Assembly: GCA_022497155.1 (NCBI GenBank)
Contig: MU385736.1
Span: 248,001-312,000, forward strand
DNA from: Whalleya microplaca
Taxonomy: Eukaryota; Ascomycota; Sordariomycetes; Xylariales; Xylariaceae
Length of the DNA: 64,000 nucleotides
Direction of reading: 5' to 3'
The translations under genes were made by a program, and so were the position numbers. Shown in pieces: positions 1 to 64,000 of the stretch; position 1 is the first letter of the stretch; each line of letters begins with the position of its first letter. The notes under the pieces are model-generated. The model made no database searches, was not told the origin of the DNA, and saw only the letters and a list, made by a program, of their open reading frames with translations.

Positions 1-328
1 GCTTTGTTTTCTTTGAAGATATTACCATGACGGAGTTCATAGCGGTGGCGGATTGGTCAGCTTCCAATTACCTAGGATTGAAGGCTGCCGCTGCTAAACA
101 AAGCAGCGGAACAAAGCGACGGGACTGCAAAGTAATCAACTAGTAGGATGCTCGATAATCATGACCAGCTTCAGTCTCAACTGCGATATGTAATACACTA
201 GTTCTCCTCATTCAAGTATAAGAACCTCTACGATTTATGACTGAGGCTCTCTCTCTGTTGCCATTTCTCAATCATTCATAACAGATTCTAGTTACTCCTG
301 GAAACTTTGAAGCGGTTGCATACACATC
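1..328. other. Intergenic, upstream of the SDR gene
   Basis: No coding signal is seen. The stretch would hold the promoter and 5' leader of the SDR gene whose ATG is at 329. No clear TATA box or repeat is seen. Confidence 0.4.
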
Positions 329-1262
329 ATGGCACCGACTATCGTTCTGATCACTGGTGCTAATAGAGGCATTGGAAAGGGCCTGCTTCAACTTTACCTC
401 GCCAAACCAAACCACACCGTGATTGCCGGCAACAGAGACCCCGATCACCCAACCTCCCAAGCTCTGGCCGACCTACCCAAGGCTCAAGGCACCTCTCTGC
501 TCGTCGTCAAAATCGATGCCACAGTTCGTAGTGATCCTGCCGAAGCTTTCAAGACACTCGAGTCGAAGGGTATAGACCACATCGACATCCTCATTGCCAA
601 TGTAGGCATTGCCCTCTCCTGGCCCAAGGTCCGCGAGGTCGACACCGACGTGATCCAACCGCATGTCGTTACCAACATCTACGGTTTCCTCTGGCTCTTC
701 CAAGCCGCTATCCCGGTACTGAAGAAAGCCCAGAGGCCTATCTGGGTAACTATCGGCTCGTCTGCTGCGTATCTTACGGTAAGCTCCTGCTAATACAAAC
801 GCTTACCCCGGCTTCTCTCAACTGGGCGCTTGCTAACTGTATGATATAGTAAGTTACGTCGGCCTTTGATGCTAGACCACGTATGCAATAATGATAACCT
901 CGCTTAGGAACATGCTCCCTACTCAGAATGCCGCCTACGCGCCTACCAAACTCACGGGCCACTGGTATACCAAGGCAATCCATATCGAGGAGCCATGGCT
1001 CACTGCTTTTCCCATTGATCCAGGGTAAGCTTGAAATGACTACCTAGTCTTATCAGATCATCATAAGATGGACTGACAGTTTCGCCATAGCTGGGTCCAG
1101 ACAGACCTCGGTAACCGCGGTGCTCGAACCTTCGGATAGGAGAAGGCGACTGTGACGGTGGAGGACAGCACTGAAGGAATTGTTAAAGTGATTGACGTTG
1201 CTACTAGGGAGACCCACGGTGGGAAGATGTGGACGTATGCTGGTAGTGAAGTACCATGGTGA
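329..1262 (+). pseudogene. Short-chain dehydrogenase (norsolorinic-acid-ketoreductase-like) with an in-frame stop
   Basis: Classical SDR of the fungal Nor-1/sniffer-like ketoreductase type. Residues 7-13 carry the Rossmann motif TGANRGIG, NVGIA matches the NNAG-type motif, and the catalytic Ser-Tyr-Lys appear as SSAAYLT and YAPTK. The best exons are 329-777, 908-1024 and 1091-1262. The conserved PGWVQTDLGNRGAR block follows the last intron, but a TAG at 1137-1139 then interrupts a frame that would otherwise run on through family-like sequence (VEDSTEGIVKVID, GGKMWTYAG) to a TGA at 1260-1262. As read, the protein stops at 204 residues instead of about 245, losing the C-terminal part next to the active site. 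The first intron region seems to be a nested (twin) intron. The neighbouring efflux carrier is also damaged, so a decaying metabolic gene group is likely. Alternatives are a sequencing error or a shortened but working enzyme. Confidence 0.75.
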
Positions 1263-2234
1263 GAAGCTCATGAATTGAATCTAGATAGTTATCATCCTTG
1301 AAGTTTTGGTGTCTTTTGAAGACCAGTGTGTGAGGTAGCTATGTAGTCACTATTATTGAGGCGATTGTTTATTGGCTTTACAGAGAATTCTCATTGAAAG
1401 ATCGCCACAGGTATTCACTCATGCTTTAGAGATGTTAAAATTGCTCTCATCAAGATTTAGTTTAGAACGCAACTCGCACCAAGGGAAAGTGCCAACCCTA
1501 TGATATCAGCTTAGGCCGACCCCTGACATCAGAGGAAGTACCAATAGTTCAAAATTCGTCTAAGATATAGTATTCAGATAGTGTATCCAACCAGTTCTAT
1601 ATTCAAGTATAGTGTCGATAAAGCGTATTTACATATGTGTACCTATCAAGCGCACGTCAAGTATGAGCTAAGCATTTCAGTATTTCATGGAACATTGACA
1701 GCCCAAGAAAGTGAAACATCTCGTCATGCATCAATTAGTTTCAATATGTTCATTATCACAGTATCAAGGGTATACCTTACCTCTACTCGCTGGATAAGAT
1801 GAACAACAGGGGCTTTATATACAAATAATGCGTGTGCTAGCATCATGCCAGTATCTAACGCTTTAGATTCTCGTAAGCCTGGTCAACTTCACTTTTATTC
1901 TTTGTCTCCGTCTCTACTAATCTTCTATTATAACATACAGGAACTGGGTGGCAGAAGCCTTGTGGCCCTTGCAGGCCGTGGAATTGGCTCTGCAGGACCA
2001 TGTAGGCATAAATAAAAGCCGGAATAGGGGTAGCTAATAATCAGGCAGCTAGCATAGGCCCCAATATCTATAGCACTATATAGTAGGGATTTTGCCCCTG
2101 AGGACTCTAGTGATGGTACTCCCTGAATAATAACGACCATGATACTCATAACCTGAGCCCCTTTCAAGAATAAATAATCCATAATTCAAAGATCTCAAAT
2201 CAGCAGCAAATCTACGAGAGATTGTCTAGAAAGA
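1263..2234. other. Intergenic between convergent SDR and MFS genes
   Basis: This holds the 3' ends of two converging genes. Only short ORFs without recognisable domains are present (for example 1581-1802 and 1928-2182). Nothing else was recognised. Confidence 0.35.
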
Positions 2235-4351
2235 CTACCTAACATCACTTTGCTCTTCGTGTGGCTCTCTCTTCATGATCTCATCTTCCTCTTTTGTTGA
2301 CTCTGTAGGTCCGTCGACCACAATATTTGTCTGCTTGTGTTGCCTCTCTTCAGACACACGCTTTATATTCAGATGCTCCATAGCGCACGAGAAAGGGAAC
2401 GCCAAGCAAGCTGCTGCAAGAGCTAGGATCAGCGTATCACGTATTCCTTCGGAATACGCCAAACGAAGAGCATAGAGAATCTCGGGTGTGGAGGCCAGGG
2501 CAGGAAGTCCGGTTGCACCAGCGGCTATTACCTGAAGGGGGGAAACCGCATCAGTATGCTTTGGCACTGATGTGCTGAGCTTGCTTAAAAGAAGATTCTG
2601 GCCTATAGCGACGGATAGAGCACTATGATGCGTCAGTTATCGGATTCCGAGCCTCCAACTGAGAGTGAGGTAAGATAGGTAACTACGAACCCGCCAAGTT
2701 GGTAAGATTAAACTGCAATGGCTATCTGGGAGTTAGCGCGTCCATCTTTTAGGAGAGGGGCTGATGTACCATTGCCTGTTGGGACGTCTATCGGCCTGAG
2801 ATACGTTAATATAGGTATGCATGAAGGTTAACGGGAGTACGTACATAAGCACCGCTTGTAGAGCTGTGTAAGGAAGCTGCTGAGCCATCCCGATACCGAG
2901 CCCATTAATGACCATATACGCAGCCCATTGGACCGTCGGGGTGGATATGTTGATCATAGTGAGTAATCCAGCTCCGACACTTGTGATCACAACGCCTAGG
3001 ATCATATATGGAACCTAGACGATCAGGATAAGAAGGTGCTTGAAGGGCAAGATGCTTACATAGTATCCCCATCTAGTCACCAAGCCTCCTACTACCACCA
3101 ACCCCACTATCTGGGGAAGGACCAGTGCAATAAAACGAACTCCACTCTCGACAGTAGATACACCTTGAACGGACTGGAAGTAGATAGGGAGATAATATGC
3201 GTACTGGTATAACGAAAACACATATTAAGATTGTTTCAAGCGTATTGGGTGGTTAATGCGGGACGCATGACTTACCGTTAAGCTTGACATCCCAAGGAAG
3301 AATAATACCAACGCTCCCATACATATCGAACGCTTTCGGAGAATTCGAAGAGGGATGATTGCACGTTCACCTTGCTTCCACTGCCAGAAGCAAAAGCACA
3401 CGGTTAAAGCACCGAATCCAACAAATAGACCAATGCACCGAGAATCCTTCCAAGGGTAAGTCTGTCCACCCCATTGCAGCACAAGGAGGAGGCAGCAGAC
3501 GGCACCAAGGAATAGGATAGTACCCAGTATGTCCATGTGCTGTAACTTTGATTTCAATGGCAAGTCCCTGTTGCTTTGATTTGAAGACTGCTGTATTCGA
3601 ACAAAGAGAAATATCACAATGATCACACACACGCCGGCCGGAACATTTCTATGAGCTTAATTAGGGGCGGCATTGAAGACCATCCAAGAACTATACTCAC
3701 ATCCAAAAGCACCATCCTGTAAAGTATCAGTACCTACGACTCAGTGACATAACGGAAAGGTTCGCTCATACTCCAGCTTGTATAGTCCGTAAGAGCCCCA
3801 CCGATTAGGGGTCCAGATGCCCAAAGCACTGACCACCACTCCCTGGAAAAGGGGGACTCTATCCAAAGGCACAACATATCCGATGATTGCGAGAGCCCCT
3901 TGGAGGAGGCCTGCAGCCCCAAATCCTAGCAATGCTCGTCCGAGAATGAGGATGGGTGATCGCGGGGCTGCTGCACATACAATAGATCCCACTGTGACCT
4001 ATTAGTCCGAGTCATAGACTTTGCCTCGGAAATTTAGGTATAGGTCATACCTTCGAACAGAAACAGGGAGATCAAGTATACGGTCTTGGCATTGAAATAT
4101 TTGTATAAATTCCCAAAGAGTGGTTGGAACGCCGTGATGGTTAGGAGGTACGCGGAGCCGTACCATGCTATGTCGTTCAACGACTTAAACTCAGTGGTGA
4201 TTCGAGGAATTGCAACTCCGATGATGTTCATGTCCAGGCCAAGAAGGAATATGCCGAGACAAAGGGAGCCAATCACGATTGTAAGACGCCATGATTGAAG
4301 ATATACGTTTTTACTGGGAAAAGCAAGCTGGGCTTCGTCGCTTTCGGCCAT
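2235..4351 (-). pseudogene. DHA2-type MFS drug efflux carrier with two frameshifts
   Basis: Fourteen-helix multidrug/toxin efflux permease of the major facilitator superfamily. Conserved pieces appear in order: LGLDMNIIGVAIPRIT (helix 1), AWYGSAYLL, FEVGSIVCAAAP, GRALLGFGAAGLLQGAL, GPLIGGAL (motif C region), RWCFWINVPAG, YLPIYFQSVQGVS and GLGIGMAQQLPY. Nine exons fit: 4351-4051, 3991-3772, 3716-3701 (a 16-nt micro-exon), 3648-3276, 3203-3060, 3014-2845, 2795-2770, 2721-2687 and 2622-2235. The reading frame fails twice: inside exon 2 near 3811-3826, between SALG and GPLIGG, and inside exon 8 near 2710-2714, just before FNLTNLAG. Each needs a net loss of two bases or gain of one. With the broken SDR next door this suggests gene decay; homopolymer sequencing errors are the alternative. 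The stop is the TAA/TGA-type end at 2235. Confidence 0.75.
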
Positions 4352-5513
4352 TTCTGTCAGGAACGCGAGAATTGATATGCCGCGGAAGGCAAAGCTGAAT
4401 GATAATTGAAGAGTTGAGAATCTAATGCCAGGTATCTATGTCGGTCGGGACGCTGCAAAGTAAAGCGCAATATGATCAAAGGAGAATTTTGCAATTAAAG
4501 AGGTTGGCATGCCTTATTAACATTGCGCTTGAGTCTCGTTGGCAAATCATACCTATATGTAGGCATAGAATGACACGTTTTAAACGACTTGATATGTAAT
4601 ACTACACCGTGTCTAATTAAACTACTCTTAACTGCATTTATGAATGTACAGTTAGAAGGCGAGCCTTGAGAGCACCTATCTATGGTTCTTGTCGTCCCCG
4701 GCGGCTCAATATTGTCATTTCGTAGATTACTCGTGTTGGCTGCATTCTGATGTGATGTGCGATAGGTTGGGTGTGAAGCCGAGTACCTTGGCGCCTATTT
4801 TACTGGGGTAGAGTTGCATTTACCTACTGCAGACAAAACCAACTGAATATCAGAGCTCCAGAACACTCTTCCACTTTCCGGCATAGCCCCCTACTCTGTT
4901 TCAAAAAGGGGATGGGGAATAAAAGTAAACAGACATTGGGGTTTTGGCTCCATACTACTTCACCGAGTCCTACGTATATGTACCTGAAAGACGACCAGTA
5001 CCTAACTATTCATATCTGCATCTCGTCTCCAACCCGCTATCATCCTCCATAGAACAATGACTCTGCAGCGGAAGAGCGCAGAACGGAAGTAAAACAACCA
5101 GGCATAGGTACCTACCGTTAAGTAATATATAGCTGTGGTGGTGGGCTAAGGAGCTGCAGAGCATGGTTACAAGCATTCGCGAAGTCTCGCATGCCATATT
5201 ATTCTAACTTATATGCCCGTAGAGCTTTTTGAGACCAACTCTAAGTGTCAAGGGTCTAGCTAGTGAGCAGAATGAATGACTTTCAATTCTATAGACCCGG
5301 GGTTCTGTCCGCGGCCATAGTTCCTGCATAGGTGTCCTAATGCCACGACGTAGTCATTCCTGTGCTTTCGTGTCTGCATCATGGCTTCAGAATAATAAAT
5401 ATAATACAGCATACTATACTACCTAGGTACTTGAGCACGTGAAACCATCACCGTATACCAACAGACTAACGTGCCCTCTAATGGCCCGGGCTGTACTCTT
5501 TAAAGCCCCAGGA
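4352..5513. other. Intergenic between MFS pseudogene and P450
   Basis: About 1.2 kb upstream of the efflux carrier and downstream of the P450. Only spurious short ORFs are present (such as 5006-5197). No repeat, RNA gene or domain was recognised. Confidence 0.35.
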
Positions 5514-7307
5514 TTACCTCCTCTTCCATACCAATGGTGCTCGTTCTGGGTGCAACATTTGCAGTAACAATACCTGTGCAGAATCCGTCTCAATGAGATT
5601 CAAGACTCTGTTTCTTGCGTTATCCAGGCTTTCGCCGTCGCCTTGAATGGGGTCGACCCGCCAGTCACGAAATAGCCCAGCCATTGCTGCTACAAACTCA
5701 ACCTGCGAAAACTTCTTGCCTGGACATGAACGCTCGCCTTCCGACCATGGAAAAAATGTACCGCGCTGTGGTATTATTAAGTCCTCATCGAATATTGATC
5801 TCGTAGAATTGGTAGAACTGATCCACCTCGATGGTCGCCAGATGAGGGGATCGGGTCCCCAGTGATTTGGGTGTGTGTGCATGGCAGAATAGCTCGGGAT
5901 TACCATGGTATCCGGAGGAATTGTAATATCTAGGTTACCGACTTTTATCCTCTGCGCCTTGTTCTCTGTCCATTTCGCCACAGGAACAGGTGTGTAGAGA
6001 CGCACAGTCTCCATTAGTACAGCAGTACATCGCTTCAATCTTGCAAAATCGTTGCTATATTGCCATTCATCGGGGTCTCGCTCACCGAAGACATGGTGTA
6101 GCTCTTCGGAAAGCCAGTCCTGGACCATTGGATTCGCCGCCAACAACATGATCGCGAATGTTAGGGTATGTGCGGTAGTATCATGGCCAGCAAAGTTAAA
6201 AACAAACATATTGCCGTAGATCTCGGATTCTGTAAGACCGTTTGATGTTTTCGCTTCTTCATTTGAAGCTCGAATTAAGGAAGTCATGAGGTTGCGATCG
6301 GTAGATCTGCCTTCGGCAAAAGCACGCTTTTCGTCTTCATAAAGGTCTGTCATATACCTCTGAAATAAGACACAGGCTTCATGAACCCGTCGTAATCTCA
6401 GGGGTAGCCATGGCTTAGATAGGAACTTGGTTCCTAGGGCCATTATAAGGACGCAATTATCCAAGACTAGCTGGAGTGATTCTTTGTAGCTTGTCGATGT
6501 GCTGAGTTTTGACCTCTCTTCTTGACCTTGAAACTTGAAAGACTTCCCAAAGCCGGCCCTGGATAATACATGGAGTGATAGTGTACGCGTATCATCAGCA
6601 GTACTTTTGATTGACGCCCTCGAGGTCCAATAACGGAGCATACTGTCGGCTAATGAGATGCTCTCAGCCCATACTATCTCGTTGTTTTGTTCGTTGAAAC
6701 AGGACGCGGTTATTTTTCGCTGTGCTTTCCATTGATTGCCTTCAACCTAATGGAACATTGTGAGCTGCGGTCTGTATCAGGACAGTCAAGCTTACAGTAG
6801 ACAAATTAGGCCCAAAGATATTAAGCATCTCTGCACACATTTAGTCACCTCCGTCCCCATAGCGTAACTCAAAGAGGGAGAAAAGGAAGGTGGAAAAATT
6901 ATCGACTGACCGTATATCTCTAAGGGTCGAGGGAAATCCAATCGTCGTCTAAAGACTTCCATCAGGCTGTCAGGGTTGCAAAGGTAAAGCCAATTCTTCA
7001 CTGGGGTCACCAGCATGTACACATCTCCCATCTCAATGTGTGATCGGCATTTGTCCTCGATTTCCCACCCCCTCCAGTTGTACCTAGTAAAGTTTCCATT
7101 TCCAAACGGCAGATACTTGAGGAGAGAAATCACTTTCCTATCTACAATCATCCAGAGAGGATTGCCATGGCTGATGGGGATAACTCGTATCGGTATGCCA
7201 ATCTTACGTGCAGATGAATAGTTTCGAAGCAGACAAACACATGAATATGCTATCCAAAAAGACGTAAACGACACCAAGATCCAAAATAGTATGAGAAGGA
7301 CGGCCAT
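5514..7307 (-). CDS. Cytochrome P450 monooxygenase
   Basis: Haem-thiolate monooxygenase of 554 residues, the normal size for a microsomal fungal P450. Exons 7307-6911, 6830-6796 (35 nt) and 6746-5514 join in frame with GT-AG introns. A hydrophobic N-terminal anchor is at residues 2-26. The I-helix oxygen-binding motif AGHDT is at about 330-334, the K-helix ExxR (ETVR) at 390-393, a PERF-like RPSRW follows, and the haem loop FPWSEGERSCPG is at 476-487 with Cys485 as the iron ligand. All key residues are present, so the enzyme looks functional. It lies next to the damaged efflux carrier and SDR, a usual secondary-metabolism grouping, but its substrate cannot be told from the sequence. Its relation to the peptide cluster 15 kb away is unproven. 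Confidence 0.93.
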
Positions 7308-7764
7308 TGCAAGTGACCAAGTGTCTGTGCGACCCAGATATAACAGTTTCTCAGATGGCTCTTCGAAAATTCAAGACATTTGTCTGCGGGTAAAATAGAG
7401 GAAGAATATAAAAGGAGGTAGGAAGGGCCGACGAATTGGAGGCTGCCCGGCAGGATGTTGGAAGAGAAGCGTCACACCAATGCGGCTCCAACTGCATCTT
7501 GGGAGCGTGGTATCTATACCGTTGGTCATGAAAAAGCAATTATTCTACGCATGATTGGCCTGGGTGTTTTGGTTACCTGCATGAGCTGGGAACATGAGTA
7601 ACCGAGTAGCCAATGGACTATTGAAGAAACTCCTGCCCCAGTTTCAATACTACTTGGTACATGAAACCCTAAAAATCATATTGACAATCAAATTATGATC
7701 TGGCATGTCTACAGCATTCTTTTCAGGGAGTCCAGTTTCATCAATTTATAGCGACCGGGATATA
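7308..7764. other. Intergenic, P450 upstream region
   Basis: Promoter side of the P450, extending to the MITE. No coding signal is seen apart from a short spurious ORF at 7351-7539. Confidence 0.35.
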
Positions 7765-8173
7765 CAGTCGGGTGACAAAAAAACCGCACACCAGTTTTTC
7801 AAGTTACACACTTTCATATTTAAATAACTTAATAACCACGCATTGTAATAATTTAAAATAAATTATTTTTAATACTTTATTCATTATATATAATAATTAC
7901 TCGTTGGTATTATTTTTATTAGTTTTATTTATTACGTGATGTAAAGTTTAATAAGTAGTAAAATTTACATATATATATATATGTATTTTTTATATTTTAA
8001 AATAAAGTATAAAAAATATAATAAAACTATACCGCTATAAAGCAAGTAAAAATACCTAAGCTTTATATATATGGTTTATTTTTAAGTACTTTATTACGTG
8101 TTATATTTAAAATGTAAAACATAGAGTTATAGTTGTTAATATTTAGGTGTGCGGTTTTTTTGCGCACCCACTG
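7765..8173. mobile_element. Tc1/mariner-type MITE (409 bp, TA target site)
   Basis: A non-coding, very AT-rich element bounded by inverted repeats. The left end reads CAGTCGGGTGACAAAAAAAC and continues CGCACACC. The right end, read on the minus strand, is CAGTGGGTGCGCAAAAAAAC followed by CGCACACC, so about 28 bp match with few differences. Each end is flanked by TA (7763-7764 and 8174-8175), the target duplication expected for Tc1/mariner/pogo elements. The interior has no ORF. This fits a miniature inverted-repeat element moved by a transposase encoded elsewhere. No second copy was seen in the window. Confidence 0.85.
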
Positions 8174-9543
8174 TATAAGTATCTTTTACTGTCGATGCAT
8201 CTTACAAACTTGGGACAATAAACTTTGCTTGTACGTAGAAATCTATCATCGCAGGCCTACCTACAAGGCAATCTTGAGAACAGCTTCATCATCCAGATTG
8301 AACTATTCTGATAATGTCTATAATCGATTATGCATGAAACTTCCCTGCTATCCTACGATCCTTGTAAGACAAACCATACGAAAGATCAGCACAAGAAGAG
8401 AGTGTATTGAAATATACCATAAGTAATGTAGACTCACATATTTGATGACTTTAGTTCTATGATTGTCTGTTTGGTATAAGTAGAAGCCAGGGGTAGCATA
8501 GGCAAATTAATACATATAACCAGCGCAGTTAACTGCTTCAAGTAGAAGGAAAGCATTTTTACCCGATTTCCAGCATGTTCATGTATTTTATAAAATTAGC
8601 GCGTGACTTCTTTGCTTGTGCCTGTGGACTAGATAACCAGGAACTAGGCATTCGTTACCGCCTGATTTTAAACATAATTCTAGTAAAATCTAAACAAGGT
8701 TATTGGTCACAGATACAAGTGCAAGAAACTCTGTGTGGACATTGCTCAAGCCTTCATCATTGCCTGAAGTATGTACCAGCCTTTTTTCCTTCACTTAGTC
8801 GGGTGGTACGAGCTTCTGGGGTAGGCATAATTTGGACTATTGGACCTGTCACAAGCCTGGTACCATCCAGATAGGGCCATGAGGCTGTCGACTATAGTAT
8901 TATGTTATACTATATTTACACAAAGTATTTGTTCAATATCAAGTGATATCAACCGGAGCTGCAGGGTATGGCCCTCAGGATGAAGTAGTGCAGTTATGTC
9001 TTGGGAATCGCCTATGGCGGGATTCAGAATACCATATCATCAATCAACTCTCTTCTCATCACGTTCGGTATCGTATTGCTATATCATGACAATTATCAGA
9101 AACTGTCACAAGGAGAAGGGAAAAGAGAAAGGGGAAGGCTTCTAATTGTTGAGTATTAGGTAGAGTGCGAAGATAAGAACTTCATTTGACTCATACATGG
9201 GCTAGATGGCTTGGGCTAAATGAGTCAGTCTGCTTATGTGTGTTCCCGCGACTGCACATTTCCATTGATTGTTGTATTAAGAAAACTTGATGCAAGCAGC
9301 TAAATCTCCTGAGTAATAAAAAAGTTCAAAGTGAATGGTATTCCAGGTTGACACTATCAAACTCCACATGAATAGGGTACCACGGCCGTTAATTCCAACT
9401 ACTAATGAAATAATACAGGGATAAGATATCTAGTAAGTATATGCAAGAAAGTAAAACAATATGTGCAAGAAAGAAACTAAATGAATATATCCATCCTAAG
9501 AGGTGCCGATCCTCTATCTCCTACAGGCCCCCCTTCTCTTCAT
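8174..9543. other. Intergenic between MITE and GH16 gene
   Basis: About 1.4 kb with no convincing gene. ORFs at 8133-8426 and 8575-8874 have no recognisable domain and no family-like composition. No structural RNA was recognised. Confidence 0.35.
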
Positions 9544-10637
9544 TTATGAGGAGAGATAATGCGCAACATACGCAATCTCCATCATACTCCCAAAGCCATC
9601 TAGAGTATTACCATTCGGCGCACCGGGCTACAAGTGTACATATCGTCAATAACATACAACTTTATCTAGAAGAGGAAAAAGAACTTACCCAGTCACCTCC
9701 CACAGCAACATTCAGAATGAAATACATCGGCGACTCCGCAATTGTGCTCCAGACGGCCTGGTTGTTGATGCGCGAACCAGCAACCTGCTGGAACACATTG
9801 CCATCCATGGACCAGGTAATCGTCTCACCTTGCCAAGTGCTGGCGCGGCGATCCCACTCGATGCGCCACGTGTGCCAGCCATTATCTGGGATGCCAATAT
9901 TGGCGCCGATTCCGTTGGGTTCGTTGCAGGCGCCGCCGGGGGTCGCGTCGCAGTGGATGGTACCGTAGCCCGTAGGTAGGCCATTGACGGTCTCCAGGAT
10001 ATCGAGTTCACCGCAGGCGGGCCAGGCGACACCGTTGCGAACTGAGTTACCGAGAAGCCACTTGATTTCCAATCAGAGTTACTATATGCTTTCTATAGTC
10101 TGGAGTATATATGCTCAGGGGATAGGGAGGTCCTGTGTCGGAAACTTTGTACTTGCGGGTATGCATAATCCACGAAGGGAATTTAAATTCACGAAAAATA
10201 CCAAGTACATGGAAAGAGGAACAAGTGATTGTGGTGCTACTTACGAAGGCTGGCCAGAGACCCTGCTTATTGGCGGTGGGGTTGTCGCCGAAACGGATGA
10301 GGGCCTCGGCGCGGGTGACGGCGCCGGCGGTCGGAGTGAAGACGTAGGTGGACTCGACGCGTGCCGAAGTCCACTGGCCACTGGAATCTTTACGAGGGAC
10401 AATCTGCAAGGTAGCGCCTCCGCTCAGCTGCATGTTTTGCGTCGAGGTCGTGTACTGCTGCCATTCATTGTTGTTGTGGATTCCAGTGATAATATTCCAG
10501 TTATTCTGGTTGATCACTGAGCCGGCCGCGCCATCGAAGGTCTCCGTCCAGATGTTGTTGTATCCACCATACCCCGGTGCGCTTTCCGCTGATACCGTCA
10601 CTACGGCCAGCGTGGTAGCTAGGAGCTTGAGAAACAT
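9544..10637 (-). CDS. Secreted GH16 endo-beta-1,3(4)-glucanase-like hydrolase
   Basis: Glycoside hydrolase family 16, predicted to cleave beta-1,3 or mixed beta-1,3/1,4-glucans outside the cell or in the wall. Three exons join in frame: 10637-10245, 10060-9689 and 9627-9544, giving 282 residues, a usual length. The first 17 residues (MFLKLLATTLAVVTVSA) are a signal peptide. The catalytic ExDxxE site is ELDILE at 149-154 (nucleophile Glu149, acid/base Glu154), preceded by WPACG. The substrate-cleft block NGWHTWRIEW and the C-terminal VGGDW, then MEIAYVAHY, are in place. The last 27 residues come from a small third exon, so a call ending at 9662 would miss the true C terminus. Nothing appears broken. 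The role could be wall remodelling or plant glucan digestion. Confidence 0.93.
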
Positions 10638-12420
10638 AATGGCAATGAGACAGACCTTACATATACACGAATATATACAGACAATATAAGAACGTCTATG
10701 TATAGACAGGTATAGATAGAACGAAACGAAAAGTAAAGGAGTGCCAGATCCAGCTGTTAGATCACCATGACTTCAAAGACGATCGCCAACATCACTTGAT
10801 GATGGTGGGAACTGGCCAAACCGACTGTATATATAGAGCCATAGCACAGTCTCAGACAGAAAAGCCTCGCGCCTCAACAGAGCAGGATGTCGAGGTTCTC
10901 GTGAGCTTAAAAGGGGAAGGTGACTCGGATTTTTAACGTGCTTGGTGCCATCCGCAACACCGGACTAAAGCTGCTAACAACATGTGTTTAGACCACGAGT
11001 GCTACCATTCCTTAAGTACTGTTTCATGGGAAGGTTACATAGATTTAGGTGTTAGTAGGGCGTAACATAACAGGCTGGGAACTGTCGAGTTACATCTCAA
11101 GTTACAGTTCCTGAATAGAGGGTTCTAGATTGCGATCTAGCTGTAGATAAAGCCACGTTAGGGGTCAAAGCTGTTGACAGGCATAGCGCGTGCCTATTGG
11201 CAAAGAGCGTGACCCTTGGAATGATTAATGACAGGGGCAGTCGACAACAAGCTACGCGACATATAGTCAGGTTATGCAACCCGGTAGGTAACGCAAATGT
11301 GCTTGATTGGAAAGAAGTTGCTGCTGATGTAACGGCATGCTAAAAAATGCTGGAAGCTCTGAGATGACCGCGGCCCAAGACCGAACTCATGGCGTCAACC
11401 AAGACTCCTGTTGGCTGCAGAACCACCGGATAGGGTGCCCCGCATCTGGTTCTCATGTATTGGGGGTGCGACAGATGCGTCCCATGGAGAAGCTTCAGTC
11501 ATCTTCCAGAATATCTGGACGGCACCCCGTAGATCTGAGTAGATCTAACTTAAAACCAAAGAGAGAAAAGATCAGATGACGATCTTGAAGCCACCTACTT
11601 GAAATCTGGGTCGAAGGGTGCCAAGCAACGGACCCTTTGATCTATCCCTTATGAAGACTTAATTGGCAAGAGTTCCCGTGGCCGAATCCACATGCGGTGA
11701 TATCCAGAACAGGTCGCACTCGGCTTTAAGATGTCTTAGTCCGGAGAAGAACACCTGATTGACTGTTGACTAGCATGTACCTGCGCCGGGTGGCGTGGAT
11801 AGTCAACAGGGATGAGTAGTCAGATAAGACCGTCGGGCGAAATATGATTGGACGATTCACGATGATGAACATGTTCATGCGGGAGGATCTCATTTCAGCG
11901 GCGCCAACAAATCGAACTACTTGTTTCGATCTCATTTGGCTTGATGTCGCTATCATAAGTCGTGGTCTTCTTACTGGCCAGGGCATTCATGATTCAGAAA
12001 ATTTCTCAAATCATCGAGTCCACAAACTTTCCATTCATATAGCTATGTGCAAGTTATATATATGAAGTGCAGTATGCTTACTGCCACCTAGTAGCATACT
12101 GTAGCTTTCCCTGTAGTTTCTACCTGTGGCTTTCATTGGCATGTTTGAGTCAATCCCTCTGGATCATGTAGTTTCGGACTCGAATGCGCCATACTCCACG
12201 CCACAATCCTCTCTTGTCAAGCAGAATGAACTCTTGAAGGTAGGTGTAGCCAGAAATACCCGTCTCTGAATGAACCTGCAGTCTTCGGTGGATTGGTGCA
12301 TTGTATTTGTGGACGACTGAACGTTTATCCTTTGCCGCTTGTCTTATATATATAAATTGACTCCTTATTCGTACTACCTAGGCTGATGACGCTTGTCCGT
12401 GCTGTCCTAAGGCGATGTGA
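10638..12420. other. Intergenic between GH16 and DHA1 genes
   Basis: About 1.8 kb. It contains the GH16 promoter and the 3' side of the DHA1 carrier. Short ORFs (11097-11279, 11337-11579, 11726-11986) show no domain. No repeat was recognised. Confidence 0.35.
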
Positions 12421-14145
12421 TCACCACTGCGGCTTTCCTAGCGCCCTCAGCTTCGCACCGAATTTCCAGAGGAGGAACGGTGCAGGCCAGCCGATGGCAA
12501 TAAATGTGAACGCAAGTAGACTGTTGCCCCAACCGTACCCGAGGTTCTGATACATGGCTGGCGCGAAGATGGGAAACGCAAAGCCAGCAATGCTGCGCAG
12601 AAATTGAGATGCTGCAGATGCCGAAGCCACATACTTGCGATATGACTCCATCACATATGCCTGCAGAGCCTGAGTGTTAAGAATGATACCACAGCCAAAT
12701 ATGGCAATGCCGATGTCCGGGACAATCCAGTGTGTCTTGTGTTCAGCTGTCCAGCCATAGATAAAAAGGCCGGTGGGAATGAGTATGGCACCGGGGATCA
12801 TCAGCGGAACTCGGTATTCTGGAGCAGTGTTATCGCCAGCTTTAGCCTTGAGATACCCCCATAGATAATCCATTACTTGGCCGCCGGCTTGCGCAGCAAC
12901 TGTGTAGCCGATGACGAGAGCAATGTAGTGAAGTCCACTGTCAGAAACGCTCTGACCATACCGCTCAATCCACAAACTGGCAAACGTGGATAGGACAATG
13001 TAGAGGATACCGAAGTTGTAGGCCAGAAACAGTGCTACAACCTGAAGGGTAGGTTGCGTCACAAGAAGACGGAACGGCCGAGTTAGAGAGAGGAAGAGCT
13101 TGCTACTCAACGTCTCGGATGCATCGTGCGTCTCGGTATAGTAAGGTTTCCCCGTAGCTTTCCGCAGCTTAACAGCCTTCCTATGGAGCAGGATTACGTC
13201 GTACGTCTCTTGAAAGACGGGGATAGCTATGAGCACTAGAAGACCATCATAGATGGACAGTATCCAGAAGGTCCATCTCCAGCCGATCGTTTGCGAGACA
13301 GCCCCACCGATGATCGGCCCCAGTGCTGGTCCCAAAAGAGGTATGAAAGTAGAGATAGCAAATGACTTTCCGCGCTCCGAAGGTATCCAAGTGTCCGACA
13401 AGACTGGCGAAGAGACGGCGAACTCAGCGCTAGCTCCAATACCCGAAAGCACACGGCTGGCAATCATGAGCCCCCTTGTTTGACTGAAACCGGCGACCGT
13501 GTTCCACAAAATGTAGAAACAGCTTGAGATAATCCATACCGGGCGCCGCCCGAAAACCTCAGCAAGGGGTGCAAGGACCATGGGCCCGAAGGCGAAGGCA
13601 AGGACGAAGATAGAGAGGAAAATCTGTGCCTCTTCTTCGGAGCTTTGGAGATCTTTGGCAATGGCTGGAAGGGCCGGAGCCAGCATGGCGCCTGACATGA
13701 GGGTAATCAAACCCCCATTCGAGAGAAGAATGGTGATAACCCATTTGCGAGTCAGGGACCAGTTGAACGGGTGTGCAGGATCATTGTCGCCATCCCAGGT
13801 GACCTAGGAAGTACCAGTGGTTAGCACCGATGCCTAACGGAGACTATGTTCGCGTGTAAGAGGATGAGGATGTGTAGTATTCCCTATGTAGACAGGGACA
13901 ACGGTGCCTTGCACAGATATCGTTTAGGCAAACAAATAGCACCTAGTAGGTATAATCCTCCGACAATGAATGCCAAGAGAACTTCCCCGAGGCCCTTGTG
14001 TTCGACGTGCTGGATGTGAATGTGAAGATAGTCCGAGTTGAAAGCAGCTTACCAATAGGGACTCCGTCTCTTCTCTGCTTGAATCAGTCAGCGGCTCTGA
14101 GACAGCGGGCTCAGCCGCCGATTTCTCAACATCTTGCGTGCCCAT
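12421..14145 (-). CDS. DHA1-type MFS transporter
   Basis: Twelve-helix proton antiporter of the fungal multidrug/polyamine DHA1 group, 491 residues, in the plasma membrane. Two exons (14145-14053 and 13803-12421) are separated by a 249-nt intron. The first exon encodes a short charged cytosolic tail. The second opens with VTWDGDNDPAHPFNWS, the signature just before helix 1 in this family. GPMVLAPLAEVFGRRPVW is the motif A region after helix 2, and LLGPALGPIIGGAV is motif C, which marks exporters. The frame is open throughout with no damage. It is separated by 1.8 kb or more from any biosynthetic gene, so its substrate is unknown. Confidence 0.92.
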
Positions 14146-16203
14146 GACGGTCTGTAATCTTACTCAACTCGAATTCCTACCTGTGTAGGGCTTGGGTGAG
14201 TCGATGTGAAAGAGGGGTTGCAGCGCTTAAGACCACCCGGTACCTGAGGCAAGCGGTGAACAGGATAGGCTACCCAAGTTACGTGCTTATGTGATGGACT
14301 CCACTGGAATGTAAGTGTGTTTGCTAGGTGCCACATATTCGAAGCCTTCGATGACAGCGGAGTGAGAAACCTGCAAGTCGACGAGAGGACTAGAATGTCT
14401 CCCTAGTCTGCCTTGTCATCGTACATGTAGGATTTTAAGATGGACTCGGTACATCGGTGTAAGCAAGGGTCCGAGCATCCTTTGATGTCGACTTTTGGAA
14501 TGATAACCTAGATAGGGATGGCTTTCAGTGACATGTCAGCACGTGAACCGTGGTACTAGGTATTGAAAGTATACCCTTGTCTTGCACCATGGGTCTCGAC
14601 TGTGTATAGACGCTGATACGCCGCAAATCTAGACAAAACATCCAAAGCTAGATTAGTGATTAGATATCCCTAGCGAGCTTCGTAAGTCCCTGTCGAATCG
14701 AATTGCGTCGTGCCGCAAATAGCGGGGGCGGCTATGCCCTAACCGTGATACCTGAAGCTTAGGAGTAAATTCCCCGAGCTGCGTTATATATCCTCCACAA
14801 CCCGTGCTACTTTTGATGGTATTAAAAGTACTATTTCCCACGCTAGGCATGGATGATAGTATATAGTGGCCGCTGAGGGGCATTTGAACTTGATGAGACG
14901 TACTTGACAGGGCGGGAGCCTTGTTTTACAGGTAATGGTGTGATTATAGTTGTAGATGACAGGCACCCCTTAGAACAATAGGACTCAGTTGTTTCTTATA
15001 CTCACTTTATGCATTTCACTACAGAAACATCTACTACCTGCTATATCTGTATTCATCTGTTGAGATTATGCTTTAGAAGTGATATGCAATATCTTCTTCC
15101 AAATGACCTTATCTAAGGAATCGCTTAATTCCAGGTATACCTTGTAACTGCACGGAAAAATCCCTCCAATCAATGCGAATAATTGCTATTATGGTACAAG
15201 ATAATCACCCCGGTTTTAGTTCGGATGGTTTAAATGATCTGCTTCTCCAGCTGAGGCGAGCTTTTCTTGGCGACTATAGTTCGTATAGGCTAGGGTTCTT
15301 ATAGGACAGGCAGTAAGTAGGTGAACCGCTTCTATATCTCATGCTTACTTTCGTCTATTTATATCATAATACGCGCAGCGAAAATTGATGGTGAGGGATG
15401 TATTCGAGGATTGATCATTATATATATATTCCTGGGTTAATAGTTAAAGACTCGGATTAATGCTAGGCTTTAAGTTCTACAGTCGTTGTGATGTGTAATG
15501 GGTAGTGTATCTTTCAGTAGGTAGAGTGTTGTGGATGTATTTTGAATCTTACCATGATCTATTATACTGTATCAAGATAATCTGAAGGCGTAATACAGCC
15601 GCTTTGACTAATCCACCTCCATCAGTAAGTACCCTTGCTAAACCGCTGTACACCACAGTGTCAGGATGCGGTACCGAACTTTTAGATTTTGCCACCTAGT
15701 TCACGGGACGCTCGTGGCTAGCTTGCGTGTTCCAAGTGTTGCAAGTGGAACCTCATCCTACCCGCGCCGTGCCACCCAATGCGGTTAATCTAGGACGTGG
15801 TTTTCAGGCGTGAATACTGTGTGCGCAAGGTTATTCCTCCTGTTACCTATTATGTGATCCTCAATCACGATTCCACGCCTTGTCTATAGCAGAGATCAAG
15901 CACAAATTGGGATACCGCCATAGGGCTGTGCCGTAGCTCGGCATACCCAAAAACACCGAACGCCAAAATCCCGCCGTTCTCCGTACCAATAATCTGCCCA
16001 GGGAACCGGTTCCTGCAAGGATTTTGGTGAATTGCGAGCGCCATCTCTATATGCAACTAGTTAACCATGTGGCGTAAAGCATTTGATTATGAAATCGCGG
16101 CAAGTTACGAAACAAGACAAAACCTATTGGTTCTCCTACACTCCTTAATCATCTATGACTAGTCGTTCATGACCACTTGCCAAATCCAGCTCAGATAGTT
16201 ACC
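14146..16203. other. Long intergenic stretch
   Basis: About 2 kb between the divergent DHA1 carrier and bZIP genes. ORFs at 14653-14883, 14784-14966 and 15865-16056 lack domains. A few AT-rich blocks such as 15410-15430 are present. Nothing else was recognised. Confidence 0.35.
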
Positions 16204-17859
16204 ATGGACGTTGTAACAACAGTGGAGGATCGTCAACGCACGCGAAATCGGCTGGCACAACGCCGGCACCGTGAAAGTGAGACCAGCCCAGACTTAACTG
16301 CAACGTCTTTCACGTAGCTGTCTATAGCTTGAGTCTCGCGACTGACTATATACTATAGGGAAAAAGTTGATTAGAGCGCACAGCGACAGATCCTATCAAA
16401 CACATGTTGAACATCCACAGCTTCTTCCACCTTCGGCTGGAGTACAGTTGACACCTCCGCATGCTCCCTGGGACAGAGATGACCTGCATATGCTAGGTCA
16501 CTACGAACATGATCCTGCTGAGTTTTATGAATTCTCAGAGACGGATACTGGGACGGGAGTTGGCAAGTTGTCGTCAGAGAAACACCCAGACGCTTCTGAT
16601 GCCAATATGAGCGGTGCAACTAGCATGGTCCCTTTGCTAGTCGACGATATGCTGGCATCACTGGGCCAGGGAGATTGGCGCATACCAGAAATACATAAGA
16701 ATCATGAACCTTGGGCAACGGTCCATCAGCGTGCACCGTCAACTTCTGTTGTCACAGTCCAAGATGTCTCAGAGAGGCCCGAGTCGAGTTCGGCACCAAC
16801 GTCTGCCTCTGAAGTGGAGAATGCCAACAACATCAATACTTCGATGCATAATTCCAGCTCCACAAGGTCGAAATTCCCTCAACCATCCGATCACAGAACG
16901 GTCGAAGAGATTGACGGGCCTGTTCGCCAACAAGAGCACTTAAGTCCAAATGAAATAAGCAATATTGCGTCTACTCAATGCTCTCCCACGGCCTGCTCTG
17001 AAAGATACCATACCAACCAGGTAGATCAGTCCGAGATTGGAATTGAATCTCTCGAATCACAATTCGAGCGCGTCTTGAGCGTCGTCGAGGAAGCTGGATT
17101 CGACAGTATTGACTCAATGACATCGACGTACTACACTGCTAAGTTTTCAGAACTTTCCATAATCCGGCCGATGCAATTGGCAAGCCGGAACAGGCGGCTG
17201 CGTACCCTCCTCTCAAACCTACAGCAAGCTCACAAGTCATGGAGTGTACGAGAAAGTTGCGCATATAGAGAAGAGATAAGTGAGTAGCCTCTGAAACCAT
17301 TTGTTACCTCGGTTACTATCTTCTAAGAGCAATAATACTTGAGTGGGGTATATGTGGGAGTTGAGACCCCTGGAGCAGATCCTCGAGCCCCAATTTTCAA
17401 CAAACTATCTACTGAGGGAAATTTACTAACACTGGATGATATAGCGCGCGGAGCTGAGGATATCTACTCTGCTGAACTTCGAGAATTAAGCAAGCCACAG
17501 ATTCAGAAGCAGGACCGTCGCCGCGCATCCGTAGCAAGCAAGGCCTCCCATGAATCCATTGATGCCCCTTCATCTATAGAGGCTAAACGGTGTGAAATCG
17601 CACAGCGAATTCGGGAGGTGCTGTCTCATCAAGACATAGCTAAGTTCATACAGAAAGATGCAGCAATATTACAAGATACTGTGAGTGTTGCCCCATCTTG
17701 GCAGGTGGTATTGAGTATGCAGCTAACCTCGGCTAGGCATCCGAAACGTGGTCGCTCATGACGGAACTTACACGGATAGCAGGAATGCAACCACACGAAA
17801 GGACACAGCTGGCGTGCCTGATTCTATACTTGCTCACGTCGCCGCCATCCACGCCATAA
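16204..17859 (+). CDS. bZIP-like transcription factor
   Basis: Nuclear DNA-binding protein of about 472-478 residues. The short first exon (16204-16276) encodes the start and most of a fungal bZIP basic region: RTRNRLAQRRHRE at residues 12-24 includes the invariant Asn15 and Arg23. Exon 2 (16359-17279) continues it as RKKL. No clear leucine heptad follows, so the zipper may be degenerate. The middle is rich in Ser, Glu and Asn and probably disordered. A coherent C-terminal helical block (KFIQKDAAILQDT, then ASETWSLMTELTRIA) is encoded by exons 3 and 4 (about 17361 or 17379 to 17680, and 17737-17859). The acceptor of exon 3 is uncertain because the nearer AGs put stops in frame. It could regulate neighbouring accessory genes, but nothing in the sequence proves that. 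Confidence 0.75.
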
Positions 17860-19313
17860 CGTGTTTATCATATGTACTTATTCCTACATGCAGCGGCATT
17901 TATACTGCGTTGTGGCTCTTCTAGAAATCCGCAAATTTTTCCACCGCTGTGGAACGTGAAGTTTGGGCCGGGCCCATATACTGTACGATGATTGTTATGA
18001 TATACCCTCAGTACTTAGTTTGTAGTCTTAGAACATACATCATCATATGAAAGTAACATAAAATGGCATAGAACGATTATGTACTTAATAGAAAATAGAA
18101 TCACTTCGATGTTGAACTCTGCATCTTGAGAATATACAGTACATCTGTGTACACAGATATGGTTTATATCTCGCTACCTGCAACCATCCTTAACCGATCC
18201 GTACTTTTCCTGCTATGGCGATTCCTCTGCACTGTTGGTCATATAGCTATACTAGAGCCATGATGATTGGAGCACTCAAATTATAAGCGAAAATATATTG
18301 TATTGTCATGATTTAGTCCGAGCTTACATTAGATGCTTCGTAGTTCACAGCATTAGATAGGCTACTGACAGAAAACAGCGGTCAGCGGAGTAATTCTTTG
18401 GCATGAGTAATCAACTAGCATATTGATTGCCTATACATGATGCCTTTCACAGTCCGTGTTTGCTTTTGTTGCGATACTTGTTATTGATACTATGGTATAG
18501 GGTGAACCTTCTTATCTAGTAATTAAATAGCATAACATCATACTTATGCATATATTATTAGTAACTGGCTAATAGGATACCCCATGTACTAGTATATATT
18601 AGTCACCATCTAACGGTAGTACATTCCCGCATCACGCTGTCCTATAAGTTCGGCGTATAGAAGTCCTTCACGATAGACTAAGAGTGAGACCACAGTCACA
18701 CCCGCGATTTCTAGTATAAAGATAACATACGATCCGAAATACTGCGGGTGCTTGGAGTACCATTGTCTTGAATTGGACATGTATACCTGAATCACATCGT
18801 TCAATGTAATACTTTTGTACATGCTACCTTACGTGTCGTATCTTATCAAGCCAAATGAGATGTATGGGTGGGGCTGCTGATTTATCACTAAATCGGATAT
18901 TCCGTAAACCGTTGTATGCTTTTAGTACATGTATACATAGTAGCTAAAACAGCGCAGCCAAGTGCTATTGACGAAAATATATGCCCGAGATATTGCATGC
19001 TACACCCACAGGCTATCTAGGGTACATGATACGGTGACCCCCGAAGAGACCGTGGTGTTGTGAATATCCGCTCATAATTCGATCGTAGGTACTCATACAC
19101 AATAAGACTCATCATATTGTTCCAGTTAGATAAGAGGGCATACCAATTGGTGCATAAAACTGTTAATATTAGGCCATTTTAGAAATAGTTTACCTAGTAA
19201 CTATAGTATACATGTTTGTACTGTATAGTCGACACTATCTATAATCGTCCAGCTGTAAAACTTATCGAAGTTCAAAATTTTACTATTGTATCATACATAT
19301 ATTCCTTCACGGC
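17860..19313. other. Intergenic between convergent bZIP and b561 genes
   Basis: About 1.45 kb, AT-rich in places. A 70-codon ORF (18610-18822, minus) has one hydrophobic stretch but no support. Nothing recognised. Confidence 0.35.
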
Positions 19314-20702
19314 TTATTTTCCATCCTTATCTTTCTCCCTGAACGAGACATTCAAATCATCATCACCGCAATCAGACTCTCCATCCTGCTCTTCCGGAGT
19401 GGCCACAATAAAAGGTCCGTCCTCTGCCTCTAGAGCTTTGTACCTCGCGACAGAGGCTTTAGCAGCAGCCTTGCTCGTCTGACGCCACACAAAGAACACC
19501 ATGGCCAAAGATTCTAGACCTATAAACGAACCCGCGAGTCCAACGTAGGTTTGTGAGTACCCTCTGAGAACCAGGCCGAGCAACAGATTGACGTATCCCG
19601 CGCCCATAATGAGTCTCCCCGTCCAGATATGCGCGTGCGACACCCATGTCCTCCGTTTGATGCGAACAAAAATCACATGGTGTCTCCACCCCAGATACGC
19701 CTGTAATCCCAGGGCGCTGGCTAGCGCGAGCCCGATGATTTGGTGGGCCGTGTCGATCTTGTGCTGAAGCGTAAGACCCGCAGCGGCGCCTCCCGCGGTG
19801 AAAGCCGAGGCAGTTGCTTGGAGGATCCAGTGGTATTTGAATGCGCGAGGCGATCCGGACCGCATCCCGAACACGCCAGCCGGAAACAGCAGGAGGAACG
19901 CAGCGGCCATCAGGAAGCCGTGCAAGCGCAGGACAGGATTGTGGGTCACCCAGTCGGCAAGGGACAGACTCGGGTTTTCGGAAGCGCCTAGAGCAGCGAC
20001 TCCCGGTCGGATCACGGGCACCGATGGGAGCTGCTTGGCCGTACTCTCGGCACGCGCCATGTCGACGTAGAAGCGACCCCAGCCACCATTACCGGCGTGG
20101 TGCGCATGCATCTTCAAATGTGCCTCATAGTCGTAGACGTCGAATTCCTGCGCCTTGTTCCAGGCCCAGATCCACGGCTGTGAGCCCGACGTTGCCGAGA
20201 TCTCCGTGCCTGGCCATAGCGTGCAAGAGTAGCAGAGCACCGATACAGTGGCCGTCACCGTGCCCGCAGGCTCAGACGATCCGGCGGGGAGCCAGTCGGC
20301 CCGCAGTACGCGCAGGTCGCCGCCGCCCATCTGCTCCCGCGTCAACAGCGTCGGCTGATGGTGACCCGTCGACCCGCGGATGCTGACGATGGGCTGCTCA
20401 CCTGACGATGGGTTTCCGTAGACGATGAGCATCAGTGAGCCCTTCATCTCATCGCCGACACCAACAGCTGTCCAGCCTTTAGCTGAGAGCTGGCGCCGCG
20501 TGTGCGTGAAAGTGAGATATACATTGTGCGCGCCGGTGGTAGAGTTGCGTTGGGTAGTCAGCCCGAGACAGAAATCGACGTCTTGATTTGGGCGGGTAGA
20601 ATCACCAAACCGGCAATACTGGACTGGCTCGGCGAGAGCTGCTGAAGACAGGAGCCATGATACCGTCCACAATGAAAAGATGAATCGTCCCAAAATCGTC
20701 AT
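19314..20702 (-). CDS. DOMON (cellobiose-dehydrogenase cytochrome-like) / cytochrome b561 membrane protein
   Basis: Single-exon gene encoding 462 residues. I chose the Met at 20702 because a signal peptide follows at once (FSLWTVSWLLSSAALA); an upstream in-frame Met at 20849 would bury it. The N-terminal half (about 25-215) resembles an extracellular DOMON/CDH-type haem b domain, with VYLTFTHTRRQLSAKGWTAVGVGDEM typical of the fold. The C-terminal half has about six hydrophobic segments with histidines suited to cytochrome b561 haem binding (LRLHGFLMA, AHQIIGLA, HAHIWTGR). Such proteins are proposed to pass electrons across the membrane to extracellular iron or redox partners. The C-terminal tail is acidic and cytosolic. 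The physiological partner is unknown. Confidence 0.88.
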   Translation of the reverse strand: MTILGRFIFSLWTVSWLLSSAALAEPVQYCRFGDSTRPNQDVDFCLGLTTQRNSTTGAHNVYLTFTHTRRQLSAKGWTAVGVGDEMKGSLMLIVYGNPSSGEQPIVSIRGSTGHHQPTLLTREQMGGGDLRVLRADWLPAGSSEPAGTVTATVSVLCYSCTLWPGTEISATSGSQPWIWAWNKAQEFDVYDYEAHLKMHAHHAGNGGWGRFYVDMARAESTAKQLPSVPVIRPGVAALGASENPSLSLADWVTHNPVLRLHGFLMAAAFLLLFPAGVFGMRSGSPRAFKYHWILQATASAFTAGGAAAGLTLQHKIDTAHQIIGLALASALGLQAYLGWRHHVIFVRIKRRTWVSHAHIWTGRLIMGAGYVNLLLGLVLRGYSQTYVGLAGSFIGLESLAMVFFVWRQTSKAAAKASVARYKALEAEDGPFIVATPEEQDGESDCGDDDLNVSFREKDKDGK

Positions 20703-21658
20703 GATGGCATATGTATGTGAGAGAGATTGTATGGTTCTTAACGTGTAATTTAGTAGCTTGTTGTTTTTAACTTTCGAGTCTTGAGTAGAATCAGTCGATG
20801 CTTTCTTCACCGACTCTGTCAATACACTGACCAAAGCATCTAAACTCAATCTATGTATGCAACTGACTGCATGAGTGACAACACAATACAGGAGCTGAAT
20901 GATAAGAGTATGATTCCCGTTCCTACTTCTGTTTACGACCAGTCACTCATAGGATGAACCTGTTCTGTAAGTGCTTACAGCCTCATTGCTAGGTACTTGC
21001 ATTTCATCCATCTACTGGGTCATCGAGTACGATATATTGGTAGGATCATTGCAATGTCATCCTTAACTCCGCCAGTAATCTCAAGCTTATTCGCAGTCGG
21101 CAGTCCATACTTGCCCACATTTGTACACGGTGATCAGGGGACCACCCGAGAGGTCAAATAAGGTTGTACTAGATATGGGGTTGATATCCCCTGTTCCCTG
21201 TCACCTCCTACAGTACTACATACCGTACGTACTGATAAGCTTTACCTAGGCAGCTTGGTAGCTGGCCCACACAATGACAGTGCAGCTGGAGCAGGGATTA
21301 AGGATTACAATTAGCGCGGGATGACAGATACGTACTCCTACCATATCAGGAAAGCTGCTTGCGGGATTGAAGCACTGACCAGGTATTTACAAGGCACACA
21401 GTAACTAATAAGTGGAGTATACCTTTGACTGGATGAAGTAGAGCGACTAGACAATCCTTCACAGCGGTCATGAAGGTCAAGTTCGCTTGATCTACTTGTT
21501 GTCCTAAGTAGAATAGTATAGCGGTTATGATCAGGCAATCAGGGAACCGCCATTAGCAATCTTCCAGCTCTATGGGGATTGTATGAATTTCAAGTGTTGT
21601 CTTTGACCTGATCTTACTTGTTGTTGTAGCAGAAGAATCAACAGTAACAATCACCACT
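20703..21658. other. Divergent intergenic region, b561 and sedolisin 1
   Basis: About 0.96 kb holding the promoters of two divergent genes. Short ORFs in it have no domain. The CTACGCC heptamer seen in the other cluster promoters was not found here. Confidence 0.35.
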
Positions 21659-23786
21659 ATGTTCACCCACGGAGTACTGTCTACAATTTTGCTTAGTTTA
21701 CTCGGCGAGGCAGTAGGTAGTAATGGACAGCGGTATCCTAGAGTGATCGAATCTACCCACGCTCCTGCGAACTGGAGACGACTTGGTCCTGCTGAGGAAG
21801 ATACGGTCATCCACCTGCAAATTGGCCTCAGACATAGCGGCTTCGACAATCTTGAAAGACGGCTTTATGAAGGTATTAACGTTTACTTGAAAACTTACTA
21901 TTCAATCATATGGGCCCTATGCTGACGACACTTCATTCTTATTAGTATCCAGTCCATCACATAGTCAATACGGTCGCCATCTTTCAAGAGAGGACCTTGC
22001 GGATATCATCAAGCCAGCTCCAGAGACTTTGAGGGCTACACAAGACTGGCTTTATGACAATGGAATCTCCAGTTTCAACTATACAGCAGGCGGGGATTGG
22101 ATCACCACGTCAATTCCTGTTCGGCAGGCCGAGGTGCTCCTTGGTAGCCAGTATCACGTCTTCATGAACAGTGAGGATGGAGACATGTTAGTACGCACGC
22201 TTGAGTGGTCGATACCAGCCCATATTCACGAGCATGTCGATGTTATCCAACCAACCAATTCTTTCTTTCGTGCTGTCCCGCAAGACCGGTACGGCGGGGT
22301 TCCTCGTCCAGAATGGGAGCTGGAAGGCAGGATACCCACCTATGACGAACTTGTGGAAGAAGACCTAGTGGAGCGAGGCCATCTCGATATTCCTAAGTTG
22401 GAGGAGCTACCACCCAATCCCACCGCAGAGGACGCTTGCAACAGGCTGGCAGTGTCCCCGCTCTGCCTCAGGGTACTATATGGGACTTTGGACTACAAGC
22501 TGCAATCAAACCAGTCAAAGCTTGGAGTTGTTAATTTCCTGGGTAATAACAACAACCGCTCGGACATCGCGCGTTACCTGGAGCTATACCGCCCAGACGC
22601 CGCACAAGACGGTGCTGCCGACGCTTTTGAAACAGTTCTCATAGGCGACGCACAAGATCAGCAGACGCCCAACACCCCAGAGCAGATGGATCACAATATG
22701 GGACTTGAGGGCGCACTAGATGTTGAGACGCTGATTGGAATGGCACACCCTATACCCGTCCTAGCTTGGAACGTTGGCGGAGAGCCGCCTTTCAAGCCCA
22801 GCAAGAATAAGGTTACGAACTCCAATGAGCCTTATATGGAATGGCTCAATCATATCCTTGCGCAGGATACCTTGCCTCAAGTCATATCTGTATCGTACGC
22901 AGACGAGGAGCAGACTGTCCCGGAAAGCTACGCGAAACGGGTGTGCGCAGCATTTGCACAGCTTGGAGCGCGCGGTGTCAGCGTCATTGTAGCCGCTGGA
23001 GACGACGGTGTTGGTCCAAATGGAAAATGTTTTAGCAACGATGGTCAGCGTCGTGATAAGGCGAAGTTTATGCCTACGTTTCCTGCCTCATGCCCATTCG
23101 TGACCGCTGTTGGGGGAACGAGACATCTTGACCCCGTCATGGCGGCGTTTGATGCAAGGGGAGCATTTGTAACTGGTATGCACACTACACCTATTTTGAA
23201 CGCACAATTGAGCTTTATCTCTATGGAAGTGTACTGACATATGATAACAGGTGGTGGCTTCAGTGATTACTTTGATCGGCCTAAGTACCAAGATTCAGCT
23301 GTGCGACCGTACGTTGAAGGACTGAATACCACGTATGAAGGGCTCTATAATGCACGAGGACGTGGTATTCCTGATGTCTCAGCAATGGCGTACCATTTCC
23401 CAGTTGTATGGAATGGGACGGCTCACCTTCTCGATGGGACCAGTGCCTCGGCTCCTGCGTTTGCTGGCATCATCGCCTTGGTTAATGATGCTCTTTTGGC
23501 TGAGGGGCGCCCGCCAATGGGGTTCTTAAATCCCTGGCTATATGGCTCGGCCCATTCCGGTCTTCGAGACGTTGCTCACGGTTCTAATCGCGGTTGCGAT
23601 ACCCTTGGTTTTGAGTCCGTGGAAGGCTGGGACGCTGCTACTGGTCTTGGCACACCAGTAAGCGCTAGATGACTCCTGATCTTCAAGAGAAGTATTGCTA
23701 ACATGTAATAGTGGTTTCCCACGTTAAAAGACTTAGCTTTGCGGAATGCTTTCCGGTGGCAGCATCCATGGTATATGATGGAATAG
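21659..23786 (+). CDS. Sedolisin / tripeptidyl-peptidase-like S53 protease 1
   Basis: Secreted serine-carboxyl protease of 641 residues. Exons 21659-21872, 21946-23175, 23251-23657 and 23712-23786 join in frame. A signal peptide covers about residues 1-20, followed by a pro-kumamolisin activation domain (HLSREDLADIIKP). Catalytic Glu326 and Asp330 lie in EGALD, and the nucleophile Ser546 in DGTSASAP. The final 25-codon exon (WFPTLKDLALRN) supplies the usual sedolisin end. The triad is complete, so activity is expected, in acid conditions by family. It is a tandem paralogue of the S53 gene at 26043. Two S53 genes flanking a UstYa gene suggest roles in trimming peptide-precursor fragments, which is inference; general extracellular proteolysis is the alternative. 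Confidence 0.93.
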
Positions 23787-24294
23787 GCTCACTTTGTGAT
23801 TTTCAATATGTACAGGGACCTTTGGGCGTATATGGTTTATATGATCTTATTTCCATCCTAAAATATATAGTACATTCGCAACATAATCGTTCTTCGTCGA
23901 ATTAATGTGAATGTCATGAAGACTAAGATTCCCAGGTCGCTTGTAACCCTGCAGTGTATGAAGCTATCCCTATAAGGGTCATGACAATTATATTATACAA
24001 TTACATACATCATGAAGTTCTCGTTAGTCTCACTGGCTACTGAAGGTGGAATAAGGTGTCCGTACAATATTCACAGACGATTACCATGGTAGCCAGCGTA
24101 TAAGAGGTGGTATATTTCTATCAAAGGTTCGTAACTGGCATAAATATACTAATCGGATACCTAAGAGTTTACTCTTCTAACGATTTTCACCCCGGATGTC
24201 TCGACTACTTCATCTGGTACCCATATGCGTGTATACAGATATGAATATGCATATAATGATCTTCTGATAATTCATAGTTGCACCAGAGTTCGAC
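23787..24294. other. Intergenic between convergent sedolisin 1 and UstYa A
   Basis: About 0.5 kb of 3' flanking sequence. Nothing recognised. Confidence 0.35.
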
Positions 24295-25498
24295 TCACCA
24301 GTCTTCTCCATCTGGATAGGCAGGGCCTATTATACGGGTCTAAATAAGCGAATATCTTTTTAACAGCATAGAAAGAATAATAATAAATGCACGTACCTTT
24401 TGTAGGGTGAATTAGCCATCCCGGTTTCATCATGTTTACCGTACGCTTTTTTGTCCACTCCTCGATCTTTTTCCAATTGGCACATTGATGAGAGGTGGAG
24501 TTTGCTACCGGGACCATGATGTTAGAGTTCCATTGAAAAGTGATTACTCCGACATCAGCGTGACACATGGCGGATTGGCGGAGGAAATCGAGGCAGTGAT
24601 CTAAACATATAGGATGAGTAACTGATGCCATGCCTCAAAGAATAATCAGGGGGTTATCACCTTTGTGCATACGGTTGATGTCTCTTTCTTTAGGTGTTTC
24701 ATCTGGAGTATAGATCTCAGGGTAGGTATACTGGTAGAGCCGTTTCTGCAATAGATTAGGTGCTTATTCGACTATCACGCATAATTGTATTACGTACAAT
24801 GCAGTGGAGCTCGTGATAGACATTGAGAGTACCGAGGAAGCCCTCTCCGTCTGGCATAGCTACGCCAAATTGGTCCCGGCCGTACTCCTTCATTATTTCA
24901 GGCTCAAGCATTATATTCTCGTCTATTCATAATTAGCAATAGAAAACTATTCTGACAGAAGAAACAACTTGCTATTGAGAAGGTTGTGCCAGTTTTGATC
25001 GATCTCGTCTCGCGGAAGCCCAGAAAAGGGGCCATGCACCATGTCATTTTCATCGAAAACGTGTGCTTCCCATTCTACAGCGTCGTTCGCCGGTGCTATA
25101 TGAAATGGTAATGAGTACTTGATATTTATTGCCGTCTCTCATGCTAACTTACTGTTGACAAGTTGAGGGCCATATCTGCGTAACCTGTTGACCTCAGACC
25201 GGAGAGACACAACTGTTCCAATATAGACAGCGAGTAGTATTAGGTGCACGAGAGCAAACCCAAGCCACCATAATCCCCTGCGAGACGGACGCCTAGAGCG
25301 AAGGTTCTTGATTTCATTTTCACTGAGGAAAGACTCCTCGCTCTCTGATCCGTCGGTCGAGCTCTTTCCGTTGGCATTTGACGCAGCTTCCTTATTAGAG
25401 ACTCCCTGACCTTTGAAGAAAAACGAAGAAGACTTTTTCACGGAAAACATATTGTATCGTCCAGCTTCACAGACTGACTCTGTTCGCTTAGTATTCAA
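24295..25498 (-). CDS. UstYa-like oxidase A (DUF3328)
   Basis: Member of the UstYa/DUF3328 family, whose characterised members carry out oxidative cyclisation or other oxidations of ribosomal peptides (dikaritins) in fungi. Six exons fit: 25498-25153, 25095-24973, 24922-24798, 24745-24661, 24600-24397 and 24326-24295, giving 304 residues. One transmembrane helix (about 77-98, WWLGFALVHLILLAVYIGTV) makes it a type II membrane protein. The two HxxHC metal-binding motifs that define the family are HELHC at 193-197 and HKDHC at 225-229, followed by DFLRQSAMCH, and the end is HPTKGPAYPDGED. Intron 2 has a GC donor. It is head-to-head with sedolisin 2 across a 544-bp promoter and shares exon lengths with UstYa C, so the two are paralogues. 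Confidence 0.93.
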
Positions 25499-26042
25499 AA
25501 GAAAGATGAGTTTGGACTCAAGCCTATTGGAACAATGTTAAGCCAGCTTGCTCGTTTACCAGAGTAAACTGGCTGTCAGCTTCCGACTGTGGCGAGGTCA
25601 ACCCAGAATCGACATGAGTGCATACGAAGTCCTCATCCTCCTTGTAATGACTGGGGTTACAAGGGTTACATAGGTATGGAATGCTTACGGAATGACCAGC
25701 TGGGTTTAATGTGGAGTCAGTGACTTTGCATCATTCTATACCTAATCAGGAGGGCTTGCTGCTCTAAGCGCGCTCTCATTGGCTATCCGCTAAAGCTACT
25801 AAATGCGTAGTGATCTTCACTACGCCTCTAACAATTTTGTGTTAGCCATGTAGCCCAATGAGGCGAACGCCTACGAAATGGCACATGTTCGACCGTATCC
25901 TGGTTCCGTGATAGAGTCGCAAACGAGAGTCAAACCTTACACCGGTACCTCGTTTGTTCCGTCCTTAGCTGTCTTTGACGAGATTCTTACGTGGTTGGTG
26001 TACATCGTCGGTTCTTACCTCTAAAGCTGATTTAGGGTCATA
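25499..26042. promoter_or_regulatory. Divergent promoter, UstYa A and sedolisin 2
   Basis: The 544 bp between the two start codons must hold both promoters. A perfect 9-bp inverted repeat with a 3-bp spacer lies inside it (see the separate entry). No other motif could be assigned. Confidence 0.6.
25805..25825. promoter_or_regulatory. Inverted repeat, candidate transcription factor site
   Basis: GCGTAGTGA, three bases, then TCACTACGC: both arms match perfectly. It lies 217 bp upstream of the sedolisin 2 start and 307 bp upstream of UstYa A. The right half extends to ACTACGCCTC, which recurs in the promoter of UstYa B at 32215-32224. Operator function is inferred from position and symmetry. 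Confidence 0.45.
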
Positions 26043-28044
26043 ATGTTATGGGCATCGGCCGTGATATTAACGAGCTGGTTTCAATTGACATTGGCTTCGA
26101 CTCTGAGCGAGGTCTCATCATCACATGTTTTAAAAGAGCGCCATGTCGTACCACGGGGCTGGACTCGCGTCAGGCGAGCCCCTACAAATCATCTCATCAA
26201 ACTACACATTGGACTCGTACAAGGGAACTTTGGGGAGTTAGAGAGGCACCTGGGAGAGATATCAGATCCGTTGCACGAAAGGTTTCGCCAACATCTCACT
26301 GAGGACCAAGTCAACAGCATCATACAGCCTTCAGATGACACGATTAATACCGTAACAGGCTGGCTAGGAGACTGTGGAATCCGGACAGAGGAGCTTGAGT
26401 TCACCCCGGCGAAAGACTGGATTATCACCCCGGCGCTGCCAGTCTCCTTGATCGAGAATCTTCTCCAGACGTCGTACCATGTGTACCGAAGAGGACATAA
26501 AGAGATTGTCCGGGCAGAAGAATGGTCTCTTCCGCTTCAACTACATGGGCTAATTGACATAGTACAGCCAACGACCTCTTTCATCCATCTGCGCTCCCTC
26601 GCTGTTACAACTAATTCCAGAGGACCGGCTAACAATGACACGACACCCACCTCCTTGAACGATGCAGCTGAAGATCTTCCCGATGGTCTCGATATCTTGA
26701 AAGGCATCGACTTAGACAATCTACCAGATGACTTGACAGCTGACAAGGCTTGCAACACGAGCGCTGTCACCCCGATATGCTTGCGCACACACTACGGTAC
26801 TTTGAATTATAAGGCCCAAGCGGCCGACAAGAATAGTATGGCCCTAAGCAACTATCTGGGAGAGTTCAACAATCGCTCTGATATCAGCCATTATCTTAAG
26901 ATGTACCGGCCGGAGGCCGCCCGTGCCGCAGAGGAGTTCGCTATCAAGGAAATTGCCGGTGGAATCAATCAGCAGACTCCAGCCAACAAGTCACAATTGG
27001 ATGATGGTGATGGTAAAGAAGGTAACCTTGATGCTCAAGTTATGCTTGGCATTGGATATCCTACGCCCCTAATCACTTATACTACTGGAGGAGATCCGCC
27101 GCCCTACGATCCGGACGTATCACTACCGGAAAATACCAACGAACCCTTCCTCACTTGGCTCCAGTACGTTCTTGCACAGCCTGAACTACCCACCGTTATC
27201 AGCACGTCCTACGCTGACGCTGAGTACACGGTGCCTCCCTCGTATGCTAAAAGAGTCTGCAACGGCTTCGCTCAGCTCGGCGCACGGGGCGTGAGCGTTA
27301 TCTTTGGGTCCGGCGACTGGGGTGTTGGGAAACCGGAGCAGTGTCACGCACCAGATGGAACGCCGCGTTTCGTCGCACGATTCCCTGAGAGTTGCCCATA
27401 CGGAACATCGGTCGCAGCCACGCGGAACATCGATCCGGAAATAGTGGCCTACAACGATCGCAACGGCTTTGTCAGCGGGGGCGGGTTCAGCGAATATTTC
27501 CCTCGTCCCGCTTACCAGAATGACACTGTTGAATCGTATATCTCGAAACTAGGAGGCACGCATGAGGGTTTATATAATCCCACTGGCCGTGCATATCCTG
27601 ATGTAGCCGCTATGGGCTACAGGATTGTGACAATATGGAACGGAACGGTCAAGGTTGTTGACGGGACCAGCGCTTCCGCACCGATATTTGCAGGTGTCAT
27701 GGCTCTTGTTAATGATGCCTTGATTGCTGATGGCAAGCCCCCTATGGGTTTCCTTAATCCGTGGCTCTATTCTGGTGGCTTTAAAGCCTTCAGGGATGTC
27801 ACCCAAGGCTCAACGAGAGGCTGTAACACAGATGGGTTCCCGGCTGTGGAGGGATGGGATGCAGCAAGTGGTTTTGGTACACCCGTGAGTATTTTGCACG
27901 TTTATGACATACTTCGTGACCTCTTTTCTTTTCCTTCTTTCTTAATGCCCCATGCTTACATGTGAACAGTGGTTTCCAGATTTTAAAGTATTGGCTGGCC
28001 AAAGTAAATTCAGGTCTACTAGGCCGTGGTACATACCAGGGTAA
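26043..28044 (+). CDS. Sedolisin / tripeptidyl-peptidase-like S53 protease 2
   Basis: Paralogue of the S53 protease at 21659, with 638 residues in two exons (26043-27884 and 27970-28044). It has a signal peptide (about residues 1-18) and a pro-kumamolisin region (HLTEDQVNSIIQP). The Glu and Asp of the catalytic site are in EGNLD, SGGGFSEYF follows, and the nucleophile Ser is in DGTSASAP. The last exon is 75 nt, exactly as in sedolisin 1, and the intron before it is in the same place, so the pair arose by duplication; the other two introns of sedolisin 1 are absent here. It shares a divergent promoter with UstYa A, which suggests co-expression with the peptide pathway. A role in trimming Kex2-released peptide units is possible but unproven. 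Confidence 0.93.
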
Positions 28045-28728
28045 GAAACTTAATATCAATATATAGAAACGACCTGATGCCTAGAAATTGAGACGTACCA
28101 AGCTATATAAGTTGTGTGATGCCTATTTCTAATAAGGAAATCGGAAGGGGGAGATTTTAATGACAATCAAAATCATGATATTTACTATCTCGGAATACCT
28201 AGTAGGAGAATGATGTGCGATAGCCCATCGCATATATATCACAAATGTAAAAAAGACATACAAATTTCAATCTCAAGTGTCAAATAGACGGCGTTTGGCC
28301 TCAACGAAAGGGACCGCGAAACTTAATTATATTTCACAAGCGCACAATACGATTTTACTACGAATTCAAATCACTACCTAATTAGATGATTGCATATACA
28401 CAAGTATCGTAACAAAATTAACATCAAAATTTGAGAAGCATGGAAATGAAAACCGTCACTTGTTGCTGACTGAATTTCATATGGTTTGGTGCATTCAACG
28501 CAAAGAACGCGGTATGCGGCGTAGAAGGCTCACTCCCACAATACGGATAGCTTCCAACTAGACCTTAACCGACCATAAACGTCCCACATATAGCCATTGA
28601 CATGCCGTATTACTGCTGCTTGACCATACAATGACCTCCTCTTAACATGAGTTAACGACTTTAAACGGCCTTCATTTTGATGGTACCTGTATGCCTATAC
28701 AAGGGAAGCAATACTCCTACGTAGATAC
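28045..28728. other. Intergenic between convergent sedolisin 2 and OPT genes
   Basis: About 0.7 kb of AT-rich 3' flanks with nothing recognised. Confidence 0.35.
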
Positions 28729-31552
28729 CTAGCATACACCAGCAGGACACCCAAATCCTGTTGACCACCGCTGCCCCCCAACGCCTAAAATCGACAACAC
28801 GCAATTGATCGTGCCCCCAATACCCTCTCCAGCGACAAGACCAGCAGCAACACCAAAAGCATAGTGCTCATAGCCCTCGTGGCTCCTCCAACGCCAGACC
28901 TTGGCAAACAGGGCACCCATCATCATCGTGATGCCCGTCTGTGGAGATGGTAGGGTGAAGGCTAGCGCCAGAATCATCATGTTTGGCAGGTAGTGGCGGA
29001 CGTACTGAAATCGTCCCACAAACAGAAAGTGTCTTAACAAGACTAGAAGAGCAGCACTAAACGCTAAACCGATGGAGAAGTACACGCTAGATGGGGGAAT
29101 AGGCGACGATGGCTCGCTAGCGGCGATGGCAACAGCCCTCCAGGCCGCGACGGCAGGTCCTGGAAACTCACATGATTCTCCAGAGGCTTCCTCCTCCGGG
29201 CTAGCAATGATGCATGGATATGCCTTCGCGAAGAGTACAAACACTGCTGGGGCAACCAGTGTGGCAATCAGCGTTCCTATCAACTGGGCTGCGTATTGAA
29301 GTCGCGGGGGAGTCTGCAATAAGAAACCCACCCGGAAATCGCCAATCAGATCTGCAAGTCCCTTGTTAGAAAACCAAAATATTGTCTATGCACATTTGAA
29401 CCGTGTTTGGAGACTCACCACAGCCCTGGCTTGCGCCGATGTTAGTAAGGCTAGCCCCAAGCAGGTTCAGGCGTTGAGCAGCTGTAACACTTCCGCCCGC
29501 TGCACGAGTGACGCTACTCAGGATGACCTGTGACACTTTGGAGATTGCATTTAGAGGAGTAGTATCTGGAAGTAGGTAGGGACCGATCCATTAGTTTCGG
29601 TACTGCACAGTCTCCGTTACAGATAACGGAATTAAGGGAAAGCCACATACCTGTTGCGCCAGTAGCCTGGATGGCAACTAGTGATAAGCAAAATGCTAAG
29701 AATAGGGCCAGCAATGCCTCGAGGAATGACATTTCGAATTGTAATTTGGTCAAAACGCCTGCTAATATAATAAGGATGATAACACCTGGTGCCCACATCC
29801 AGGTTGCGATATCCTGGTTGTCATGTACGCTATGCGGTAATTCATGAGTGGTTTTTCCCTCATCTTCGACGATGCTATACTCGTAAGATACATGCCGGGG
29901 TAGCAGACGCCGTATGATAGAAGTAGTAGCCTTGGCAGAAAGAAGACCGAACTTCCAGAGAACACGCCATTGGCAACTTAGTTCTATATAACATTAAAGT
30001 TATTACTATTTCTTGAATAGTCAAGAGATGAAGGGGGAGGGAACTCACCTACAAATGCTACAGCCAACGTACAGGCAACGCCTGGCCACAGTAGCCAATA
30101 CCGAGGGCTCGGGTGACTGGCACTAGCAAATTCAGTTGACATCGACTTGTAAGACATCAAGCCAGTCCAACCAGGTTGGGAAGAGATGTGGTCGCCGAAA
30201 GCGATTTTCCGAGACACAAGGTACGGTCCTATGATGCCCCTATACAATTCTACGGGTTAGCTTAGACATATCAATAGCTTTGTTGCAGATTGGCTATAGC
30301 AGCTTACCATGCAAGGATTGATCCGGCAAAGAACGAACAGGCTACTCCGAAGTCTACCAACATCCCAGATCCAATCATAGCTGGTGACCTACAGCATACT
30401 AAAGTCAGTATTTTGCTCTCAGTCAGTTGAGCAATCAGCTGAGGATTCTTCTCTCAAAACATGATCAAAGGTGAAACAACTCTAGATGTTACTTACCATT
30501 CGAGAAACCACCCCCAGCTCTCGGCAGCAATAAATAAGTTACGACCAACATTGATTTCTGCAATCCAGGTAAAGATATGCCAATTCTGAGATATAATCAG
30601 TCAGTCATACATTTGGCAAGCAAGTCCCAGAAAATCATCTACAGGGTCGCGGCTTAGATAATGACTTACCCAGAAGATACCCACTGCAAACTGAGACACT
30701 ACCCTCAGAATCATGGCGGCCAAAAAAGCATACAAGGTTGCCTTCATCTTACGAGCGGCAACTTGCTCGCCATCTGCGGCTGAGTGCATGCTCCGAATCG
30801 TGATAGCCGTTGCCATGGAAGAAGGGAATATGAGGTTGAGCTCTCGAGCAACATTTTCGATGAAGAACCGTCGCACTAATTTGTTAAGCATAAGGCAAAG
30901 CCTTCAAGAACAGGCCACTTGACTAGGAAGTACATACGAGGGACAATAGACAGGAGACCAAAATACCCCCCGATAGCGGTGAGCGTGACAATCCGGAAGA
31001 AGTCCTCTGCTGGCGTTTTCAACAAGCCTAGCTGATACAATGCTGGGATAGCTGATATGAAAACATTCGACATACCGCCCGAAGCCGTGGCTACGGTCTG
31101 CACGATGTTGTTCTCATGTGGACCGAACTCATGCTTCGAACCAGCAGCCCATTTCTTTAGCACCGAAAAACCTACGATAGCCTAATTATATTATAATGAT
31201 TAAATCAGCAGTTCTCGATACCGCGGCCAAGATTTGGCCTGTAGATTTGATGATAAAATTAAGAGGAATGGACCCTACATACACCAAGAATATTCGCCGA
31301 CGTTGTCCATCCTGCCCTCAGACCAAGGTAGATGTTAGAAGCATTGACCAGAGCACCACAAAGGCTACCCAGCAAAATAGCTCGAGGCGTGACAATGTCG
31401 ACAATTGGTGCTGCCGGCGCTGTCTCAAAGGGAATGAAAGGATCGTTAGTAGAGACTTCTGCGCCCGATTCAGCGTCAACAGGTCCATCGTCACTACATC
31501 TGTTTGCCTCTTCAGGATCACTGTTAACTCGTGGGAGCGGGTAGAAAGACAT
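28729..31552 (-). CDS. OPT-family oligopeptide transporter
   Basis: Proton-coupled membrane carrier of the oligopeptide transporter superfamily (OPT/YSL type), 637 residues. Nine exons join in frame: 31552-31283, 31181-30938, 30875-30670, 30585-30497, 30388-30308, 30239-30049, 29983-29651, 29565-29419 and 29351-28729. Family marks include GSLCGALVNASNIYLGLRAGW in the first helix, GPHENNIVQTVATASGG at about 110-126, the VPLRRFFIEN and LIFPSSMATA blocks, an AWGIIGPYLVS segment and CDLIGDFRVGFLL. The frame is clean. It is head-to-head with UstYa B (830-bp promoter), between the S53 pair and the precursor gene. Inferred role: moving small peptides, such as the mature product, trimmed spacers or digestion products. 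Direction and substrate cannot be read from the sequence. Confidence 0.92.
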
Positions 31553-32382
31553 TGAGTATTCACGATAATTTCTACGTTTGAGGCCAATATCTTCGAAATA
31601 TTCAATAAGATAGTTGGAATTTGCGGCAACTGGTCAAATCCTGACCTCTCGACGAACCAATCCCAGGAGACTAAGCTCTTGAGACAAGAGCAGCAGGGAG
31701 GCAGGGGGGAGCGGAACGTCAATCCGTACTTAGCGTACAGCGGTACCAACAGTCCTGTAAGTGACCCAATCTGTATCTGAGCTGCAAAGATCGGCGATTG
31801 GGCATTCCAATGACAATTCGACTTGGTGGTGCCGTTGGGAGCTGATCCCCTGTAGAGGGGTCTAGATCCATGTGTCTTTCTCGTGGTCAACATCGTTGCA
31901 TGCATAACCGACGAGACCCACACAGAGGTACGACGCTTGATACCCAGTCAGCCTTGCGATGCATTGTCATTGTGCATATGCGCCAGACCCTTACAGCATA
32001 TGCGCCAGACCCTTACAGCACATATCCCGTGGGCAAAGTTGAGCTTAATAGTAAGCTAAATTTAGCTTATCTTGAATCCTTCCTCGGCTCCGAATCCAGA
32101 CCCGGTATAGCATTATTCGTTTAAATCAATATGAAAATAGCTTCATCAGTCACTGTATAGGTTCGTGACATTGCAGGATTGTGACAGGTTTCTCACATAG
32201 AACAGTCGATTATGACTACGCCTCGTCTGAGGCCTTGACCTTCGGAAGCAACCGTTCTTCGAAGCCGACTAAGACAAATCTTCATACTTGCGTCTTCTTT
32301 CCTCCCATTCCAAAAACCCAGCCAACACTCCTTCAAGTACACAACGAAAGTTGCTAGGCATCTTTCGACAGCTCTAAACACC
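31553..32382. promoter_or_regulatory. Divergent promoter, OPT transporter and UstYa B
   Basis: The 830 bp between two start codons. It contains a 22-bp tandem duplication (31974-32017) and one CTACGCC element (32216-32222), 161 bp upstream of the UstYa B start. ORFs inside it (31318-31923, 31870-32124) look like shadows. Confidence 0.5.
31974..32017. repeat. 22-bp tandem duplication
   Basis: Two exact adjacent copies of a 22-bp unit that begins GCATATGCGCCAG and ends CCCTTACA, followed by a partial third start (GCACATAT). It lies in the divergent promoter of OPT and UstYa B. The function is unknown. Confidence 0.85.
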
Positions 32383-33706
32383 ATGGCGCCCTACTTCTAC
32401 AAACTGCCTCAGTGGAATTGGTCAAAGTCTGCCAAAAAATCATACACTTCCATCCCTGGGGGTTCACCTACATTCCAAGACAGAACGTCGATAGACCATG
32501 ACTCTAACGATGGCCTCCTGGAGAAGGGTGGTCGAGAAACGAGTGTGAAATATGTGCGGCGGCCTATATGGAAGAACAGTACGTATTCCGGCCCTTTGTG
32601 TGTTCTTTCATATTGTCTTGGGGGCGACGCCTGTCTATAGAGCGTTGCTGGAGCTAGACCTCCTGAGACTTCAATTGGGACATACAAAAAGGGCAATTAC
32701 CAATCATTGATTGCATATAGCACGGTTCCTGGCAGCACATTGCGCTCTGTTCGCAGTGTATGTGTTCATTCTGTTCCTTGTAGCCAATGATAAAGGAGGT
32801 GCTAGGTATTATGGAATGCCATTCTGTAAGTCTTGTGATTTCGATATAGATTAGTGTGGTAAAACCGGGCTGACGAAGGTGATTAGCTCCCGCTAGAGAT
32901 GTCTTGGTATATGAAGAGACTAAATTCACTTTGGAGGACCACATTCAGGAGAGCGGGGAGTACTCTGGCAAACCCAGTCCATCCCTCGATAAGGCTTGGC
33001 ATGATCTGTTGAACGGTAAGATCTTGAGCCCCAGTCCCATATCGCCATTAGCAATTATCTAGCTCATCGTCGAATGTGTCTATAGATGAGAACATCCTAA
33101 TCGAGCCCGAGTATATCAAACATTACGGGAAAGAAGACACGGCAGTTGAGGTCCCGGAAGGTGGCCGCTATGTTGGTACTCTCAACGTTTATCATGAGCT
33201 TCACTGCCTGAAGAGAATTCGTCAGTATATGTACTCGGATTACTATTTCCCTGGGATCTCGGCTCATGACCTGGAGATGAATCGTTTACACAACGGTGAG
33301 TGATGTTTTTCGTTTTGTACCATGTCAGCACCTCGCTTTACATATATTCACATGCCTGACAGAACATTGCATCGACTTCCTACGCCAGTCTGCGATGTGC
33401 CACGGCGACATTGGTCTTATTGCGTATAGTTGGCGCGCAGAAGATCGCATGCCATTTGCAAACGCAACGAGTCATCAATGCATTAACTGGGATCGATTTT
33501 CGCAGTGGACCAAAGCGCGCTCCGTTGATATGATGAAGCCAGGCTGGCTGATCCACCCTACCAGAGGTTCGACTCCACCCCCTAAACGTATTCTATTTAC
33601 TATCCAATCTAACTCGAATCATGTCGCAGGGCCTGCTTATCCTGATGGAGAGGGGGATAAAATTGGCGCCTATGAAGCAGAGCATGATGGCCACGGCGGA
33701 CATTGA
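32383..33706 (+). CDS. UstYa-like oxidase B (DUF3328)
   Basis: Second UstYa-family protein of the cluster, 306 residues. Exons 32383-32578, 32721-32825, 32887-33015, 33086-33295, 33363-33566 and 33630-33706 join in frame. The second exon encodes the transmembrane anchor (HCALFAVYVFILFLVA, about 70-85), and SPARDVLVYEE begins the lumenal domain as in other members. The HxxHC motifs are HELHC at 180-184 and HNEHC at 212-216, with DFLRQSAMCHGDIG after the second. Its 210-nt fourth exon equals the summed lengths (125 + 85) of two exons in paralogues A and C, so one intron was lost precisely or gained in the others. The C-terminal tail (EAEHDGHGGH) is longer than in A. It is divergent from the OPT gene. 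Inferred role: oxidation or cross-linking of the released peptide units in the secretory lumen. Confidence 0.93.
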
Positions 33707-34525
33707 TCTGCTTTTAGGATTCTTGCTTGTGGTGATGGTAGTATTTCCTCTTTTGATGTCAGGAATGATTCAAATGATATATTGAATCACGGCACTCTAA
33801 TCTGGATGATATAGTTCAGTCGAAATTTTCACTGTTACCATATTCAAGCTAGTCAAACTACCTAGGTACATGCGCGTTTGGTTTGTTGCTCGCATGGTTA
33901 TCTTTCTTAATTCATGTATCGGCCGGAGTATTGGGCTGTACGAAACAACTGCACTTTTCGTTTCTATCAGCCAACTCGTATTTTCACCCCCTTCTGTGAA
34001 TGCCAGAAGAATCAAGGACTTTTCAAGTATGCGTCAATAGAAAATCAAACACTGGAACCTGGTTTCATCAACAGAAAGAACATGCGAGTTACTGTGCTAG
34101 TTGTGCAATGCCTACAACGCGCGTCATTGGTAGAAATCCCAGACATTTGAATCATAAGACTAGGACTAATCTTAAATAATTCTTTGTTGTCACAGGAATA
34201 TGACGGTATTGTACATCCTTATCATGAAGAGTGTTATCCTAACTGTGATTGGAAATTGAATCAGATGCAACTTGTGAAGAAGGAGAGATAAGGTGGTGAA
34301 AAGGTGCTTAATTGGTCTTATTTTCATACAAACGAGTAACTGTATAGTAGAATCGTGTAGCAGACATCTGATCTAGTTGCTCGTAATTCATGGAAATCTT
34401 TAACCTATGGGTCTCATGGCCTTCCCATCTATTGGGTTTCATCCCACCACATATTCCTATCATGTTAACCTACATTATAACAGTTTCTTATAGAACTTGA
34501 AGCTGAACATGTCAAGTGTGAATAC
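33707..34525. other. Intergenic between UstYa B and the MULE relic
   Basis: About 0.8 kb downstream of UstYa B. An ORF at 33914-34150 has no domain. Nothing else recognised. Confidence 0.35.
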
Positions 34526-34533
34526 CTAAACGA
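34526..34533. repeat. Target site duplication, left copy
   Basis: CTAAACGA directly abuts the left end of the element and recurs at 37479-37486 at the right end. An exact 8-bp direct repeat is what a transposon insertion leaves. Confidence 0.85.
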
Positions 34534-34648
34534 CGGTACGGTTATAATGACTGTATAAGCTGTTAAAGTGACTGTGTTCTAACTTATTTCGGTTAGGTAG
34601 GTTAGGTACGTATCCCGTAGTACATTTTATTAAGAAACGGATATACTT
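34534..34648 (+). repeat. Left terminal inverted repeat of the MULE
   Basis: Starts CGGTACGGTTATAATGACTG. It matches the reverse complement of 37364-37478 over about 115 bp with a dozen or so differences, largely C/T or A/G. Confidence 0.88.
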
Positions 34649-37363
34649 TCCCTACTTTTTAAAACCTGTTAAAATGCTTTTAATAGCAATTAATAGCTAC
34701 ACTTAAATAACTTTGATTTTTTTAAAACTGTAATAAAAATTAAGCGCGTTCGTTTTTTTATCTGACTTTATTTAATCTAATACTTAACGAAAAATCAATT
34801 TTTTTATACGCAAATTAGATTTTTTAAGGTAACGTAATTTAATGCCTCCCCCCTAACCTCCCTATTACCTTTAAACCTCCTAATCTTCCTGCTTTCTTTA
34901 GGTCTGCCGGCGCTGTTAATAAAAGCGGCCTAAAGCTATTTATAGTATGTCTCGTTACTCGATTCCTTTTAATAGTTACTAGCAGCTGACTTGTCCGCCG
35001 GCGCTGCCGAGAAGGCTTATTGTGAGAGGGATTACGCCTTATATTATTATTTACCCGAGCCCGGGGCTATTACGTTAAGGGTATTACTTCCTCCTTTTTT
35101 TTTTTCTTGCGGTATTAAAGCTATTACTACATTTTCGGCTGCGCTATAAGCGGTTATCGGTAACGGCTACGTTTTATTAATATTTTTTTGCTGTCGAGGC
35201 ATTATTTTAAAATTAAGCTTTTGTAATAACCTTATAACTTTATCCGATATTAATTAGTTACCTTTTCGAATTTATTAATAGCTATAAATATGATTTAATT
35301 TTAATTAAGCTATAGTATTTAATAAACCGAGGATTATATGCCAGCAAAGTAGTTTATACCGTTATAAATATGCGTTAATATAGATTTCTCGTATTTGTTA
35401 ATTATTTAACGCATTTTTAGCTAATTAATATTACTCGAAAATTATATAAAGGGCTTTATGGCTTAAATAATAACGAAATCTAGCTATTACTAATACCTTG
35501 TTATAGTTTCGAATTCGATTTTCCTGCTTTCTCGCTAACTTTTAACTATATTGCTGCTTAACCTGTTCGAACGATATTTTTACTACTTAATAAAGCTATT
35601 TAAAGTTTAAAAATCGATTTTTTAAAAATCGTTTAAGGAATTTGTATGATTTTTTTATTCGAGACGTTAATTTAATGCCGAAATTCCGATGGTTTTTTAT
35701 TACAAATTTAGTAAATTCGTAAAAGATTATATAATAAATATTCCTAAGGTATTTAATAATCGGCTGCTAACTAGCGAATTTACGTAAAATAATTTCTTAT
35801 ACTTTTTTAAATTCTTTTCGAATAGATAAGTAAGTAGCTAACCTTTAGGCGTATAAAATACTATTGGCGTTATTTTTAAATTTTCGGCCTAATTTGGGAT
35901 TAGTTTAACCGGTATTTTTAATAAGCTGACGTTTAGAGGCTTAAATGCCTTTTTAAAAGTAAATTTTACGATCGTATTTATTTAATATCCGAGTAGTATA
36001 TTAGCCTATTTGGGGATCGTTAATAGCTTTTTCGTTAATAGCTTTAGCTAATTTAGTTTCGTTTTTAGATTTGTCGTTTTTATATAGCCGGCTGCCGATA
36101 CCCCCTTATTATTCGCCGAGAATTATGCTTTTAAGGGTACCTATCCACTTTTTTCTAACGTTATATATAATATTTTTAAATACGTGTTAAATATAAATCT
36201 AATGCTTTATTTCGTTATTATATATAGCTTTAGCTACTTTTTTAAAGGCTTTATCGAAATCGCTAATAATTATATAAGGGTTCCCGATATTATATTTCCT
36301 AATATATACTTTTAAACTTTATAATACTTATGTAAAAAATGCCTTTTTTTTGCCGCTTAAAAGATAATACGTTATAGGAAATGTAGTATAAAAAAAGGTA
36401 ATTTTATTGATTTAATAAAAAGATATCTCGAACCGGTTAACTTTATATATATTATTAGCTGATAATAGTTTAGGATTTTTCTGCCATAGCTAAATATACC
36501 AGTTATATAGCTAAAAAATCCTTTCGATTCGATTATTTTAGCTATAATATACCTTATAATAAATACCTTTACTTTCGAGAATATAAAGGAATTATTATAT
36601 TACTATACGGTTTCCGAAACGTGTTTTTCGGGCTTTAATTAAGTGATTAGTAATAACTTGTCGATCGATATTTAAATAAGGGTATTTTATACGGATTTCG
36701 TTAATAACGTTAAATGCTGTATTTTTTAGTTTTAAAGTAGCTAATTCGATATTTTATAGCACTTTTTAAGTTAAGTAATTTTATCGATTAGTTATAATAA
36801 AAAAAGGTCTCGAGAATATAATATAATTATAAGTTCGGCGGTTTTTTATGTATAAAAAATGCTATCTAGGCTAGCTAATATAAGGGACACGTTTTCTTTA
36901 AAAGTATATTAAAGCTACTTATTAAAGGCAATTTTCTTTAATAACCGCCCTTTATTTTTTGCCGGTACTAGTTATATATATATCTCTGCCTTTATAACAC
37001 TTAAAAACGATTTTAGCCGGGCCGCCGAGAATTATTAAATAGTTGTTGCTATAGCGGCATATAGTAATAAAGCCGGCTGTTTTATAGGCTTTTAAAAGGT
37101 TAGATTTAGTTTCTTAAAAACTGAGCCAAACCTTAGATTTAAGGGTTTTAAAAAAAGAGGCTAGCGGCGGCGGTAGCGGCGGAAATAGTAATTAAAAGTT
37201 AGGTTAATCGAGGGAATCGATTAAATTAAAGTCATTTTTTTTAAAGAGGCTGCAATCGGCGTATTTAGCTATTATAATAACTTCAAAAGCAACGGGTATA
37301 ATGGTAGGTGTAGTAATAGTTATTAAAAAATTACAGGTTTAAGTAAGATAAGGTTATTAAAAA

Positions 37364-37478
37364 AGGTACATCTATTTTTTAATAAAATATACTGCGGGGT
37401 ACGTACCTGACCTACCTAACTACATTAGGTTAGAATACAGTCACTTTAACAGCTTATACAGTCATTATAACCGTCCCG
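37364..37478 (-). repeat. Right terminal inverted repeat of the MULE
   Basis: On the minus strand it starts CGGGACGGTTATAATGACTG and pairs with the left repeat. Long terminal repeats of this kind, with an 8-9-bp duplication, are usual for Mutator-like elements. Confidence 0.88.
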
Positions 37479-37486
37479 CTAAACGA
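37479..37486. repeat. Target site duplication, right copy
   Basis: Second exact copy of CTAAACGA, directly abutting the right end of the element. Confidence 0.85.
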
Positions 37487-38347
37487 GGAAATAGGTAGGT
37501 ACCTAAGAAAGGACACAGTCAGAACTCGGTCGGGTCTACTTTGACATTCTAAGCGAAATGTCTATTGAAATTACTCTACCAATGTCTCCTTAACTCATTA
37601 TGACTAATTCCTACATCTCCTATTGCCTTAAGTACCGCAATTGAACACCTTTACATATATCAAAATAGGCGACCGGTCAATCAGAGAACGCACAAGCCAA
37701 CCTACATGGACAACCATCACCACCCAAAATTTCACCTCAAACAAATACCGCAGACCAACATTCGTAAATCAAATTGGGCTGTAAGTTCGAGGCGAGTAAT
37801 ATATACTCTCCGGCCAAGAGGGCTTGGCATTGTGCGTAAAGGTTTCTGCTTCACAGCACCTGATGAAACATCAGTAAGGAACTTATTTCCACTTGTTACT
37901 TCCTAGGGGATAGTAGCATGTTTTCACTGAGATGGGAAGAAGCCATAGAGTTGGTTTTTTTAAGAAAACTTAGAGATTGGATAGCTAAGTCTTATCGCCT
38001 TAAGCAGCACGAGTACGTCGCACTGCCTCAGGTCAGAGCAAGGCTAGGAAGCGCAACAAAGCATCTAACTACACACACAGCAACTCCCCCTTGCGAAAGT
38101 AATAAATACAATCACAACGTGACCGCGGGACAAGCGGAAAGTAATTGAAAGGTCCACTACAAGCTTTCCCTCCCCCCGCCCAATTTCCCTTCCTTCAAAA
38201 CGCCTCACTCAATTGCCAAAACCAAAGAGGTTGACTGATTGACAACACCTCGGCTTGCTACCAAAGGGAGTCAGTTCGGCTGCAGAGACAGATCTGATTA
38301 GCGTCCACAATGTCCACTCAAGGCAGAAAGGGGCAGTACCCACACAT
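37487..38347. other. Intergenic between the MULE and the precursor gene
   Basis: About 0.86 kb of 3' flank of the precursor gene. ORFs at 37706-37906 and 37918-38148 have no domain. Nothing else recognised. Confidence 0.35.
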
Positions 38348-39564
38348 TTAAGAGGAGAAAGCGACAGCGCGCTTGTCAGCGATATACTTAGTAGCCGCAT
38401 CAGCATCAGATCGCTTGTCGGCGATGTACTTGGTAGCAGCATCGGCATCCGATCGCTTATCGGCGATATACTTGGTTGCGGCATCAGCATCACTTCGCTT
38501 GTCTGCGATATACTTGGTCGCAGCATCAGCATCAGATCGCTTGTCTGCAATGTACTTGGTAGCAGCATCGGCGTCAGATCGCTTATCCGCAATATACTTG
38601 GTAGCAGCATCAGCATCGGAGCGCTTGTCAGCGATGTACTTGGTGGCGGCATCAGCATCAGATCTCTTGTCGGCAATGTACTTGGTGGCGGCATCGGCAT
38701 CCGATCGCTTATCAGCGATGTATTTGGTGGCAGCATCGGCATCGGATCTCTTGTCAGCGATATACTTCGTCGCGGCATCAGCATCGGAACGCTTGTCCGC
38801 AATGTACTTGGTTGCGGCATCAGCATCCGAACGCTTGTCGGCGATATACTTGGTAGCGGCATCCGCGTCAGATCGCTTGGCCTTGTCGGCAATGTACTTG
38901 GTGGCAGCATCAGCGTCCGAACGCTTGTCAGCGATGTACTTCGTGGCAGCGTCGGCGTCAGAGCGCTTGTCAGCAATGTATTTGGTAGCTGCGTCTGCGT
39001 CTGAACGCTTGTCGGCAATGTACTTAGTAGCCGCATCCGCGTCCGAGCGCTTGTCGGCAATGTATTTCGTGGCCGCGTCCGCGTCGGAGCGCTTGTCAGC
39101 GATATACTTGGTAGCGGCGTCGGCGTCGGAGCGGTCCGCAATGTACTTGGTAGCAGCGTCGGCGTCGGAGCGGTCAGCAATGTACTTGGTTGCTGCGTCC
39201 GCATCCGAACGCTTGTCGGCGATATACTTAGTAGCGGCGTCGGCGTCCGAACGCTTGTCCGCAATATATTTGGTGGCTGCGTCGGCGTCGGAGCGCTTGT
39301 CAGCGATATATTTAGTAGCCGCGTCCGCGTCAGAGCGCTTGTCGGCGATATATTTGGTAGCCGCGTCAGCGTCAGAGCGCTTGTCAGCGATATACTTGGT
39401 GGCAGCGTCGGCGTCAGAGCGTGCGACTAGGCCTGGAAGGAAGAATGTAAGTCAGGGGATCCATGGTAGCCTTGGAGCGGTTGTATCTCACCATCAACAA
39501 CTGGCGCAGCCAGGGAGGTTCCGGCAATGGCAAAAGCCGCGATGAGGATCGAAATCTTCTGCAT
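38348..39564 (-). CDS. Kex2-processed repeat precursor of a dikaritin-type RiPP
   Basis: Secreted multi-copy peptide precursor, 385 residues, in two exons: 39564-39492 and 39432-38348, with a 59-nt GT-AG intron. Residues 1-19 (MQKISILIAAFAIAGTSLA) form a signal peptide, followed by APVVDGLVAR. Then come 25 tandem units of SDADAATKYIAD, each closed by a basic site (KR in 22, R alone in units 6 and 7, KAKR in unit 13), and a short tail AVAFSS. The sum 29 + 350 + 6 gives exactly 385. This is the architecture of KEX2-processed repeat proteins, including the precursors of ustiloxin- and phomopsin-type peptides. Its divergent neighbour is a UstYa oxidase, with two more nearby, which supports a cyclised peptide product. 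The Tyr-Ile containing KYIAD part is the likely core. There is no internal ATG in the repeats, so standard ORF calls miss it. Other possibilities are a secreted surface or pheromone-like peptide. Confidence 0.9.
38366..39417 (-). repeat. 25-copy tandem array with 42-nt period (precursor core repeats)
   Basis: 22 units of 42 nt, two of 39 nt (units 6 and 7, near 39130-39210) and one of 48 nt (unit 13, near 38877-38924). Units differ at many third codon positions but encode the same twelve residues. N-terminal copies mostly use GAC for the two Asp codons and C-terminal copies mostly GAT. Confidence 0.93.
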
Positions 39565-40836
39565 CTTGAATGATTGAGTTTCGTTTGAGTGAAGGAAGTA
39601 GAGAGAATGTGGGCTTCTGTTGGGAAGTTGTGCTGTTGACCTGAAGATTCGATGCTTTGTTGCTTTGAGCTTCTGGCTTGTGGTGCTTAGAGGAATCTCC
39701 TCAGACTCATGGAGGTTGGAGGCTTATTTATGGTTCGATTCACGACTCGGATGATGGTCACGACATCGCCTATTCCTACGGCTATCTCGACGAATGAATA
39801 CTGGTCATCGTCCTGCAATGAAGGTAATCCGTCCCTTTGACGCGGGGGTCATGCTCACAGCGAGGGACTCCTCAATGACTACAGTCGACCATCTAGAGGG
39901 TCACCATAGAGGACTCCTCCCTGTCGTACTCCTGGTCGTACTCTTGGTCATACTCCTTCTAGTCCTTCGTCACTCGGAGCCGTGGGTGGCTCCTATTGCT
40001 AGGTAGTCAACCTGTGCCTCGTCGAATTCCATGGAAAGGTAAGACTATGCTCAGTCAAGCTATGTCAAGTCACCTGAACCAGTATAGTGGAAGTACCCCA
40101 TGGCTCATGTGTGCCGCCGTATCAATCTCGATGACAAAGCTATCACGATGCAGAGTCAAGTCATTGTTTCGACAGCCTTGTCGATTTCTTACTTGCGGCT
40201 CCTCCTCCCGGGGCTAGATCTCTAGGTGCCACTGCGGCGTAGAATGTCGGGGTAGGGACCAGGAAGACGATAAGCTAGGGCTGATGTTGTATAGTAGTAG
40301 CAAGGATAGATGACTGACAATATGATTTACAATGCATATTATAAGTCAGCCACCCAGCCGTAGGCATAACCTCGTTATCGCACGTGCTGCAGGGGTCCAA
40401 AAACGTGGGTTTACAATGCATTTAGAAAATAGTGCCTCAACATGGTCGGTACTTCTTGGCGCTCGCTTCAGGGATCCAGTAATGCACGATTACCGTGCAT
40501 ATGCCAGGGGTTGCTTAATCCGCCGAAGTACCGGGGGGGCGGCTCAGCCCAGACTGACATTGCATACCTAGGTACTGGGAGCCACCTCGTACGGTGATAG
40601 CCCGATAATGACCGTGACGGCGTCCCGCGGAGTCACTGTCTCCAGGACGGCCCCGAACCTCTTCGGAGGCAACAGGGAGAGAAATACAGACACACTTGCA
40701 CAAAACTCGCAGAGTGCACTAGTCAGAGGACATACCGTCCTGGATTCTCACCAAGGAGTAGATCTTTTCTGACCTTGCGATCCTGACTTACCAACAACTG
40801 ACTCCCCCCTGATGCTTCTTGTAATTTGACGACAAC
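39565..40836. promoter_or_regulatory. Divergent promoter, precursor gene and UstYa C
   Basis: A 1,272-bp region between two start codons. On the minus strand an ATAAATA box (near 39727) lies about 160 bp upstream of the precursor ATG. One CTACGCC element is present on the minus strand (40237-40243). Short ORFs here (39794-40006, 39996-40217, 40332-40571) have no domain. Confidence 0.5.
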
Positions 40837-41974
40837 ATGAAGGCAGAACATACTCCTGTTCCGACGTCAGATCCTCGGGGCTCTAGCTCTGGTGACGACG
40901 AAGAGGAATGGTCGGCAAACGCAGCTGAGGGTCTTCTCAAGGGGAAGCAGAAGCTCTGGAACCGGGACGAGCCTTGGTACGCTGGAAGAAAAGCGATAAA
41001 GATTCACGTCGTCGTGTTCTTGATCTACCTAGCGATAGTCACCGGGCTCGCGGTCGCTCTCGGCCGGGCTTGGTCAAAGCTGAACGGGCGACTCTTGTAC
41101 TGTAAGCATGGCGCCGGCGGGACTGAAGATGAGTAATTTCACTAACGGGTTGTCACAGCACCGGCAAATGACGCACTCGAATGGTCTGTCCAGGAGTTCA
41201 ACTCTGGAGATGGCTTGACTAGCGATTACAGTGGTCCACCTCGACCCGAATTAGAGAAGGCCTGGGCCGACTTGCTCGGGCGTATGTTATCTACATGATG
41301 CATCTCTCGTCGCAACACAGCTAACCATTTCTAGCAATGAATATCAGACTTGGCCAAGAGGACGTTGAGGCTTTCGGTCGTGAGAAGACGGCTGTGCCAT
41401 TAAGTGATGGCTCAGGTTACGCAGGGTCATTAAACGTCTATCATGAACTTCACTGTGTGGTAAGTCCACCATATATGTAACGGATCTTTGAGCGGTCACT
41501 CACTCTCCTCCAGCGGTGGCTATATAAGTATGTCTGGCATGATGAGTACTGGCCCAACGCCGACGAGAAGGTTAAGAAGCAGAACAAATCACACAGTGGT
41601 AAGTACTTGGTACAGGTGAAGCGCAAGATTACAGGCTAACAACAAGTTCTTGTGCTCCAGAACACTGTCTGAATGCTCTGCGGAAATTCGCTATGTGTCA
41701 CGGTGACCCCGGGATGATCATATATAGCTTCATGGATTGGACAATCAAGCCAGGAGCTAACGGAACTGCCCATCAATGTGTTAACTGGCCGAAGCTCTCT
41801 GGATGGGCAAACGAGAGGGCTATTGACATATATGAACCAGGTGCAATCGTGCATCCAAAGTTTGGTAAGTTTTGATCAGGAGACTCTGGCATGTCACTGG
41901 CTGTGCTAATGCCCAACCAAATAGGTCCGGTCTATGGAGAAGGCGGGAAAATAAACGAGTTTCATATATCATAA
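40837..41974 (+). CDS. UstYa-like oxidase C (DUF3328)
   Basis: Third UstYa-family protein, 283 residues, divergent from the precursor gene. Exons 40837-41101, 41159-41281, 41335-41459, 41514-41598, 41661-41864 and 41925-41974 join in frame. The membrane anchor is at about 56-77 (VVVFLIYLAIVTGLAVALG), then SPANDALEW. The HxxHC motifs are HELHC at 166-170 and HSEHC at 198-202, with ALRKFAMCHGDPG after the second. Internal exon lengths (123, 125, 85 and 204 nt) are identical to UstYa A, which proves common descent. The C terminus (HPKFGPVYGEGGK) keeps the family end. Its pairing with the precursor makes it the best candidate for the first oxidation of the core peptide, which is inference. Confidence 0.93.
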
Positions 41975-43207
41975 GAAGGTGGTTGCGAGGAAGCCTACGA
42001 CTTGTTGGAAACTGAGGGAGATGAGGTGTTGGAGCAATATCCATTAACGCTGTTGGGAATTGAATCTACTGTCACTTAATTACGTAGCCACAACTTGAGA
42101 AGATAGCATCAAAAAAAAGAATAAAACAATTGAAAGACCTAAAATATCTGTTACTACTAGTATGAGTGCCAATGAAATATGTAGATTCGCCCAAGACATA
42201 AATCTCAAGCCGTCTTCCGAAGCACGTTCATAATACATCCTCCTCAAAGCTCACTTGCGATCTGTTAACTTGATATGTGACCCTCGGTATACGAAAACCT
42301 CGCACAAGTCCCTGATTATGCTTACAAGTGCCATCTTGGTATTATTCTACGCAGTTCGTAGAAATTCTCCGTGTAATACATCAGATGGCGGTTAACGACA
42401 ATCGTGAAGTCCGCACTCATGCCGAATGTTGCATAATCGCCGTGGAAAGGCCGTGTGTAACCTCTATCTCCGGAGGCCCAAGCACCCGCCTCGACCTCTT
42501 CGAGGAGATCTAGAATCTCGGGAAACGCCGTTATGTGGCGTTATGTATAGCCTTTAACGATCGGCACTCGATCGCATGGTATACCAGAAACGTCGTACCA
42601 GAAACCATGGTAAAGTCTTCGCAGATTATGCCGAAAAGGGTAATTTACAGTAGAGAGCACTGTGAAGCACACACTCGAACGGATTGGTCAGATTGGCTTG
42701 AATACGTGCTGAGGTCATATATTAGCGTTATGATTCCAAAGGTCCCTGGCATATTCGAAGAGACACTGTGATGAGCTCGTTGGTTTGGTTGGGTCACGAT
42801 GATTCTTGTCTCGGGTTCAGCTCCCGACAGTGCTCACGGGGAGACAGTATAACCTGGGGTGATGTGAATGGTGCAATACAAATTCTTCGTTGACCCCTGT
42901 AGAAGAGTGCGCATAATACAGGAGAAGTAACTCTGGTCCATGCGATACTTCTCTAGGTATATTGAAAACCTTCCGAGAATACTATAGGTTCACTTGCTTG
43001 AGGTTGATGACTTCCAATGACCCTACATAAATACCTCACCGGTACCAGAAGCTGAATGACATGAGAATTTTATCGCTTCACGCGGGTGAAATATGGTGAC
43101 TGTATTGATACTTGGAGTATAAACATCTACATCTGACGATCTTATGTAAGACTTGAACAGCGGGGGAAAGAGAAGGTAGCACATCGAGTTGTGGAGAGCT
43201 GAAGCCC
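41975..43207. other. Intergenic, likely right edge of the peptide cluster
   Basis: About 1.2 kb between UstYa C and the housekeeping gene BFR2. ORFs at 42328-42513 and 42535-42771 have no domain. Confidence 0.35.
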
Positions 43208-45159
43208 TCAGCTCCTAAACAGCGGAATGTTTTCCCCTTCAACCGGCACACCGCCCATTTCCTCGTCAGAAACGTCGTCAGCATCCTCGGTAAGGACCAT
43301 CTTCTGGCCGAAGAGGGTTCCGAAGAATCGGTCGATGGCGCTCTGCTCCCAACTCCGGCGATCTTCTGTCGCCATGAAGTTCTGCAGCTTGTCGTGGACG
43401 TTGAACCGCATCTTCCTCCCCTTGCTCGCCTTCGTGTCCACGTGTCTCTTGGCCTTGGCTTCTTTGACAGCTGCGAATCGCACCATGGCGGCTGGCCCAC
43501 CTGGACCCCCTGATGTGTCCCCTATCCGTTGATCCACGAGCTCCTTCAGTAGTAATTGGTAGAAATCAGCGTCGTCGTAGATCTCCGGGTCTTCGTTGAC
43601 TTTCTTCGCGACCTGAACAGGCGCACATGAGCGCGGGGTTCGCGTGCGCTTAATGAGTCGCTCAGGCGCATCGAGTTCTTCGTCCAATCTCGTAGTAAGA
43701 GACTTCTCGGCGACACTGGTGAACTTTCGTGATGACCTATCTACTGCCCTAATGTTCCTTGCGCTGTGTGACCATTTCTCGAGGACCGCTCTGCGACGGG
43801 CAATAGCTCGTTGCTCGACGGTTTCCATGTCTTCCCACATAGCGTGACTAGATGTATCAATATCTGCAGTTCGCTTCCGCTTCTGGCCCGCCTTTTTAGA
43901 TGATTCGGGTTGTATTCTTGCGCGGAAGCCATCAATTGCATTCCATAGCTTGAGAGCAGCAGCCTCGGCAGCCTCATATGGTTCCGATTGATCTGCCGGG
44001 TCCTCAATTGAGCTAAATGAGTTTACTGCGACGAGTGACTTCTGCAATCGTATTCGAATGTTGAGGAGCGCATCGAATGCTTTTCGTTGCTGTTGTACGG
44101 CCTTTCCCTTGGCAACATCCTTTTGAGCTGCAGTCGTTAGAGCACTAGCTACGCTGCGGTGTCCAGCACTCATTATCTCTTGTATCGTTGTGCGATTGGC
44201 ACCGTTAGGCTGGGGGGCTTTTTCGGAGTCGCTCTCCTCTTCATCTTTGTCCAACTCCTCATCGCTGTCCCCATTGCTCGATTCATCCATCATAGCTCTG
44301 CCCTCTTCGTCATCGTCGATAAAGCCATCCAGTGACTCGTCGTCATCGCCGTCATCGTCTTCATCTTCCTCAGCTTCGTCGTCAATAAAGCCATTGACTT
44401 CCTCGTCCCCGGATGTCTCTTCATCATCGAGGTCATCCTCATCAGGGTTCTCTTCCTCATCAAGCTCGACTCCAGCATCTTCTGACGACTCCTCTTCATC
44501 AGACACCATATAGTCCGCAGCAGTGGGCCTTGGCACACGTTTGCCCCTGTTCGGCAGTGCTTGGGTGCTCCCCCTGAATACGAAATTCTTGAACTTTTCG
44601 TCGTCGCTCTCATTGAAGACACCATCACTATCGATCTCCGCGTCGTCCTCGCCATCCTGATCGGCTTCGAGGTCAGCCGTCTCGGGGTCGTCGAACTCGT
44701 CTGACTCGTCGTCCTCAATGTGACTGTCAACAACTTCGCGAGCGTCTTCGTACTTAGACGATGAAGCATCATCATCTTCGCTTTCTTCCTCGTCGTCTTC
44801 CTCGTCAAGAGCCGCGCGACTCACTCGAGCGCCTCGGTACTGGGGTCCTAGTGCGACCGGGTGTTTGCGACGAAGATTGCTCTTGCTGGTAGGGAGGTAT
44901 TAGCACGTAGCCTGACTTAGAAGCCTAATTGGAATATCATACCCAACGTGTACATAGTGCTCTGTGCCGGCATTCTCGTCTACGCTCTCCTCGCTATTGC
45001 TGGCATCGGCCTCATCTGGCACCTCTGCTTCAGGGTCGAAGTCTAGCGCATGCTCCGTTAGTATTTAACGAAACACCACAAGGAACCAAGATTCTTACCT
45101 TTGACTGAGCGCTCTGCCCATTCAGCAAATTGCTTTGCGCGGCCTTTTAACTTCTCCAT
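43208..45159 (-). CDS. BFR2: BFR2/AATF (Traube) small-subunit ribosome biogenesis factor
   Basis: Nucleolar protein of 612 residues needed in yeast for early 40S pre-rRNA processing. Exons 45159-45099, 45042-44943 and 44885-43208. The N-terminal third is extremely acidic (long Glu/Asp tracts), with KFKNFVFRGSTQ and PRPTAADYM before the AATF-Che1 helical domain (KAFDALLNIRIRLQKSLVAVNS, LKLWNAID, AMWEDME). The C-terminal TRAUB domain carries DDADFYQLLLKELVDQR, KGRKMRFNVHDKLQNFMA and FFGTLFGQ. The frame is intact and the length is usual. It is divergent from IND1 over a 433-bp shared promoter. Confidence 0.95.
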
Positions 45160-45592
45160 TCTTGTATGTATAAGTCCTTTTCCGACGGAGTGAAGAAATA
45201 TCTGGTTGTAATAAAAGCGCCCCCACGCCGCGATTGAAAGCTTGGAAGCTCAGAAAATTTTAGCGGTGAAAGCCGGCATTACTTTCGCTAGCGGATCGAG
45301 GCTCCCGATCTTGTTTAGCGGCCGAAGCCAATGACGATCCATTCACTGCCGTCGGCCGTCAACCTCAACTATCTACAAGCTCGCGGTATTTCATATACTA
45401 TTATTTATTCCTTTCCAATGAGGATCAATTTATACTGAAGTATAGAATTTGTAAAAGTAATTTACACTTTGCTCTTACATAGTTCATATTGTAGTCCCAA
45501 CCACTGATGTGTCCGTCCTCACCTTACTGTTCACCACTTACAGAGCGCTATGATCAAATGAGCTTCATTTCTACTCTAGCATCTAAAACATA
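45160..45592. promoter_or_regulatory. Divergent promoter, BFR2 and IND1
   Basis: The 433 bp between the start codons of two divergent housekeeping genes must hold both promoters. No specific motif was assigned. Confidence 0.55.
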
Positions 45593-46764
45593 ATGGGGTC
45601 ATTATTACAACGCAGACTATTCCACGCCTTCCGCACCCTCCAGCATGAGAACCCACTAGTACGTAAACCGCAAGCCACCCTTCACACCCCAAAACCCCCA
45701 GACTCACAACCGTCGATCCATGTAGGGCCTACCGCGAACGGGGTCGATCCCGCGCATGCAGCGTGGCCTCCCCGAGCGGCGCCAGATCAAAGACGTCGCC
45801 AAAGTCGTCGCCGTGTCCTCCGCCAAGGGCGGCGTGGGCAAGAGCACCGTGGCAGGTCGGTCACCAAGCAACCCCACTATTACTAGCACGTAGCATCAAA
45901 CTAAACGAGTCACCGGTGGTGATGTGCAGCGAACTTATCCCTCGCCTTCGCGAGACTGGGCTACCGGTCCGGGATCCTCGACACCGACATCTTCGGGCCG
46001 TCGATCCCGACGCTGTTCGACCTGAGCGGCGAGCCGCGGCTCTCAGACAGTACGTGGACGTGTGACTTTTAGCTCTCATCTCATCGGATTGTGTATAGTA
46101 TCGTGTACGTGGATATCTAATTCGGCGTTGCAGACAACCAGCTCCTCCCCATGTCCAATTACGGCGTCAAGACGATGTCCATGGGCTACCTGGTCGGCGA
46201 GGACGCGCCCGTGGTGTGGCGCGGCCTGATGGTGATGAAGGCCCTGCAGCAGCTCCTCCACGAGGTTGACTGGGGCGGTCTCGATATCCTGGTCCTTGAC
46301 CTTCCGCCCGGGACGGGGGACACGCAGCTGAGCATCACGCAGCAAATTGTGCTTGATGGTGAGAGTGGCCCATCCTTGTAGACACGTATATATCTCGGGA
46401 ATACTAAACCCCAGCAGGCTCAATCATCGTCACTACACCACATACGCTGGCCGTGAAGGACGCAGTCAAGGGCATCAACATGTTCAAGAAAGTCAATGTG
46501 CCGTTACTCGGGCTTGTGCAAAACATGTCACGGTTCACTTGCCCGCATTGTCACCAGGGCACGTCCGTGTTTGGGTCTACTGAGCGAGTCAAGGGCATTT
46601 GTCAGGAGCACTCGATGGACTTGCTTGGGGACATCCCATTACACCAGAATATCGGAGACGACGGCCAAGGGGGCAAACCTACGGTAGTTTCCGAACCCGA
46701 AAGTGAGCGAGCACAGGCCTTTATGGATATTGCTCGGAGCGTGGGCTTGAAGGTCGGACTGTAG
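45593..46764 (+). CDS. IND1: Mitochondrial Fe-S P-loop ATPase IND1 (Mrp/NBP35 family)
   Basis: Scaffold/ATPase that helps insert Fe-S clusters into respiratory complex I. Exons 45593-45658, 45726-45855, 45930-46049, 46134-46358 and 46418-46764 give 295 residues. The basic N terminus ([17 protein letters not shown]) looks like a mitochondrial presequence. [14 protein letters not shown] precedes the deviant Walker A, AKGGVGKS at 55-62. [11 protein letters not shown] and [12 protein letters not shown] follow, and the Fe-S binding CxxC is Cys222-Cys225 (CPHC). Intron 2 has a weak donor (GTCGGT). The frame is intact. Confidence 0.95.
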
Positions 46765-47226
46765 ATATTGACATTGTGATAAAACATTGCAGCATATAAG
46801 CCAATAAAGCAATCACGAAATCGCTTCGCTTCGGTAGCAATGCTCGTGTGACGGAACGAGATAGACCACAGCGCCTGGACAGAGCTGTTCTGTATCAACC
46901 GTTCCACGCGAGGCAGAAGACTACGAAGCGTCATGGTTCCTGTAGATGACAAGGATTTAGCAAATCAACCCTTCTACAATGGGGCCATTTGGATGTCAAA
47001 GAACTCTCCGCTTGAAATGTGTTTATATTGATGCTCGAGAGCCCGGCTTGGAGAGGGCCGGAACACTAAAAGGAGCGTCTAGTTCGAGGACTAGGTTAGC
47101 ATCCATTGAACCTAAGAGACGGGAGGAAGGGGATCAAAGCCTGAATTCCATTCCCAACGCCTACGCCATCAGATGCTTCATGTTTCCCATGCGACGTTCT
47201 ATACTAATGTCCACCTGCAGCCAGTA
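46765..47226. other. Intergenic between convergent IND1 and SPF30 genes
   Basis: About 0.46 kb of 3' flanks. An ORF at 46979-47230 has no domain. Confidence 0.35.
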
Positions 47227-48251
47227 TTAGTCCAAGTCATCGTTGGTCTGGTAGATGTGACGGCTTCTCGTTGGATCCTTCCGCATAGCCTGTCCTGAGC
47301 CCGTGAAACCAACTGTATATACGTGAGTCTCGATTCCATAGCGATATTGTTAAAGGGTGACTAACCTCTTGCATGGACTCCCTCTGGAGTACGAAACATG
47401 CTATCCTTTTTGCCCTTGTGGCCCTTCGCGAATTTGGACTTCGAGTTAAACTCTTGCCACTTGTTCTTGCCAGCCTCGAGCTCCCTAGTCGCCTTGATCT
47501 TCTTGGCCGTAGGCTTTGCCTCGCCCGTGTTTTTGAGCACCTCCTCTCTGTTCTTCTGTGCTAGCTCGGGGTTGATGCTTGCGGCGGCGGAGATAACGCC
47601 GGGAGCCGACGAGGTCGAAGGCGCTGGCGGCTGGGACGGTGTTGAAGTCGGGGTCCCGTTGTTAACGAGTGTCCCGTCAGCCTTCCGTTTCTGCGCGATC
47701 GGCCGAATGTCCTTCGATCGGAGCTGCTCAGTGGTGTCATAACTTTTGAACTTCACAACGTATATGGGTGCCGTAGATGAACCAGTGATTGATGTGATAC
47801 GAGCCGGGTAGAAGCCTCTATCTCCAGAAATCCATTTCGCCATTACATTATCGTTGACCTTATAGTTCACTGGTCCCGCGTCGGCATCCTTCTCCTCGAC
47901 CGGGGCGCTCTTCTTGAAAGCCGGGTGGTTCTCGCGCGACCATTTCTCTTGGACTGGAGGCGGTGACGGTGCTTTCGGCTTCGGTGGCGATGCCTTGGTC
48001 GGCTTCAATTCAGCAATGGTTTCGTTCAACAGCGCGAGCGCATCATCTAACTCAGACTTTAGAGCAAGCAGCTCTCCGTTGCCAGGGTCGTCTTTAAGAC
48101 CAGCGTGTACTACATCAAGCTATCGACCGTGGTTAGCCTCTCGTCGAAGGAGAATGGGTGGTGATAAAGACGGTGGATAGATGGTCGGATGGTGGCTTAC
48201 CTGCTCCTGGTATTGCTTGATATCATCCTCGAGGTTGGTGATCTCGCTCAT
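47227..48251 (-). CDS. spf30: SPF30/SMNDC1-like Tudor-domain splicing factor
   Basis: Nuclear spliceosome assembly factor, 296 residues, in exons 48251-48201, 48119-47366 and 47312-47227. The N terminus is a coiled-coil-like stretch (DDIKQYQEQLDVV). The Tudor domain at about 102-158 (NYKVNDNVMAKWISGDRGFYPARITSI) binds symmetric dimethyl-arginine in this family. The C-terminal KNKWQEFNSKSKFAKGHKGK and SMFRTPEG blocks are typical of SPF30. The last exon (VGFTGSGQAMRKDPTRSRH) completes the conserved end. Confidence 0.93.
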
Positions 48252-48825
48252 ATTTACGACAGTACGTAACTAGAAATTAATCAAGAATTGTCTGGGACAG
48301 AAAATAGCGATGCAATATCATAAATTTGGGCGTGTCTACCTGGGTATCGAGATGCCGGAATATGTTACTGGGGAGGAAGCATGGCCCTGCCCGCACCTGC
48401 GGATAAATTGATAAGCCCAGTCGCCAGTCCAGCCATTATGTAATCAAAGATTTGCCACCTGGCAGTCAGTTGTCCAGCCATAGAATGTCCTCCCTTTTCC
48501 TACGCATAATTGCTTTAATCGCAGGCCTTCTCGTTCCAAAGACTTGCTACCATACGGGTTAGATTATGAGCATTTATGTCAAAGATCGATAGCGGAATCA
48601 TTTATCATGTATACTTCTAGATTTTATGCTTATTTAAATTTGACCAGCCAGGCCTCTTGACTGGCATCTATACCGGTCCATGACCTTGTCTAAGCTAGGT
48701 GCCAACTCCTTTCCCCATTACCAAGGAGATAATATCCGTTTCACGAACTCGCGTATCCTCATCTAAGTCATTCTTCCCCTCCCAAACGCAGCATTACTAA
48801 AAAACCAGAACTTTTGTTTTTGTAA
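48252..48825. other. Intergenic, SPF30 upstream region
   Basis: About 0.57 kb between SPF30 and the end of the channel gene. Nothing recognised beyond the presumed SPF30 promoter. Confidence 0.35.
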
Positions 48826-51800
48826 TCATTTAAACCGACTATTCGCCGGCGTCCGCCCCGGAGGTGCTGCATCGCCGAGCAGATTTACGTCCGAGAAATC
48901 ATCCAGGCCACCCGAAGCCTGGGCATGATCAGCTGAACCATCGGACCAGGTGCGGACAAGGCGTCCGCGTGAGAGGGCCGACGGTGCGTGGTATCCCGGC
49001 GGGTAGCTGACACCCTCGAGGTCGGGCGTCACCGTCCGCTCCATATCGTTTGGACCACCAGTGCGGCCTCTAAATGGGGCTGGCGAAGCCGCCCGCGAGT
49101 CAGCCCGCGAGGTGTACGCAGTGCTCGGGGTACCAGGCCGCGATAGGTCGGATGGCCTGCCGTATAGCTCGCCGTCGCCCCCGAACTGCTCGCGGAATTC
49201 CTCGTGGTCGCGGAAGTGCTCGAAGTCCATGTCCGCCTCGTTGACGAACTCAAAGGGTGCCGGTGTGCCGTCAGCGGCTGGCTGGCCTGGGTTCTGTCGG
49301 TACATCGGCTGCATCTTGTAGGTGTCGCTGTAGCTGGTGTTTTCGTCTAAGTCCGAGTCCAGCTGGCCACGGCAAACCTCCGCCAGGAGATGTTGGGATC
49401 TAGCGTGGACCATCGGGACTAATAATTTTTTGTATAATGCCGGATGACCGAAGCGGACACCGACACGATCGCGTTTCGTCCCCTTGACTCTTTTTGGTAG
49501 AATTTCTTCTGTCCCAGTTTGAGTACCTCTGCTGTAGAAATGTTGGTCGTTGTCGAATGTACGCCGGCAATACCACTTGAAAGCACCCAAGACAACTACT
49601 AGAGGGATCATAAGTATGACCTGAAGTAATGACTCCTTCCTAGCAATGATAAAGAGGGTCGTGACAATATTGGAGAGCAAAGTCGCAAATAGTATTCTGT
49701 TGACAAGCACTCGCCAGAATGAGCCACCCGACTCATATTTTGTGATGAATACATACCTGAGAAACAATTAGAATGGACGACGGAATAGTCTCGTTGCAGG
49801 ATATCTCCACTCACAAGAGAAGGTATTTCTTCAGATAACTGTCGAATAAAAAGTACAAAGCAGTAACAGGAAGCACCAAGGGTTGAAACGGTGCGAATAC
49901 TAAAGCGACAGTACTGTAGAAGAGGAAATTGTTGTAGTAGGCGGCGTAGTCGAAAGGAGCAGGCGCCGTAAGTTCAATCAGCTCTCGGGGGGTTGGGTTA
50001 AACAGCCTGCGTTGTATATAGTTACTAGATAGCTTCAAGAGCTGGGATATGTCCAGGGCTGCCCCAAAGTTTCGTTGGAGGAGGTAGTTAAGCCAGAATG
50101 GGGATACGTCGCAGAAGGCCGTCATGAGGTTACCGAATGGATCACTTCCAACAATGGCTGACCACAAATCGGTGTTCTCTTTCGCACTGGCCACTGCAGT
50201 TCCATACTTCCAGGCTGTTGAGAATAGAGAGAATACTATAAGGTTGTTGAAAACAAAGAATGCGTAGAGCTTGTGGGCAACGTGCCTCTCGCGCTCTGTT
50301 CTGGAGTAATCGCCAGCATACACCGAGAGACGTCGGAAGATGACCGGGAGGAGCAAGTAGAACAAAGTCGTTACCAAAGGCGCTGCGATACCTTGAATAG
50401 CACCCCATAATTTAGGATCTCGTCGAAGCTCCGTATCAAACGCAGGCCATACAGAACCGAGGTTACTCAAGTTCGCAAGAAAGATGGCAATGAGTGCGTT
50501 GGGGACAGTCCAAACCACAGTGAGAAGAGTAACCCATAAATTGTTCACGAAAGCTCTCCAACGACGATTCGCGCGATTCAGTGGTAGATTTTCCCATATC
50601 AGGTCACTTGGTTTTGGAGCAAGCTGGACCGTAGTGCCATGAGGATGCTTTTTCTTGGCGGCGAATGCTACCTCGTGTGCTTGTGCTATGTTTCCATAGC
50701 TAGCAAATCCATACGGCATGACGTCCCTATCGTCCGCCGATTTCCTTCGTTGTATAATCTCATTCTTGAGTCTTTCGACACGAGATGTAAGATAATCGAT
50801 TGCATCGACCTTAGTATCGAGTTTATACGACGGGTCGCCCTTCTTAGACTTGCATTTAGGTCGCTTTGCCGGTAGTTTGTCCGGATTCTTAAGATACTTT
50901 GCAAGGACTTCTTCTAGCTCACGAACAGCCTCTTCGTGCTCTTCAAGTAGTTCCGGAAGGCCCTTGACGCTGCGAGAAATGATACCAGATGGCTCCCCAA
51001 CAGCGTCGACCTCATCCACAATCCTGCATACGCCGGCATCAGTGCGATGGCTTTTAGGGATATCAATAATCTAGGTAGTGTTGTCAGTATATTTCTTGCC
51101 TGCACAAATACACGCATCGACGAAGACCAGAAGCTTGTAAACCAGTCCCAAATTGATGTTATACTTTCCTCTGCTGCATGAAACTGAGTAATGCCGATGA
51201 TAAAATATTAGGATGATATAAAGCCCCGAAACTTGTGGGCTTCCGGTCATATTACTACTGTGCGAGCACTGGTGTTTCCTGTTGAAAGCATATGATGGCA
51301 GAATAGAAAGGAAATTTGTTCTACGTACCATAAGGGTGCGTGAGTGCAAACTGTCTTGATACTCCTGGCTATCAAAATAATCACGACGCAGGCGTGTCAC
51401 GGCCTTGTAATTGGTCCATAGAAAGAAGCAAATGATGACGGAGAACACCCAAGACACAATGACATGTGCCCAGCAAGCTGAACCCCAAACACCAAGAGGC
51501 GTAAGATCCATGAAGACATTAGAGCTGTCTGTGGTTTTGTTCTTGTTATTCTCAATCACATTGAGTGGGATGTATACGCCGCAGCCAATGACGGAGAGGA
51601 TCAGCATGATATTACGACACATCTTGGTGAAGCGCACTACAGTATCGGGAATCAGTATGTTTATTTTCTGTATAGCTTGAAGAATCATTAGGATTTTCTT
51701 AGACCTGTGTTGGGAGTAATTGACCCCCAGGTATGCCTATCCCAACAATTTTCATCATTGAAAAAGGACGGAAAGAGTAATGATTGATTATAGATGCTAC

Positions 51801-52176
51801 TTACGAAACATGGCTCCATCGAGGCCTATTTTCTCGACAAGAACCTGCTCACGGGTCTTGATGACAGGTCGCATCCAGGCGAATACACCTTTTTCCACAG
51901 GTGGCGGCGCATGTTTCTCGTCGGCATGTTTAAGGCGAGGAGCATAAACAGTCCCATTATAAGGGCGCAAAGCACAAAAAAGAGCACCACAAACAGCTGC
52001 TGCCCCTAACGAGTATCCAAGAGACGAGAAGAATGCTTTTTCGCTTAACTGAGACGCTCTAAGTCAGCAACTTATACAGTAGCGGCGGGTCAGCAGCATA
52101 CCTCAGTATTAAAGGGGTTTTGGATAAGACTTAGGAACTGGTCAGTCTTGCCCCGTGGTAGCATTCTCGTACCCAT
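48826..52176 (-). CDS. CSC1/OSCA/TMEM63-type calcium-permeable stress-gated cation channel
   Basis: Plasma-membrane or internal-membrane mechanosensitive/osmosensitive channel of the DUF221 (RSN1_7TM) family, 937 residues. Exons 52176-52102, 52048-51805, 51636-51329, 51070-49815 and 49756-48826 join in frame. The N-terminal late-exocytosis region includes LGYSLGAAAVCGALFCALRPYN, then FTKMCRNIMLILSVIGCG and TLMIIDIPK. The cytosolic loop has basic and coiled segments. The 7TM core includes NALIAIFLANLS, LPVIFRRLS and FAPFQPLVLPVTALYFLFD. The C-terminal tail is long and disordered with a phospho-like region (RPGTPSTAYTSR). The frame is intact. Confidence 0.94.
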
Positions 52177-54780
52177 GGCGCATCGATGCTTAACAGACAA
52201 AGAAATAAGTGGGACAAGTAGGAATAGATAGTCTATTCAAATTGACTATGCCATGAAGACAACCTAGAATACTACGTCGAAACACCATCAACAAGAATAG
52301 ACTCTACCCAATCAGATGAAGGTGATATTTTCTTGTTGAAATAGGGGAGGACGAGTAAATGATGAATCCCACAGCAGAAAGAAGTTGAGAAATCCTTGAT
52401 ACAGACAAAGAAGAAAGTTATACAATGGAAACAGAGAAAAAGAGATCCAATTGGTTTCACTGTATGTACGAAAGTGAAGTTGCATGTGAATTCCTAGAAG
52501 GCGCCCCTTGAGAATGAAGAATATTTCCGTTTCGTCAGGGTCTAGTGTACATACACGTGGTACCTAGTAAATTCAGGGGACCAACTTAAGACTGATTACG
52601 CCACGCTGGTGGATCATGCTCGCTAGCGAGAACTTGATACGAGCCGGTCACAGTGTCGAGACCATTCTAAAGACGTAAATAGCAGCTATGAACTCGATCG
52701 AATCTAAATCGCGTCTAGGATCGGGACCTGGACCCTGCTTGTTCTATCTGTTGATTGCACGTTCCAGGCACCTGGTATCGCCAGGGACCACAAATATTCC
52801 GTACAGGCGTTGCAAATCCATGCGTACGCAATGAGCTGGGTCTCACAAGGAAAATTATCAAGCCAAGCTAGTGTGGAAGCCTGATAAATTTTTCTCGGGC
52901 GAAGAAAGAGATCTGCCATATAAGCTGTAATTCTCTACTACTTCTTATTAAACTTCGGTGCCTGGCTACATGCTTGCATATATGTCCTTATCCCTTCACC
53001 AGATCTAGATCATGAATTATGATTGGCAAGATCGCCGACAAGGTTTAGATCTGGGGTGCAGTGGTCCACGCTAGCAAGAACCAGAGATCTGATCGGCTGA
53101 GACCTCATGATTATGTACGACACCACAGTCATTGGCGATATGTTGATATAAATCTTCCACAGAATAAACCTGGAAAAGGAATTGAATAAACCATGTCTTG
53201 ACCTACGGTCTCACCGCGAGCTTAAAGCAGCGAATCTTCAGAGATTTGGCAGATTATGCGAATGGGAGAATGGCGATTCAAAGCAAGGATGTTGAAGCTG
53301 CCTTCCACACAGGTAATTCAACGCTGTAGAAGTGCAGAGTAATAATAAACTCCATGCAGAACATGCAGAAATGCAGCAGTTCTTAATAAGATGAACATAT
53401 CAGTGACCCTTGACCTCATAATGACCAAAGCTATAATAATCATAGAAGATTGACTGGAATTGACCGAATGTCCACTAAGATGTTCAATGCGTCTGTCTAA
53501 GACGACATAAATGACGTTTAACTACTTAAGTAGGTAGCTCTACGCGTAACCCTCGGCTTTCACCGTTCGCCTGCCGTTCTTACTTTGTAGGCGGATAACT
53601 CAATTGCTTGGTTAAGCAGATAATCTAGATATATGCCATAACGGAGCCCTTACTACAGCTCCGTGTTCAACCACCCACTGAACCGGATTGAAACCATTAC
53701 ATGACACGCATAAGCAGCCACTTGCGCAATCGCTAGGGTTATATAGATTTTCACATGATGAATCGCGAGGACCGAAGCAACTGAACTTATCAGTCAATTC
53801 CGACCTCGGCCGAGTCAACGCGCCTCGTTCTACAATAATACCATCTTTGGAAATCAACTACGTAGAGTAGTCTACCGTTTTCTGATCAGGGCGCCGGGGA
53901 CGGACCTCGGGAGGAAGGTTGCTTTGGTACATAAGTATTTGATCGTCCGCTATGCCGACTCAGTCTTCGTCTTTGAGGTCCTCAATGAGATATGCTTTGT
54001 ATTTCTAGACAAGCAAATTGACAGTAACTAATTCTACCGACTTTGCTATCTGCCATTTCATCAAGTTGTATTTGCATAACTAACGCGCGTGTGTAGCGCA
54101 GAGCAGATCCAGTATTTTACATGGTGAAAATATCGTATATGAAGTTTCAAGAAGAAGTCTGTACTTGTACGATACTCTCCTTAATGCTGCATTGACCACT
54201 TCCACCATCCTGTCGCCCATAGTGATGTTGTCTGCTTACTACCTTCACTCTAGCTAGCCTACTGATCGAGCAGCTCCCCAAGGAGTGCTCAATAAATGTG
54301 TTTTAGAAAGCTATCATATATGAATTGAATTTTTGCTTGGCTTGGTCTCGTAAGTTTCATACTCTCGAGTCCTGCGATATCTCACTCTCTATTGCACAGG
54401 ACTAGAGTAACGACTCATCTATATTCGCTATCGTTTATATTATTAGGAGGATTAATGAATGGGGCCCTATGAGGTCGTTGATTACTAGAAGGATGCTGCG
54501 CTAAGTGATAAGATGGATATCAGCTCCCGAGGTGTGGTCCTAATGCCCTACGGTCTTATGTCTGAGACGATAGAGTCTTTCCATTGTCGTCACTACGTAT
54601 CGGAGCGTTGGAAACTCTTAGGATCGGGCTGGTAGGTTCAGCGGCGAGGGACATCACAGGCAGGAAAGTGGACCTTGAGGTGCTTGGCATGAGATAGGGG
54701 TAAAATGACTTTCCTTCCACCAATAGATAGGTACGCATTCTGCGGTTTCGCTCCAAAATCATGGTGTTCCTAGATGCGTG
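52177..54780. other. Long gene-poor stretch
   Basis: About 2.6 kb between the channel and the Ras-like gene. Only short ORFs are seen; one of them (53612-53857, minus) is cysteine-rich and listed separately. No repeat or RNA gene was recognised. Confidence 0.35.
53612..53857 (-). CDS. Cysteine-rich short ORF, doubtful
   Basis: Not recognised. The ORF encodes a compact six-cysteine stretch with spacing C-x7-C-x8-C-x3-C-x1-C-x2-C (within SCFGPRDSSCENLYN and DCASGCLCVSC). Such spacing is seen in small secreted disulphide-rich proteins. However, it lacks an ATG at its start, and I found no upstream exon with a signal peptide. It may be a relic or chance. Confidence 0.15.
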   Translation of the reverse strand: MISKDGIIVERGALTRPRSELTDKFSCFGPRDSSCENLYNPSDCASGCLCVSCNGFNPVQWVVEHGAVVRAPLWHISRLSA

Positions 54781-56543
54781 CTACTCTCCCGTGTCATTCA
54801 AGCCCGAGGATGTGGGCGTCTCATCTTCATCCATAGATTCTCTAGTATTTCTCAATATCTTTATAATTTCCATGAAAGGCAACTGCGTGCTGTCACCTGT
54901 CGTTGCTGAGCATTCACAGTGTTTGCATGCCAGATCTGTTGCCAGAGAAGGACCGTAATCCTCGGGCACAGATCGTTCTTCTGTCAAGTCTGCTTTAGTC
55001 GCAACTATAACCACTGGTATATTGGACGTCCAAACATGTCCCTTTCTGGACTTCGCCTCTATAATACGGTCGAAAAGAGATCGAACTCGACAAAATGAAT
55101 AGAAATCTGTTATAGAATATGTGATCATGAAGCCCTCTGCTTCATCAATTGCATTCGAAGAAAGGACCTCGTACTCGTCGAGCCCAGATGTATCGGTGAT
55201 GCTTATGACAGAGGGCAGGTTATCAACTAATATTTCTCTAGAATGACTGTCGTGTGAAGTTTGAATGCCTAGTGTACCGTCAATATGTCCATAGCAGAAC
55301 TGTTATATTGTTAGCCTCTATTTTGCCGAACCAGTTACGCTCGCGTACCTTGTTCATCAATGCAGACTTTCCAACTCCACTCTCCCCGAAGACGAGAATT
55401 TTGTGAACTTTCGTCGGTGATTGCGTTACTATGTGTTCTCTATACCATGAACTGTTCTCGATATCCGCCAAGGATATTGGCAGTGCAGCGACAGACAAAT
55501 TGGATACTTCAGCCAAGCTAAGGCCGGAGAGCCTACTCCAAGCGGCGCTCTTTAGGAGACTCGTAGTGTTGGATATGTCCCAGTCGTTCCCCCTGATCCT
55601 AGCGTATACTGATGTTCGCGCTAGGATTCTTTCAAATGATCTTGTCTTGATCATTTTATCGAGGTGACTAGGGCCTGCTGGTTCAATAGAGTAGGTATCA
55701 AATAGCATCGGTAGTGTCGAATAAAAGGAACCTGTGAATGCTGGTGTAACGAACTGTCTGGGGCGCTCAATGTCGGTGTCATTATGTTGTTCTGTTGTTT
55801 CTCTGATCGTGGAGGTCCGGTGTTCGTTATCTTCACCCTCTTCTGAGATAGTGATGATGCTACCTAAACCACCATTCGAGGGTCCAGCATCTGCAAGGCC
55901 TCTTATTGATGAGGAAGCCTGGTCCAACACAATAGATCTTCTGTCATCTGACTTGTTTCCACGATCTTCGTTTGCCTTAATAGCGTTTTTCATTACGAGA
56001 TCAAGCGACTCTCGAGACTTCCGAGCTTCCATATCGGACTTGCTAGTAAAGCCGTGAGCAACATTACAACCTATCTTGCATGGAAGTTACGTGTTTCTTT
56101 TTTTGTACTGACCACTGGAGAATATTTAATACTAAACTAATGGAAGTCTTGTGTTGCTGTATCCTTGCATTCAATTGGGTCAATTCTTTCTCGTGGACGG
56201 AGAAACGCAACCGTTGCCAACGCGAATGTTGGAGCCGCTCTGGCCATGTATTGACGAACTTCTCTAGATTCGAAAACGTAAGGATAGATTGAGTAAGGCA
56301 GATTATGAGGTGATCAACTTGGACCATAGCACGTCGTTGAAGTGGTATCTCCAGGTAAGAGTCGATCAATTCAGACACAGACTTGAGGGCTAATCGCATA
56401 TCGACAACACTGAGAAGGAGTTCATAAGCTGATTGCGGCACGTTGCTCGCTTTCTCGACGAATTCCTTGATCGCTGTATAGAGGGCTCCAGATAGCGTGA
56501 TAAGCCCAGCCACCGATGCTGCAATGCTCAATGGATCCGACAT
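54781..56543 (-). CDS. Ras-like small GTPase fused to a fungal NLR/STAND-type N-terminal domain
   Basis: Protein of 547 residues in exons 56543-56113, 56042-55349 and 55299-54781. Residues 1-143 (MSDPLSIAASVAGLITLSGALYTAI onward) match the helical N-terminal domain common at the head of fungal STAND/NLR and ankyrin proteins. The middle (about 150-350) is charged and probably disordered. The C-terminal part is a Ras-type G domain: G1 GESGVGKS at 363-370, G3 DTSG at 411-414, G4 TKAD at 476-479 and G5 ECSA at 504-507. There is no C-terminal CaaX prenylation box. Introns 1 and 2 rest on splice signals plus the family-like joins NILQCKSD and ALMNKFCYG. The role is unknown; incompatibility or immune signalling is suggested only by the N-terminal domain. 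Confidence 0.85.
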
Positions 56544-58183
56544 GGCGTTATAAAGTTTACCAACAATGGAAGGCTATCAGATTATTACATGGAGGAGCCA
56601 TGAGAGGACGCATAGCGTCAAGGCGGGCAGGCTGCAATCAAATAGACACTTACAGGTTGCCCTGCTTGCCATCATATTCAAAGTTCGGGCAAGCTTATCA
56701 ATCTAGGCACATTGAAGGCGACCCGGTGGCTTCGTGGTTAGCCTCTGAGAAGCATGTGGGTTCGTTCCAATTGGGCGAGTCTGCATATTGAGGCAGATGC
56801 ATTAAGGCTTAGCCATCACATCAGTTATATTGCGAATGCACGACCTAGTTTTGTCCATTCAGCGCATTCATACAGGCTGAGATTGTGACATCCACTGCTT
56901 ATATTGGAGAAGATTATATGACTTGTCAACAGCACTTACGTCCTTACCAGGTGTTCAGCCAATGAGAATACGGGGCTTGCTCGATTTCACCTATCAACGT
57001 TGTGTGGCGGAATCCTTCTCACGTACATAGTAACATGGGCTGCATGGGGATTATTGATACTGCGCGTTGTGATAAATCTCCGAGTGTCATAGCCTGGCTG
57101 CCTGGCACTGCTATAGAGACTTCTAGTGGTTACTGTTTCATCCAACTGCTGCATATGTAAGCTCATACCAGGGGGCCCTTGCTTTATATCTTATCAATCT
57201 CATCAACAGCTTTTCATCCTCGCCCAAGTGACGTCATGCACGAACAGGCAACTAACCTTACATACATGTATACGTTAAAGGTATGATGCCGAGCAGATAT
57301 GAACTCGGATCAATCTAGTTCATGGTGTCACTTCACCTAAACACAGCCATTGCCATGGCCGTTGCCTTGCCTGACTCTGATTGAAGGCAATTTTCTATAT
57401 TATCCCCATCGCCTAGACAAAAAACTATTCTATCACTAGCAGGGAAACATGTGGCTTGGCGTCACTTGTGGTAAGTGTGATCCTAGCCTGTTCGAACTTG
57501 CAGCAGAGAATCAGTTGAACCACGAGCGGAAGCTTGTACGCACGTCCAGACATTAAATCTAGCTATGCTGGCGAGTTGAGACTATATACTTTCCCATCTA
57601 AGTGATAGACACCTTGTAGTTGTGTCTTCTCAAGCAGCTAGATGCTGAGGATATATGCACATAGACAGCATGCAATATCTCAATTATCATACACTATCTG
57701 ACTGCGTGTTTATCTAGCAACTCCAATAGTGTCGCGCATTTACCATCATGAAGTACTGAGATCGAACTAAATTGCTGAAATCTACGATTACCCGGCGCTA
57801 TACATAGCAACTTCTCGTGTAAAATATTAGGGGGCAGAGCCCTTCCTAGCTTCACTTTACACTCGATGAGCCGTTATGCGGCTCATTACTTTCTGTCATA
57901 TTTACACCATATGGCTTCAAAGATTTTGTAGACCTGTATCACCTTATTTCAAATCACAAGGACTTCGTCATGTGCAATCGCAAAGTCTCATTTGAACTCT
58001 CGGGCAATTTTCATATCACATATTATCACATATTGGCTATCCGTAAATCATTTTCTATTATATTAAGGGAATGGATGTTCAATCTACTGAGATGTGTTTC
58101 TGTGTTCATGTGTCTCATAGAACATAAGTCACGCCGCTTAATCGGCTCTTCTACTTAGCTCCCTCGTTGATCTGTTCTACATC
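56544..58183. other. Intergenic stretch upstream of the Ras-like gene
   Basis: About 1.6 kb without a convincing gene. ORFs at 56516-56791 and 57970-58158 lack domains. Nothing else recognised. Confidence 0.35.
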
Positions 58184-58813
58184 TTAAGTCTGTTTTCGGT
58201 TGCTAGTGTTCGGGTTCTTAGCCTGATCCCTCCCCATCATATAATGCTTGCTTTTGGGAAGATCCAATGAGATCTGCCTTTGGGGGTTCGGCTTATCCGG
58301 AGCTGATTCCTGGGGCTTCTCGATCTCATTTTTGAGGCCTCTAAGAGGACTTTTTGGCGGTATCTCCGGTGGAATATCAACAGTCCCAGCTAGGCCTGGC
58401 CGTTTTAGATTCCGTAGATAGCTTTTCTTTGGAATTGGTGGGGCTTGTGAGGGTTCTTCTACATTTTCCAGCCATGAAAAAACATATTGTATCAAGAGGT
58501 CGTCTTTTGACTCAATATTAGAGTCTGAACGGACGCATTCAGCGAGCATTGTCGTGTGTGGAACCATGCTGCCTTTGTGTAATGGTCTCTGACAGGGAGA
58601 AGGTAAATTAGATGAGGTGTCCTCTTTGGGAAGGGGGATAAGTATATATGGAATAAAGCGTTCCGGTAAACATGCGGTAGCAATTGTTCCTTTATCATAG
58701 TTGAAAGAGATTGAGCCTCCATGACTGCGTAGTTCTCTTTTCGAGGTGATCTGTCTGTACACGATCTCTTTGTGACGTGTGCGGGAGTGTGACAACAACG
58801 AAACCACAAACAT
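58184..58813 (-). CDS. Hypothetical protein, Pro/Lys-rich C-terminal half
   Basis: Not recognised. An open frame of 209 residues. The first half has mixed composition (RTRHKEIVYRQITSKRELR, then FIPYILIPLPKED). The second half is rich in Pro, Lys and Ser (PPIPKKSYLRNLKRPG, PPEIPPKSPLRGLKNE) and probably disordered, with SH3-ligand-like PxxP runs. No signal peptide, membrane segment or known domain is seen. It may be an exon of a larger gene. The start is taken at the first Met. Confidence 0.4.
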   Translation of the reverse strand: MFVVSLLSHSRTRHKEIVYRQITSKRELRSHGGSISFNYDKGTIATACLPERFIPYILIPLPKEDTSSNLPSPCQRPLHKGSMVPHTTMLAECVRSDSNIESKDDLLIQYVFSWLENVEEPSQAPPIPKKSYLRNLKRPGLAGTVDIPPEIPPKSPLRGLKNEIEKPQESAPDKPNPQRQISLDLPKSKHYMMGRDQAKNPNTSNRKQT

Positions 58814-59799
58814 GGGCTATGTCTGTAAACATTGTTTTCTATCTATTGTATATGCGCGTTCTGTTAGCTAGGATTCATGGCTTACTCAGATGGCCCAGTC
58901 AGCATAACCTTTGGTCTTATCTGCCACAGGCCATGAAAGCTCGGTATCACCGACCTTAATAGCAACTACTGATAATAGCTTATATAGATAATCGTGTTTG
59001 ATGACGCCACAACTGAGTAATATAGATCATTATCTATTTCTTAAAACCACGCCTATCATAGTACCAGGTGGATGAGTAGCTAAAGACGATCTTCATTACT
59101 GATAGCAAATTGTAGAGGCCGCATAACCCTTACACGATGTGTGAAGCTACATGAAACTCTATTATCTAACGATGAAAGTTCATGTCCCAAACTAATGTGC
59201 GTAGCTAATAGAAATATATTTGACTCGAACACATAATATAAACAAGCATAAAGCCAGCCAACCCCCTTTAATTAAAGGACAGCATAGGTAACACTGAAAA
59301 GTTCATCCTCTGATTATCATGATCTCAGATGAGAATCGTTTCTATGAACTTATTACCGAATACTTCTTGAATTCTGAGGAGTGGTTTCGTGTATATACAA
59401 ATTAGTTCTATTTGATACCTATTTATTCTACCTGTAGCACGAACATAAAAATTATCAAGCTCATTCGCCTTCTCTATACATACTTCTGGTGTCTTTCCCG
59501 GGCGAGTTACCTTCTGCCACAAATTACTGATCAGGACAATGCAGAACACCATCTTCTAGCTTGTATATCTTGTTATTTGCATAACAATAGCCACGTTGTC
59601 TTTCTACTTGAACAATGATTCTTTCTCTTGAAACGTAACAATGCTATTGTTCATAATGAAGTTGTCCACTATTTAAAGTCTCTCAGCTCACACAAACCAT
59701 AGATTGAGATATCCAAGCATCGCTCTCTAGTATCAGACATCCAGTACTATTAGGCGACTCGCAAAACATTGATTAATCTTAGCATTTAAGATAGTAATC
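58814..59799. other. Intergenic, AT-rich
   Basis: About 1 kb, AT-rich. Short ORFs at 59325-59552 and 59412-59618 are not supported. Nothing recognised. Confidence 0.35.
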
Positions 59800-60459
59800 A
59801 TGGAAGCGATACACGGAAAGGACGTTTCTTACTCAGGGGAGGGCCTGAGTGCTGTGGTGACGGTGGACAGCAGTGGCTGGTCGACTAAGCAAGGTATGCT
59901 CCAGATCCTCAAATTTGAAGGTCGTCGTTCTCATGCACCTCCCCCCTTAAGCCTTCACATGAATGCCAATTTCATGGAAAGAAATATCCCTTTCATTGCT
60001 TGCAAGGTGGTGGCGACACCAGCATACGACTGTGGTCTTGGCTGTTTTGGCAATGCTAACAAAATAGTCGACACAGGAAAGCAGGAGTTGAGTGATTTAC
60101 AGTCAATCGATTGTCAAGGGGTAGCTACTTCCTTCGAACTCTTTGCCGGTGTGAAGGTTTGGGCCGACGATGATTGGATACATTTTCAGCGGCAGACTCA
60201 AAATGAACCAGAGATGCCAGGGGGTTGGATCGATCATCGGCCTTTAGTAGAGATTCGCAGATCCCAGGTCAACTTCTTCTCATCACTAGACGAGCTTGAG
60301 GCTGCTCGACCAAAGCAAGAAGACCTTGACAGCCAGAATAGTCCCAAGCCTGGTTCTACGTGGAAACTAAAGAACTTTGACAGCTGGATTGATGAAGCGG
60401 ATTTTGTGGAAGCAAATGCAAGTGCGCCTGCCGGGACACGCTACTATGGCTCACATTAA
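59800..60459 (+). CDS. Hypothetical protein, 219 residues
   Basis: Not recognised. A single-exon frame with a good ATG context (AATCATGG). The N-terminal 150 residues have ordinary globular composition with several Cys (YDCGLGCFGN) and Trp (GVKVWADDDWIHF, PGGWIDHRPLVEI). The C terminus is charged and loops back to WKLKNFDSWIDEADF. No signal peptide or membrane helix is seen. The length and composition suggest a real gene, probably lineage-specific. Confidence 0.55.
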   Translation: MEAIHGKDVSYSGEGLSAVVTVDSSGWSTKQGMLQILKFEGRRSHAPPPLSLHMNANFMERNIPFIACKVVATPAYDCGLGCFGNANKIVDTGKQELSDLQSIDCQGVATSFELFAGVKVWADDDWIHFQRQTQNEPEMPGGWIDHRPLVEIRRSQVNFFSSLDELEAARPKQEDLDSQNSPKPGSTWKLKNFDSWIDEADFVEANASAPAGTRYYGSH

Positions 60460-61507
60460 GCCTGTCGTTTGCATATGGAAATTTGAGAGTACATAAATAA
60501 GCAGGCAGGGATACCACAAGTACGGAGTAAGTCGTAAGTTGTGCGATAATAAAATCTGTAATAGACTATCGATACAAATACATGTATCAATAAAATTCAC
60601 ATTCAATAAATTTGATTAAATTTCCATTTGGCGTTGACAAGTTAGTCCCCATTTTGACTCTTGAAGAACTTATAGTAAATCTACGAATTAGAAAGTTCAG
60701 CATCTAAGATCGATATTAACCGTCAGCCATGAAAGGAATTGGGAAGTAATGCGACTTCGAGGCTTAGAATAGATGAATGCCATAAGCCCGGAATGTGACA
60801 ATGTGATACAATTATCAATGTTTCGTTCATTGGTGGGTTGACCGTGGGCATATAAAGATGTTTTTGCAACATATTTAATATAGTCTATCCTTTATATCAT
60901 GAACGATCCAAAGGCAGTCTCATTCGCCTTTGTCCCTCTCTCTGCACGCCGTCCCCCATCTATATATCGGTTTTAGGTACCAATCATTAATCACTACAGT
61001 GGTTATTCACTATAATTACAGCATTCCGTTCACTACGATCTAGGGCATTAAGCGATACTTTTATAGTTTTCAAAGCGCCAATTCAGCGATTTAAAGTTTA
61101 TAAATGGTAGTTGTGGAAGCTCGCCAACAAGTACTTAGCTATCACTGTAGGGGAAGGGGGTATGCTGAAGATATTGACATGAGATAAATACAATCTGTAA
61201 GTGGGACTTCTCGACGTAAGACTTCTCGACGTAAATGTTGCTCATTTCCAAGCACACCTCTCCCAATTATCTTCTGCAACCTCAATATATGTGCAATCTC
61301 CCAGAGTTCCTTACGAACCTAATATCAAGCGAACCTCCACGCGAACCTGCTCCTCTTCCTAAATATTCATGATTCCCAACCAGAAGCAGCTTCTGATTTC
61401 TCGCACGTCGACAAATATACCATGTTTCGCGGGGTTTGAAGCTCATGCAAGAGCAACCAGTGTCGAAACGATGCAGGAGACCCAGTCACCCCTAGATTCC
61501 ACCTGGA
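60460..61507. other. Intergenic between two hypothetical genes
   Basis: About 1 kb of AT-rich sequence with nothing recognised. A near-duplicate pair ACTTCTCGACGTAA occurs at 61205-61235. Confidence 0.35.
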
Positions 61508-62455
61508 TTACGGCTCCAGTTCCCCATATAGAGATTCTTCGTCAGTTGATATATATCCCGCATCAAGGTCCCACGAAGCAACGAGAAAAGGCGGCTCGTT
61601 GAGAGGCACTTCCGATAGTATGACTAGCCCCCCTCCCTCGCCACCGAGAGTGACTCGCATCCAGGGCGGTCCCGTCTTGCGGAAAGCTTCGTCTTCCAGT
61701 AATCTAATTATATCAGCCGCATACACGGCCTGCGAGATTCGTGTCGAACGCAGGTTCGCGCTCGGCGTACCCAGTGTAAAGTCATCTCGTCGCGTAAGGA
61801 ACGACTCGCCCGATTGGACAACTGCTTTCAGCTGCCTATGGTATTGGAGGAGTTCCTTGTACTCGGCCGCCTCAAAATCGTACGTTTCGAAGCGCAGTTG
61901 GTCGACCTGGATGGTCCACGTGTCCATGAATCTCTCTACCTCGATTACTGTCTTGTCTGCATCTCGAGGTCCAGACACAACAGCATCCACAACGCGATAT
62001 CGTAAATTTGCTTCTGCGGCGAAGTAGCGCGCGATGGCCAAATTAATGTTTTCGAGGCCTATCTCATTTAAAACAATATGATATAAAACTGACTTTTGGA
62101 ACTGTTGAGTAAGTCCGTAGTAGAATTTGGACAAATGGGCCATGTTAAGAAAATCTTCCGCATCGAAGTTTTCCATAATCGTCAGGATCATCTCACGGGG
62201 TAGGGCACCGAGAGTGCCACGATGGGGGTCGACTATCTTGGTATTTTCGTCATCTGTATTGCTGGCAACAATGCCGTCGTTGCTGTGCTTAGAAGGAGGC
62301 ATTTTCTCTGTTGACGTTTTCCTGTTTCCGGGAGCCGTTTGATCACTGTCTCCACTCGCCAGTCCCGGGCACTTTGAGGTATAATCGACCGTCATGTTGT
62401 CGGTTTTGGTTCTTAATCGAAGGTTGATGGCAGTAAAGGATTGAGTTACTCGCAT
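61508..62455 (-). CDS. F-box protein
   Basis: Protein of up to 315 residues, single exon. An F-box at about 82-118 (LGALPREMILTIMENFDAEDFLNMAHLSKFYY) predicts binding to Skp1 in an SCF ubiquitin ligase. The rest (ARYFAAEANLRYRVVDAVV, RFMDTWTIQVDQLRFETYDFE) has no recognised repeat; fungal F-box proteins of this kind often recognise unknown targets. The true start may be an internal Met (for example residue 21 or 52), since the first residues look unstructured. Confidence 0.75.
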   Translation of the reverse strand: MRVTQSFTAINLRLRTKTDNMTVDYTSKCPGLASGDSDQTAPGNRKTSTEKMPPSKHSNDGIVASNTDDENTKIVDPHRGTLGALPREMILTIMENFDAEDFLNMAHLSKFYYGLTQQFQKSVLYHIVLNEIGLENINLAIARYFAAEANLRYRVVDAVVSGPRDADKTVIEVERFMDTWTIQVDQLRFETYDFEAAEYKELLQYHRQLKAVVQSGESFLTRRDDFTLGTPSANLRSTRISQAVYAADIIRLLEDEAFRKTGPPWMRVTLGGEGGGLVILSEVPLNEPPFLVASWDLDAGYISTDEESLYGELEP

Positions 62456-64000
62456 ATGATTGTTGTATTGCGTAGTCGTATGGACGATGAGAAGTTCGGA
62501 AAGTTCTTAGAAGATAGAGCGGAGGCTGGGGTATCTTCAGGTTGGTGGAAACCTAGCTTCAGGATGGTTGGATGGCCATGGGGAGCAGCATCTATTTATG
62601 AAGGTAAAAATCATCGAGCGCTGACCTACCTGCGTCGTATGGGACATACATTTGAGTTCTGAAAACACATTCTACAAAGTGAAAAGGGGAACCAAGATAC
62701 TAGAAACCAGGAACCTTCATAGAATGGCGAGAGAGCTTTTCCTCTTCCAGCAGCGGCTATAGGACTAGGAGGTGATTTCGAGGCTAGAATACCAACTAAT
62801 ATGCTCCTAGTTGGTAAACGATGACGAGTATCCGAGGACTGTGGAAGTAGGTATCACTAGAACAAACACTGTCGCTGATTTCACCAGGATTAAATCTTAA
62901 AACACGGACGCTCGCTTATTTCTATTCCTTCGACGCTCACCTCAAGAGGGCGGCAGCGAGACGAAATTACCAAAGCCACCCTCGTTACAGTTGGGTTCGA
63001 GTTCGTGATCCCCTACAGTATGGACTATTGACCGCCCTAAGCATCTAGATCTTTAGATCAAACCAAGTAGTTGGCTGGCCTTGTACAGGCTGAACTCTGG
63101 ATCCCCATGTATGAATGACCTTACCATACAAGTTCCTCTGGAATGTGTGTAGATATCTGGATAGGGGTTAGCTACACAGGAGATATTTTCATCCCATCCA
63201 TATCATAAATACCATGATTCTGGATATGATCAGGGCCATACGGTGCCTGATACATCGCTATAAATGACCCCTAGAATTTTAAACCCGAGGCTTCAATGGA
63301 GATTGAGAGTGTTCAGATATTGAGGTTAATAGAATAGACTTCTGGGAATGTCTGTGTGTTAGTTCATTCGGGTAAACCCGCCATGCATGCACATCACAGC
63401 TGACATCTGTAAGGGATTCACAGGTTCCTCGCAATGAAATCCTCAAGCACATTCTATTCAAGAATGGAATATTGCCAAACAACAGGTTGCAGTGTAAAGC
63501 AAAAATTACTGTTTAGTATCTGTTCTATTCACAACCGTCAACTCCGAGTCGCAATTGCAAAAGCAAGATATCGTCAAGATTTTCTCTTCATCTGATTGGA
63601 TTTGAGGCGAGGCTAAGTACTACGCTAGGAAACCTAACTCTTAAGGTTAGGTGTATGTAATGAGGAAGATATTGTCTTGGGACAGGGTGTCGGGGTAAAG
63701 GAGGTGCCGCTTCATGCTTAACTGATCAGAAGTAATCAAGGCAACAAAAGAGTCACTTATAACGGCGATTGATCGAAAGGAAAGATGTGTCTATTGTCGG
63801 CGACGAGGCCGTCTGAGCTGTGTATGTTCTATCTGAGAGTAAAAAGAAAAAGACAAGCGATATATATGTGCTACGGCACACTAGCCCCATAACAATATCA
63901 GTACCTGTACTAATTACTAGCCTCTTAGTGTTCAATTTTTTGTCGGAATTGGAATAGAAATTCGCTTAGGCCCTAGAAGTTCGTTAATTCGGTATAATTC
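62456..64000. other. Intergenic to the window end
   Basis: About 1.5 kb with no convincing gene. ORFs at 62441-62662, 63279-63482 and 63753-63935 lack domains. A gene continuing past the window cannot be excluded. Confidence 0.35.

Follow-up and report, generated by a model that had tools for sequence, protein, structure and literature searches.

A 25-unit repeat precursor of the DADAAT type beside UstYa genes in Whalleya microplaca: a putative locus for an UstYa-modified peptide

The window, that is, the whole 64-kb stretch of Whalleya microplaca DNA that was analysed and to which all positions refer, carries a gene for a repetitive, presumably secreted precursor, surrounded by UstYa-type genes, peptidase genes and a transporter gene. 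The relevant features are the following.

21659..23672, plus strand: second S53 sedolisin gene, with a pro-kumamolisin domain, boundaries approximate
24295..25450, minus strand: UstYa A (PF11807), 288 residues by gene model, motifs HELHC and HKDHC
26043..27965, plus strand: S53 sedolisin gene, TPP1-like
28729..31633, minus strand: OPT-family oligopeptide transporter gene, multi-exon, boundaries approximate
32383..33706, plus strand: UstYa B (PF11807 exon matches), 306 residues by gene model, motifs HELHC and HNEHC
34000..37500, no strand: island rich in AT (GC 26-38%) with a RIP-like bias, separating UstYa B from the precursor
38348..39564, minus strand: candidate KEP/RiPP precursor gene, 385 residues, exons 39564-39492 and 39432-38348; signal peptide, 25 x SDADAATKYIAD and C-terminal AVAFSS
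38361..39421, minus strand: array of 25.3 tandem copies with a period of 42 bp and 82% matches (TRF)
39433..39491, minus strand: predicted GT-AG intron of 59 nt, in which CTGAC resembles a branch site, junction backed by relatives P0038 and P0043
40837..41974, plus strand: UstYa C (PF11807), 283 residues, motifs HELHC and HSEHC, one predicted membrane helix
43208..44899, minus strand: AATF/TRAUB domain gene (open frame)

Read on the minus strand, the precursor starts with an ATG at 39564 and its stop codon ends at 38348, which gives a protein of 385 residues. Inspection of the open reading frames reveals no Met upstream of the repeats in the repeat-bearing frame, and an ATG start therefore requires splicing to the exon that encodes the signal peptide. 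The frame and the intron proposed by the first-pass annotation are thus reproduced to the base. Moreover, the spliced leader APVVDG/LVARSDADAAT resembles the N termini of the Beauveria protein P0043 (ASPVVLVARSDADAAT) and of the Akanthomyces protein P0038 (ASPVALIARGDADAAT), a likeness that supports the predicted junction independently. The predicted signal peptide, MQKISILIAAFAIAGTSLA, was called from hydropathy (mean of 2.19 over 15 residues from residue 4). Within the genome the gene stands alone: all six matches to its N-terminal 139 residues, at E values up to 10, fall in the precursor gene itself, which rules out a multi-copy precursor family in this genome. The protein is not among the hits of a protein search that scored the best 7997 candidates and whose length range admitted it, and the gene may be absent from the existing annotation of W. 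microplaca. When a cut form of the precursor was compared with Pfam, CRA_rpt scored 13.3 bits, below its cut-off of 21.4; all such matches lie under the curated cut-offs and were taken as composition noise. An Rfam search of the 64-kb window returned no match, and a scan of the same window flagged no other KEP-like open reading frame.

As had been claimed from the first reading, the signal peptide is followed by 25 exact units of SDADAATKYIAD, nearly all closed by Lys-Arg. In particular, 22 units are closed by KR and one by KAKR (23/25 together), units 6 and 7 are followed by a lone R, and the closing residues alone stand between units. The 25 DNA copies of the unit are all distinct, with a mean difference of 6.81 in 36 bases, and none of the 300 encoded residues is changed, so that the divergence is synonymous only. 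Without selection, at least 24 synonymous and no replacement changes would have a probability of about 10^-12.5 to 10^-15.3, computed for transition/transversion ratios of 4 to 0.5 and with the changes treated as independent. Selection holds the repeat peptide constant, because the copies differ from one another and do so synonymously only; the same divergence rules out a chance or low-complexity artefact. The 1-kb blocks that contain the array display no RIP-like bias (TA/AT of 0.65 and 0.79), though a RIP-like island adjoins.

The precursor has three UstYa/DUF3328 genes within 15 kb, which bears out the earlier claim of multi-copy Kex2-type cores next to UstYa genes. The nearest, UstYa C, is divergently oriented at a distance of about 1.3 kb, and all 283 residues of its product agree with F5B20DRAFT_546464 of Whalleya microplaca (Xylariales), an identity of 100%. 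Assignment to PF11807 rests on Pfam searches with the spliced proteins for UstYa A and C and on exon matches for UstYa B. Each of the three keeps two HxxHC motifs and one strong hydrophobic, putatively membrane-spanning helix, and in a moderate AlphaFold model of UstYa C (mean pLDDT 71.2, pTM 0.60) the two motifs fall in helices 163-178 and 189-213. A sequence search of the PDB for UstYa gave no match, with the single sequence and with the profile alike, and neither UstYa C nor the S53 protein encoded at 26043-27965 had a match in NCBIfam. The genome searched (48.1 Mb, 114 contigs) holds about 24 UstYa genes, a lower bound obtained by grouping 34 PF11807 exon matches, and from about 24 genes in 48 Mb about 0.015 would be expected by chance in such a 30-kb stretch. 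A Claviceps protein resembles UstYa A and B (53% and 61%) more closely than UstYa C does.

UstYa A and B are interleaved with the two S53 peptidase genes and the OPT transporter gene. The S53 protein from 26043-27965 can be aligned with tripeptidyl-peptidase 1 (3ee6; E value 7.1e-59), and it has residues that line up with Glu, Asp, Asp and Ser, the catalytic residues of TPP1. S53 genes are not abundant in this genome, as 10 exon matches correspond to about 9 genes, two of them at the precursor locus. Between this group and the precursor lies the AT-rich island, in which 1-kb blocks have TA/AT values of 1.2-1.4, a RIP-like dinucleotide bias; the island may contain transposon remains. Because it separates them from the precursor, UstYa A, UstYa B, the S53 peptidases and the OPT protein are less securely placed in a common pathway than UstYa C, and, given also the closeness of UstYa A and B to the Claviceps protein, they may serve another one. 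On the other side, the AATF/TRAUB gene is the probable right border of the cluster. Far to the left, on the minus strand, a cytochrome P450 (5514-7370) and an MFS transporter (12421-13803) are encoded, and nothing ties either to the locus. In an exon-wise search of the best candidates, tyrosinase (PF00264) gave 18 matches in the genome and S41 peptidase (PF03572) gave three, none of them on the precursor contig.

Relatives of the precursor were sought in two protein searches, in which the best 7997 and 7994 candidates by word sharing were scored and in which relatives will have been missed; at least 2 precursor-like proteins came from one and at least 10 from the other, with P0001 and P0002 common to both. 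Complete units were found in Blastomyces (SDADAATMYVVDKR, four copies), in Histoplasma (SDADAATRYVVDKR, two copies and one ending in D, from two gene models of one strain), in Akanthomyces ([SG]DAD[AT]ATAYKADKR, four copies), in Colletotrichum (SDADAATAYTADK, two copies, without the Arg) and in Beauveria (SDADAATSYVRDK, one copy, without the Arg). Metagenomic relatives contribute ADADAATAYATNKR and SDADATTNYVVDKR, and a Penicillium fragment contributes SDADATTDYVGGKC. Each relative has one to four complete units, several of them being fragmentary gene models, against 25 in Whalleya. Degenerate or cut units occur as well; for example, SEANLPVLNMV-, which has no Tyr, opens the repeats of the Blastomyces protein and of Histoplasma P0036.

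Eight complete unit types were compared, leaving out the Penicillium fragment, its near-copy P0002 and the degenerate units. The residues at positions 2-5, 7 (Thr), 9 (Tyr) and 13 (Lys) do not differ among the eight; positions 1, 6 and 12 (Asp) are kept in seven, and position 14 (Arg) in six. Positions 8, 10 and 11 are variable: among the relatives, the residue after Tyr is I, V, K, T or A and the next one A, V, R or T. The word-based search itself accounts for part of the constancy of SDADAAT, and less so for that of Tyr and for the variation of its flanks.

This family has been met before. In Le Marquer et al. 2019 (PMC6339444), a DADAATXYV[A/V]D repeat is printed among new conserved KEPs of Pezizomycotina, and DADAATKYIAD fits it at 10 of 11 positions. 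That is, both share DADAAT-x-Y-[hydrophobic]-A-D in secreted Kex2-processed repeats, whereas Whalleya has Ile for Val after Tyr (the ninth position) and Lys as x. A second description is very probably type G-6 (#13) of Umemura 2020 (PMC7329392), which comprises 49 KEPs from 19 genera, including Colletotrichum, Chaetomium, Hypoxylon, Cordyceps, Beauveria, Blastomyces, Histoplasma and Paracoccidioides. Its units are rich in Tyr and Asp, CRA_rpt is among its Pfam matches, and for 46 of its 49 KEPs DUF3328 genes lie no more than 15 genes away (Table 2 of that paper), compared with 22% among KEPs as a whole. Type G-6 is very probably the DADAAT family of the Whalleya precursor. Its genus list overlaps our relatives, and it shares with the Whalleya gene the Tyr/Asp-rich units, a CRA_rpt match (below cut-off in Whalleya) and the nearby DUF3328 genes; Whalleya itself lies outside the genus list given there. 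Among the homologues of UstYa C (33 proteins at E values up to 1e-20, itself included), named ones come from seven G-6 genera, namely Hypoxylon, Chaetomium, Colletotrichum, Beauveria, Cordyceps, Paracoccidioides and Aspergillus, and others from outside the list (Tolypocladium, Aphanocladium, Usnea, Mollisia, Claviceps and more); the overlap of genera is suggestive only.

Consequently, the first impression of an undescribed-looking precursor does not stand: the repeat was printed in 2019, and the search of the unit against known KEPs and RiPP precursors that had been advised led to relatives in Histoplasma, Blastomyces, Akanthomyces, Colletotrichum and Beauveria. The Whalleya precursor adds a member to a KEP family already in print; it does not represent an undescribed kind. 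The related idea of a core outside the known families is right in that it is not a ustiloxin, phomopsin or asperipin core, and wrong in that it fits the motif printed in PMC6339444. Text searches retrieved no paper on fungal peptides, by title or abstract, for the exact SDADAATKYIAD unit, and PMC6339444 alone, by title, as relevant to the repeat motif. No report of a product of DADAAT-type precursors was found in the literature searched, bioRxiv preprints and most subscription papers lying outside its scope.

Taken together, we infer, with a probability of roughly 0.7, that the locus serves an UstYa-type (ust-RiPS) peptide natural product and that its precursor belongs to the reported DADAAT family of KEPs; the product would be an UstYa-modified RiPP. 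From its motifs, the precursor would enter the secretory pathway, where Kex2 would cut after KR and a Kex1-like carboxypeptidase would trim the KR to release 12-mers of SDADAATKYIAD; units 6-8, joined by lone Arg residues, would remain one longer piece. An UstYa oxidase, most likely UstYa C, would then act on the conserved Tyr, with SDADAAT as a conserved recognition stretch, a step suggested by the neighbouring genes, by conservation within the family and by published work. Subsequently, the recognition part might be stripped by aminopeptidase action, perhaps that of the clustered S53 enzymes in steps of SDA-DAA-, to leave TKYIAD or KYIAD, and the OPT protein or another carrier might move the peptide. 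The idea of tripeptide trimming arises from the S53 genes neighbouring the precursor: the 12-mer splits into SDA-DAA-TKY-IAD, and, speculatively, a tripeptidyl peptidase could trim it to TKYIAD. Several findings count against the UstYa-modified RiPP, among them the Colletotrichum and Beauveria units without a full KR pair, the Tyr-less first unit of the Blastomyces protein and of Histoplasma P0036, and tyrosinase, needed by ustiloxin and phomopsin, of which none of the 18 exon matches lies on the precursor contig. As for the last, the asperipin-2a cluster consists of four genes, none a tyrosinase, according to PMC6514808; it likewise combines a KEP precursor, an UstYa homologue and a transporter, and it differs in its core (FYYTGY), its single UstYa, its reductase aprR and in that no S53 peptidases are named for it.

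An unlikely alternative is a linear, unmodified secreted peptide, acting as signal or effector, which Kex2 and Kex1 would free as SDADAATKYIAD, perhaps trimmed further, with the UstYa genes serving another substrate. Many KEPs do yield linear peptides (PMC7329392), conserved KEPs were discussed as possible infection peptides, effectors or signals by Le Marquer et al. (PMC6339444), and DADA recalls the X-Ala dipeptides of Ste13-trimmed pheromone precursors described in both; the unit, however, opens with Ser-Asp and not X-Ala, which would put Ste13 steps out of register. Against such a peptide also stand the adjoining UstYa C, the frequent proximity of G-6 KEPs to DUF3328 genes, and the Tyr of all tabulated unit types, though the first degenerate unit of Blastomyces and of Histoplasma P0036 is without it.

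It is very unlikely that the repeats are not the product at all, and that the gene encodes a structural, surface-active or decoy protein or is an unexpressed tandem array. The 42-bp array with its high copy number would suit this, and Rep1 of Ustilago is a Kex2-cut repetitive surface protein (PMC7329392); yet 25 diverged copies without a replacement change, a polar, acidic unit conserved across classes and an UstYa neighbour speak otherwise. An ascomycete alpha-pheromone precursor, with its X-Ala/X-Pro Ste13 spacer and Trp-bearing core (PMC7329392), is ruled out, as the unit starts with SD and has no Trp.

The label dikaritin-type, used in the first-pass annotation, is apt for a KEP precursor with UstYa genes and fails for the strict set. 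Ustiloxin and phomopsin precursors likewise have a signal peptide, multi-copy KR-bounded cores and several DUF3328 genes; in contrast, their cores are YAIG, YVIG and YVIP (Tyr-x-Ile), they employ a tyrosinase, S41 peptidases belong to the dikaritin set, and the ring links Tyr to the Ile two residues on (PMC6514808 and PMC7329392 for the first points, PMC7329392 for the ring). A strict dikaritin with such a ring is hardly tenable here, despite the shared precursor layout and DUF3328 genes, as the Whalleya core reads Tyr-Ile-Ala-Asp, with Ile at Tyr+1 and Ala at Tyr+2, the relatives vary at both positions (Val, Ala, Arg or Thr at Tyr+2), and neither tyrosinase nor S41 peptidase has a match on the contig; the ustiloxin-type Tyr-Ile ring itself is ruled out by the residue at Tyr+2.

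Returning to the UstYa-modified RiPP, a cross-link, if made, must therefore differ from that of ustiloxin and phomopsin, and a single constant partner, if any, would be expected to be either the Thr two residues before Tyr (Tyr-2) or the Asp three after it (Tyr+3; 7/8 unit types). A tentative and rather doubtful extension is that the DADAAT family forms a distinct class of UstYa RiPPs, with SDADAAT for recognition and a variable x-Tyr-x-x-Asp core, in which Tyr would be cross-linked to one of these two residues and TPP1-like S53 enzymes would take off SDA-DAA- and stop at the cross-link.

DADAAT-type precursors occur in the dimorphic fungi Histoplasma and Blastomyces and in fungi associated with plants and with insects. 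The interest of the locus lies in the product of this widely shared family, which is absent from the literature searched. W. microplaca is named in work on endophytes and leaf-litter fungi, and its gene is a convenient source for the product and function of the family, because 25 identical units stand beside an UstYa gene.

Elsewhere in the genome, a KEP-like frame at C13:915500-925400 (region positions 1388-1681, minus strand) has a signal-like N terminus and three copies of TNDYPKYGSASEYEAVN, of which two end in KR-type sites and one extends to the stop codon, with several UstYa exon matches adjoining. Another, at C78:54000-63900 (region positions 7297-7569, plus strand), has four PPLWDGGV units, which in three cases read PPLWDGGVDF and end in KAKR or KVKR; an UstYa exon match lies about 2 kb off. 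At C48:316393-322397 an UstYa gene has an OPT transporter about 4 kb off; a scan of C48:302000-331500 flagged one Arg-rich frame and nothing KEP-like. At C4:534995-541981, where a scan flagged no KEP-like frame, UstYa exon matches adjoin a tyrosinase, as in dikaritin clusters.
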